NCBI RefSeq assembly: GCF_964204645.1
Contig: NC_134029.1
Span: 4,535,001-4,599,000 of the forward strand
Length of the DNA: 64,000 nucleotides
From: Tubulanus polymorphus
Lineage: Eukaryota; Nemertea; Palaeonemertea; Tubulaniformes; Tubulanidae
Reading direction: 5' to 3'
Position 1 is the stretch's first letter. Each line of letters starts with the position of its first letter. Below, one piece after another: positions 1 to 64,000 of the stretch. Made by a program: the position numbers and the translations under genes. Under the pieces are notes generated by a model, which was given only the letters and a program-made list of their open reading frames with translations, was not told the origin of the DNA and did not search any database.

Positions 1-3000
1 AAACCGCGAGAGGATAGAGCGAGCTTTGGGTGAATGCGATATTGACGACTTAACATGCCACGAACAATCGAACGAAAGTGTGTTTTTTATGTATCCTTTG
101 AGAATGAAGCAGTAATCGAATGACTTCTGAGAGTTAGTGGTGATCTACATACGCATTGACTGCAGCACGCCCGCGCCGTACACTCGAGGAAACGAGGCGC
201 TCAATCAGTGCAGCAAACCACCGAGAGCCGTTTCTAGAATAATGAACGGATTCCGGATTTCCCGGTGACAACCAAAACAATAGGCTGAATGTGAAAAATA
301 TCTTATGATTGGCGGTTTTTTTCTTAACGTTTATTGATCGTTGAGCGAGACGAAAATCTGAGCCGAAGCGTTCGAAATCGTGATCAAAATTCGATTACGT
401 CGAGCGCAATTCAAATTACCTTCATTTTTTCACGATAAACTATGTACAGAGAAATCAGTCAATTTTGTTATCTTTTTGTTTAATGAAAGCATTACTTTGG
501 TGTGCGTTATCATGACCTCAGATTATTTGAGACAACCAGAATATTTGCGACTTACTAAAACACAATTTCTGACATATTACAAAGTTTTGTAGATGGGTTT
601 TTGCTCGTTTCGATCTTTTCGATATTTTCCTTATCAAACAACGGTAGAATACGGTAGACTTGCGGAGTTGTTTTCTTAAGTCTTTTGCCTGATCGAATAG
701 CACCGGAATTAATCCTTATATTTCTGTTATAACAATAAGGATAGTCTCTCAGTTGGTTACACCAGTAGGGCCTACGTCTGGGATTAATTGATACGCAGGT
801 CAGATAAACTAATCAGGCCGTAACTTAATGCGAAATGCAATTTGCTTTGTGGGGAGAGAATGGGTAATCATAATTAGTTAGCCGCAAATTTCTCTAATTT
901 GAAACAGTCTGATCAATCAATCTCTAGAAATTATACATTATCATTACCGATAGAAATTTCTTATTTGAAGGAATTAAATCAGAGAAGCAATTATAAGAAA
1001 TTGATATCGCGTCAAGAAGATCGAAATATCAAATTCATGGATGTTACATGTGGCTTTAAGCAGTTGGTCATAGATTTGAGACATTCTCTAGGATAAAACG
1101 TTTTCTTGCTTTTTTCAAAGATCTTAAATCGCTTTTAAATCGATATAGAAATGGTGTGTATATCATCATTATTATTCGGTTGTTTATCTATCTTTTTTTC
1201 AAACAGATTAATTCATTTCCATCAAACATTTGAATATATTATCTTAATTTCGACACATGAAGGAGCTATAAGGATAAAGCTTCTTCATTTCAAGGCAGCG
1301 CTTTAACGTCTGTATACGATATAAACCCTGCTAACTGGGCGTTTAGTTTGTGGCGCTGCTATGCGTGACGGAAATCTGTCGATTTAATAGATCTTATGGT
1401 CAACAACCTTGGAGATGTTGAGTCACTCGCGTAAAAGTGACGACAAATCATTATTCGCACGTTGATGAGAATCGGATTAATATAAACGATCTCTCGATAA
1501 CGATTCGGTGGAATGGGCCACTACCGGCAACGCTACGGGGTAATCAAGCCTCCGCTAGGTGTACCAGCCACAGTTGAATTACAACCGTAGGCTACTCCAA
1601 AAATGGGGGTAATCGAATACGCGTCAACGTAGAAGTAATCTAAAGATTTGGAATCTAAAAATTGAAAAAAAAAGCGAAACATGTCATTTTGTTTGTTTGT
1701 TTGTCTGATGTCGTTAGGATCTTTTTTCCCAAGACTAATCCTGGATGGTTAATCTAACCTCCACGACGAGACCGCCGCCGTTGTGTCGATGCCCATCGTA
1801 AGTTCGCTAACAGAATTTGGAAGTTTATAAGACACCTGGTGAGCGAGCACCATTCATGGCAGAAACGATAAGGAGTTGTTTTGTTACACTCGATAAGACG
1901 GCGAGGCATTTTGAGGACGCTAAGCACGTCCGGTAGTCTAAGACTGTCGTATCTAACAGTCACGGTGGACATTACTTCAGATAAACAGCTAACACCGCTA
2001 ATCGATAACACACATGTAAATATATATATCTTCAATTATTTTGTGACGACACCACCTGATCAGCGCGTACCACAGACGATCCCTTTCACTGTTCGCTCGC
2101 AAAAAAGACACAGAGAACAGATATGAGATATAAGAAACTTTGGCAGAAGCTATCGGAGCCAGTTTTTCTGTAGTTTCATGTCATACTCGATACGGTGATA
2201 GTTGTCGATACAACAACTGGTATCTAGTTCTTAACTCGAAACTCCACTTGAATCTTAAGTTTTTTTCAAACCTCTTTTTTCCAAGTTGTAAAAGACTGAA
2301 TATTTGGATTCGATGAATTATGACATATTTTTCCCCTAACGAGCGTTTCCCAGTGTCGTGCGCGTTGGACTTGAAGGTCGACTGGCATTGCGACATTTCT
2401 CCCTATCATTTGAATGTTTATATCACTAATTGAATTCGATCGGCTGCACTAATTAGTGTCCGATAAGTCAAATCACGTAGATTAATTGGATTGATCTATG
2501 CTGATTTGAACTTTTGATTTTCAACGCTATGATCAAACTTAGATTAATTAGTGGTTTATTTGAAGATAGTGCAATGAATAGGCTTATTCGATTCGATTAA
2601 TCTTGCAGCGAGAAAGATTAAAAGAAATTGCATTTTCTACCGGTGGCCTTGAAATGATCTTTGTTGATTTGCCAACGAAACACTGGATAATAATGATCTT
2701 TTTTACTTGCGTTCCCCGCGGAAGTAGTCATTAAATTTCAATGAATCACAATAACAACGGCTCACATGACACCCTTATGAAATAACCATTACCCGGTGGC
2801 ATGCTATAAAACTATCGTTTGCTCGCAACGTATTTCTAATGGGATTCGATGTTGAACGGCAGTTGAAGCCCGGAGGCTCGTTTTTGTTAGTTTAAAATAA
2901 AGCCGACGACGGCGCGAGAAAAGCTCGGAAAACAGACGCATTAGCAGATAAGCAACCGTGTGATGGCGAGATCTTGAAGCAAAACTTCCGCGTGCCACAA

Positions 3001-6000
3001 GGTGAAATATTTCCCCTCTGATTCGCGGAGAACATCCGAAGAGATTCCTACGGGCAATAAATTCATTTTCGGATATACGCATCCGGCGGCGGCCAGCTGT
3101 CTGGTAATGTCAATAATGTGTTAAAGAAGTAATGAAAACGATTTTTAGAAGATTAACTACCGGCGATTGAGTCCAGCCGATGGACAACTGTTAGAGCGCG
3201 CAACATTCTAGAAATCTCAATTATGTTTGCAAAATTTACGGACATTAATTTTAAAAGGTTATTTACTATGTGCTCTTAAATTTTCAAATTAAAGTCCAAC
3301 CAATGGATGCTTGGAATACTGAACAAATTTTGTTCTTAAATCAATATTTCATCTTAAGATTTATGGACCTGGACAGGTACAAATTCAAGTGTGCTTCTGA
3401 TATCGTGGATGTTTTATGGCGCATTTTCAAGCAGTTTAGATTCGGAAAACACTAGGAATCTGGCAGCAGGGTATAACCGACCGGTTTCAATGTTTACCGG
3501 ATACCATGTTTATCAGTTGCTATCAATATGTACACAGCAGGTACGCGGATGAAGATTGGTCGACTACTCGGCTGATTTCACCGTTTGGTGCACGCGACAG
3601 CACTTCAATATTAGTCCCACTAGTCCCCGATAAGCTTATCATTGTCCGTGCGCAGGAATGAAATTAGCCAAGATCCACATATTTACAGTGGGATGACCTG
3701 CTTCATATCCGCCGCCGATAAATAGTTTTAGAGACGCTCATATTTAGTGGCAATCAGTGTATTCATTACTAGAGGATCGTGAATTCAATTCAGAGCTAGT
3801 GATCTTCGCTCCGATGAGCTACTTTCTGGTGAAAATGAAAGATGGTTGGCGATAATGGGATAACATTGCCGGGTTGTTTATGCTATCGGACATTTTGGTC
3901 TCGCCAATCCGGGTCCGTGGAAGCGCATTGCCCGTACAAATAATTACCGGAAGCTGCTGATAATGTCATCCTCCATAAATAATTCTTTAAAGTCGTGTTG
4001 AAAATGATTTTTAATGGGTTTAGATTAAAACTTTAGTCGATGTGGACGATGCTGTTGGACATAGAAGTTCACGTACAACGCAGATTGATTCAAACAATTA
4101 GTAAATGAATTGATAAAACGCATGATGAGAATAACGCAACATCCTACAAAGTTTAGAGCCCAATTTTACGCTCGTGATTAAAGTCGAAGGAGGTCTTAAG
4201 TTTTGTATTAGCGGTAGAATTCGGTATTTGCCTGGTTTGAAGTCTAAGCCGCGATTGTGAAATTGACCCCTCGATGCGCCCACGTGGTCAATTTGTGACG
4301 TTGTTGATTCATTTTTGCATATTATAAGCGTTATTACTGAAATGAAAGGACTGTTGAAGCGTGTGTCGTGTTTAATCACTATTAGGACGAAACTTCAAGT
4401 CCTGCGATACAAACACATGTATATGTATAATGTTATATTCGGCGTGTGATTTCCTGACGACTGGACGTGGTCAATATCGATTTTATCGCTAATGATTCGT
4501 TCCAACATATACGTCAAGCAAAACAAACCGGTATTAATCATGTATATATAAAAACGATGAAGCTGGTATTCTATTTCATAACTCTTAAATCTGAAAGATA
4601 ATCGATTTCGGGTTTTTGACTCCCGTGTTTGTCGAAGGCAGCAGTCTTATGCGCAGTCCGATGAATCGATAATTTCCTCGCTCTCAAATCATCGAATAAG
4701 TCAACGCTTTTAGACAACGACCGAGAATGAGCTCTTGGTAACATAATTGTCCGATTAAATTATATAAACGCACGCAACTCTTAAATAGAATATATTCTGA
4801 GGAACCCGTGAGGTTTCTGTAGTCACTTCAATGTAAGCCTTATAGGTCTCTCAGTTGCGGCGATAAGTAGCCGTTAGAGTCTTATAATCCGTCAGGTTTC
4901 CAGTCGATTTAATCGATCAAACACAGATTCGACGCTATTTGAAGGAGTCATCGTCGTTTCGCCAACTTACCCGACTCGATTCGGTAAAACCCGATTAACA
5001 GTGATACGCTGTGTCGTGTAATCGGGGATTAATGGCTGTGTTAGTTTTATGCGTTGAATTTTCAAATGTTCTCCAGCAACTGAACCACGCATCTCTAAAA
5101 TCCGCTATTCATTCGGAATGTAATCATGATTAAACGACGTTTCTGAACAGAGTCGACTTCGATATGTTTGATGCATTCAGTGGGGCTGCATTGATGTATA
5201 TGACAATGAATTATCGATATAGAATTAAACCTTTAGTTTAAAAAATGAAAAACCTTACCTTGTGTTATACCTTACTTCTCGAAATCAGGTAGTTTTTCTA
5301 GATGATAAGATTATCCCCGTTGGATTTTATCATAGCTTGTAAATTGTTTCAAATCACTTTATTCCGGCATAGCTGCAGTTAGTTGATTATTAAGTCCAGA
5401 AAGACGGGAGATAGATTCGAATTCAACCTCGCCGAGTTCTTCTAAACAACTCGTTGCAGACTTCGCTTCTTATTAGCTCGCGGATGAAAGGCAGATGCGG
5501 TGTGAATCGGAACCCCGCGAGCTGCTGTGTGAATGAGCGCGGTACGGCGAACACTTGAAGTGATTTTCGCGTGCGACTGAATGCTCAGTCGAAGCGGCTG
5601 GGTTCAGGGTAGAGAGAAACCACACGCGTGTGTGTGTCTGTGACCATGGCCTTACCCTAGCCGACTAAGTGGTCATTTATCTAACTAACATATTAATATT
5701 GTTGCAGTTCCGTTTGTCCGCGCAATACAATATATCCCAATATCGGTTGGCAAATGTTTACCGGTAAATACTTAGTACTGATAGTCTTTATTTGACATAT
5801 AATTTGCGCAGGACTACGCAAGCGTCTACTGCGTAAATATGTGTTTATAATCATCAGAAATAAGAGTAAATAATGCTATATCAGTCGGTTTTTAATGAAC
5901 GCTAAAAACGCTTATTATTCACCGACTTGAATTCATTTCTAGACAATGAAAACTATTAGAATTGTAAATAGCGCATTCAAAAATAGAATTTCGTCGAACT

Positions 6001-7040
6001 GACATCACTTTTTGATCGTTGAAAAGCTGTGTTTATTTTGAATGCTGCTGGTTTTTTTGAAGTTTTGTAATTTGAGACATTATGGACAACATGACTCCCC
6101 CAAAGCAAACCGAGAAAGGAGACTTAAAGTTTGCGCATACTGAACAACTGAACAAAGTACACATTAACTGGATCCGATTCCAGAAAAAAAGAGATAATCG
6201 CAAAGTAACCTTTGATCTGAATTAGTCTTATTATTAAAATCATTAACACAGATATTACTTTATATCTCGACTCAGGAACCGGGTCCAAGTTTAAGAGCTG
6301 CATGACAAATCCATTAAAACAAATAGCCAAATGAAAAAACCAAATGTATATTTAATAATACGTACTTTAAAGACCTTGTGTAATCCAAAATGAGCTATCC
6401 ATCGATGGGAATAGCTTGAATTAGATCCTTGACACTTTCGGAATTTTCTATGTTACTGGAACTGAAGGTAATTTGTAAATACCGATGTATCCAAGGTCTG
6501 TTGGCAGGGGTTGGCTTATTATTAATTCATTTGGTTGTTAAGCAATGCAAATACGAGCAAACTCTGAGCGCGATAATTTTAAAAGTGTCTTAACCATTCA
6601 GAAACATAGCAAACAGTTAACATGTATTCAGCGTTATAGCACGTATTTCAGCAACGAGCGTGAATTTGAATGTTTACTCATTAGTTTCAGTGCAAGTGTC
6701 GATCACACGTGCTTCAGTCGGCCGTTTCGTAAGAATAAAGGAAATCAATTTGATCGAACCGATTCATTTATTTCCCAGGTAAATGTAAGCAAATATTTTA
6801 TATAAATAAAATTCCGAAGCCTACTTAAAATTCGTGAAAACTACTTCTGGAATGTGTGCCATGGAAACCTACCCTAAATTCCTTGAGCAAACGTCGTGGA
6901 ATGATTGACGAAACAGTTTGATCGTATTGTAAAGATGACATGAAATCCCACAATGAATAAAAAAGGAGTCTGAAATATTTCTTTGAACTACGCTAGAAGT
7001 TTATTTCATATTTTTGACCCTTTCCTACTACTCATCTCCA
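1..7040. other. AT-rich non-coding stretch without a supported gene
   Basis: I see no recognisable gene here. Open frames on both strands are 93 codons or shorter, overlap each other in opposing frames and resemble no protein family I know. The only notable item is a short motif around 6943-6960 with the CCCACAAT sequence that recurs beside the Penelope-like termini further on. Distant exons of a gene with very long introns cannot be excluded by eye. Confidence 0.5.
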
Positions 7041-7052
7041 TAATATTCCCAA

Positions 7053-7214
7053 AAAGATGGCTATTAGGATATGTCGAAACGTTGAAATAACGAGACGATA
7101 ATATGTTTTAGTAAATTCCACAATAATAACGAAGAAAATAATATAAAATCCGAAAATGTTTCCATGAGCTTGTAGTTTATTCAACGTTTCGACTATCCTA
7201 ATAGTCATCTTCAG
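7053..7214. repeat. Inverted pair of Penelope-like termini with hammerhead-like core
   Basis: Two copies of one motif face each other across about 80 bp. The plus copy (7053-7090) and the minus copy (7171-7214) both read AGATGRCTATTAGGATA, then GTC, GAAACGTTGAA. On the minus strand the full order is CTGAAGA, a T, then GACTA and TAGTC as a short hairpin, then GAAAC. This resembles the CUGANGA / stem II / GAAA core of hammerhead ribozymes, which are known from the terminal repeats of Penelope-like retroelements. An extra T between CTGAAGA and the stem departs from the canonical core, so self-cleavage is doubtful. No reverse transcriptase or GIY-YIG frame is visible nearby, so this would be a terminus-only relic. 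Confidence 0.45.
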
Positions 7215-8460
7215 AATACTGAGCAGAAACGCTCGGGACGTTCATCGTAAATATGACTCTTCTGATCGTTGTCGATACGTACATCTAAGCTTGGAAACAC
7301 TCAACGACAATGTCCCCAAACTAACACTTCCTAGTAGACCAAACAAGGCGTTGCACCAATATCATCACTTCCTATGGGACCCTGACTGAATTAGCACTCG
7401 AAGGCATCAAATGAAAATGAATCGCCGTCTTAAGACGAGATTACGTGGCAACCAAAAGATGCTGTTGTTTAGAACTAAAAATACACGATCAGTTACTGTC
7501 AAGTCGACAGATTTCACAAACGACAAGTGATAAATGGCTACATAGTTTTGTACATTATTGATAGCTCGCGTTCAATGTGTGAAACGTTAATCCAACAAAA
7601 CGAGATGATCGACGATAATAAATGAAAAAATGGCCGCGAAGTAGTTGATGTCGTCGTGTGAATAGGAGATTTGACGAATATGAAGAATGGTAAAATCCTT
7701 CCAAAATCGTAAAAATGATTGAAACAGAATTTATATGAATTATGGTTTGTTTTCTCTATCTTAAGTTACAAACGTCAAGTCCACAGAGGGCTAATCCTAG
7801 TTTGTGAAACTACAGAACCGATCTTACATGTAAACCCGGGCATTTCTCAAATATATCATAGCCGTATCGTTTGACTGAGGAGACTGTAATAGTTTGTTCG
7901 TCCAAATCTTCAATGTGGTAATGATTATTTTCGTGTATCACAGAGTGTTATCACGGCGATAATGTCCTATTAAACCGGTCATTAGCGCACGCTTCATGGA
8001 TCCATCGAAAAGGTTACTTCGAGGTTACAGACGCTTTACTTGATGCCGACGATGATCCCCGAATCAAATCAAATTCATTCCTGAACTAAGTCTTTTCTAA
8101 GTAACAACGAGTAAATGCTAATGATAAATTGTACGGTTTCCTCGTTATGAGATTTGTATCGATCAGCTGTCGTATTTTCTTTCCCGCCAGGTAATCTTTA
8201 CTTTCGTAATGAATGGGATGAAAGCACCTGGATAGATTTACTCATTGCGGGATAGATACTAAAACCTGCGGATTTACATCGACGCATTGCATCTATGGTA
8301 ATGTATTGCAATTATCAACAGTGTTTGGATATTGTAAAGGTATTTGTTTATGAAATCTTGTAAGGATTCTGCGTTTTGGAATTTCGGTTCCAGTTCTAAA
8401 CCATTGCATTATTGAGGATCTACAAATTCTAATTTCATCAATGGGTACCTCAACGCTCCT
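7215..8460. other. Non-coding interval, nothing recognised
   Basis: No open frame of 60 codons or more beginning with ATG occurs here and I see no RNA gene or structured repeat. It is ordinary AT-rich intergenic sequence between the inverted repeat pair and the receptor gene. Confidence 0.5.
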
Positions 8461-8505
8461 GTGGCAAGCAAGAATCCGCCAGGTTCGCTAGTAGTTACTC
8501 GGTCT
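8461..8505 (+). repeat. Dispersed repeat, copy 1 (GCCAGGTTCGCTAGTAG core)
   Basis: This copy contains GTGGCAAGC, then an AATCCGCCAGGTTCGCTAG core, then TTACTCGGTCTT. The same ordered blocks occur at 53908-53975 on the plus strand and at 32886-32929 on the minus strand. The three copies share GTGGCAA and the AGGTTCGCTAGT core with differing spacers. I do not recognise the family. The core lacks the GGTTCRANNCC form of a tRNA B box, so I do not call it a SINE. Confidence 0.5.
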
Positions 8506-8885
8506 TTCGCGTTCGACAATTTCTTCTACTATTTCTTCTTTATTTCATTGAGAATCGAATGAAATTATCTCTTAAATAAATTAGTTACTAATGAAAAAAA
8601 AAAACACCAATATCTAGGTGAAAATGGATTCAAAGTATATTTAGTGGGTCAGTGAGTTCAAAGTTCATGGACAACAAGAGTGAGCGCTCGTCACGCCATC
8701 TGGTGGGACAACTAATGTTGCAGCTCCCCATTGAATATTATGCACTTACTTCGGAGTATAGTTGTAGCTTTTTCTAGCTTAGTCATTAATTAGCTTTACT
8801 TCTGCTATTTGGATAATAGTATATTCAGATTTTGGACTTTGTTCTTAATTAACGATACAATGGAACGGGGTCCTCTTTTTATAGA

Positions 8886-9863
8886 CTATGTCTGCTGGGG
8901 TCTATACAACCGCCATATTAGAACCAGTTCTGTGCGAAAAGGTTTCAAATTGACAACGTAAATGAAAAAGTTAATGGCGCTGTTTGTGATCATCAAAACT
9001 CCGCCGATCAAATTCAATAAATGGACGATTTGGATAGGCAAATTGTGCATTACATCTGTCATATCAGATAACATATTTTGAAGGGTGTTTGGCGCATTCA
9101 ATATGAAATATGCTATGACTATGCAAATCAGATTCTTCATACATCGCTCATCCTGAGAAAAAGTGCTCGCATTTTTGAAACGATTGTCGCGACGAAAGAG
9201 TTTGATTACAATCAACAAACTAGATATTATAAGACCAATCCAAGGAATAATTGTCATCGATAAAGTGAAATACATAGTAAGAATTGTGTTGATCGTTTTC
9301 CCAAATGTATAAGCTCTGCAGTTTTTTAAACCGACTGCAATAGTTTTTACGTAGAATATCATACTCTGTACGCCTTCCGTAACAGCGAAATAAATTACAA
9401 CCGACAAAATAAGATACATACGCCGAGCAGGGGTTGCTAATCTCATGGTGCGCAATGGAGCCCAAATAGCAGTACTACGTTCGATAGAAAAACATAAAAG
9501 TATCCAAGATGACGACTTTACACCGAAATTCATTAACGCCATTACAAACCTGCACGAAACTATATTAATTGCAAAGAAATTGTAAATGCCGTTCCCGACA
9601 CCGGCTACGATGTGTATCCTTTCTAACGATTTCAACGAAAATGTTATCACAAATATGGAATCCGAGAAAGCCAATGGAATCAGGTACTGGTAGGTGCACG
9701 CGTCTATCTTGTGGCGGAGACGATACAATATAACTATAGACAACATACTGCCCGATACACCGATTACCATAGAACAGTAGATGTAGATATTGAAAGTGTA
9801 CCAAACAGCATTCTGCCAAACAGGAGACAAATAGACACGGGTTGCATTTCCAATAATAGCCAT
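8886..9863 (-). CDS. Rhodopsin-class (class A) G-protein-coupled receptor
   Basis: This intronless frame encodes 325 residues with seven hydrophobic segments at roughly 22-47, 58-80, 95-127, 150-172, 192-222, 243-268 and 276-303. That is the usual plan and length of a small class A receptor of the plasma membrane. Family marks seen: an N-terminal N-A-T glycosylation site (residue 6); LAFSD with the sodium-site Asp near residue 68 in helix 2; candidate disulphide cysteines 104 and 182; Pro207 in helix 5; NAP in helix 6; and a charged FR segment after helix 7. Odd points: helix 1 has GVSGS where GxxGN is typical, the DRY motif is ERS (129-130), the CWxP motif is reduced to NAP, and NPxxY reads NSAINFFIY. 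The pattern is like divergent peptide-type receptors (FMRFamide-receptor-like) that are expanded in invertebrates, but the ligand cannot be told. The first ATG with context TAAAATGG is chosen because it precedes the extracellular N terminus. No neighbouring paralogue is present. Confidence 0.9.
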   Translation of the reverse strand: MAIIGNATRVYLSPVWQNAVWYTFNIYIYCSMVIGVSGSMLSIVILYRLRHKIDACTYQYLIPLAFSDSIFVITFSLKSLERIHIVAGVGNGIYNFFAINIVSCRFVMALMNFGVKSSSWILLCFSIERSTAIWAPLRTMRLATPARRMYLILSVVIYFAVTEGVQSMIFYVKTIAVGLKNCRAYTFGKTINTILTMYFTLSMTIIPWIGLIISSLLIVIKLFRRDNRFKNASTFSQDERCMKNLICIVIAYFILNAPNTLQNMLSDMTDVMHNLPIQIVHLLNLIGGVLMITNSAINFFIYVVNLKPFRTELVLIWRLYRPQQT

Positions 9864-9899
9864 TTTAACAGAACACTTACAGAACTAAACTGTTAAATG

Positions 9900-12800
9900 T
9901 ATCTCATCTCAACATTCATAGGTTTTAAAAGGCAGTGGATTGATCGAACCAAGCGTTTTTAGCTTAATGATATATTCCTCTTCTCTAAAAGCTTATTTAT
10001 ATAATATAATGGTGAGAACTTTATGAATAAAGATATCCATCTAAAACGTTAAAATACCTATTAGCACTACTACGTGCATTAGATTCGGATATAAATCCCT
10101 GGATGGGCGTTGCTTGTTGTCTATCGATAATGTGAAATGTTCTTTAGCGGCAAATTTTCATTTCTTCGTTCTAGAAGTTTTTTCTTTCACTTTATTCTAA
10201 ATTTATCATCACGATTAACAAGTTATTTTCTTATACTTGTTACACTTAACATATGAGGTGTACATCTGCATTTTTTGATTTTAAGACGACCAATTTGTGT
10301 CAACAAATATTGTTCTGTATTTGCAAATTTACTGTCAATAGAATAACAATAAAAAGATAGATTTTAAGAGGAAGTAATAAAATGATGCTGACGTTTTCCA
10401 GCGTCAAATTGAATGAATGATTATTTTCCAAGACTTTTAAGATGTCTGTTGATCTGTTCTTTTCCTTGTTTTGCCATGATTTTTATTTATTTTAAACCAC
10501 GGTTTTACGTACGAAAAACGTCCTATGTTTCTTAAGGGACGCTGTAGCAAGCTTTTAAGAGTAGATCCATCACATCAATATCCGTATATCGATATTAATC
10601 TTAAACAGCAATATCTCAGCGACGTTCGTCAATTCCCGCATGATTTAAATCTATTTGAACTCGAGCATTTACACAGACGAATGCAAAAATGAAAACGATT
10701 AGCTAGCGAGTAAACAGAGCGACCGTCGAGTATAGCGAGCATTAGTTTCCGGTATTATTATTAACCCTCAACGATAACGAAGTGTTTCATTAAAATCTAC
10801 ACTCGCCTGGGGCCCGAGATCTCTGCGACCCAATGATAATCTTTATACTGTTCGGTGTCTTGGGTAATACCGTATAAAGCGACTGCGATGCTTTTGACAG
10901 AGAACGAGCATATTGCGATTCTATGCTGACAACCTCGCACGGCAAAATAACGGTCTGCAACCGTGAAATCCGCGTTCCACGAAACCATAAAAAGGCTGCT
11001 TTACCGGTGATGGAATACAACGGATACAAATTAGTAGAGTATCTATTTCATAAACGCTCGTAGCCGTATCAAACTACGCAAATGAACGAATTTCATCGAT
11101 GATCTCGAATTTGAAGAAGTTAAACGGTCAGGTTCTTCGAAAGCTTCGTCCTCATTTTCGGCCACGAACCATTCGGCAATGAACGGTTAGAATCGCCGTA
11201 CGATATAAATCATGACGTGTCCTTCCTTCTTTTTCGATTCTAACACCCACGTCTGCACTATATCGAGGTGGAATATTGATTGGCCTCATCAAAGAACACG
11301 CCAAAAACTACCAATCACATTATACAGAATTATTTATCAAATAACCTGTTGTGTAGGACATCGGTAACGCCATCAAAAGTCACTTAATTCCGCTGAAAAT
11401 TTGCCGTTTCTCGCCGTCCGTTTTAAAACGTCGTTATTTGACTTTCGATGCGTGAAATTGAACGCAAACAACCCGGAAATGCCAATATCGCAACTGTCTG
11501 CGACGCGATAGTCGCCGGAGAGACCTAGACGGCTGCAGCTTTCCGAAATTTTCGCTTAAACATCTGAACAATAACATCCTATTCAGAGAGGAAAAAACGC
11601 AAAATAATCAACCGAGCTTGATAACGATACAAACTAAAAAATCTTCACATGGTTCTGAATTACATCGCTGCCAAAAATGAGTTTGATTTCACTTTTTTTC
11701 AAACACGTAAGAGCAATCGTAGCATATACGTAGCTAAAATGTCAGGGCCACAACGTGGGTGAGTTCTTTTTTTACATCTCGGAGAGAGGTGGCGACGTGA
11801 CAACAGTAACATGCGACTGTCAGTCTCATGCTCTCTCACTCTATATTCTCAGTTGCTATTCTGGAAAATTGCGTGATTTCATTTCGAAACAGAAGATTCG
11901 CCCCGACACAAAGCTGCCGCAATGATTCGCAATAAGACAACATCGGGTTAAGGCGTCGACGTATGTTTCTCAATGGTCGGCTTACTGTAAGATGGCTCAA
12001 TGCTATCCGTGATGTTCATTAGGAGGAATCATTTCAAGGAAGATAAAGCCTCGGCTGTGTGCGCCAGCATTATCAGTCACTTTCCAGTATACAACAATCG
12101 ATCAGCTATCAAAAAATCGTTTGGTCTTCCTCTCCCCCACCCTCTCTCTCTCTCACTCTCTTTCTCTGTCGTAAACATAATAATAACTCGAGACTAGAAT
12201 GGCGACGATATTCTGTGTAATCGCCGCTTTATTTCCCGAGGGGAGGCAGATCGCTCGTTCTATTCACAGGATAATTTGGACATCAATAATGGAAAACTAT
12301 CGCCGGCAAAAGAGTCCAAAATTTAATACCGATGCGGGACGTGATCAATCTTATCAACAGTTGAACACAGCAAGGTCGTGACCTCTAATGAATCGGTGAT
12401 CGCGCTATTTTTCATTCGTTCGCGTTGATCTCTTACCGCCATCAGTTTTCCAATCAGTCAGCGCTTAACTCCAGCTTTGAGAGGTCCGTATTGCCTACCG
12501 CGCTTTATTATTAGATTGAGTCCGTATCGATTGATTGAAAACGTCTATATCGAAAAAATCCATATCAGCGATAGATTATAAGTAAAATAATGCACATTTC
12601 GTTAGCAATGCATAGGGAATTTTTGCATCGATTCTTTAAGCAAAAACCTCAAGTTCATTCGAAAAACGGAGAAGCATTCTCACGTTTCCCACTCGCACTG
12701 ACGTTAACGCCTCCGCGATTTTGACAGTTTCCTTAAGTGATGTTTTTTTTTTGGCGAGTCTTTTGGGTTAAGGTTTCGTCGTCTGAAAAAAACATCCGAT

Positions 12801-12998
12801 CTGCACGGCTAGAATGAAGTGTTTAATCTAAGTTGCTGTCGCACTCAAAGATGAGATCAAAAGAACATAAGCATGTTGATGATGATGAGTTTCCAATCCG
12901 TGCTTGAAGAACGTGTATCCATTCCTGCTCGTGACATTTATGTAGGCCCATTGCCAATGCCTTACCTTACATACCAACAAACAAAAAACCTTTTTTAA
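9900..12998. other. Non-coding interval with one unassigned open segment
   Basis: Most of this interval shows nothing recognisable. At 10790-11029 two overlapping minus-strand frames (79 and 63 codons) lie in a slightly GC-richer patch, but neither matches a family I know and no convincing splice sites flank them. A pyrimidine-rich run of CT repeats sits at about 12129-12168. The remainder is AT-rich. Confidence 0.4.
12129..12168. repeat. CT-rich simple repeat
   Basis: An imperfect (CT)n tract of roughly 40 bp, interrupted by CCCACC and CA steps. It is a simple sequence with no visible coding role. Confidence 0.7.
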
Positions 12999-13071
12999 TG
13001 GAGAACCCGGGCATCGATCCCGGTACCTCTCGCATGCAAAGCGAGCGCTCTACCATGTGAGCTAGTCCCCC
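12999..13071 (-). tRNA. tRNA-Ala (anticodon TGC)
   Basis: The minus strand folds into a complete 73-nt cloverleaf including the discriminator A. The acceptor stem is GGGGGAC with GTTCTCC and contains the G3:U70 wobble pair that marks alanine tRNAs. The D arm is GCTC/GAGC, the anticodon stem CTCGC/GCGAG has loop TTTGCAT giving TGC, and the T arm is CCGGG/CCCGG with loop ATCGATG. There is no intron and no encoded CCA. A run of six T on the minus strand (13 bp downstream, 12983-12988) fits a Pol III terminator. All stems are intact, so this looks like a working gene that reads GCA and probably other GCN codons. Confidence 0.97.
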
Positions 13072-14545
13072 GACGATGCAAGCAACGACAGCACTGTCAA
13101 ACTGGCCGTCAGTACTGTGACCAACTGATTCGTTAACTAACCCAAGCTCAGTATTTGAAATGGTTTTATCGACGTAGATTAGTCACAAAATGGCTGGCGA
13201 GATTCAAGTGAAAAACAAAATTCGATATTCAAATAAGTACCGAAACGAAGAGTGCTTCAACTTGCCATCAGTAGAAAACGTAGACACGTTCGTTTCGTAT
13301 TTTGTTATCTAATAGCCGCAGAAGTGATACTTTGTTTCAGACGGTAGCGTTCACCACGGCGATGCCCTTATTTGAATATTGTGCAGACGAATTCGCCTGA
13401 TATTGACCCTTATACGCCATAAGACCTTTAAGACCTCGCTACACGGATCATTTCGTAAGAGATCAATCGATTCATTTGTTAAATGGTTATGAATATGGCA
13501 ATCACGCGCAGAATAATCATTTAGACTCTCTATCTTATTCGAACAGGTGAAATTAGGGACAAATCAATTAATCGTATTACGTAATTCGGGCTTCAAGAAG
13601 CCGCAACTGACTGTTGAGGAGACTATCTATCCGTCCGATATGGAACTTCGCTATAAAACTCGCGTATATCTCCGGCCGGTAAAAGTTGATTGACAATTAT
13701 CTCTGACATAGGAAAGCGTCTAGCGCGGTTTCGGTCGGTAATCAACTTAACGGCTGCCGCGTAGCGTTCAAATCAGGCTACAGCGCTCATATAGCCCTCT
13801 GGGGTACTATAATGCTCCCCGTGTGTCGATCACTGATTGAAATATACTGTCCGTTGACCATCGGTCGGTGATCACTAGCGATACCAGCGGAATACCGATC
13901 AAATAAAATCAGAGATCGAGCCTTTTTATCGAATTGTTCTAGCCTCTCCCCGGAGAGAGCGATACGTCAGTAAATTCACTTTTGCTAATAAAGATGTCCA
14001 AATAATCACTGGCATTGATTCGACAGGGGATTTGAAATCGACCTTCATATCTAATATGGGTGCACCATATCTGTCAGCTATAGTATATAGGTCACTAAAC
14101 CGTTACCTAGACTGGAGCCTTTTAATAACACGAAGGAGACCCAAAAATGAAAAAGAAATATAAAGATATTTATTCCTATATCGCCATATAGTACATACTT
14201 ATTGATGCTTTCTGACAAGACTTTAAAGGAATCCTTTGACTAAGCGCTGTGCTCTTTTGTGCGCGGAAGTAAATAAGACCCGAATGTCATTAGATGTCAC
14301 TAGAAAACAACCCGAGATACAAGATCATCATCAGCGAGTTGCCATATTCTCCTATCATTGTCCATTACTGATGCATAAATACAGGATCGTTCGTCATGTT
14401 TATAGATCGTATATTTACGTCACTAAATAATCGGTAGCATCGCGTATCGAGACATATTCGTCATTACGCGCTCAGTGATCATCGTTAGTGAAATACCGGG
14501 GCAACGAGTGCTATAGTGGAAACATCAAAATCATATATGATAGAT
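13072..14545. other. Non-coding interval, nothing recognised
   Basis: Between the alanine tRNA and the retrotransposon fragment I find only one open frame longer than 60 codons (14236-14430, plus), without family resemblance. No repeat or RNA structure stands out. Confidence 0.5.
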
Positions 14546-14547
14546 AG

Positions 14548-15088
14548 CATTACATTACATTACATTACATTTATTCTTTATTGCTCCAAATTGTACATAA
14601 TTTTTCGAGCACAAAAACAACAGTAATATACATAGAAATAAAAGTTTACATACTTCTACATAATATTTTAACATAAACTGCAAGTTTTCTTATCACATTT
14701 CTATCATTTGTGTTGAATAATTTCCTAAATTTGTAGGTAGTTGGGTTTACTGTGAAAAATTCGGGTATATACGCATTTCGCAAGTTCAAAAAGTAGTTAC
14801 ATTCCAAAACATAATGGAATTCGTCACCGATTTTGTTTAGGTTACATTTGGTACATAAGCGATCGCCCCTTGGTATGTTTTGGTATCTACCAGTTTCAAT
14901 AGGTAGCGGGTGAATAGAGCATCTAAATCGGATAAGAGCCGAACGTAAATCCATTGGTAGGTTAAGTAAAAAAGCATAGGGCGACATTTGCCAAAGCATT
15001 AAAGGAAGATCCGACCGTTTTTTATCGAACTCATCTGCGGATTGATGAAAGCGTTTTCGTGAAAAAGTCCTATCGTATTCCCTAGTCT
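14548..15088 (-). mobile_element. 5'-truncated non-LTR (LINE) retrotransposon
   Basis: The minus strand carries an open segment from 15086 to the stop at 14646 (146 codons, entered just after an in-frame TAG), followed by a roughly 75-bp 3' tail with AATAAA-like sequence and a pentanucleotide repeat (ATGTA, about four units, 14548-14572). The protein has the C-terminal zinc-knuckle layout of LINE reverse transcriptase ORFs: in its last 117 residues are R-F-R-C-S-I-H-P-L-P-I-E-T-G-R-Y, then CTKC, then H62 and C67, a CCHC arrangement. The reverse transcriptase and endonuclease domains are missing, so this is a dead 5'-truncated insertion, as is usual for target-primed reverse transcription. The clade is uncertain. 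Confidence 0.85.
14646..15086 (-). pseudogene. LINE ORF2 C-terminal fragment (zinc-knuckle region)
   Basis: This is the coding remnant within the retrotransposon. It begins downstream of a TAG and reads T-R-E-Y-D-R-T-F and on into F-H-Q-S-A-D-E-F-D-K, then a Met at 14999 and the CCHC knuckle (Cys-x2-Cys-x9-His-x4-Cys). This domain ends the ORF2 protein of several LINE clades and is thought to help bind template RNA. No frameshift is seen inside the remaining 146 codons, so the truncation is the main damage and the insertion may be fairly young. Confidence 0.8.
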
Positions 15089-15723
15089 AGACTCAGTTCC
15101 ACAGGTTAAATTTGGCACTGTTTCGAAGTTAATTTATTTCCATTAACTGCGAAGAGTAAAATCTTTTCCGAAAAATCATGCTATTAAATTGCTACCTTAT
15201 TTCTCATTTCTATTGAGCCTAAAAGTTTACCCGGCCAGCCACCTATTTACCCTGTACATGACAAACTGGCGGTTATAGAACTGATTACGAATTTTATTGC
15301 AGATTACAAAATGATCCGGCCGATAATAGGAGAAACAGGGTATCATTATATTTTAGCCGTTGATAAGATAACGGCCGTGCCGTCGCTCGTACGATTTTTA
15401 AGCGTGTTTATATGTTTCCCATTTAGTTGGAGTTAAATTGAATTCTCTACGCATCTCATGCACTCCTCCAGATAAATCAGAGACAACACGAATGTCCCTG
15501 GAATTACACCCACTCTATTCGCGAATCTTCGATTGAAATTAAGCTTTAATTGCGTTCGAAATCACTCTATACGTTATGTTAATTTTCGTAAATGACACTA
15601 AGTGATCGATCAGGAGAGACTTCGATCACAGTAACGGCATCAACGCGTCCGCGAATCCATCAGTCAGCTAGTTCAAAAACCACACCTGATCGGGAATCCA
15701 TCGAGGCTGCTGCAGCATTGCGT
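15089..15723. other. Non-coding interval, nothing recognised
   Basis: No open frame of note, no RNA gene and no repeat that I can recognise between the LINE fragment and the first MITE-like copy. Confidence 0.5.
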
Positions 15724-15853
15724 CCAGGCGCACAGTCGTGACTGAAGTCAAAAATGGCTCTTAAATCTCAAGACCGGCTTTATTGGATGGGCTTTAGAAC
15801 TATGTTAGCCTAGACTGGTCTTGAATCTAAGCCATGCCTTAACAACTGGCCTC
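15724..15853. repeat. Palindromic MITE-like element, copy 1
   Basis: The element begins CCAGGCGCACAGTCGTGACT and ends with AAGCCATGCCTTAACAACTGG, so its ends are imperfect inverted repeats. The interior has AAGACCGG and GACTGGTCTTGA blocks in inverted order. The same plan recurs at 18840, 33693, 37263, 41189, 51033 and 63400. No transposase is present, as expected of a non-autonomous element. Confidence 0.7.
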
Positions 15854-16158
15854 TGGATTACAAACTGACATGTTGCTACAGTTGAATATTAGATTAAAAA
15901 CATTTGCCAATAAAAATGGTTGCTCGTGGTGCTGTGCGGTAGATTCTGAAATACTAACCGCAGGAAATGGAGCATCGTCGGATTTCCGAGGACTCTGCAG
16001 TGTTGTCAAGTGCTTCGGCATGCTGTCACAAACACTTGTTGAACGAAAGGCCACACGAAAACTCAGCAAAACGTCTTAAAATCAAAAATAAATACCGAAC
16101 AAATTCTTCATATTCATCAGCACTGACAGATATATTACTTTGACCGAAAATGACAGCT

Positions 16159-16183
16159 TGTCACCGTTGTCACCGTTGTCACA
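16159..16183. repeat. Short tandem repeat upstream of tRNA-Asn
   Basis: The unit TGTCACCGT with a trailing TG/TC repeats about two and a half times directly before the tRNA gene. It may be chance, or may sit in the upstream Pol III region; nothing further can be said. Confidence 0.6.
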
Positions 16184-16186
16184 AGT

Positions 16187-16207
16187 GTCTCTGTGGCGCA
16201 ATCGGTC

Positions 16208-16253
<46 letters not shown>

Positions 16254-16260
16254 AGGGACG
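16187..16260 (+). tRNA. tRNA-Asn (anticodon GTT)
   Basis: A complete 74-nt cloverleaf. The acceptor stem GTCTCTG pairs with CAGGGAC (one T-G wobble), the D arm is GCGC/GCGC around the AATCGGTCA loop, the anticodon stem TTCGG/CCGAA has loop CTGTTAA giving GTT, and the T arm GGTGG/CCACC has loop TTCAAGC. Discriminator G and no encoded CCA. A TTTTT run at 16263-16267 fits the Pol III terminator. No intron. All paired regions are intact, so it should decode AAC/AAT codons. Confidence 0.97.
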
Positions 16261-18839
16261 AATTTTTATATCGACGTGCGTCACACCGGGGCGAAGAATC
16301 TCATCAGTGAGATAATTCAGTTTTCCTATGTTACAAAAAAATATTCCAGAAGTGATTCCGCGGGTTTGTTCTACACAGTACGTAATCCCCTGAGCCTATG
16401 CCCGTTCCGATTGCTTGCGTATGCCTGCATTAATTTTGAATATAGATAAGCTGAGTGTGTCGTATCTGTTCATTCATCTTGCCGAAAGAAGTAATTACGT
16501 CTTAAACAAGCCATTCCCATAAGAGTGAAGCTAACTTTTAACCGGATTAAGAATGTTGCGAATCGTGTCTCGGTTGTTTCGCAAAGACGTTCCCGCGATC
16601 ACTCTGACGGGACTGGAAAAAATGTCGTACGGTGTTCTGTCCATAGACGTTCAAATGTATTTGTCTTCTTTCTTTTTGCAATGGCGCATGATATATTCCT
16701 CTAGTTACGCTTCTATCATCCCAGATGTCTTCATTATAACATCCGATAATCTGTATTTTCATTTATAAAGAGGTAGAAAAAACCCGACTTCGGAACTCGG
16801 AAACTCACGAACTCGAGATGACGTCTCAGGGCTTCCATAGTGTGACGTCAACTTGAGCGAATAGCTCTTTGTGAGGGATCGATGATGATCGAAGATTAAT
16901 AGAGCCTGTATCTACCCAAGAAACTTCTGCGTGCGACATTGACCAATTCTAGGGTTCCTTCATATAAAAAGGCAATTTCTAGCTGTCCGATCCATCACAA
17001 TGCTACGTCATCATTTCCTGGTTCTCAGTTTTGCTATAGAGTAGGAATCCAATAGATCGACCATTATGTTAGAAAAACCAGTCATTTACCAGTATTTTTA
17101 AAGAAATAATCGTACCGGTACAGCAGTATGAAGTACGTAGATGGTGCATACGTATAATCACTGAAATACACATGTATGTATCTTAATAATATGTATATGG
17201 TAAAGATGTATATCGATATATAGATATAATAGATAATATGTATATGTTTGAAACGTATACGTATATGTCGTGGACAAGATATGTATATATCTTGAATTCA
17301 TTTGAATATGCTTTAAACTGATACGTATACGTCATCAAAAAAATATGTTTATGTATAAGAATGCCATATAATCGTGTCTCGAATTTCATTCCATATTTCA
17401 CATTCATCATTCCCTGAATTTTTAGATATTTTCGATATTTGGAATAATGTTTTCGTTGTTTTATTGTGGGTTTGAGACTCTATTCAAATGATTCGGATGA
17501 TTGTATTTTTGTATGTTTTGTAACAACGATAAGGGAATAAAGTAATAGAATAATAACACAGCACCGTGTAACAAACTGACGTGTTAATAGATTTTGAAAT
17601 GAATCGTGCACCACGTTCTGCATCTCTATTTAGTTTCATCGTTTTCAATCACATGTTGTCGAGAATCATTGCTGTAAAATCGCCATAAAAACTACGGCTA
17701 TTCATACAGTTACAATTGACGAGTATTTGATCCTGCAAACGAGCCATTATCATCGACAGTCAGTTCTTTGTAAATCACGAGATAGATAAGGGTGATTGAG
17801 GCCAGATAATCTACACGATTACCTCGTTAAGATGTCCTTGCAGCAGAAGATTTACAATCGAGGGATAAACACTATTGATTTTTCATCCGAAGTCACTCGT
17901 TTCGATGCTGCCTAATCGTTGACAACACTTTTACAAATGACTGGAACCGTTTCCGCTTCATGTCACTGAACAATCCTCCCTATAATGTAGATCTCGGGAA
18001 ATTACATTAAAACACGTCAAAAGATATTTTTCGAAAATGATAACTTTCCATACGTTCATAAAGATAATAACATGGTTCATGGCCACTCGAAAAGTTAGAT
18101 ATATTAGAAATTGGCGCGTAACTACGAATAAAGACTGAACTTTAGATAGTTCTCAAACTATTTTTGAACAATGCGTTTGGGATACTTGAAGATCAGATAT
18201 GCTGGGAATTCGTAGATATATCTTCAAAAAAGTTTAGTTGAAAGAACGCAATAAATCTCGAGTGTTATCTGCGGAATAAAATGCCTTTGAAATATTCCAA
18301 AAACATCGACGAAAGCAAATATCTTTAACCACCACCAAATCATTAAAAGTATGTTGGAAGTATTTCAGAAATGTAAGTTCACAGATTACGTTTCGTTGTT
18401 GAAGGAATTACATATTGTCGATGAACAGTACTTCAATAAGGCTGATTTAATATTACTACTGGACCGAATACTCAACATTCCCTGAAAGAACTCCGATGAT
18501 TACAACTATGACTGACAGATAATCAAGACAGGCAGCTTTCCATAATACGTAGAATTATGTACGGGATTTGAATACGGCGATATTTTCGCATCCTCCGCGA
18601 TCGAGAACATTTTCCAAACGATGCATGGACTCGTATATCAAACGTCATCGGTGGGTACTTCCTTCTTATTGCTACATTAATTGCTACAGCTACAAGTTCC
18701 GGAAGTTGTACACCGGAAGCTACCGGCTATATTCAAATATCCCGAGCTGGAAGGAATTTTCTCCAAATGGCAATTGTACTTATCTCTGATGCAAGGTTTT
18801 AGAGATTAACAATTAGAAGAGCTTATAAATCTTTTGGCA
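16261..18839. other. Non-coding interval with an AT-rich quasi-repetitive core
   Basis: From about 17150 to 17360 the sequence is dominated by ATGTATATG, ATACGTATACG and related alternating purine-pyrimidine steps, including two copies of ATACGTATACGT-like sequence. This is a degenerate simple-sequence region. Opposing frames at 16547-16768 (71 codons each way) have no family resemblance. The rest is featureless. Confidence 0.5.
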
Positions 18840-18982
18840 GGGGCCGGTTGCGCAGTCATGGCTGATTAAGATCAGTCTAAGACCAATCAACTTCTACAAC
18901 AACAATCTAACATCTGAAGATAAATCTTAAGAATGAGGACCACTTTTTAAGAATTAGTCACGACTGTGCAACTGGTATCCGG
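18840..18982. repeat. Palindromic MITE-like element, copy 2
   Basis: It starts GGGGCCGGTTGCGCAGTCATG and ends TAGTCACGACTGTGCAACTGG: good terminal inverted repeats. The interior contains AGATCAGTCTAAGACC and a matching CTTAAGAAT region. About 143 bp; non-coding. Confidence 0.75.
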
Positions 18983-21900
18983 TTGTTATTCGGTTTTATT
19001 AAAACCTAGGCGATGGCTGGCAATCCGATGTAGGTCGTAAGTCTTTACGACATCAAGAGTCATTGTTCGGGTTTTGCTGAATTTATTCCAGAGTTTCAGA
19101 TGATACTGTTCCATTGCTATAGTAACGAAGAGGCATAGACTATGGACTTCGATTTCAATTACTTCTAAACAATAAACAAAAAGTGCTTTTCTATTCAACC
19201 ACACGCCAACACACGCATACATTCAATAGATGTTGGGGTGGATGACGTTAGACAAACTCTTCTCGCACAAATCTATTTTTCGCATAGCACAATACGCGTA
19301 TGGAGCGATAATTAAAAATACACAGAATTATTCTGAGTCCATGAGATTATTCCTGGAACGAACATCTACCGATATAACGTGTACGCTTACGCCAACATCA
19401 ATTAAAGCTCTCACGTTCCGTAAGCGTATTGTTTGTGACGTCATTAAGTGGTTCCGCGTAGTTCGTTCGGGGAAGTTTTCAATTAATGAGTAAAGCGAAA
19501 TCCGCACGACGCGAAATGACGACCGTTATTTCGGAGTGTATCATCATCGCGTGTTCAACGGTGAATACAGAATGATTTCCTGCCATTTTCAAAACGATAA
19601 GTATTCAGAGATACTACATCAATTGAATGTACTTTTTAAAATCGTTCAAGCCACACGCAATATTGTCAGTCATGGCATCATCGGCGGATAATGCACGCGT
19701 ACGCGGTATATTATAATGAAAGATAAAAATTTCGTAGCTGTACGAACTGCGGCAACAAGCCGGGGTTTGAGATAAACAATAGTGATTGCTGATTCCGGGG
19801 GAAGCTTAAAATAAATCAGTCGTAAATGAATGACTATAAACATCGGCCATCAGTTTGTGCCTTGAATAGGAAAACATCTCCGTCGGCATCGGGTGTTCTA
19901 ATGATAGTCGTCGATATTGCGTCATCAACGATCGACAGACAAACAAAATAATCTATATAAAACTGTAGATAACATTCAAACGTATTCTGTGAAACCAGAG
20001 AAGCTCAACATCAATATACAGGCGTCGATGAACCCCCGATAAAGAGCAATGCCCGTAAAAGTTTTTAAATATTTGCTGAAACTAAACCCCGGGAAACTAA
20101 AGAGAAGAGCGTGATGAGCATGGAGCCTCAAGAGAGTTGTTGAAATTGATACTTGACAAGGAGAAGACAAAGTCGATGTTCGATGAAGACCCGAATATTT
20201 CAGTTGTACTGATGATGTCTGACCCTCAATGTATTGGTCAGATATCGTTATTTTCCCGAAGAAGAAGATTATGCAAAAACGTTCTGAAGTTGAAAGGCTT
20301 GCATATTAAGAAAATATGCTTGCTATATATGTCGTCACCCTTGCCGACATCAAACGGCTTTACAGTGGGTATCCTAGGAACATACGTATGTTCGAATACA
20401 TCTAAAAGCTAGCCGATGGGGGCGGGAAAAATGCCGTATATAATGTACATACTCGTTCAGTTGGATTCCGGGTAATAACCGCAACAGCGGGGAATATTGT
20501 ATTCATCAAAGAAGCAAATCAACTTCATAAGTTAGTTTCCCTCTCTGTAGCTTCTATTCTGAAAACAATCGCTTCATATTTAGAAAAACTATTTCTGTAA
20601 TATTGTTCGCAGCGCCTGATCGGGGGTAGCGCGCTACCGCGGTTGTCATTATATCGATAGACAATACCCCCTGGCAAGAGGAAGCTAGCGGCGCAAGTAA
20701 TTATTATTTTCACTGAGCTATTAAAATCTTTATAGAATTTTTCTCGCAAGTTTATGAGTTTTCCTAACGTGTTATTGCCGTACTCTGATCTCGTGTGATT
20801 AATTCGCTTTCCCCGATGCCACCGTATACCACATATGTAGTTATCAGTTGCACCTGACACCTCGACTTTACGACAATATACATCATTTTCGCATCGTGTT
20901 CGTTTCGATGTTCTTATGAATAATTTAGATCTAATGTGATTTATTAAGTGCAAAAGGTAGATATTTGTGGCGAAAATCATAATGGTTTTTTCGAAGGTTT
21001 TGATGCATTTTTCAAGAAGTGGGATTCACTACCAAACCACACAGGTCTAGCTACGAATTTTGCTATATTTTTTCTACGTCATATTCTCGTCAAAAATACG
21101 GCGATAAGACAGAACCGGAGACGTTAGAAAAAGCTGGAAGTGTATTACTGGCTTGCCGATTTCATTTTTAAGAAATCGCCGCAATTGACTACCGCAACCA
21201 ATCTCGGGATGCACCGGGGAGCTTAAAAAAACGGTAATTCAGTAGCTGAATGCCGTAAACATCTGCTGGCTCGATCGATCCTGAAAAAATTGTAATGATA
21301 CCAGGTTGCGCTAGAAAACAATCAGCAGAATAATTTACTCCATTCCCTCATCAATGGATGGATATCGAATCTTTATAGCGTGGTATTATTTCCGAAACAC
21401 CCTGGCCATATTTCAAAGACCATTATTATCCTTAACCCGGGGTCCACTCAAATCGACTAATACTTTCATTCACCTATGGCTTATAGCCGTGGACTCTAAA
21501 AACGAATATTTGCAAATTAGGCACGTTCTATTTCTGTATTTACTGATTTATCTAGCAAATGAAGACCAATAAACGGCAGATTGGTGTTTAGAGAAGTGAC
21601 CACGCAAAAACTCCGGGAAATGGTGAGTGCAGACCATGGACTCTAAAAAACGACCGAGTTCAGTGTAGCTACGATCAATTTTTCGTCGACTGCTGGCCTT
21701 TTAATCATACGTCGCGTTTCACGTCCCCTAGTTTTAGAATCCATGGTTAAAGTTAACGCAGGCCGATCTCGGTTTGTTTTTTTGTAATCAGTAAAGGCCA
21801 GTCCACTTACACGTAACTCAAATTATGCCTTTCGTTCTACGCGTAATTCCTCTCGGAAGCAAAGCTGATATCATTTTCTGTTCTAATGTGTTAATATATA

Positions 21901-24860
21901 TATCACCATTGTCCCTCGTGTTATCAACATCGAATTCATCTCTATTTCGCGAAAGCAGAATTGGCGATGACTGCAGTTAATTCACAAAGTATGAAAATAA
22001 TGATGACAAATGAAGTTATGATTTCGAAAGGATGAACACGAACGAACATTACCATTTCATCTGAGCAATATGTTACTTTCGAGGGACTTAAGTGTCTATT
22101 CATGCATGTATGCTAGCATTATCAGCAAAATCTATTCTGGATGTCAGGCTGATTTTGTTCTAAACACGAATTTCTTCGTTTTCATTATATTTTTGCCTGT
22201 TATCGCTATCAATAACACCTATTTCACGGATGATAAAAAGATTGTCGAAATGGATCTAGACACGGAATTAGCCATATTCTGTTAGAGTAAATTACCATAA
22301 GATCGCGGCAAATTCGAATTAACTCGACATGACATAAATCCCGGTTATCAATCTGGCTTTAGTTGAGTTTCTTATTATATCCTAATTATATCAATGACGT
22401 ACGATAAGACAGTATAGCGCATTGAAAATGCGGCCAGGTATTATGATCATGGAGTAAATGTCATCCCACCCGGATGGCTGTAAGTCAACAGCCGAATCGT
22501 GCTGGTTACAATTTCTGGGATTATTTCTTACGTATCTTTAGTGTGTTGTTTTCTTCGTTATCAGTTAACACGGTTCGGCATTTCTATGTATGGTATTTGG
22601 AACCATCACGACCGACCGAACATAACGTTAACAAATATTAACAAGTATGTATTTTGACACTCGACGTTTCACTAGTGGTTCGTAATTTCCTCCTACTCGA
22701 CTTCTCTCCACCTTCGAGAGCTTGATAAGTAAATGAAAATCGGACGAAGAAAAGAGCGCTGGTCGATGGGTAATTGTACCCGGAAGTGCACAGTACGTGT
22801 GGGTGACTATTTATCAGCATTTAGTATTCCGATGCTGACCACCGCGCCGAGTCGTGTATGCATTAACATGGCTGTTAGTATTCACCTGTGATCTACTATG
22901 ATTGCTCTGCCAACTACCAATATCCGAATAACAAAATAAAAAACGTTGATAGGCGTAGTAACGATTGCATAAATCTGCTCAGCTCGACTAGTCTATCGGA
23001 ACTCTCGGAAAATGGCCATTTCTAAATCGGGCTATAAACATAATACAGACGGAATGAATAAATCTTATTCATTGACTTTTCGTTACAGAACGTGCAACTT
23101 GAAAAAAAAATAATACGCGCAGAACCCAAAAACAACATTGAGGTAACATTCATTTCATGCACTGAAGAGGAAGTATTCACTTGTAGGTAAATACAAAATT
23201 AGGTGCTAATTGTCGGCTAGAATGCCACGCGGATAACGGGTACGTTATCGTTCGCAAACTAACATAAGTATAATGGTTCGAAATGTGGCATCACACTATC
23301 ATTTCAGTCAAAAGGTCTAATAGCTAACTAATGATAAAACTAATAGCTAGTGATTGTCATGATTGTCAGATGGATTCGTTATAGGGGACTTTAATGTCAC
23401 GATATCAGATATGAATTAGGTCCGTAGCACGACGTTCAGTCACGAATCGAATTAAAATGTGATAAAATCCCATACAGATTCAATCAAAATTTAAACAGTT
23501 CATGAATTCACCAGCATTTAGATGAAATGCGCATGATAGATTTATTTTCCGAAACTACGTCATGATTCACCCCATCACTGATCGTTTCAGAAGGTTTTTC
23601 GACATCGTAAATGTATATAGACCTGACTGGAAGGAATCACATTCATATGGACTTCGCGCCTGATCGCCGTGTATTCCGAATGCGACTTATAAAGATACCA
23701 TACTTCCTCGTAAGCTTCCTCGTTAGCTATTTCTAACTGCCATTTTGAAGATGGATAAGCATCACGTTCAGATACTATTCTAATGGGCCTCTGACGGTCA
23801 TTAGGCTCATCCTATAGTTGAGCATCATTAGGTTTTATCATTAAAAAACCTATCGAAGGTTACAGTAAGAGCTACCCCATCCCCTCGTCCTATTCTATTT
23901 TGCTCATCTTCTTGTTCGAAAATCTAATTTGCGAATATGATCCAGGTTCGATACGTCGTTGGCTTGCCATTTAAATCTATTTTCAAAATCTCATTTGTTC
24001 TCAACGCAGAACGATTCCAAGTAATCTATGAACTGGTTGATCAAAGAAAAAACCCCGGAAGATCAATGCAGTTCCGTCGCTAATATGGTATAAGATCACT
24101 TAATAGATAATCGAAGTTTGAATGGATCGCAAATTGTAAAACTTAGAAAATATCGGAAAAATTCTCACTGATCGATAGCATTATTAGGCAAATATTATGC
24201 ACTACGAAGTGAAGTAACGTCTTCAGATGCGCAACGAATGATAACTCAATTCAGATTTCCTCTCCATTCCCCAAACAAAAAAGCATTTGTTGTATCTCAT
24301 TCTGTAATCAGATTGATCCATTTGGATTTGGATTTTTTTGCGATCAAAGCGAACTTGATTACACAACATTCTGGAAGTGCTGCTCCGTAGTTTGCGGGGC
24401 AAACCTCTACTCCGGTAAGCGAGGCAAATTCGGCAAATAATCAGGATTCTTATCTTGTATAGAAAGGATGCTAATGACCCGATAGATTAACAGTTAACAA
24501 GACCTGATTGTTAAATTCACATCGTTTCCACGAGCTCACTAGAGACAAGGTTACCGTGCACGATAATTAATGAACGTCAGGAAAATATTCCAAATGCGGA
24601 AAAAGTCATTAACGACTTTACCTATTTCAGAACCGTATCTTGTAACACTCCGGGGACACGAAACTAATCTAAATTCCTTTGAATCAATGCTGGAACATAC
24701 CAACTCAATTATCTAGGAAATAGGAATACCATTCATTGTTCGGTTGACTGCACACGGTCACTGGACGACTTTGAAACTTTGCTTGACTAACTTAAGACCA
24801 TCGATGCAACGATATTACCCTATAAGAACTAGAATTTTCATTAATTAATTATATGTGGCT
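18983..24860. other. Long non-coding interval without a supported gene
   Basis: The longest open frame here is a 151-codon minus-strand frame at 20525-20980, moderately basic and unlike any family I recognise; a frame of this length is expected about once by chance in a window this size. Other frames are shorter than 92 codons. No RNA gene and no clear structured repeat were found. I treat the interval as intergenic, allowing that isolated exons could be missed. Confidence 0.45.
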
Positions 24861-24861
24861 T

Positions 24862-25257
24862 GTCAATGGAACTGACTGGACGAGTGACCGGTCAATGGAA
24901 TTTACTGGACGAGTGCCCGGTCAATGGAACTGACTGGACGAGTGACCGGTCAATGGAATTTACTGGACGAGTGGTCGGTCAACGGAGCTGAATAGACGAG
25001 TTGCCGGTCAATGGAACTGACTGGACGAGTGGCCGGTCAACGGAACTGAACAGACGAGTGGCCGGTAAACGGAACTGAATAGACGAGTGGCCGGTCAACG
25101 GAACTGAATAGACGAGTGGCCGGTCAACGGAACTGAATAGACGAGAGGCCGGTCAACGGAACTGAATAGACGAGAGGCCGGGCAATGGAACAGAATAGAC
25201 GAGTGGCCGGTCAACGGAACCGAATAGACGAGAGGCCGGTCAATGGAACAGAATAGC
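24862..25257. repeat. 29-bp minisatellite, about 13.7 copies
   Basis: Thirteen full 29-bp units and one partial unit follow each other with no gaps, each beginning GTCAA(T/C)GGAA and ending GACGAGNGNCCG. Units 1-4 alternate between an ACTGACTGG form and a TTTACTGG form, a 58-bp higher-order dimer. From unit 7 on, the form GAATAGACGAG(T/A)GGCCG takes over. Units 10, 11 and 13 have GAGAGG instead of GAGTGG. The length of 29 is not a multiple of 3 and stops occur, so it is not coding. Confidence 0.97.
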
Positions 25258-28200
25258 TACTGCCACTTACTTAAATGAGGTTTTTTTCATCATCTGCTAA
25301 AAGATAAGATAACGCCTGCACGTTGTATACGGTCGAACGGGTATCACAAGTTCCATCACAGAATACATCGCTTTTCGAGATAAAAGCCCTCGTTTTTCAT
25401 TATTCACGGAACATATCTTGTATGGGAAGCATGTATAATCCCGTATGAAAAAAATCTATTAAACATTAAACAAATGCCTTTGTTGGAACATTATTTAATC
25501 AGTATGATGGTTGTTTAGTGGAAACCGCATACTTCTTGTGTGTCCAGCTTGAGCAGCCGAGAATCTATCTATAATAGCCTGTATGCCCGTTTCAACCGAG
25601 CTTTTTCGAGCGTTTGCTCGTCGGCCCTTATTCTCCTTTGAACTGCTTAGAATTTCGCATCACGACTCATATCGATCACAAAGATCTATCAATATAAGCT
25701 GCAAACATGATTTCATCAATAACCCAACCTCCCCTCGGTTGGTTTTGTATTTCGTGTTTGTCAACGTCATCCACACATATATGCACTTAATCCGGAGAGC
25801 AACTATTTTAGAAACTGAGTTATATCAACACCGAAGGCGCAACTGATGCAGAAATTCGTGATAAAAAATCAATGAAAATAATCGCTAATATTGGCACATT
25901 TCGTGCAGTGGGCGACAAGTCAGGCATGAGGAGCGAATCAATTTTGTTAAGATAAGTAAAACGACGAACAAACTTAGCAGAACCAATTGGAATTGAGTCA
26001 AATATATGAACAAATAAAACTTACAATATCGGAGACTTTAGACTGTTTCAAATGACATCGTCCTCGAGGTTTGCGCGGTTATAAAGAGATCCTGTGTTTA
26101 AACGCGACATATATTATGATCACTGTGCATCTCGCGGCAGCCTGGAAATCAGTGCGAGTCGCAATCAGCTGTTAATGCCGCCTCAATACAACATCCATTA
26201 GGGTACAGAATGTAATACAGTTCCAGAATAGCCTTCCAGAATATGAGATTATGACCGCCCTTCTCAAAAATATTATATACTGAAATTTAGACTTTTATAA
26301 GACATTTCAGGCACTTGATCGGGTTTATTAGCATTTTAGACACCGTGGAATATCCCTTACAAGATTGATTTGCTCCACAAAACTTTCGGAAGATTCCCAA
26401 TGATTTTATTTTTTTGCCAGATTTTTGAAATGCCGTTGGGGTTTTCGGTTTTTTTTGCGGCTTCAGGTCATGGCAATGTAGCGCAATTGGAGATGTTAAG
26501 TTTTCCGTTCGAATGATACTTAAACGAAGATGAAATGGTTCATATGGCACTGCTTTCCCTTGAAAAAAAGACAGCCGCAAGCGGTTTCGTCGCGAACGTT
26601 TCGAGGGAACGGATTTCGTGAACATCAAAGATAAAAATACACTTGCAGCGAAAGTTTGCTCATCATTCTCTAATATTAATATCGCTTTTTAATTCGATAT
26701 CGATGCGAAATTTTATCAAAGGAAATGCCGTCTGGCATACACCGTAGCGACATCTAGTGTCAAACAATACAATGAAATGGAAAACGTCAAGCTTTATGGT
26801 GAATTTCGAGTCAATATTTTCATCTATCGGTTTAGCGGAGGGAGCATTTTCTCAAATCGATATCGAAGTAAAACAATATTCAGTTCAATCTGGTTTCACC
26901 ATGAAGTCATATCTAAGCCAAAAAATGTAGACGCAAGGGTCAGTTAGTTGCTCAAAAGTTGATCAAAGATAATTGGCGAATAAATACCATCGCAACAATG
27001 AACTCTTAATTTTCACTACGTCAACTATCCGCTGGTTCCCACCCACTTTTGAACAACTGGCCTCATAATTTTCAATATGTCTAAGAACTCGTTGAATGGA
27101 GAGGGAGCCATCTTAGCGAGAAAAGAACTAAAGAACGAAATCGTATAAACCTTGCACAGACATTCATTTACAGCATTTAGGACCATATCAAAAATCCGGT
27201 ATTTGCGCTCAATATTCGTAGCATGAACTCACAGAGGACTATCAATAATATTGATCGGTAAACATTACCTCCCCCTTCGGGTATTTAAGTCAAACAGCTT
27301 TCCGCAATGATTTATCATTTACATATCAATTTCGAAATTGCCCGACCTTAGAACGCTATTTCTTGAACGATGCAGATTTTAGAAAGTTCGCTCGAATAAC
27401 GAAGAAGGATATCTCATTTTTCAAATAAAACATTAAAAACCAAGACACGCAACAACAATTCCATTAGCGCCGACTCGTGCACGGTGCGCACACGCGTCCC
27501 CGGGCGGAGCCTGCAAAGTGTATTGGAAAAATATCAGTATTCTCAGAAATGGAAGCGGAGGCGGCTGATTCTACCGGGTACTAAAAGTTTGTACCGTGGG
27601 GAAATTTACTTCTTTACCTCGATGAAGATATGTTAACAACGATACGATTCAATTTCAATTTAACGAAGTGTGTTTTGTATTTTAGATGATGTGGAAATCG
27701 CCATTTTGATTTTTCTATTAAGTCTTCTTAGCGCGGTTGTGTGTTACTGTCAAGTGGCACTTTTTTTATTGCTCTATTCGCGTTGTTTGCGGTTTGCCAT
27801 GTCTAACATGAGACAATTCAACGTTCTGTCAACACTTCCAGCTACCTTTCGCGTCACACGTGTATGTGATCGGAATTCTAGATGGGTGCGTACGCTTGTC
27901 TTTTTTCCCGATCTTCATGCGCGCGTCTAGAAATTGGATAAGATCACGATAGCCCCAACGTTTACCGACACTTAGGGCTCTGAATGAGCTGAAAATTTGT
28001 TGAAGGTTAATGGGGGACCGCAACACCATTCCGCCATATAGTCTTACATTTGTCGAAATTAGTTCATTATCAACTTATCAACTTTGAACTGATTTTCACG
28101 CAACTGAATCCATACGACTTCATCACAGGATCCACCGAACATGAAATCATTTAGCACCTCAACAATAAGTATAATTTTCATTGAGAGAAAAATTAATTCG

Positions 28201-31200
28201 ATTCTAATTGAAATGTTGATGCGGAAGACCAGCGAACCGGGTGAGGGTCTCTGCTTGTCACTTGAAATACGCGTTTGCCACAGAAATGTTGCGGTTAAGT
28301 TCCGCTCTATTCTGACTGCCACGAAATGTACCTCGCAATAGAAACGTGTGAGTATTTTCCTCCACCTTATTGCTTACAATGACCTTTGATTTTAATAGGT
28401 CATACGTGAATCTCCTGCGGCGCCCTTGACCTATAGTTACGTCATCAACGCGCACCTGCCGCCGCGACACAGGAATGTTTAATGTATAAATTACGTTTTG
28501 CTCGTTTTCAGCGATGTTCGTTCATCAAAGACGACTCGATGATGTCGCGAAGAGACAGGTGTGTTCGTTAGTTCACCACGCTTAGATGATCAAAAGAATA
28601 TTTGTCGATAGTTCATCTTTATCCTACAGCGGTTTTAGCATCACTAGAGCGACTAGATGACGGAAGCAACCTGGGTTTTTTTCTGATAGGTAATTAACCT
28701 TGATCGCAAATGTTACCGCTGTTGTGTTTTGTGAAGACTTTGCATTTGTATTATGTAGTCTATAGAACGATCTAATGTTGGTCCGGGTTTACGCCTCCAT
28801 AATTCTTATCTAACAGGTTTGGTCAATGACCAGCACCAGTAAGTTCACACCGTTGCCGCATTAGAGTTATACTTAAGTTGAGTCTACATTCGTCGTTTTG
28901 TGTCGTTTGTCGTTATAATTAGTATATTTCGACCATGGCTGGAGGAGGCGCCGTAACAACAGAATAGAACTGGAACTCGTCTCAATTGGCGTGCCACGCT
29001 AGTAATTTATTTTCAGAAAGATAAGATGTTTATCGGATGACGCGAACAAGACTTTCGCGTCGCCTTCGTTATTGAATGAATTAAAAGTTAGGTCGTAAAC
29101 GACTGTTATCGTAAAGATCGACTGTGGAGATTCGTAACCCACGCACGTTGACCAAACAGCGAACTATTCTCTCAAATAAAACCAATGCCGAATGTAAGCG
29201 GTTGATAGCATCAGAATACTGAACACGTGGACGAGCAATTTCCGATTGAATGTTCGGCTATTTCCGCCGCTAGCGTCAGATTATCCGATCGATATTCCAC
29301 CTTTCCTGTCATCAACACACGTGTCATATCGACGTTACGCGGTCAAGCTATTTCCTTTTTCGGTACGGACCGCTTGTCCGTCGCGCGAATGTACGATTAA
29401 ACACGCCCGTCGATAACGGAATTATCATCGTATGAACTTTATTCACGAGACGTGTTCGAAAACGTTCGCCGGAAATTGGATTGATTGACACTATGTAATG
29501 ATACCTTTTACCCATCATTTTTACTCTTTAACTCTGCGATACGAAATTCGCCTTTTTATAAACCCTAATATAAACGATTGCAGCTCGTCAGTCCACCGTG
29601 TGACATCATTCGATCGAAAAGACTCTCGCAGAAAATATTGCTGAAAATATCTAATCGCTAGGAAAGGCATATACGGGGATAATGTCATATCGGGATTTAG
29701 TAGCAGCCATCTTTTCTGTAATTATTCATATTGTAGCATCACTTTCCTTTGAATCGTTCCAATAATCTCCCATTTGTAGCGGTAACCAGGGTTGACTTCG
29801 GTTATCGAAGTCGAACAAACTAAAACCGAACGTAATTTAGTCGGAAGGTCCGGAAATGGCCGACCACGGGAATGAGCATGGCCGCTGTATTTTGGACCTA
29901 GGTTCAAGATGGCCGACACTGTGGAATACGTTACGACCGAGTTAAGTGAGTTCGGTTATCAGTTCCGACCACTAGTCGACTAGCTACGAAAACTGCCGAG
30001 GCTGACGTTAGATATAATTTTGGTAATGATCTTATCTTTATTCGTGGTTGGTTGCTAAAATACATAGATAGGTCAATGCAGCGAGGTGTTTTCAAGACTT
30101 TCATACATGTAATTCTTTTAATCCCTTTAATTTCTAATATTTTTTCAATAAGGGATATTGCTAGTCTATCTCGAGAATGGTAGAGAAACGATGGACTCAT
30201 ATATGTCATATTGCAGCCACCTTTCCTATCCGGGAGGACACCCATTTAATACCCCGACGATATATATCATTTTACTACTATTGCGTTGATAAGAAGATAT
30301 TAGTTGATATGAAATGTCAACAATAATCTTACTGTCTTTGTGTGATATTTACTCAACGAATCACGATTCGTGAGTGTTTCGTCTGCTATTTATATCATTT
30401 GGCGGCATTCAATATAGATTGAGTCAAGTGTCGCTGTGATTATATGAAACTGCCTATAATGAACGCGTAGTTCCCGGTTCAGAACACGCCGTATCGTGAG
30501 ACCAGAGTTTACAAAAAATCAACGGTTGGATGTTCCGAACAACTTTCATTTTCATCGAATTATTTTGTGAACTTATCCGAAAGAAGGGCAGTTAATCCCC
30601 AGGAGAATGAGAACGTATTACAATTTCACTAATGTAGTTTTAGGTCTATTGTTCTTATAAGCGAAAAAGCAACCTTTTCAGGGGATTTCTAAAATCCCCT
30701 GCCATTTCGATATTCCATTTCTTTTCTTTAGCCTTCCGAGGAATTACGCTCCACTGCGGCATCTATGGTTACTAAACCGCCACGGCATAAAATACATGAA
30801 ATTGATCTTAGGACTTATTCTGTTTACAGGAAACTCTTAAAAATAAATGCCGGGTGTCGATTGATCTAATGTACACCTCTACTTTAAATTAATTGCTGCA
30901 CGTTTAAAAACTGCTTAAATGCACTTCCAGCCGGAATATTTGTCACGCTGATCGTGACTGCTTGAGGGAAGGATCGGCATCATCCGACAGCGCAGTTCGA
31001 AACACATTTGAAATTCGAAACTAATGCAAAAGTTGATTTTCACTTTATTTCACTTGTAAATTACATAAAATCAAAGGACTATATCAATCTTAATACGCAA
31101 CAACAGAAAAACAATAGATTTACTTTACATATGCACCGTACGATTAGAATGCCATTATTTTAAAATAGATCGATATAAAACGAATTAAAACGCTTAAAAA

Positions 31201-32134
31201 GTAGAAGAAAACGTATTCTTGTAGTGTCGATACTTGTCTTTACAACAGTTCGAGACGCACGTTCCTAATATGTCTATATATAAAGCCGGGTTTTGTCAGG
31301 AATATTCTATCAAATCTCGTGTCATTTCGTGTATATGACGAATATTATACATGGCAAATTGCTTGTTACCAGATGTGTCAGATAGAGCTAGGTAAAGCAT
31401 ACACATAAACTCATCCATCATCGAAAAACTGACTACGCATCTGACAAGGAGGGTCCCAATAATTGGCAAAAAGAGCAGATTCTTTTTTTGCTGCGATGGA
31501 TGGTCGCTCGGCCTGATTGGTAATGATTGGATATAGCTAGCCACGGGCAGGTGTGTAAACAGTCGAATAACACAGCGGCATAGACGCTATATTTATACTT
31601 TTCGGTTAAGTTATTAATAAATGCAAAACATTCGGCTAGATCTTGAGAATACTATCATCAAAATGAACCCCTGATGTTATAAGATAACGGGACCTGAAAA
31701 TTCTTCAATGGCCATCATAATGTCAAAGTTCACAATCTGGCCACGAGAACCCAAAAATCATCTTCGAATCATACGCGTGTACCATATAGATGCGATTTGG
31801 GACGATTTTGGGTACTGAACATTATTTGGCATAGATTGGTTACAAATGCCTTCGTTTTTAAAGCTAACCTATATACTCGATTGATAATCATTGAATATTA
31901 TCACGTCCAGTGGTAAACGTAATTTAATCAATTTTTGATTACTACCCACGAGGGATAATTGCTTTTAATGTATAGATAACGATAAGGCGTATACTTATTG
32001 GTACAACTGCTAGATGCCAGATAGCATATCTGAAATTCTTCACTCATACTTCAAGTCTTTCTTTATCTCACAGGCTGCTTTTTCAGTTCAATTCGCTGTT
32101 AACTCCATCCACTCCACTATTTATGCTTCTAAAG
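25258..32134. other. Long non-coding interval upstream of the plus end of the transporter locus
   Basis: No supported gene. Minus-strand frames at 26287-26628 (113 codons), 29931-30245 (104) and 31296-31544 (82) are open, but show no domain I know and no clean splice borders. The last lies directly 3' of the nearer SLC22 gene and could only be an exon of a different gene. One possible short first exon with a strong start context lies at 28935-28952. Confidence 0.4.
28935..28952 (+). CDS. Possible short first coding exon (MAGGGA)
   Basis: The start context GACCATGG is close to the ideal animal initiation context. It is followed by six codons, M-A-G-G-G-A, and then GTAACA, which could act as a splice donor; without splicing the frame ends at TAG four codons later. 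The preceding 100 bp look like an untranslated leader. I found no matching downstream exon, so this is only a candidate. Confidence 0.12.
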
Positions 32135-35100
32135 CTATACTTGAGTGACTCGAAAGTCGATTTTTTCGACTGTATGCGTATTGTCATTAGACGGCTGGAC
32201 GGGTGTAATCGCGGCTGGTTCTGCTTCGGGCATCTTGAACGACCAGTACTTCTGTTCTGTATACCAGCTGCTGATTTGCTCTATCGTATCCGGTAGAGGG
32301 CGCTTATTCGTTTCCGGTAAGAGCAGGCAGACGAACGCAGAGACGAAGGCAACGACTGCGAATATGACACCCGGTAACCACGGGATCATTTTAGCCTGAA
32401 AATTGACAGAAACAGAGACCAACGAGCAATTAGTTTATTTATGAAAGTAACCCGCAATGAGGCATGCTTATCGACGTAGATTTTGCAGTCAACCTCTTGT
32501 TTTTCTAATATGGCGACACCTACCAAAGATACTGTAAATGGAGATATCATAGTACCAATACGAGCTGTCAATGTACACAAACCAAACCCTGTATTCCTAA
32601 ACACAAGACGCGAGAAATAAATATTGTACACTGTGTTATCATCTGTAATGAGAAACGGTACCAGCAACTACCCCACAATACGGTGTGCAAATCATTAGGA
32701 TAACCCAATCAGACTTTTGTCCAATTTAAATGAAATTTTAGCTTCCCACATAAAACATCGATCGACCATTAGGGCTCATATGTAGCGCGATTTTCGTTTA
32801 TCCTTCGTACAATTTTAAATACATGTATTATGGACATACATCCATTAGAACTGTAAAGAAATCTGGCTTCATCGTCCCCATGCACACTAGCGAACCTGGT
32901 GGATCCATTTAGAATCCTCGATTGCCACAGTCGAACATAAAGTCCTCACCATAATTCGGTTAATCGGATCAGATGATTCTTCTTACCTGGCATTCGTCGG
33001 AAAGACCTCCGTTGTGTACAGAATAACCGAGTTGAATGTACAGGTTATCGCCCATTTTCCGAACATCGTTAGAAACATTCTCAACGGTTTTAGACTCACA
33101 CCGGACGCTGAAACAAGATCGAATGATTCATTCGCGGTCGACAGCTTGATCAGTTCAATTGAACCCCGATTATGATTTTAGAACTGGACCGAAAATTAAC
33201 CTGCTCATTTCGTTTACCTGTTTTAAGTGGAATAAAGATGACGATCAATACGGTTAGACCAGCCAGTATGAAGAAAATGAAATTAGGCAACCGCCGACCC
33301 CATCTGTCAAAAGAACATAAAAAAAATCTTAGAATATAATCAAAGTCACCTCATAGACTTTCTCAGTCTGACATTACGACGAAAATTTGATAAGATTCGA
33401 AGAGCGATTTGTTTTGAAGTGGATAGTCATACTTTGGCCGGGGGTAAAAACAAACCTTTGCAGAGCGAGTAAACTGAAAATCATGGCCGGTATCTCGATT
33501 AATGAGTTGAAAAAGAAGTTCAGATATCGGTCTGATGATAACATTGTTGACGTAAACGATATGCCCCAGTAAACGATACTGTTTGCAAACCTACAATATT
33601 TAGATTTAGAAGGAAAAGCTGATTGAATCTCCGGACGTGGTACAAAGTGCTTGAGTTCGCGCTAGATAATTCCCGCGAATCCAAACCCTTCAGGGCCCAG
33701 TTGTATAGCCGTAACTTGATTCCAAAGATTGGAACGAAGACCTTCTTTAATACAAGCAATGGCTGTGCAGCTGAACGAAGGGAATATTGGCTGTTAAAAT
33801 GCGGGGTACTAAGATAGATTCAAAATTGTCTCTAAAGATGTAACATCAACCAGCTTCCAAATACCACGAAACTAACTTTGAGCAATTACTCTCCATGCTG
33901 CTAATATTTACCATAAAACGCACATGCAACACAGTATCTTTCTGAGAGTCACGTTTCTTACGATGTCCATCGTGGACGCCTCTTTGACTGGCGAATTGTT
34001 TGACAGTCGTTCCGTCGACTGAGAAGATCGTAACGGCTTCTCCGGCATGTGCACTTTATTCATTTGTGCCGCTTTGACGAGAATCTTCTCGGCCTCGTCA
34101 ATTCTTCCATTAGATGCGAGCCATGGTACAGTCTCTGGGATGAAACTAGAATCAGACCCGTGAGATACAATGATGCCTTTATATACAGTATATGGCCAGT
34201 GAAACACTCTCAGGTCCATGGGAGCAGAAAATACATAGATGAATTGTTCATTATTCAAGAAATGATAGCAGAAAATGTCTGAATTTGTAGAATTGTTCAT
34301 TATTCAAGAAATGATAGCAGAAAATGTCTGATTTTGTAGAATTTGAGAAATTTGTAAAAACTTACAAGAAGTAAGAAAATGAAACTAAAGGCACCAACGC
34401 AATTGTGAGTTGTAAATGACGCCAATCTCGGATGAAATACGCGCACATGCATAGAAACAGCATTCCGATTGCCCACCAGGTTTGGATAAAAATACCACCG
34501 AAGGTCCGCTGCTTCGCTTGCAACGTCTCGCAAGCCGCGACAAATGACGATATATAAACACCCTGAAATAACGTCCGGATTATCTTAGATTTCATTTTAC
34601 CTTGGAATATCAATTTTATATCATCAAAAGATGTTGTATTGTTTAACGCTTATGGTTTGAGACTAGCGAATCGATACCTACCGTTTGGAGACAGCCAGAA
34701 ATCACTCTTAACAATACAAACAGCCAGTAATGGTAAGCCACCACGTGAGCTGCCTCGAATACGGTGTACAAGAATAGTAACAGGTAGTACATGCGTTTCC
34801 TGCCGAATTTATCCGCCATTACCGGAAGGAAGAACGAGCCCAAGGTGGAGCCAACGACCTTCAACGTGATGGTCAGCTCGCCGAGGAAATTCCGATCACA
34901 AACCAGATCCCACTTCAAATATAAACATACAACGATTTAACACGAAATAAGATAAGACTGTCGGTGAGGTGTAATATCGAAGATTTAACGTCTGTTGTTA
35001 CACTGACGTTTCGTGTAGATTCATGCTCTAACGTATCTTCACATATTTTTTGAAAATCATTTTCGAGATCTTCTAGAAATTCACCCTCTTAGTATTTGAA

Positions 35101-35954
35101 AAATAATGAATTCACGGAACGTTGCTATTAGAACAAACGTAAATCAAAGTTAGTGAATTTTTGTCGGTAAATATTGATCTGTTTGTGAAATAGGGCCGAT
35201 TCATTTCCATAGTTATTTCGAATCATCAGAATATGCAAGTAGAGCGTTGGCCTTTTTTGTCATTACCATTATAATAGGCCTTGTATTTGCTAATCGAAAA
35301 AAGGAAATGTAAATACATCATTATTGATGCCACTGACCTCGGTAATGATAGACGATCCAAAGTCTACGTTCTGGAATTCTATACCGTTGCTGCACGGTAT
35401 TTTACCCGTACCGTTTCTATACACGTGACATTGATCCGTTTCGTTGTTCGCGTTTACGATGAATGTTTCGTTTTCGGAGAGACGACAGTGATACTGTTCC
35501 GGCATCGCAGCTACAAATACAACAGATAAATCATAAAATACACTTATTCAGCCATCATTCTGTAAGTAGGCCAAATAAACTGATATGGGAATGAAAATAG
35601 AATTGATCTAATTGTTTCACGTCTTAAATATGCAATAAATCTAATTCTTCAATGGTCATTGATATTATAATCAGTATCGCAAAAAGTGATTTATATATTA
35701 TGAAATCAATAGACATGTCTTTTGGGAATTTTTCACAATCGGAATAGAGTAGATAATCGTTAATTCGTGTCAAGAACGCAGACATTGGTACGTCCATATT
35801 GAGAAAATTTAGACACATCTTACTAACCTATGAATATAGGACCCATCAACGCAATCGCAGCTGCGAAACAACACGCTATCGCCCAGCCGGTGTAAACCAA
35901 CGACTGCCATAATCCTATAGTACCCAACTTTGCCAGGGCTTCGTCGACTTCCAT
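32135..35954 (-). CDS. SLC22-family major facilitator transporter, gene A (10 exons, 545 aa)
   Basis: Exons, 5' to 3': 35828-35954, 35338-35510, 34682-34912, 34366-34562, 33912-34145, 33456-33590, 33218-33303, 32987-33107, 32524-32596, 32135-32395. All introns are GT-AG and the joined frame is 546 codons with one terminal TAG, the usual SLC22 length. Marks of the family: MEVDEALAKLG and the first helix in exon 1; an extracellular loop (residues 43-100) with Cys residues and three N-x-T sites; the MFS signature GSTLGSFFLPVMADKFGRKR at 121-140 between helices 2 and 3; PETVPWLASNGRIDEAEKIL in the central cytoplasmic loop; WGRRLPNF at 367 between helices 8 and 9; EVFPTNAR in helix 11; and PETNKRPLPDTIEQI near 486-500. 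SLC22 proteins move organic cations, anions or zwitterions such as carnitine across the plasma membrane; the substrate here cannot be told. A second copy lies 1 kb upstream. Intron 4 has a fresh 49-bp duplication and introns 5 and 8 hold repeats. Confidence 0.93.
32886..32929 (-). repeat. Dispersed repeat, copy 3, in intron 8 of SLC22 gene A
   Basis: Read on the minus strand it gives GTGGCAATCGAGGATTC, then GGATCCACCAGGTTCGCTAG. It matches the copy at 53908-53975 closely, although it lacks about 20 bp of spacer, and matches the one at 8461-8505 more weakly. Confidence 0.6.
33693..33774. repeat. Palindromic MITE-like element, shortened copy, in intron 5 of gene A
   Basis: It opens GGGCCCAGTTGTATAGCCGTAA and closes AATGGCTGTGCAGCTGAA, resembling the ends of the 37263-37402 copy, but the interior is only about 45 bp. 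It lies wholly within an intron of SLC22 gene A. Confidence 0.5.
34241..34338. repeat. 49-bp tandem duplication in intron 4 of gene A
   Basis: Two adjacent 49-bp units starting GAATTGTTCATTATTCAAG differ by a single base (GAATTTG against GATTTTG near the end). The near-identity suggests a recent duplication. It lies between exons 4 and 5 and does not alter the coding sequence. Confidence 0.95.
35338..35510 (-). other. SLC22 gene A exon 2: extracellular-loop exon, converted tract
   Basis: This 173-nt exon encodes residues 43-100, the large loop between helices 1 and 2. It starts A-A-M-P-E-Q-Y-H-C-R and carries the N-x-T sites SENETF, NNET and RNGT. It differs from exon 2 of gene B at only two bases by my count (one silent, one Gln to Lys), and the match runs about 8-10 bp into both introns before the similarity stops. 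Confidence 0.9.
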
Positions 35955-36969
35955 CTTGAATGTGTCACAACAGACTAATCGCTGTAGTTGGCATTGATGA
36001 AACTAAGGCAGGAACCATTTACCATCACCGAAAAACCTCTCTGTTCATTCGGTATGCTAGTGCCGATATTTTAAACGAAGAATCTATTTCTTTCAGCGGA
36101 TATGCGTTAACGCGCGCGCCTTTCTAATTCCTTATCCAGAAATAACTTGATCGAACTAGTAAAGAGTCGATTCAGAGAAGGAATACTATATATACGCCAA
36201 CTGAAGTAGGTCACTTGTATTTTTGACAGATAGAAGTGCCGCGTGTCAAGTTTCGAAATTTCTAGTTCAGGTTATTGATATGTCACTAAACGGACCATAC
36301 CGACCTGCTATCGATCTGTCCCGCGGTGTAGCTGACATTACGATTCATTCATATAAGAAATACTCGAAACTAGTAGAAAATACACACATATAATATATAT
36401 CGATGTGTTCTTTAAAATTTTTATTATATATATGCTTAAATTTTCACAATCTATTTACAAGCTCACATCCTCGCACGTTCTTTTCAACATATATGATACA
36501 GTAAACTTTGTGTAAGTAAGATCTTCTGGGACTGAGAAAAATCAAAATCCTCCGACTTGGAAAGAGTCCGACTTTGAAAAGCAGCCTTTTTCCGAAAACG
36601 ACGACTTAAAAATTGATTTCTGTGAGCGGAAAAATTGAATCAATATCTTCTAGAAATGATTTGAAAAACGCTTAAATATTTCGGGTTCATTTTTCTATTC
36701 TAATACACTAAAATACCGTCTGTTGAAATGTGTCGTCGATTTCAAGCCAGGAAGAAATCAAACTGCAGAAGAAAATAACCCTCCGACATACGGTGAATGA
36801 CTTTAAGTGATCTTTTATTTTGGAACAAAGCAAAGTACTACGAAATAGAATCCGACTTTGGAATTATAAATTTCTTTGTAAAAGAGAGGAAAAAGTCGGG
36901 ACCATCAATATTCACCAGAAACTAGCGATTATCCGACTTTACGCAAGGTTTATTGCGCGGTCCTTCACT
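35955..36969. other. Intergenic spacer between the two SLC22 genes
   Basis: About 1 kb separates the stop of gene B from the start of gene A, which should hold the gene A promoter. The phrase TCCGACTTTG(G/A)A appears in slightly different forms near 36547, 36566, 36848 and 36933, a local low-copy repeat. A perfect AATAAA for gene B is at its left part. I see no clear TATA box with a defined start site. Confidence 0.5.
36949..36954 (-). promoter_or_regulatory. Polyadenylation signal of SLC22 gene B
   Basis: A canonical AATAAA on the minus strand lies about 15 bp after the gene B stop codon. Its position implies a very short 3' untranslated region; another downstream signal could also be used. 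Confidence 0.55.
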
Positions 36970-39900
36970 TTAAGTACTTAATGCAGTTTGGTTCGGCAGT
37001 TTTGGTAATTCAAACGACCAATATTTCTGCTGTTTGTCCCATGCTTTGATTTGTTCGATAGTTTCCGGTAGAGGGCGGTTCAGAGTTTCCGGTAACAACA
37101 AAACGACGAACGCCGAAACGATGGACATCGCCGCGAAAATAACTATCGGTAACCATCGATGTATTCCAGCCTAGAAAAACAACAATTAAATATAGCTGCT
37201 GCCTAGCAGCGTCCTTTAGGCTTACTTGAACACTGTAGGGAATTTTAGAAAATAGAGAAACAGGGCCCAGTTGCACAGTCGTGACTTAAGTCCAAAAGTG
37301 GTCTTAAATTTTAAGACTGGTCTTATGTTGTTAGATCGAGTATAGAACTTATTTGGTCTTAGACCAGTCTTAAATTTAAGCCGTGAATATGCAACTGGCC
37401 CCAGTAGTTTTTGTCGGAGACTCAAACTTGGTACATCTACGTCGACAGATTCAACAGACAGTCTTATTTGAATTCAAGTGAATCGGTTACAAATTTTAAT
37501 CTTGGTTTCTAATTTCTCAGAGTGGAAGCAAACTTCCATTTCAGTGCGATTGAAACAGACAATATACGACTTAACTTACATGTATGGAGAAATTTCAACG
37601 AATTTACATTTTGTACGTGTACTTACCAAAAAAATTGAAAATGGCGACAACATCGCACCAACTCTAGCCGCGAATAAGCATATACCAAATGCAGTATTCC
37701 TTAAAAATATCAAAATCAGTCATCTACCATACGATTAGCTTTGATTATGCATGAATCGAACTTGTCTAAAAATTTTGATAGTTGTTACCTGGCATTCGTT
37801 GGGAAAACCTCCGTCGTGAAAAGGATGACGCTGTTGAATGCGGACGTTATCGCCCATTTACCAAACATTGTTAAAAGTGTTCTCAACCATTTGAGGCTTG
37901 CTCCAGAATCTGCAAATAGTCAACGATAAGTGGATATCTTATTGAAAATATTTCCTCGTTCGAGATAGTGATGAAATTTACGAAAAATGTGATTCTCTTC
38001 TGTGTAAATGTGCGTCTTGTAAAATACAAGCATGTTTACCTGTACTTTCGGGTATAAATTCGACGATGAACAATACTATACCGGCAGCAATGAAAAATAC
38101 GAAATGTGACCGCCTTCTACCAAAACTGAAAGTATGTAATAAATATAACCGATTAGCTGGTATCTACTTGCTAGCTCAGTACAGTAACTCTAAGTAAGAT
38201 TTAAATTAAAAAGGTTTAATTCATTGAATGCTGAAAGCGGCCTTGGGAAACCGATCCTGTAATTTCCCATAGATAAGTAAGATTCTTGAATAAGAAAAAT
38301 ACACTTACTTTTTAAGACCCGCAAGACTAATCGCAATGGCCGGTATTTCGATCATCGAGTTGAAGAAGAAGTTTAAATATCTTCCAGATGACACCATCGT
38401 AGATGTGAACGAAATACCCCAGTAGATTAACGTAACGGAAAACCTTAAATAAGGAAAGAGGGACGTTGATTACCGTGAACAACTCCACGGCGACGTATAA
38501 CAAAACCAGTAAAGAGACGAACGAAAATGCGAAGAAAAAGATATTCTTGTTTAAACTCGAGGACACATTCAACCATTAATTTAGAGCCTGTATGTTTATA
38601 TATACCTACCAAATGAAACACAGGCACAATAGATATTTTCGTAAGATGCGACATTTCAGAACCTCTTTGATGTTTGAATTTTTTTTATTCTTAGTTTCCC
38701 TCGATCTATCCTCGTTACCCCGCAATGGGTTCACTGGCATTTGTTTTTTGTTCATCTTGGCCGCCTTTACGATTATCTTCTCGGCCTCTTCGACTTTCCC
38801 ATTGCCTGCTAACCACGGCACTGATTCCGGGATGCATCTATGAAATCATAATCACATATATCTAAGCAAATCGGATACCATCAGATTCGAACCCCTGCAA
38901 GGAGATGCTTCATTTTCATTTTCTCATCTTATTCTACGTCGATATATTCCATTCTTACAGGAAATACGAAAATGTGACAAGAGGCACAAATCCTACGATC
39001 ATTTGTATGTAGCGCCAGTTGCGGATGAGATAAGCGCACATGCACAGGAACAGCATACCGATAGCCCACCATACTTGAACGAATATACCTCCGTACGTGC
39101 GGTACTTCGCCGGAAAGACTTCACAGGCAGCGACAAATGATGACGCGTACACACCCTAAAAATTAAAATGATCACCCTACAACCGCCTAAAATAGACTCG
39201 TAAGTGTAAAATGGCAGTGAACTGCAAAAGATATCTTACTGTTTGCATGAAACCAGAGATGATTCTTAACGCTATCAACGCTGAATAATTCGGAGCAAAT
39301 CCATTGCCGGCTTCGGTGAGTGAGTATAAAATCAAGAATATGTAATGAGTCCGTTTTCGTCCGTATTTATCAGACAGAATTGGCAGACAAAAGGAACCCA
39401 ATGTCGATCCGAGGACATTTAGAGTTATAGCAAGTTCGCCAAGAAGGTTACGGCTACAAACCAGTTCCCACTGGAAAAACAACGCGTGGAACAAACAGTT
39501 AGTACCATTAAATGCCATTGGTGCCATTCATTTGTTTATTCATTAGGTTGAGGTATCGAAAATATTTGACCTGGATCTATTACCAGTTGTGATTTATGGA
39601 TTCAACTTTCGCGTTAGATTCAGTTCATTTACGCAAGTCACAATTACCCAATGCTCGCAATAAATAAATCGGTATACCTTACAATTTAACCATTACTAAA
39701 TTTTTCTAACTAATCGTGGACCTCCCTCCCGTATCTGAAGCACTAACCTCGGTAATGATAGACGATCCAAAGTCTACGTTCTGGAATTCTATACCGTTGC
39801 TACACGGTATTTTACCCGTACCGTTTCTATACACGTGACATTTATCCGTTTCGTTGTTCGCGTTTACGATGAATGTTTCGTTTTCGGAGAGACGACAGTG

Positions 39901-40850
39901 ATACTGTTCCGGCATCGCAGCTACAAACACGATTATATTAACTAATAAATAAATTAATTTCAGTACAAAATAGAATAAAAATGAGTTGAAACCACGTTTT
40001 TAGCCGTCAGTAAATAATGTTCGAGTACTAGTACAATTTCAATTCAATTCAATTCTTTACAATAAAACATTTTAGCAACAAACATGAAATAATTAGCAAG
40101 AAGAAAACTAGGCTGAAGGTGTATATTATCATTGATGCCTCTTGAGAGAAAATGACTATATCGACAGTATAGACGATAGAATTGAATTGAGTTCACTGGG
40201 CAGCAGTCTAGCCCTAATATTGATGACGTAATACGCATCCAGGCAAACTGTATCCTAAACGCTTTAACGCAGAGTCAAAATGTTTGTTCTCAGAAACACT
40301 GTTTCTCCAAACCACGAAGTTCTGGAAAGCACACATCACATAGGGAAACGCTCGGAAACATTTCCCTGGCTTATGTTTCTGCGTTTCTTTGTGTCGAGTG
40401 CGTTAGTCATAACGTCCAAGGCCCACGACGCAGGGAAACAGGGAAATGTTGTTCATGAAAACCATGTTTCTCGTAAACGCACACGACACAGGGAAACGCT
40501 CAGAAACGTGTTGCTGTTTACGTGTTTCCCTGCACAGCGTGATTTGGTCGTATGGCTCCTCCGTGTTTGCCTCCAAGATTCTGTAAAAACTGTTCGTATC
40601 AAAATAATCTTTCTCTACGTTTAGATTTTTCTATTCGACAAAACAACAAACTTTCAAACTTTCAAATGGAATAAAGGATCTCTTCACCGAAGCCGCCAAA
40701 CTACGGAGTTTCTTTGAACTTACCCATAAATATAGCTGACATGGCTGACATTGAAGCCGTAAAACAGCAACTTATTGACCATCCTGTATAAACAAGTGTC
40801 TGCCATAATCCGAGGAAACCTAACTTATCCAAAGCTTCGTCCACTTGCAT
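36970..40850 (-). CDS. SLC22-family major facilitator transporter, gene B (10 exons, 523 aa)
   Basis: Exons, 5' to 3': 40724-40850, 39748-39920, 39240-39470, 38959-39155, 38610-38837, 38309-38443, 38040-38125, 37789-37909, 37627-37699, 36970-37170. Every intron is GT-AG, every phase equals that of gene A, and the joined frame is 524 codons ending in TAA. It starts MQVDEALDKLG; an upstream in-frame ATG at 40994 would add an unlikely 48-residue extension, and gene A supports the inner start. Seen in order: the glycosylated loop exon, GSTLGSFCLPILSDKYGRKR (MFS signature), ESVPWLAGNGKVEEAEKI, FGRRRSHF between helices 8 and 9, EVFPTNAR, and PETLNRPLPETIEQI. The C terminus is 20 residues shorter than in gene A. 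Outside exon 2 the two proteins are roughly half to 60 percent identical by eye, an old tandem duplication. Probable role: plasma-membrane transport of an organic ion; substrate unknown. Intron 9 carries a MITE-like copy and intron 1 a LINE-like tail. Confidence 0.93.
37263..37402. repeat. Palindromic MITE-like element, best copy, in intron 9 of gene B
   Basis: About 140 bp bounded by GGGCCCAGTTGCACAGTCGTG and its inverted partner (GTGAATATGCAACTGGCCCC). Inside, TTAAGTCCAAAAGTGGTCTT and TAAGACTGGTCTTA on the left are mirrored by TTGGTCTTAGACCAGTCTTA on the right, so the element can form a long hairpin. It carries no coding frame. Confidence 0.85.
39748..39920 (-). other. SLC22 gene B exon 2: extracellular-loop exon, converted tract
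   Basis: The partner of 35338-35510. Same length, same phase, same three N-x-T sites, with Lys in place of Gln before the CHVYRNGT segment. Adjacent exons of the two genes are far more diverged than this one. Confidence 0.9.
40039..40130 (-). mobile_element. Probable retroposon 3' tail in intron 1 of gene B
   Basis: On the minus strand the sequence runs TTTTATTGTAAAGAATTGAATTG with three AATTG units, the same arrangement (AATAAA-like, then a pentanucleotide tail) as the LINE fragment at 14.5 kb. No coding portion is visible, so only the extreme 3' end would remain. Confidence 0.35.
40290..40560. repeat. Quasi-palindromic GGGAAACGCTC repeat block in intron 1 of gene B
   Basis: CACA(T/C)AGGGAAACGCTC(G/A)GAAAC occurs in similar form near 40337 and 40487, each followed by the complementary phrases TTTCCCTG and GTGTTTCCC. 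The block is a nest of direct and inverted copies. The 114-codon plus-strand frame across it is a by-product of the repeats and is not called as a gene. Confidence 0.55.
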
Positions 40851-41188
40851 TCTAAATGAATTATAATGCTTGTTACTGCGTCTGTCTCTTCTATTTTCAG
40901 CATTAATATCTGAGTTGAATGATAAAATGCACCCTTTCATATATCTAGGTCTCATAAAACGCTTGATGTAGATGTATATGTATTCTAGCTGCACTTACAA
41001 TTTACTGGTCGTGTTGTAATTATGGACATTTTTGTTGTTTTTCGAGGTCACTCCTGTTAACAAATCAATTAAACCTCCGTTCGGCACAACAACATAGACT
41101 TCTCGAACATCGTTCCAACTTGCCAACATTTGGATCCATATTATAGCATTTTGCCGTTCATGCTCCTTCACTTTGGAACTCTCACAAA

Positions 41189-41306
41189 GGGGCCATAATC
41201 TTAAGACTGGTTTGGACTGGTCTTAAGATATTACTACATTAGCTATAGAACTAAGATGGTCTTAAACTAGTCTTGAGACTAAGCCATGACTATGAAACCA
41301 GCCCCC
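41189..41306. repeat. Palindromic MITE-like element, copy upstream of gene B
   Basis: It begins GGGGCCATAATCTTAAGACTGG and ends AAGCCATGACTATGAAACCAGCCCC. Internal TTGGACTGGTCTTAAG is mirrored by CTTAAACTAGTCTTGAG. Slightly shorter than the intron 9 copy. Confidence 0.75.
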
Positions 41307-41309
41307 GAT

Positions 41310-42635
41310 GCTTATCTCTTGACCTCACTAGCTCCAAGACGATTTAGTTCCATGCAGCTTACCATTGAACTCTCGGAAAGTGCATTTGAACTGTAAAAAA
41401 TGCTTGCGCTTTATAAATGACAATTATTATTTTCAATTATTAATATCAAACATAGGACAGCTTTTGAAACGGCCCGACCTAGGGAGTTGAATCAGATTTT
41501 TTTTTCGTATTCCTATTTCGATAGGCACCCATGGTTGAAATGATTATGTATTTTGTTACAATACGCATATTCTGATAGTCGAAGAATACTGCGTGGCATT
41601 CGAGAATTCAGCGTATCGCTTGTAGGATATCGGCGACGTTAAAAGTAACTTTTTCACCAAAATCTATAGGAATATCGAAATTATCGGCCGGCGCATAACA
41701 GCAGAAGAGAAAGATTCCGATGAAACATCTGTGACGAAAATAAATATCAAGCATGAATGAAACTACGGTTTAATGTTGGTTTTTGTACAGATGTACATAA
41801 CCGTGTGTGTGTCATTTATTTGATCGATCGAAACTCTTAGTATCGTCATATTGCTTGCCACGTAGCGACTGGGGTAAGACCCTGTCAGGATTAAACATCT
41901 CATGTTTAAGGGGTCTTTGGTTTAGTGACACCCACTTATGATACGTACATGTATATGATACTAAACCTAAGACCGTAAATATCCCCGTTCAGATACTACA
42001 CCAAACTAGGAAAGACTTTCGAAGGTACACATTGAACTGATATATTGAAACCATTTTACTATTTTTTACATTTTGAGAATATGCCTCTAAGGTTTGATAG
42101 GGTCTCATGGCCATCTTGGAATTAGGTGCAAACTACCGCGACCGTAGTTAGGAGTGTGTAGTTCCGACAAAACTGACATTCGGTTCGCTAAGTTCGCAAA
42201 TAGTCAACTACGATACCCACACAGTTTGAAAGGCGCCTGTGCGCTGTTGCTTTCTTACGATCAAAATCGACTTTCTTTATTCCATCGAAAACAATATCGT
42301 CCTCGAAGAATCGAGTTATAGGTTCGCCGACGACACAGGTTCAGCTCGACGATTTATCAACGAGGCTATAACGTCGTCGGCCATGAATGCATTGTTCGCG
42401 AATGACACAGACTGCCGACAGGTAGCAATAAAACCACTGGTGTTATTGACAATTCTATACATTCCACGATGATATATTTCAAACATTGATAAAGTCTGTT
42501 TTCGCTCATAAAATTTGATTCGGTGAAATTCGACTCGTTTTAGATTACACGTGTATTATCATAAGTTGAGAAAAGACTGACGCACGATGATGTGCACACT
42601 TATTAGCAACACGTGCATCCTCGTCGCCGAGGACG
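41310..42635. other. Interval upstream of gene B; possible weak exons only
   Basis: Some open segments with splice-like borders exist: 41608-41728 on the minus strand with an AG before it, and a 77-codon plus frame at 42239-42472 with CAG/GTAGCA inside. I cannot assign them to a family. The promoter of gene B would be expected at about 40851-41188, but I see no definite core element. Confidence 0.35.
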
Positions 42636-42638
42636 TTG

Positions 42639-42714
42639 TGTCTCTACGCAGAGTGGCCTAACGGTCGTGGCTCGATCAGCGTTCACGGGTTCGAACCCTG
42701 GCAGCGGCAGACAC
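42639..42714 (+). repeat. tRNA-related SINE-like head
   Basis: GAGTGGCCTAACGG resembles a Pol III A box and GGGTTCGAACCC is a perfect B box, spaced as in a tRNA gene. A T arm forms (CGGG/CCTG with one wobble), but there is no anticodon stem, and the outer GTGTCT/AGACAC pairing does not sit where an acceptor stem should. A true tRNA gene is therefore unlikely; this is probably a tRNA-derived SINE head or a decayed tRNA. The following 200 bp (GAGGTCGTTAAAT and on) could be the body. Confidence 0.5.
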
Positions 42715-43562
42715 TAGACCGGCGAGTCTTGTGAACGGTGACCGGTGAGGTCGTTAAATCTGTGTTTTCATGTTTCTGGCCCGGTGGGGAGGGGAAAGGG
42801 TGATGTGGGACTTTCAGCGTTATCCTTATGCGACCGACATGGGTTCAGGCAAGCAATGGACGTGGACTCTATGCCCCAAAAACAGAAGAGAAAACTGCAA
42901 TTCCCCTCGAATCCAGTTGCGAGTTTAATTTAAGCAAATAAACGTCGGTTACAAAATTCTCACCAGGGAAATGCATTGATTAAAACGGAAGCGTCGAAAT
43001 GTACACATTAATATTGTTGACATCGCCCTCTCTGTTCAGCAGTCAAACGTATAATGGACTCGGTTACTGATATTTAACCTGTCAACTGAAACGTATTCCT
43101 CGCGTGTACGATGGCTCTAATGTGCTTACTGCTTGTTGACACATCATTTCCATATCACAAAAAATATAAAAATCATTGTAAACCTGCTGATTACATCAGA
43201 CGTATTCACATATTCGTGAACCGAAGATACGATCAAAACCAATTCTAAATTCCTGTTAATATCCGCACTGAAGGACAGTTCAGACGAAATATCGGGATCT
43301 TTATCTCTTATTTATTTGAATGGTAATAGTTAAAACTGTTGTGATTAGTTTTCGTTGATTCCCAAACCCACCACACCTGCCGGGAACGAAACAGAGGGCT
43401 TGATTAGGAAATCGTAAATCGAAGTACAAAATGTAGTTCAGTTGTCGTCGGGATCTTTAATGATATAATGACCACAAATTGGGTCATTATAGTTCGTACG
43501 TATTTCATATATAGCAATGACAAGTCGATTAACATCGGTGAAAGTCAGCAGTACGTCATCAA

Positions 43563-43578
43563 ACACACACACACACAC
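43563..43578. repeat. (AC)8 microsatellite
   Basis: Eight uninterrupted AC units. Confidence 0.95.
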
Positions 43579-43717
43579 GACCAACGCGAGCACGAATAGA
43601 TAATTGAACAAATAGAATATATTGCAATTATCATTATTTCAAAAGTCCTCTACATAGATGTGTACATACAACCGACGGATGCTATTCAAATACACGTGTA
43701 TAGGTCTACATAATAAT

Positions 43718-43952
43718 CGAGATCCAAAGGCTACAGCCAAATGAGATGGCCCTTAGTATAAACATAAGATTGGGAACTAGAAACCTGTTGACATTTTTAC
43801 TACGGTAAGTAATTCGGACTTGATATATCATCGAATTGTAGGTTAACATATTCGAGATCGACAGAGACTACAACGAAGAGGCTTATTCGTTTGAACATAA
43901 GATTGGAAATTAGAGACCCATTGCTATTTCGCTAAGGTAAGTAATTCAGACT
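43718..43952. repeat. Diverged tandem duplication, period about 135 bp
   Basis: Copy one (43718-43820) and copy two (43853-43952) share CGAGATC, then CTACA, then AACATAAGATTGG(G/A)AA, then AGA(A/G)ACC, then GGTAAGTAATTC(G/A)GACT. The match is interrupted by small indels. No frame is conserved. Confidence 0.6.
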
Positions 43953-44527
43953 CCACGATCAAACTAATCACTTTCCTCTGTGAAAACCATACATTTGAAG
44001 TCCTTATATACATTTTTTAAACAGGATTATGCGTATACTTTGTGCATTAGCCATCAGTGAACAGAACAATTTAGATTTCTCATACGCTTCCCTGGTGAAA
44101 CATTTTCTACAAACTGTAAAATAGGGAACACTAATCGTGTGAGTCAATATTAGTTTTTGAATCATTTCAATCTCACAGCGAGACGATGAACAGTGTCGTT
44201 AATCCTTAATTTCTGATTAACAAATCGCCACATGACGTTTTCGAAATCATTTATCAATCTACGTATCCATCTATATATGATAGATGATGTAAAGAAGCTC
44301 AGCGTTGACAGAACGGTAATATATGCTCGATCCTAGTAGCGGAGACTGTACATAAATTAAACCATAAACCTGGCACAGTTCCATTTAATGCCGTTTGATT
44401 ATTCGCTGTTCAAACGAATGGGCGGATGATAAAAGGGTTTATAAACAACGGTAAAGGGACAGCATCAATGTGAACGCCACATGCCGGCCTAGTATAGAGC
44501 CGTAAAACAAGGCTCAAACGGACGAGG

Positions 44528-44595
44528 TTATAAACATCAAGTTACTCGTGTTAACTCTCCGGCGTTCGAGATTCCAATTCGACTTCAACTCATAG
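44528..44595 (+). promoter_or_regulatory. Possible TATA-type promoter with short leader exon
   Basis: TTATAAAC at 44528 is followed about 30 bp later by a plausible start region and a 35-bp leader ending CATAG/GTAAGT, a consensus splice donor. I cannot identify the gene it would serve, and no downstream coding exon is recognised. Chance occurrence is possible. Confidence 0.2.
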
Positions 44596-44833
44596 GTAAG
44601 TCTCTTGTTTTATCTTCAAAATTTTTAACTCTTGCGCTCCACCAGGGAATGGACTACTTTGTGTAACTCTTTACAATTCACGCGATCTAGATTGAAGTCT
44701 TTAGAAACTGGGGAGTGAAATGTGATGAATACAGAATAAAATGATAAAAGGAAACTTGAATTTCCAATGACGTCATGTGCTTATCGTATGTACACACTTG
44801 GCCTTGGGGTAGAGTTTGAATCTTTGCCAAGCA

Positions 44834-44849
44834 ACGTACGTACGTACGT
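44834..44849. repeat. (ACGT)4 palindromic simple repeat
   Basis: Four ACGT units, self-complementary throughout. Confidence 0.85.
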
Positions 44850-45052
44850 GAACGTGTTTGTCGCTTCCGCGTTCATACAGCACGGGGGATATATATTTGT
44901 AGGGTCGTGGTACTCGAATTCACTATTCCCAGCGATAAAAATCTGTATTTATTCGGATGCAAATGTTCGCTATCAACACGATATTAATGAAAACAATGAA
45001 TGGACAGATATAGAAATACAATAATATGCAAATTTTATGTATGTCGACGAGA

Positions 45053-45159
45053 GAAATCCCACAATGATTCAGCCAAAGATAAAAAATTATTGAATAGTTG
45101 AAAATAATTGTATATATTTTGAGCAACGTTTCGGCTAAATACTATAAGCCATCATCAGG
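45053..45159 (-). repeat. Penelope-like terminus with canonical CTGATGA hammerhead-like core
   Basis: On the minus strand: CCTGATGA, a T, GGCT and AGCC as a short stem across a ten-base loop, then GAAACGTTGC; farther on comes GAATCATTGTGGGATTT. The last phrase also lies beside the copies at 6.9 and 48.2 kb. The extra T before the stem again departs from the strict hammerhead consensus. Confidence 0.5.
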
Positions 45160-47045
45160 CGTTCATCCATCTTACACGGATATCGTGTATCTTCTCGACT
45201 CAGTATTTAGTGAAAGGTCTTATTTTTAGTTTTAGGGTTTGTTTCGCCTTAACTCAACGTTGGGAGAATCTAAGCTACTACGTGAATCTATCGAAATCCC
45301 GGGACCATTTGAGGCAGGTTTTAAGAATTCTGGGTTCTGGTCCTAATTCTTTTCGTAAAATCACTCGTCCCGGGCTATGGGATAAGGTCTTCGATTTTTT
45401 ATTGGTTCCCTTGCAATACCCGTGATACGAATGCCGTCGGGTATTATGTCGTATTTTGACAAGACTTTCTCGTCTTGCTATGTTTGTTTTTGTATGTCAC
45501 GTCGTATCATTTCCAACCTCGACTTCTCATATTGCGACACCTTTTATTCAGCTTATCCCCGTGTGACGTCAAAAAACCATCGGTCGCCTTCCGATTTGAC
45601 GCATGTGAATCTGTGAACCACACATCCCTGGATGTTCTCAAGGTCACCTTTTACTCACGTTGATTATTTTATAAAAGATGCCAACTGCGCTAAATTGAGC
45701 ACTGTTCCCTCCAAATCTTGCTTGCTGTTACTCGAACTGAATTCGTGCAGAGGAGATAGCCTTTTTTCTCAAAGGCGGCGAGGTAAGTCATTTGTTTGTT
45801 ATGCACCATCTTCTACCGAACGAAAATCATGCAATTTCGATCGAAAACGTTCATTGTTTTTACAACTATTTTAAAGAAAAGGACAATACATTATCTATTA
45901 CAAACTTTCTTGAATTTCCAACTTGTCAACCTTACGTAATCGTTGGCTTTATCGCTTTATACGATTTTGAAGAAACTGACATTCAATTCATTGTTAGCGT
46001 ACTGTTAATGACGATTATTTTGAGAGTGATTTACTCATAAATTTATATTTGGAGGTGCACACCTAGCTATCATTACACTTATGCATACCTTATCATTATG
46101 CAATAAATAGAAATGTATTTATATAGACACTGGCTGACTTTGGTAGATGTCATTCGACATTTAAGTACAAGCTATATGTATATAAAGACAATTAAAATTC
46201 GTAATCAGAATGACATTTCTACTGTCAGGATGAACCACGCGTGTTCCCAGTTGCTGCTCATAAAACAGGTAAGAAGGAACCGGTAAGACAATCATATTTT
46301 TATTCTTTGTTTCTTGCTTATCAAAATGTTTCGAGCTATGATAAATGCACCCTAAACCCGTGGAGCTACAACCTATACTGGAGCGTGTGTTCGTCGATTT
46401 AAACCGTGGTTGATGTTTCGCCGTGCCGAGGCTTGTCGTATTACGTCGCGAACTGTAAGTTAAATAATAGAAATATTTCATATCATTGTTCACTTTTACA
46501 GTCTGCTGGTTCATAGTATCATCAGTATTTGTTTAGCTTGGAATGTGCATTTAGAAATCATGGCGAATTTATCCAGGTTTCACGATTTCAGAGCATTTTC
46601 AATAACTGTTCGTTGTCGTCGAAACCTGCCTAAATATTGGTCAATAATCATCGAGAAAACAGATAGAAAACCAAAACAGTAAGACGGCTCAGACGAACGA
46701 TAATACTTGGGACATGGTAGGCATAGCGTCTAGGATTCTAACAAGGTATTTTCTAACAAAGAAGAAATAATATATATATGTATATTATACTAGTTGTCGA
46801 CAGAAACATTTACCGGCAATAAAAGCGCTACCCGAAGAAGCATTGTGACGCGAACCAGCTGGAACCAAGTCGCAGATATTTTACAAGTGTCACCGACACA
46901 CGTGTATCTATCATCTTGATACCAGGTGGGTTGTATAGGGGAGGGAGACGCCATGTTGTATTAATGCAACATTATATATTCCTATAGTAGGTCAATATAC
47001 CACGTTTTAAGTCCGAGAAGTTTTCTTCAGCTAGGAGTTGATTCT
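45160..47045. other. Non-coding interval, nothing assigned
   Basis: Open frames of 60-117 codons (the longest 46161-46514, minus) show no domain I know. The sequence near 45.2-45.4 kb could be part of a decayed Penelope-like element, but no reverse transcriptase motif is visible. Confidence 0.4.
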
Positions 47046-47135
47046 TAACGTTTCGACTAAAATCTTAATCGCCATCTTCAGGAATACTACTGATTTGACT
47101 ATTGTGATGAGATAAACTCGAAACGTTGAATGAGC
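47046..47135. repeat. Inverted pair of Penelope-like termini
   Basis: The minus copy (47046-47091) reads CCTGAAGATGGCGATTAAG, then TTTTAGTC and GAAACGTTAAG. The plus copy (47105-47135) reads GATGAGATAAACTC and GAAACGTTGAATGAGC. It has the same head-to-head layout as at 7.05-7.21 kb, but the plus arm is more decayed. Confidence 0.45.
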
Positions 47136-48098
47136 TACTAGTCTAACTAAGTCAACTTTTCGCACTTTATTTTTTCATTACCTCATCAATGTTGGTGTTT
47201 CGAAAATTACAATTGTCAATGTTGGCGTTTATTTTGTTATTGATTACACTTCTTTGTTTCTATCTAATGAATGTCCATGCCTTTGAAGATTGATTTTAAT
47301 GACAGTTAGAATATTCCGAGTTGTGCACGATGTCATCAATATTGGGGCTAGAATGGTAGCTAGTCGTCAATACAATTCAGTTCCCAATATATTCAAATTC
47401 AGAATAATTGTATTGAACCATATTGTATTAAATATATTACTTTCACTGTCGACAAAATTAAGCGATACATTGTTATTTTTCGAGGCGTCATTGAAACCTT
47501 TAAGTTAGTATTTTCATTTATCGATACTAAACTTTTTCGTCAATGGTTATTTGCTTCACTGTATTTCTAGTAGTATTCGATACTCAGTATAAAATCTCAT
47601 CTCTGTTTTTCAGCAGACGTTGATTTGATCTTTTCATCTCGTAATGCAGACTACAATTTTAGAGATTTATCATTTTATCCCATCTAATAAAAGAAAAGTT
47701 CTCTTCGTTTTTAAAGCCGTACGAATGCCGCGTTCTAGATTTCACCCGTGGATGTTTTTTGTTATGTTGTTGTTTTTATTGAAATGTTTTGAATTAAACT
47801 TACGCGATGTAAAGGTCATTACGTACGTAACGACGATATTTTCAGTCTTGTGAAGAAAGAAGCCATCGAAATTGTTACCTAACTCCTTTCCTTTCGTTCG
47901 ATCATAGTCGTAAACAAGGTACTCCTAGCTTCGTACAGGATGAATATGCTCGAAGACAAAATAGGGGTAGATTTCCATGGAATATTTGAACTAATTCTGA
48001 TGAATTCAAATTACATATAAAATCCAATTTAAACTAGTAATGAAAACGTTTAAGGTGATTATCATAGAACATTTGCAAACTCCTATAACCTTTGTATT

Positions 48099-48203
48099 CC
48101 TGGAGATGACTACATGTATTACAGTATAGTCGAAATGTTGAATAAACTATTAACTCGGTCTTACATTTTGGACTTAATGTTTTCATATCTAGCGTGGGAT
48201 TTT
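48099..48203 (+). repeat. Penelope-like terminus, single plus-strand copy
   Basis: CCTGGAGATGACTACATG, then TATAGTC, GAAATGTTGAATAAACTATT, and 40 bp further GTGGGATTTTAT. The stem GACTA/TAGTC is kept, while the CTGANGA box has decayed to CTGGAGA and GAAAC to GAAAT. Confidence 0.45.
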
Positions 48204-49460
48204 ATAGCGATACCGGACCACTGACACGGGAGGACATTACAGCACGCACCGAGTGCTTTCATCAGCGGCAATTTAAATTGCTTGGGTGATAGAAAATCAG
48301 AAGTTTAACGCCAGTAACTAATCTTATTTTAGTTTTGTAAAACTGGGGGCCTTATTGCGGTACGACTTTCAATGTATATATACATATACATGTAGTTTCA
48401 TTATTGTTGTGTCATCATGACGAATGAAACTGTTTGGTATATGTACTTGGAAACGGCGTTCTGGACCCCCTAGTTGACATGAAGATAAAAGCCACTGTAA
48501 ACAAATTTAAAAGATTGAAAACTAAGTATCATAACATGTTATTCAAGAAAAGAACTGAAATTGAAAAACACGGCGCGAAAGGCCATCGTCAATTTTCAAT
48601 AATACCCGTTGAATTCAGTGAGTTTCTACTCTTCACGTTCGAGAGTAGCCTTTTGCATGAATATATTTTCGCTTAAACGCCCTCAATATTAGAATGTACA
48701 GGGGCGAATAAACCCTTCGCGACAAACACGCATGACACGAGTGATTTTGACATTTACACGTTCAGAAATACGCGAGACGGCGCATCGGTCGTCAACAACC
48801 AGCAGAAAATCCACCCGCGGCTCTTGAGAAGCAAAGCGATACCGTCTGACGGCGCCATCTATTGAGCGTCAACGTCTAAAAAAAAAAATGACGTCATATT
48901 TCATCAGTTTAGATTAGTATAAAGTATCGCATTCTTTTGATACTGAAATCTTATGTTGCCCAAGCACTATATAACGGATATTGAATTGCTAAGGCATATT
49001 TTGGTAGCCCTCTGAGTGCGGATCGGGTAAGAAGTTTCGCTCGGTCTGTATTCGCCAGGAGCGACGCGACGGAAATATTTCAGCAAATGAAGCAGAATTA
49101 AATCGATTTAGACGTCGTAAATTCAATATGAGCAGCTCGTTGTGTGGTATAAACCGAGTTATACTGATTGTCAACAGTTAGTAGAGGATCGCCGGTAGCT
49201 GTTTCCCCTCTCCTCTCAATCAACACATGGCTCGAATTCTTCGTCCTTTCTCGTCATTAGGAAAGTGCCGGCGACGGAATTTTCAAATTTGATTTATCCC
49301 GATTCTAGGTAACTTCATAAAAACTTTACAGCATTCGCTTAACGAGTTACAACTCGTTTTACAGAATTTACAGAAAAATTTCTAAATCCGAGTGAGAATT
49401 GCGGCTATTATTTCATTACTTATATAGCTACATAATGACTCAAACAAGAATATGGTATAT
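48204..49460. other. Non-coding interval, nothing recognised
   Basis: Frames of 80 codons or less without family resemblance; no RNA gene or repeat found. Confidence 0.5.
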
Positions 49461-49463
49461 ACT

Positions 49464-49640
49464 AAAGCCGAACGCACACGGCACCGAAAAACGTTTTAGA
49501 TGTGTTTTATTATGCCGTGTGCGGGGGAGGCAAAACACAAAACGCCGAACTGAAAAACGTTTTTCACGAGCAAAAAACTTTCTAAAAAACGTGTTTTCTG
49601 CTTCGGCGAAACAAATGTTTTGCCGTGTGCGTTGGGCTTA
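49464..49640. mobile_element. 177-bp terminal-inverted-repeat element (MITE)
   Basis: The left end AAAGCCGAACGCACACGGCA and the right end, inverted, TTAAGCCCAACGCACACGGCA match over about 20 bp with two or three differences. Inside, CGAAAAACGTTTT and AAAAACGTTTTT phrases recur in both orientations, giving the element an overall palindromic form. No transposase is encoded; the 80-codon frame across it is incidental. A similar GCACACG phrase appears in the block at 40.3-40.5 kb. Confidence 0.8.
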
Positions 49641-51032
49641 ACATGGACCGAATGGCGTTAAGTAAACAAGAATATGCATTTTGAAAAAAGCCACAATTCC
49701 ACATTTTTCGCATGGTGTTAATTTGAATACGTTTTGACGAAAATTGTACCGTGCTCGGATAAAGATGTCGCAATGCTCCGATAGTTCTAACGGAAAGCTT
49801 CGCCCGAAGGAATCTCGTAACAGTTCAATTTCTTGCTGAGATGTACACTGTTGGATGCTATACTGCCGCTCTTTTAAGATCCTGTTCTCATCCGCACCTA
49901 ACTAATATGACTAACACGTCAACCGTTATAAGCAAGAGAAACTCAGCCGGCCGTTAAGCTGTTTTGCTAATTAAATTGCTTAGCTTCTTGTCGGCAAAGC
50001 AACAGAATGTCAAAGGAGAAGTGACACTCAGTTAGCTCCTCGGTGACCTTCATTAATTTCATTACGGCTTGAACTAAAGATAAGACAGTGAAGTAATGCC
50101 CTCAGTAGGCTGATGGTAGCACGCTGCCAGAAGATATAATCTGTAAACCTAAATGGTAGAGTGAGGTATATACGCTCATATCTATATAGAAATATTCTAC
50201 GAAAGAAATATCTGTTACAATAAAAAAGGCGAAATTCAGAAGTTATTCATTTTTCCTCGTAATGCCATTTCATGAATTTTTATCGTGATTGACGGGCCGT
50301 CGATGTGGCACCCTGACGCGATAGTTAGATTTGGGAATATTTGATGAATTGATCGCGAAAATTCGAGCGTTCTGAAAATCTGGATTCCCTTGCATAGCCT
50401 GTTTAAACAACATTACTTCATTTCGTATTCATGGCGCGACTGACAGCGATATTATTCGCTATAATTTGAGAGGTGAAACCGTGCCGAGGGCCCTCCGGGG
50501 ACGTGCAATTGTGTAAAACGCGTTTAATTCGATAGCGCAGTTTTAAAATGGAGAGAGAATATTATTGACAGTGTTTCTTACGAACCAAGCAACAAGTCGA
50601 CATAACAGAGGCAGTTTTAGTTGATATTCAAGTCGTATGAAAGCCGTAAATTAATTAGCCGTGAATGCGAAAGAGAACCCGCCACCATGGCATGATTGAT
50701 ATTTTACAGAAATTAAACAATTCCGTGACAAGAAAAGCAGAAATGAATTCGGCTCACTCAACTTCGATATAAAAACACAATTGGCTTTCCTGTAACTTTG
50801 ATGCCATATCAAAATGGCGTCTCTCAGTCACTGGATTTTAATTGCAGACGATAATTTACAATTTGAATAACAGTAGCTATGATTTCCGAATTAAAATCTT
50901 TATATTGTATCTACAATGATGGATATCGAACTTACGTGATGCCCAGGCAGTCACTAACTCTTCATGTAACGTCATGAATATATTCGTATTGTAATCGCAC
51001 TGAAGGGAAGAGACCGATTACGAAAAAAATTA
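49641..51032. other. Non-coding interval, nothing recognised
   Basis: No frame above 63 codons, no RNA gene, no repeat that I recognise. Confidence 0.5.
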
Positions 51033-51170
51033 GAACCAATTGAGCCTTTTGGACTGCCATGGCTTAGGTTTGAGGGCTGTCTAAGACCAAATCTGTTCTA
51101 TAAGCCAATCTAACAATTAAAGGCCAGTCTTAAGATGAAAGACAACCTTTGACCGAGCAACTCGACCCAA
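51033..51170. repeat. Palindromic MITE-like element, diverged copy
   Basis: It begins AACCAATTGAGCC and GGACTGCCATGGCTTAGG, contains TAAGACCAAAT and GGCCAGTCTTAAGA, and ends GAGCAACTCGACCC. The order of blocks fits the family, but the ends are decayed. Confidence 0.45.
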
Positions 51171-51749
51171 CGCACAGAATTGGAAGAGATCCACATTAGA
51201 AGCTCAAATATCCCGTCATTGACGGAAGGAGAAACGAACCCTGAAAGTGAAAATAAGGCAGCATTTATAAATTTTGGGAATCTGTCGCACAAACCACTTG
51301 ACTTGCAATCTAGGATTGGCACGCGATGAAAGCACGTGACCTTTCCATGCTCATGTAAACCCGTGGACATGACGTCACACCCTGAATTTTGGGAGTAGAC
51401 ATAAGGCGAAAGTCATTGCCTCAAGCATGCGATTAATATGTTAGTAAATTAATCTTCAATAGCCGTTAAAAATACATCCCTTAGTCTCGGTAATCGTGGT
51501 GACCCGAGGAGATACTTCCCGAGCTACCATCAATTCTATGGCTAAAGGAACAACACTACAGCGTGTCGTCTGCGTGTACTTCCTAACCAGGGGTCGAGCA
51601 CTATCGATCGTTTAAAGGCCGATAGAGACAAGATTAAAGTGCCGACTAAAGGTGCAACCTAATCCACAAACGACTAGCCCTTTATCCCATTGATCAACGA
51701 AATAGCACGAAGATGCCTAATCCAGCATCACCGCCACTACCACACGGGT

Positions 51750-51782
51750 GGCGGCGGCAGCAGCAGTAGCAGCAGCAGCATC
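51750..51782. repeat. GGC/CAG trinucleotide repeat
   Basis: GGCGGCGGCAG followed by CAG units with one TAG interruption. It has no surrounding open frame of note, so a coding polyglutamine tract is unlikely. Confidence 0.85.
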
Positions 51783-53907
51783 ATCGCGGATAAAAAGAAA
51801 CCCTCCAGCAACAATTCATAAGTGTTGCTTGCATTCATCTTTCTGCATCGAGTGCTTGGGAAGGGACGATGCAGGCATTATAGTTTTATGCATTGAAAGC
51901 AATGACATTCAGTAGAATAGAGCTCTTCAGTTGTTCTGGTTGGGAGGGATAGTGACGCGCGCTGTAAACTGTTTATCGTTTTCGACGTCGTTGATATATC
52001 TGCGAGAGAAAAAGTAAATTGGCGCTCTACATTCGGAAACAAATAAAAAAAATGAAATGGCGTAACAATAGAAATCTATGGAAGAGTTGTGGAGGTCGAC
52101 AAAACCCACAATAAAAAAGAAAAACTATCTGATAGTTTCGACTCAAATCTATGAGTCATTTAAAAAAAAAAGTTGTGGAGGTCTTCGAAAAATTTGCAAG
52201 AATCTCGGAATTTTGCATGCTAGAATCCTTTGGGTCTTTCTTAAGATTTTATCTTCATCTGTTTACAACTTCGAGAGCCGCCCAAACACTCGTGTCTCAT
52301 CTATTGCCCCAAAACTCTCCCAGTTAGCACCTCAGTTCCATTTAGATCCTCGCTCCCTTAGTTTCGAATCCCAATTTTCCTTTCGCTTGCCGCAGCAGTA
52401 GTGTTTTCGGTACCCATTCAATTACATAACTAGGTTCATCTTAATGATACATTACTCATTTAGTATTTCTAAATGCGATTATGTCCTGCTAATTTGGGAA
52501 TGACTTGGCATTAAATGGGCTTTTTCTTCCGGCATCGAAGAAATCCTCACATTGTTATATACTAGTAGAAAATCGGGTCTAACTCCATCATAATAAAAAA
52601 ACCCATTCCACATGTGTCATGATGTCTCCCGGCCTAGGCAGCATTCCTTTATGGTAGTCAACCACTAGCAACAGTATCATATACGCACCGAGGAAAGGAT
52701 GAGTCATCTTCGTCTTCTACTTCCGAACAATCAATTTTCCTACGACTGCGAAAACGAATCTGCTAGTGAAATTATGACCAAACTTTGCGGTGATTTACCT
52801 GCTGCTGCTGATGCCGCTGAATCCGATAACTTCCCCCAGTTATCGGCGGGTGTATTTTATACGTCGTGTAGATAGTTAATGGTTTATTCAATGTTACGCG
52901 TCTTATCGGAATCGACAGTTTGTCGCTGTGAAGCGCGCGCAAAGCAGCAACTTATATCATTTTTCTTTGATCGAAGTTATTCACAACCGCGCGCACTTAC
53001 ACACCCAGTCACAGTTGCGCATGAACGAACGAACGAGAAAATAATCGAATCATATGACGTACATCCAAATGACCAAAAAACCAAAAAAATTCGTTCAGTG
53101 TCGATTCCCATTCCTGAATACCAGTAGTTGCACTGCTGTTTTTGGCAAAGTGCCAGTGATAAAAAATCAAATTCTTCTATTTTTTCTAACAAATTTGATC
53201 TTATTGCGATGTAGACAGTGTAGCGATGATTAGAGGGCATCTAGAAAACCAATTTAGAAGCAACATATGAATATCTTTCTCTCGATTGCCTTTCGGTCTC
53301 TTGGCGTCTCATTAACTAGCCGTTGTTACATACACGCTGTCGAAAACCCAATCACCGGCAAACATCTATCTCCCGGTAAAAAACCAATTATCGACTTAAA
53401 ACCAGACTCGATAGTGACCAACGGGCAAATCACGGCAAGCCCTACAGGTCCTGACTAATTTCGAACCTGTCAAGTTTGATCGCCATCCGATACGTGACCT
53501 CGTTAAACAATATAGACTTGGCTTTAGTTCTGTAATAGGAACGGGGACAGGGTGAAGAACCAGTTCTGCTAAATTGTAACGAGACGAGCCTCCGGAACAT
53601 GTAAGAAATATCTATTGAATTCTAAATAAGAAGAATAAAAACCAAATGAATAATATGTAAAACCATAGAAATAACTGAATAATCGTTCAGCTAGCTAGAA
53701 CATAGACTAGGATATAAATTTTCTATAAACTACTGATATTCGGATATATCATTCTTATGTCCCAGATGACACCTCTCATTAGAGTATGAAAATGTGCCAT
53801 TAGTGAGCTTATACTTTACACATTAAAAAGTCTCCTAGGAAAAAAGCCTAATGCACCACATGGATAAATTCGTTCATCACGTAACAATGGGGAACCTACG
53901 AACTCCC
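51783..53907. other. Non-coding interval, nothing assigned
   Basis: Several frames of 60-107 codons on both strands (the longest 52078-52401, plus) with no known domain. A short GCTGCTGCT run lies near 52801. Confidence 0.45.
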
Positions 53908-53975
53908 GTGGCAATCGACGATTCCACTTACGGCAGGCGAGGATCCACCAGGTTCGCTAGTGGTTACTCGGTCTT
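53908..53975 (+). repeat. Dispersed repeat, copy 2
   Basis: GTGGCAATCGACGATTCC, a spacer, then GGATCCACCAGGTTCGCTAG and TGGTTACTCGGTCTTC. It shares its right half with 8461-8505 and its left half with the inverted copy at 32886-32929, so it is the most complete of the three. Confidence 0.65.
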
Positions 53976-56900
53976 CTAAATTTCTTCTACATTCCAATTA
54001 GACTGGTTGCCGGTCTCTATCTTCGGTCTCTATTCTGACTGCGAATGCAGGTGGCGCATAATTGGACAGGCGACCAGTCTATATCCAATTAAAACTGGAA
54101 TGAGATTTTTCTTAGGAGTCAATCAATTTGTACTGGACACTATACCGATATCTGAGTGGAAGAATGAATTTATTGTATATTTGTTGGGGCCAGTGATAAT
54201 ATATGCATTCACGTGACATCAAGCGGGTCAGAGTGTCCATCTAGCGCATACGGCTAGCTGAAGTAAAAAGTGGAGGTCGACGTCAGATATGACCTGATGT
54301 GAACAATACGCGTGACGTTTGCGGATAAGGTCGATATAGAGGTGCCACGACACCGATAATCGAGGCCTGGATTTAGTTGAGATCTCACGTAAATGTTCAA
54401 TTCCTCGTTATCCCACGTACAAACAAACAGTTCAACAACTATTCTGTTTTTGATGGACAATAACGTGTTCTTCCATCGACATGTAATTAGAGAGTTGACT
54501 GATTGCATTTACCCGGTGTACAGTGCTTCTCGACACGCGAATCACCGTCAGCGCGCATTTCAATTCGCTATTGATATTCATCCGAAATGCGAGGTCGATA
54601 GAAACTGCGCCAGTAAACAGATTCATTCATTGGTTGATTGCTTCATCAGGCAATATTTAATTCTCGCAATAAGCACCGCGTAAGAAGTTTGTTTGGTATC
54701 GGAAACCGATGAATGCTCATCACAATAAAATGGATGTAAAAGAACACAACACGAAACTAATTCATTACGTCAATTAACAGTGAATTTTCGAATAGAATTG
54801 TATTTTACATCATTAGTCGTGGCGGTTAGTTCGGTAGTTAATGGGGAATCGTTATTTTTGAGCAAGATCTCGATCGAAAGACAGCGGACACCGTTCAATA
54901 AAACTATCATACAAACATCCTTTCTAAAGCATTTAAAGAAGTTTTCAGTTACACTTCCCTTTAAAATGATGTACAAATTATGTTTATCAAACAAGGGACT
55001 GCAGAGCTAATTTATATTCTATCAAAACATCTGTGTAAAAAAGAAACAGCAAAATTTATCGCCACAATGGGGGACCTTGAGTGGCTACCACAACACGGCA
55101 TCTAGAAACTGGAAACTCCTTTTATTCGAAATGCTCGGAATGGTAAATTAACTGCTACCATTACTAACATGCTAACATGCTGACTATATTTCCCTTCGTT
55201 TTTTAAATGTTCGAAGATAAAAAAGTCCCCGAACTCGACACATGTATCGCAATCTCCTCGGATATACCACCCTGTACAGTGATGTGATTACTGTAAAAAC
55301 TCACTTTTGAAGTTTTCTGTTATTGACATAACTTTCTCTTGAAAAATCTTCACTAAGTCAACAGTTCGTAGTGTGCGCGTTACTTTGTGTGCTGTTCCTC
55401 TTTGAAAGATCTGCCGATTAGTGTCTATGACACTTCGTCTTGAGAACACATGGCGTTTTTCAATTAAATCTCGGCTTGTTTCTTGAAGCGAATGTAAACG
55501 TTCTCATTAGAAGTTGGCTGCATGTATGAGCGCGATATTTCAGCGATACAGATACCGGTCGTTTGCTTTACTTTCGATATAGTGATTCACGCCTGGAAGA
55601 GCAGCGAATTTATGCGAGGTAAACGGGGAACCTTGTCAAGATATAAAGAATTGTAAACACAAGAGTGAAATAATGACAACAAAAGAAAGGGTTAAAATAA
55701 AAGAAGTCATCAGGGATTAGGAGAATGAAGGTGGGTGGTTGTGGGATGTGGTGTAAAATTAGTTGCACCACAAACATAGGTTGACTTCATTATGGAGATT
55801 TTAGAGATAGTCTGATAAAGTTAAGATAGCAATGACAATACATATCGCAACAGATTTCTCTATATCTCATTTCCCATCAATAGTATCGTTCTCGGTATCA
55901 ATACATAAAACACCGAACTCGTGTCTTTCTTAAATCATCGTCGACATTTTTTTTTCATTTTTTCCCCATTAAAACCAAAACCGTAGAATCAACGATTTTT
56001 CAATGCGTAATTAGGTGACTCATGTTTTGCACGGGTTGTCTACCTCGCGCGAATCCCTCGCATAATAATTAGAAAGCCGTAAGAAAACTTCACATCCTTC
56101 AAATTTTGCCATCGATTTTTTCCGCGCACCGACTTGTATTTTCATTACGGCTACTTTGTTTAGTTCATCAAACAAGTTGTTTGTATCGAGCTAGACAGCC
56201 ATCTGTTACGTCTGTGCTGCAGAGAAATTCAGAGCGCAAATTTGCAGAATGTTGCATGCTCGCTTCATTACGTCGGCGGCTCATGCAAACTTTTAAATCA
56301 AATAAAACTCCACGCGACTGAGAGAACACGTCGCCATGTTGTAATTGGCTTTGATGAACGAGATTCAATCGAAATGATCAACATGTTAAACAAATTGTAA
56401 GATCCGTTCTTGATGACATGTTTAGCAACATGTACTCGTCTGATTTGTGTTTACACATGCTCGACGTGGAACGTTCGGCGAATTTCAAAGTCAGTTCTTC
56501 CGAATTTCGAGTCAGAATTTCAAACGAATAAAAGCCAGAATGAAATCAAAAAACTGGAATTTGACTTCTCAATTCGTGGTGTGAAATATAACAACCCGCA
56601 TATCGTCTAAGATATGGTCCTTGACCGTATATCAAGTAACTTAATCTTGGTTCGTTTTCTTCGGTATCTAACTGTGAGTAAAGAAATGACACACAAAAGG
56701 CTTTGTGTCAAAAATATCAGCTTTAGTCTTCTCTGAACAGCAACTATTGAAGTATATCCAGTTTTTGCGTAAACAGAGCTTTAACATGTACAAAGGCACT
56801 TGTAAAGGTAGAAAAAAGATTATGATAAGGCGCGCTGTAAAATTGACTGCAAAATTGACTTCGATGAAACTAGATAGAAACCTGGCATTGAATATCGAAT

Positions 56901-59085
56901 TAGTTGCATTCTTAGTCATGATTCAGCGTTCGATTTTCCTTTTTTTTCATACTGCATGAAGCAATCGTTAATTATCTATGATGTCCAGTACTATCGCGGG
57001 GTTCATTGTAGCATGTACACCGACCTGGCACTCGCTGACCGACAAGCAATATCGAGAATAACGATCTTTTTTAAAGAATGCCCCGATAATATCCTCGGTG
57101 ACTCGATCTCTGGCGAACCGGCGAAAAAATGACTTACGACCCGAATGGCCGTTTGACTTTTAGGCGACACGTTTTGTCCGGGGATCGGGATCTCGCGGGA
57201 TGTTCGTTTGGCGAGGAATAAAACGGGGTAAATATGGGAAATCAACGTATTCCGAACGGATACGTAACTCAATCATGTAATACATATGGAATTACCCATG
57301 TGGCCGCGTGGAAATAACTTTAGCCTGTGTAATACCAGCAGCTCTGCGGCGCTGTGAGCCTGTTGCGTTGCGTAAGCTAGTCGAATTTCATCAAAATAAA
57401 TACGCACCGGTCTTCAAATCGTGTGCGATGTCTCGTTAACTGAGATACGCAAATGGCGTCGGCGGTCTGTTGAAATTAGAAATCGAATTTAAGAACCATA
57501 CACGACGTCATCGTGCGTTCGGCTGTGAGTTTCTGAACCGAGGAGACTGTAATTGAAGCACGCGGGTGATAGATACTATCAGCGGCGGCCATGAACACAA
57601 GACAGAAAAAAACAGAATTCAAGATTCCAACCGTTTCAGCACGCGATTTGCATTGCTCGTGATCAGTGATGACGTCACCTGTTGATTAAAGTCATTCTAG
57701 AAACGGCGTCTAGAGACAGAGAGACAGCTTCAAAAAGAATCGAATCCGCATCGGATAAATTTACACAAGGGTAACTAGAATTCTAAAAACAACCAGTCCG
57801 ATCCGGCTGATCCCCGATCAGTTTCAAAAGTAAAAGACATCCCTTCAGGTGTAGATTCAGTGGCGCGCCAGAAGTCTGACGGTATTCGAAACTCCCACGA
57901 GTGGTAAAGCGCATCGGATACATGCTTGAACGAAAGGCCGCGCTAAGAATGTTCAGACGGGGGTCTCCGCAATTACGAACCCGGATGAACCGCAAGTCCT
58001 TTCTACCGAAACAATTCGCTTTCGCTTCTGATACATCTACCGGTTACATCTTCTGATTCTATCTATTTACAGAATGATCTCAACTGATTTTTTATCATCG
58101 ACCAAAATCACTCCGTCACAACAAACAGGGATGACGGAGGCTAAAATGCATTGAGTCGCAGATTCTTGATCCATCGCTGTTTACTTTCAATCTAATGGAA
58201 TGTACACGTAGAGCCATAGTCAGATCAATGGGAATTTCGACGAAATGCTTAAAAGTGTCTACATGTATTTCACGAAAACTTGTATTATTGAAAATGAAAG
58301 GAAAACTGTTTTTTTTCTGAACGGTTTTTAACGTTTTCAACTTTTACATCCTACACCACTGAAAGCCCTTAGATCTGTGATTTTTTAGAGATTAGTCTGC
58401 GCAAATTGTGCTGATGTAATTAATGTGTGTTTGGCACATCTTCCTGCCATAAACCGACGGAAAACTTGCCGCCGACGTCGATGATGCATTTTTCATTAGT
58501 TGAAATAGGTTTTACGGTGCAGGTTACATAACACTGATAATGCATGGCTTAGTCGTTACTTCATTGGACTAATTCATCTTCTTCGGTCACCGAGAAAATA
58601 AAGATGCATGAATATCGTGTTACTCCGTATGAGTAAGTCTTTCGAACGGTTAAAAGGAGGAAAGACATTTTCATTTAAAAATATTGAAATAATCTCCGTC
58701 GTGAGTTCATTCGTTGATTACTGAAAAACCGGTCGAAACTTTTCATCAGCCCATCGGTGTTCCGACAGGATCGATATCCCTGCAACAGTTTTTTCCGCTT
58801 CGATCTTCGAGTTCAACAACTAATAGAGTCGTGTATGTGTGTTGCGAGGGGTGTGAATCACCACTTTCTCTCCGACGCGATTTCTCCATTCGTCTGATTG
58901 TGCGAGAATCCAATGCCAAACCTCATCAGATTCTGCTCTGATACCAGGTGTAAACATTGCCGCTTATTAGGGATAAAATGATAATCCATACTCCCCTGAC
59001 TCATATCTCTATTGACCGACTCGTCGTGCAACAAACTTTACCGACGAGATGTTATCAGTTTTGTTACTATCAGATCAGATGGTTA
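53976..59085. other. Non-coding interval without a supported gene
   Basis: Frames up to 96 codons on both strands, none with recognisable domains. No RNA gene or clear repeat array. Confidence 0.45.
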
Positions 59086-60351
59086 TCACTCTGGCCGGTT
59101 GCGTGGTATCGGAACCTGGTCACAGAAACAACCAGAAACCGTCAATATCAATAGTATCAACGGTATGTCATCTAAATGACCTGTTCCGTCGGTCGGTCGT
59201 AGAATAAAATGATATCGTATACATTTTATGATATTGATGGTCAAATCAGGACCACCTCTTCCGCGAGGTCTCACTTTTAAATCAGTAATTTCTAAGTGGT
59301 AGGAGCAGGGAATTAGATACAATGTTCCATCGTGCATATGCCTATCTATTATCGTATTTAGATGCAGTTTACGTGGCTTTTTATTTGAGAGAAATACAAA
59401 AGACAAAACCACCAACAACTTAAAATATAAAAACACCGCTATGGATTTCAAACACGAATTTGATGAAGAAGTAGAACTGAAAACCCAGCTGTCGATAGAG
59501 CGCCGAGAGAAGATAACTGCCCAAGGGCCAGTTTTTTTTTCTAGAAACCTACGAGTGAGCACTTGAGCGATATGCTTTCGATTTTCTCGATAATTGAGAA
59601 AGGACCTGAATCCATGAAAGTGAGTCATAATATTTACAGCACGAGTACTTGTCAATTTGTCCCCGGGGGCTCGGATTGAGAGTGCAACCGGTAAAATATA
59701 TCGAGGACTCATTCATCTAACTGGTGAATTTCAACTCAATATGAAATATGTTTTAGCCCCATTCGAGCATTGTATACCTTGTATTACATATATGGGAATC
59801 TTCGGATAACATTTCCAGTTATTTTTATAAGTGTCTCTACTGGAGTACATCTTCATGTTGGCGTATGGATCCACTGGCTGGTGATTTATGAATAGAACTA
59901 TCGAAAAAGACCAAAGATCTTTTCGGCGAGGCGTTTTTGCCATGTGTCAACGATACGTATTAAGGTATCGTTTTGCAGCCGTGCTTTTTCGCAATGGCCG
60001 ATACCATATTGGTGGCAAAAACAATAACTGATTTATTGACAGACGCTCAAAGTTTGTAAATCTATTTGTTGTTAATGTATAGCAAATCTCCAGTACTGAC
60101 GGGCAAACTATGACGTCACATGCAAGACCCCTATAGCCTTGAAATCTTCGTGTATTTAACAAACTCAATTTAACCGGAATACCAAATGGATTATCAACAA
60201 ATGCTATCATTACCATATGAACGAAGTGAAATCGAAGATATTCTCTGCCTACGTATCTTCCAGCTAAAAACGATGCGGATGGTCGGGTAATCATTATCTG
60301 TTGCTTGACGGTACTGAGAGTGGTACGCAGACAGAAAGATGTCCCATTATT
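59086..60351 (-). pseudogene. Unassigned 422-codon frame broken by three TGA codons
   Basis: A single minus-strand reading frame runs from 60351 to a stop at 59086. It is interrupted only by TGA at 59947-59949, 59731-59733 and 59713-59715. The largest uninterrupted piece, 59086-59712, is 208 codons with a hydrophobic stretch near its middle (F-L-Y-F-K-L-L-V-V-L-S-F-V-F-L). I recognise no family. It might be a decayed intronless gene or chance openness. All three interruptions being TGA is noted but may mean nothing. Confidence 0.2.
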
Positions 60352-63024
60352 TTACCAATTCATCTGAAAAATGCAATCGCACTGTGTGTTTATTCAGGAT
60401 AATGTTACATCTATCATAGAATCAATAGGGACACGACCGCAGATGAAAGGGTTGTCTCGAGACTAGGGTCTACAGATGGCTGCCAACTGGCGATTCCTGG
60501 GTTCAAATTCACTGGACTTCAGAAACGACACAGGAACCTCTTCAATTACAGTAATTGTGAGTTTGTACAACTCGGCAGTTTGCTGAATCGCGCTAAATCA
60601 CAGTGAACTCTCAAATTCTAACCTACGCGCCGAGGAAGGATTGAGCTATATTATGGCGATGGATCAACAAATGCATTCTTTCGATATTTTCAGCTAGTTC
60701 TATGCCACCTCATAAATTACACATAATATATTTACTGAGGCTCAAGAATAACTAGAGACTAGTTTAAGGCTATATACAAGGTCCTACCTACCGTAGTTTA
60801 TATTCCGTGGTTTCAATCATGTAAAATCTGTTCATTTTATGCTGTGGTTCTACAGTCGGGCTTATGGCTTCGCTTTTCTCATTTTCTCAGTTCCTCAGTG
60901 TCGGGGAGATCCACAGGGAATTGATTGTGTGTGTGAGAGCGTATTTTTACCGGTCGCATCCATCGATGCATCGTGAGAGAGACGAACTGATTATTCTGCA
61001 GCAGCAGCATTGAGCAGCTCTGAGCAGCAGCGACTGTGCACAGATTGTCAACACAGCACAACTTTCAGGATTCATTCAATCTGTTGATTTTGTATCGGTG
61101 AAGATCCACAATAAAGACTCTGATCATTCGACGTAAGTAAAGATTCTTCGATCATTGAAATTAAAATATATGTAAACGCATAAACGTTTAGGACAAGAAG
61201 CCTCTAAGACGCATAGTGCAATTTCCACCACAGCTTATCTTGTCATAAATGTACCCCTGACCATGTTTTGAACATTTTTCAAGTCCTCGAATCGGTTCGT
61301 GGTCACTTTTAGATCTGTCCATTTATGAAGCACTATTCATAAGAATCACACAATCCTTCTCTGAAAATACCTTCAGTAACAGTAGCTCTTCAAATGTCTT
61401 GTCAATTTTCAAACGCTCTACATTATTACCTTGTTCAATATCCTGTAAAATCCTTGTCATCGCAATGCTATTTGGTCTATAAGTTAGTTCTGATTTTGTT
61501 CCGATGAAGACAACGTGGGTCAACCGAAACATGTTCACAACTTGTTTGTGTATACGTATGTAAAAAAAGGATCTGCAATGTTCGCCTTGGCGTTTTATGT
61601 ATTGACCCTCTGAAAGACGATTCGGAAAATGGTAAAAAATAGTCGGTTTTATTTGAAATAGCAGTGTCTATAAGTACACAGGGACCACGAAAAAGAAACG
61701 GGTTCCATATGGTTTTTGAGGTCGTATTCCGTGAACGTATGATGCAGAAGTAACTCAGAGCTGTGGAACGGGTCCGCCGGGAATCAACTACTTTTGAATA
61801 AATCTTTCCCCAGGACCAAAACAAGGCGAATCGTTTTTTTTAAATTTGTTATTAGCAGATCTATCAAAATATCACTTTCAGTTTGAACTTATCATCCACA
61901 AACTCGTGCAGTTTTATCGATACAGCTCGATCAAATCTTCTATTCTTAATGTAAAAATATCGACTTTGATGAGGTTTAGGGTCACTTTTCCTTGAGGACC
62001 GACCCGCTATCGGCGGCTACCAGATGAATTGTTGATTTAACTAGTTGATGCGTGGTAATAGTCGATCTATTTCGTCCCCTAGAGGTGCACAAACTATTTC
62101 TCAGCGCGACGCATAGCCATGTTTGTTTAACATTAATTGAGTTTTTAGCCGTGAACCGGTGCTGCACGAATCGATTCCCCTGCCTCCCTCCCTCACTTGT
62201 GATATCGAAGGGAATTCGGTGAGCTATCTTAAAGCTGAGGGTTGATCTAGCAAAGTTGGAAGCTGGAGGTCCAGAAGAAAAGAACGGGTGATACTCGGAA
62301 GTTAGAAATTGTGTGAAGTAAAACATTTGAAAAGATGCAATTTGTGTGAGCGTCAAAACAATGCACTGTTATTATGATCTTTGCTTTGACATTTTAACAA
62401 TATTAATCGTTAATGGAAAGGCATGGATCCGGACCCCAAAATACCCTCTCCATCCGCCTATTGCCCCTGTTGCAGGGGCTATGTAGAATAAACGGCAGAA
62501 ATTCGTTATTCTATAAACTTTCTATGCTACCCTTCCCAACCACAAGCATATGTATTTTGTTATCCAGAGATATCATTTTTACTTAATTGATCATGATTTG
62601 AACTGTTGTGCAAGGGCAAGTTGAAGGTCAATTCAAGTTCTCGCAATGCGCAGTTTTAAATGGAGATTCCGCGTGAATATGCGTTAATCTGCTTTTATCG
62701 AGTTCATATTACTTTCCACTCTTTTCCTTCGCTATATCATCAGTATTTCATCGGTACCATAAAACGTTAAGAGCGTTCGATAGATTTTTGATAAATCAAA
62801 ATAGTTCGCCAGAATTCCGAATTTCTCTTTTTCTGTCGTTGTGGCGAAATACGGCAAAAACTGAAAATGAATTCATCAGATTGAATCTATATGGAGAGAG
62901 AGAGGAGAGCGAGTATTTATCATCAGTGCGTAAAACCTTCAACGTCGCTGCTTCTGTTTCCAATATCGGCGTAATATTCGCCCGCAACAAATCCAATTTG
63001 TCACATACCGGAGTCGCGAGATAT
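60352..63024. other. Non-coding interval, weak exon candidates only
   Basis: At 61323-61538 a minus frame reads like protein (KSELTYRPNSIAMTRIL and on), and a 124-codon minus frame lies at 61982-62356, but neither has a known domain. A GAC/GTAAGT donor-like site occurs near 61131 on the plus strand. B-box-like GGTTCAAATTC near 60503 may be a SINE relic. Confidence 0.35.
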
Positions 63025-63273
63025 TCATCTCGGCTCGACGGCGGTGAAAAGCAATTTTAAAAAGCATCGATGCAGCAGCGAATCGGCAGAAAAAGTCTGC
63101 TTTATTTGACATATGACATGCGAATACGCGCTAGGACCCGATGGAACCTCGCCAACTCGGCAACAAGTTATAGTCATCTCTTGTCGTTTCATCACATTCA
63201 GACAATCAGCTTTTTCATTTCCCGGAGGTAGACAATTTGCACTGCACTGTTTGCAGCCGTCGATCGGCTTCAT
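63025..63273 (-). CDS. Possible exon of a cysteine-rich protein
   Basis: This frame encodes PIDGCKQCSANCLPP and, after C-x8-C, ends in a CC pair: C-x2-C-x3-C-x8-C-x12-CC within about 35 residues. An AG directly before the CCG of Pro would keep phase 0 with the candidate exon at 63778-63963. AATAAA follows on the same strand, inside the unspliced frame. Cysteine spacing of this kind is common in secreted proteins, but I do not recognise the domain and the pyrimidine tract before the AG is poor. Confidence 0.3.
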   Translation of the reverse strand: MKPIDGCKQCSANCLPPGNEKADCLNVMKRQEMTITCCRVGEVPSGPSAYSHVICQIKQTFSADSLLHRCFLKLLFTAVEPR

Positions 63274-63399
63274 TATGTGTTTAGCATAGAAATTTATTAG
63301 TGCGAGAAGTATACTCTCTTTTTTGCTGTGATATTCGCGTTGAAATCCTAAAAAAACTCTTTTCTGGCGAAATAATTTCGTTAGAATCCAACTTCGAAT

Positions 63400-63512
63400 C
63401 CAGTTCCACAGCCGTGAGTTAAGATTTGATGGTAGGGTGGGTAAAACACAGCAAATGAACTAATTTCAGCTCTCAGTTAACTCTAACTCAAAAATAATGC
63501 AACTGGATCCGG
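63400..63512. repeat. Palindromic MITE-like element, copy near right edge
   Basis: It opens CCAGTTCCACAGCCGTGAGTTA and closes TAACTCAAAAATAATGCAACTGG. TGAGTTAAG on the left is mirrored by CAGTTAACTC on the right. About 113 bp. Confidence 0.65.
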
Positions 63513-63777
63513 CTAATTAGATTGAATACTAAAGTACGTAAGATGTAAGTGAATGTGTGCTGGTTGCCAAAGCTTTGATAATCAAGCAACGTGTTTTGAA
63601 AGCTTTGCTAGATCTAAAAAGATCGGCATTTCGATTCAACATTTATATGGACGACGGGTGTTAATTGGTACAATTTTCTAACGAGAATTGCACTAGGGAA
63701 AAATCGCTTCAAAGCGTTTACTTTGAATAATATATAATACCGGTCCCGGAGGAGAACCGTTCGTTTCTGATACACGT

Positions 63778-63963
63778 TTATAGTTTCGATGCATTTTTCA
63801 TGACAACCTGTGCTCGGAATTTTCGACGACTGAACACGCAATTGTTGCAACATGTTCCGTCGTAAAAACTGTCGTAAATCTCGCCTGCAATTGCCGTAAA
63901 ACGGTCGCGATCATTACCAGCTAATAATCCGGGCAGACCATCTGTAACGGCGGGCGTCATCAT
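63778..63963 (-). CDS. Possible exon of a cysteine-containing protein, near the window edge
   Basis: The frame contains TDGLPGLLAGNDRDRF and DGTCCNNCVFSRRKFRAQ, then a GTTGTC that could be a donor in phase 0. Unspliced, it ends 10 codons later. The sequence is protein-like and not low-complexity, but I recognise no family; any upstream exon would lie beyond the window. Confidence 0.28.
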   Translation of the reverse strand: MMTPAVTDGLPGLLAGNDRDRFTAIAGEIYDSFYDGTCCNNCVFSRRKFRAQVVMKNASKL

Positions 63964-64000
63964 CTTTAATGCGTAATAAAATAAATTGCAAGCGAAAGCG

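Follow-up and report, generated by a model that had tools for sequence, protein, structure and literature searches.

Gene conversion that is restricted mainly to exons has been described for the CEACAM genes of mammals, where it affects the exon of the extracellular N-domain (PMC7042247). Among the CEACAM1 paralogues, the extracellular-domain exon of neighbouring genes is kept alike, the introns little, and other parts diverge; a pathogen-driven reason has been proposed for these immune receptors (PMC7042247). Old gene pairs in which some exons evolve in concert and others diverge are represented by BMP8A/B, DDX19A/B and TUBG1/2, with tracts that comprise several exons plus introns and mostly show a raised GC3 (PMC2720389). 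The red and green opsin genes of primates form a tandem pair with ongoing conversion and sharply local differences in divergence; here the introns are homogenised and the functional exon has diverged (PMC3924837). For SLC22 transporters, it was reported that the first extracellular region is conserved within a subclade and not between subclades, which was ascribed to function with gene conversion unmentioned (PMC4633038). A non-exhaustive literature search among open-licence papers retrieved no report of gene conversion for SLC22.

The locus described here, a tandem pair of SLC22-like genes named A and B, shares with CEACAM1 the preserved extracellular-domain exon in neighbouring, otherwise diverging genes, with the BMP8A/B-type pairs the age and the mixture of concerted and divergent exons, and with the opsins the tandem arrangement and the local contrast. 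It differs from CEACAM1 in that the latter are immune receptors, and from the BMP8A/B-type pairs in that a single exon is involved, the introns have diverged and GC3 is not raised; with respect to the opsins, the roles of introns and exon are reversed. Exon 2 of A and B exemplifies a known process in a sharply delimited and recurrent form. The within-subclade conservation of the SLC22 loop has its counterpart in the arrays reported below.

The window, a 64-kb stretch (G000:C5:4535001-4599000) of a genome of 267.8 Mb, contains both genes on the minus strand. Their features are as follows (window coordinates):

32135..35954, minus strand: gene A, SLC22-like transporter, gene model with AG/GT splice sites, 10 coding exons, 545 amino acids

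35954-35828, 35510-35338, 34912-34682, 34562-34366, 34145-33912, 33590-33456, 33303-33218, 33107-32987, 32596-32524, 32395-32135, minus strand: exons of gene A

36970..40850, minus strand: gene B, SLC22-like transporter, gene model, 10 coding exons, 523 amino acids

40850-40724, 39920-39748, 39470-39240, 39155-38959, 38837-38610, 38443-38309, 38125-38040, 37909-37789, 37699-37627, 37170-36970, minus strand: exons of gene B

35338..35510, minus strand: exon 2 of gene A, homogenised tract, 2 of 173 bases different from B, pS 0.029

39748..39920, minus strand: exon 2 of gene B, homogenised counterpart of the tract in A, from which it differs at 2 of 173 bases

35331..35520, minus strand: outer limits of raised identity around exon 2 of A, 98% over 190 nt with 39741-39930

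39741..39930, minus strand: outer limits of raised identity around exon 2 of B, by comparison of the intron flanks

34682..34912, minus strand: exon 3 of gene A, diverged neighbour and internal contrast, 57% amino acid identity to B, synonymous sites saturated

39240..39470, minus strand: exon 3 of gene B, diverged neighbour

The reading frames of both genes are intact and complete, and every internal boundary is AG/GT. When gene A was compared with solved structures, all 26 chains matching at E ≤ 1e-20 were SLC22 members, and its best PDB relatives include OCTN2, OAT1 and OCT3. In a search with PF00083, exons were scored singly. TIGR00898 was the best NCBIfam model for both genes (367 bits for A and 351 bits for B); since neither score reached the cut-off of 550.75, the genes are termed SLC22-like. 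Both show the hallmark of the family, i.e., an MFS transporter with a large cysteine-rich loop between TM1 and TM2 that carries sequons and is directly followed by a WDLVC-type motif. Two of the introns contain repeats. A 49-bp unit is tandemly duplicated (98%) in an intron of gene A (34241-34343), and an intron of gene B harbors a short interspersed, MITE-like element with imperfect terminal inverted repeats of 45 nt (37260-37405), of which at least 39 more near-full-length copies with 89-97% identity are present in the genome and a weaker relative in the window at 15724-15851.

The original prediction, made from the sequence of the window, held that exon 2 of the two genes differs at only two of 173 bases amid heavy divergence elsewhere, with exon 3 about 55-60% identical at the protein level. 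The alignment gave exactly two differences, an amino acid identity of 57% for exon 3, and saturation in the other exons. One of the two changes is synonymous (Cys, TGC/TGT) and one a replacement (Gln CAA/Lys AAA), corresponding to a pS of 0.029 (dS 0.03) and a pN of 0.007; none of 21 fourfold sites differ. Pooled, the other nine exons have a saturated pS of 0.77 and a dN of 0.29. The CEACAM1 paralogues are younger than A and B, and their other exons are not known to be saturated. Synonymous divergence calculated exon by exon was far from uniform, with exon 2 standing well below the pS values of 0.50-0.88 of the other nine. Among codons for the same residue, 1 of 56 differed in exon 2 and 141 of 262 in the other exons (Fisher p = 4e-15). 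The least-diverged stretch of 57 codons contained 2 base differences, compared to a minimum of 23 over 20,000 codon permutations. A DNA search of the whole genome with exon 2 revealed no copies besides A and B.

The match had also been expected to end about 10 bp into each flanking intron. This was roughly the case at the acceptor side, where identity runs on for 7 bases and 10 of the last 12 intron bases match (5-8 beside other exons), but not at the donor side, where 6 of 12 bases match, which is not above the other exons. The tract is essentially the exon plus its splice signals. As the introns of A and B have almost nothing in common beyond these signals, the ends of a DNA tract are invisible in this pair.

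Three candidate drivers of the low divergence were considered and rejected. GC-biased conversion was dismissed because GC3 is not raised in exon 2 (0.53 in A and 0.52 in B, inside the range of the other exons; 0.37 in exon 2 of the C9 array described below). RNA structure was discarded because folding of exon 2 is ordinary (z -0.75), and an effect of the longest exon because exons 3-5 are longer.

Exon 2 comprises 57 full codons and encodes the complete extracellular loop 1, AAMPEQYHCRLSENETFIVNANNETDQCHVYRNGTGKIPCSNGIEFQNVDFGSSIITE; the sequence after it, at exon 3, reads WDLVC or WELVC. It contains three cysteines and three N-glycosylation sequons, the latter read from the sequence. The assignment of the tract to the glycosylated loop between helices 1 and 2 was borne out by the gene models and the matches to SLC22 structures, with glycosylation predicted from the sequons. 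Judged from the order of the motifs, the cysteines of exons 2 and 3 would include pairs conserved in SLC22 proteins. In OCT1, the loop forms a disulfide-held, glycosylated domain without contact to the C-terminal lobe, for which a role in folding and trafficking was proposed (PMC10567722).

A protein search of the genome revealed many SLC22 arrays. Several were sampled, partly as short pieces of 18 copies, with exon limits on C9, C5a, C5b, C1, C4 and C3 taken from translated matches rather than full gene models; pairwise values within an array are not independent of each other. One of them lies on another contig than A and B:

G000:C9:15670501-15726500: SLC22-like array of ten copies, exons 2 and 10 homogenised across copies

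The loop protein is identical or nearly so in all ten copies. When the two main copy groups are compared, the pS of exon 2 is 0.062 and its pN 0.006; for exons 4-8 the pS spans 0.5-0.77, with 0.765 in exon 4, 0.67 in exon 5 and 0.73 in exon 8. Distances in exons 3, 5 and 6 track those in exon 4 (r 0.95, 0.87 and 0.95), whereas those in exon 2 are uncorrelated with it (r 0.10, p 0.2), i.e., the phylogenetic signal has been lost. Exon 10 is homogenised as strongly as exon 2, and the first half of exon 3 partly. In the upstream (acceptor-side) intron, about 30 bases are common to copies 1 and 8, across the group boundary; BLAST extends this stretch to roughly 100 bases with a gap. The starts of the donor-side intron are common to copies 1, 6 and 7, to copies 2 and 9, and to copies 3, 4, 5 and 10. 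These differing combinations of copies sharing intron edges indicate DNA conversion tracts with varying ends. The array also contains a 5.2 kb unit that was duplicated very recently (99.5%), and a copy (copy 4) that is probably broken, as its exons 4-5 were not detectable.

In the C5a array with five copies, exon 2 is again the least diverged exon (pS 0.064), compared to 0.135-0.39 in the others (0.23-0.39 in exons 3-9). Four sampled pairs gave one-sided p values for exon 2 of 0.023, 0.003, 0.0009 and 0.00009, and intron edges next to exon 2 are shared in smaller measure than in C9. Between arrays the loop proteins are only about 31-46% identical, so that each array has its own loop sequence. 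Together with the mosaic intron edges, this argues for concerted evolution by gene conversion at the DNA level, and the unlikeness of the loops between arrays is evidence against a common constraint on the nucleotides.

Homogenisation was also found in other exons. In the C1 array, exon 10 has the lowest value (0.068) and exon 2 the second lowest (0.108). Of the five exons compared in C5b, a pair, the lowest value belongs to exon 4 (0.18) and the highest to exon 2 (0.58). In two C4 groups near 22.66 Mb, where the loop sits inside a larger first exon, the island is exon 5 (0.22 and 0.08), and the loop exon has values of 0.53 and 0.38. Exon 5, which encodes the start of the large intracellular loop, is 92-95% identical among the SLC22-like copies at G000:C4:22.656-22.690 Mb; for most of the remaining exons the figure is about 70-80%. 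The loop exon is mildly lower at C4:8.24 Mb (0.31 vs. 0.58 and 0.47), and an exon-wise comparison of the SLC22 array at C3:10.5 Mb gave no island. A three-copy array of cytochrome P450 genes served as control. It has a sharply bounded island in the last exon (pS 0.11-0.15; 0.17-0.26 in a conserved exon upstream), and the contrast is milder than in A/B. This tandem array is located at G000:C3:5093501-5103500 (local positions 2379-2776, 5588-5954 and 9040-9437); the last exon of copy 3 is 93-96% identical to those of the other two, and most of the rest is 71-84% identical. The P450 island and the SLC22 islands in exon 10, 4 or 5 show that exon-sized islands are confined neither to SLC22 genes nor to the loop. 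In four of five arrays with the exon structure of A/B, the loop exon is among the two most strongly homogenised exons. This ranking, with a roughly estimated p of about 0.04 without the A/B pair, is post hoc and suggestive, and the specificity of homogenisation for the loop is only partial.

Homogenisation of exon 2 by gene conversion, in one form or another, is highly probable. The ectopic conversion put forward originally is strongly supported, and further weight comes from the other arrays, where it recurs and intron edges are mosaic. A recent event between exons that had long been diverged is less probable than repeated conversion since the duplication, since the ten- and five-copy arrays need repeated events. 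The further suggestion that selection keeps the loop surface alike was not supported as stated: elsewhere it is exon 10, 4 or 5 of an array that is homogenised, the loop exon of C5b is not homogenised and the P450 array behaves similarly. Selection may act on the loop.

We consider it likely that exon 2 of A and B is a persistent island of gene conversion maintained by repeated copying between tandem paralogues. DNA repair would copy exon 2 between A and B at a rate that holds the two copies at about 99% identity. The introns and the remaining nine exons would have become too dissimilar for pairing and would have escaped conversion. After divergence of the introns, homology would be confined to exons; one that is often converted would stay alike and hence convertible, and one that has drifted would leave the process for good. 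Exon 2 of A and B would be the last exon still inside this process, and the tracts would end at its edges because only the exon is still homologous. Other tandem arrays of the genome are subject to the same process, which often affects the loop exon where SLC22 genes have this exon structure. According to theory, concerted evolution ends in this way once conversion becomes restricted (PMC3924837). Conversion of A and B would then have been repeated and not a single late event. As the loop would form a domain of its own, closed by disulfides and remote from the transport core, its exchange may be tolerated; alternatively, a shared loop may be favoured by selection.

A stronger form of the latter view, which we put forward only tentatively, is that the SLC22 loop serves as a cassette open to exchange. 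If selection favoured a single common loop in each array, conversions of exon 2 would be retained and those that mix transport cores removed, placing loop and core under opposite regimes in every array. Such sharing could be advantageous, e.g., for folding or trafficking in a common way, for the assembly of mixed oligomers or for the binding of the same extracellular partner.

Much less probable than the persistent island is a single recent ectopic conversion of exon 2 copies that had long been diverged, with the result retained or promoted by selection for sameness of the loop. It would fit the very low divergence of exon 2 and a tract covering the entire loop. A role for selection would also be in line with the importance of the loop for SLC22 function and its conservation within but not between subclades (PMC4633038), and with its high rank in four of the five arrays of the same structure. 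However, a single late event would have had to recombine exons perhaps only 60-70% alike, which is unlikely; conversion depends on long stretches of near-identity, and identity in the remaining exons of A and B is only 56-74%. In addition, one event does not account for the ten- and five-copy arrays, and against selection on the loop stand C5b, in which the loop exon is the most diverged of those compared, and the C4 groups near 22.66 Mb, in which it forms no island.

Conversion templated by spliced RNA or cDNA would explain why the identity of A and B ends at the exon borders apart from the splice signals. We regard it as very improbable, as the tracts in C9 and C5a contain intron bases common to diverged copies, the 10 of 12 matches at the acceptor side of A/B are slightly above those at other exons, and a cDNA would tend to bring neighbouring exons too. 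Even less credit is given to extreme purifying selection on the nucleotides without conversion, due to RNA structure, an overlapping gene, or a splice or regulatory code. The nearly unchanged synonymous sites of exon 2 and one open antisense frame would agree with such a constraint, but the RNA folding is ordinary, the loop exons differ in sequence among arrays yet are equally homogeneous inside each, and C9 shows intron mosaics. An artefact of assembly or polishing, in which one exon 2 was copied over the other, is the least plausible of all. Nothing in the sequence speaks for it; two bases distinguish the copies, the introns around them are unique and unrelated, and comparable islands occur in several arrays, where each copy shows 1-3% differences.

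The single-exon islands in otherwise saturated genes show how paralogues escape homogenisation in stages, one segment after another, which can be measured here in several independent arrays of one genome. Similarity of the loop among neighbouring SLC22 genes may reflect conversion and not function, and the inclusion of exon 2 can make SLC22 gene trees misleading.

Outside the two genes, the window contains a tandem repeat at 24855-25256 (about 14 copies of a 29-bp unit, 88% matches) and two predicted tRNA genes, tRNA-Ala (tgc) at 12999-13071 on the minus strand and tRNA-Asn (gtt) at 16186-16261 on the plus strand.
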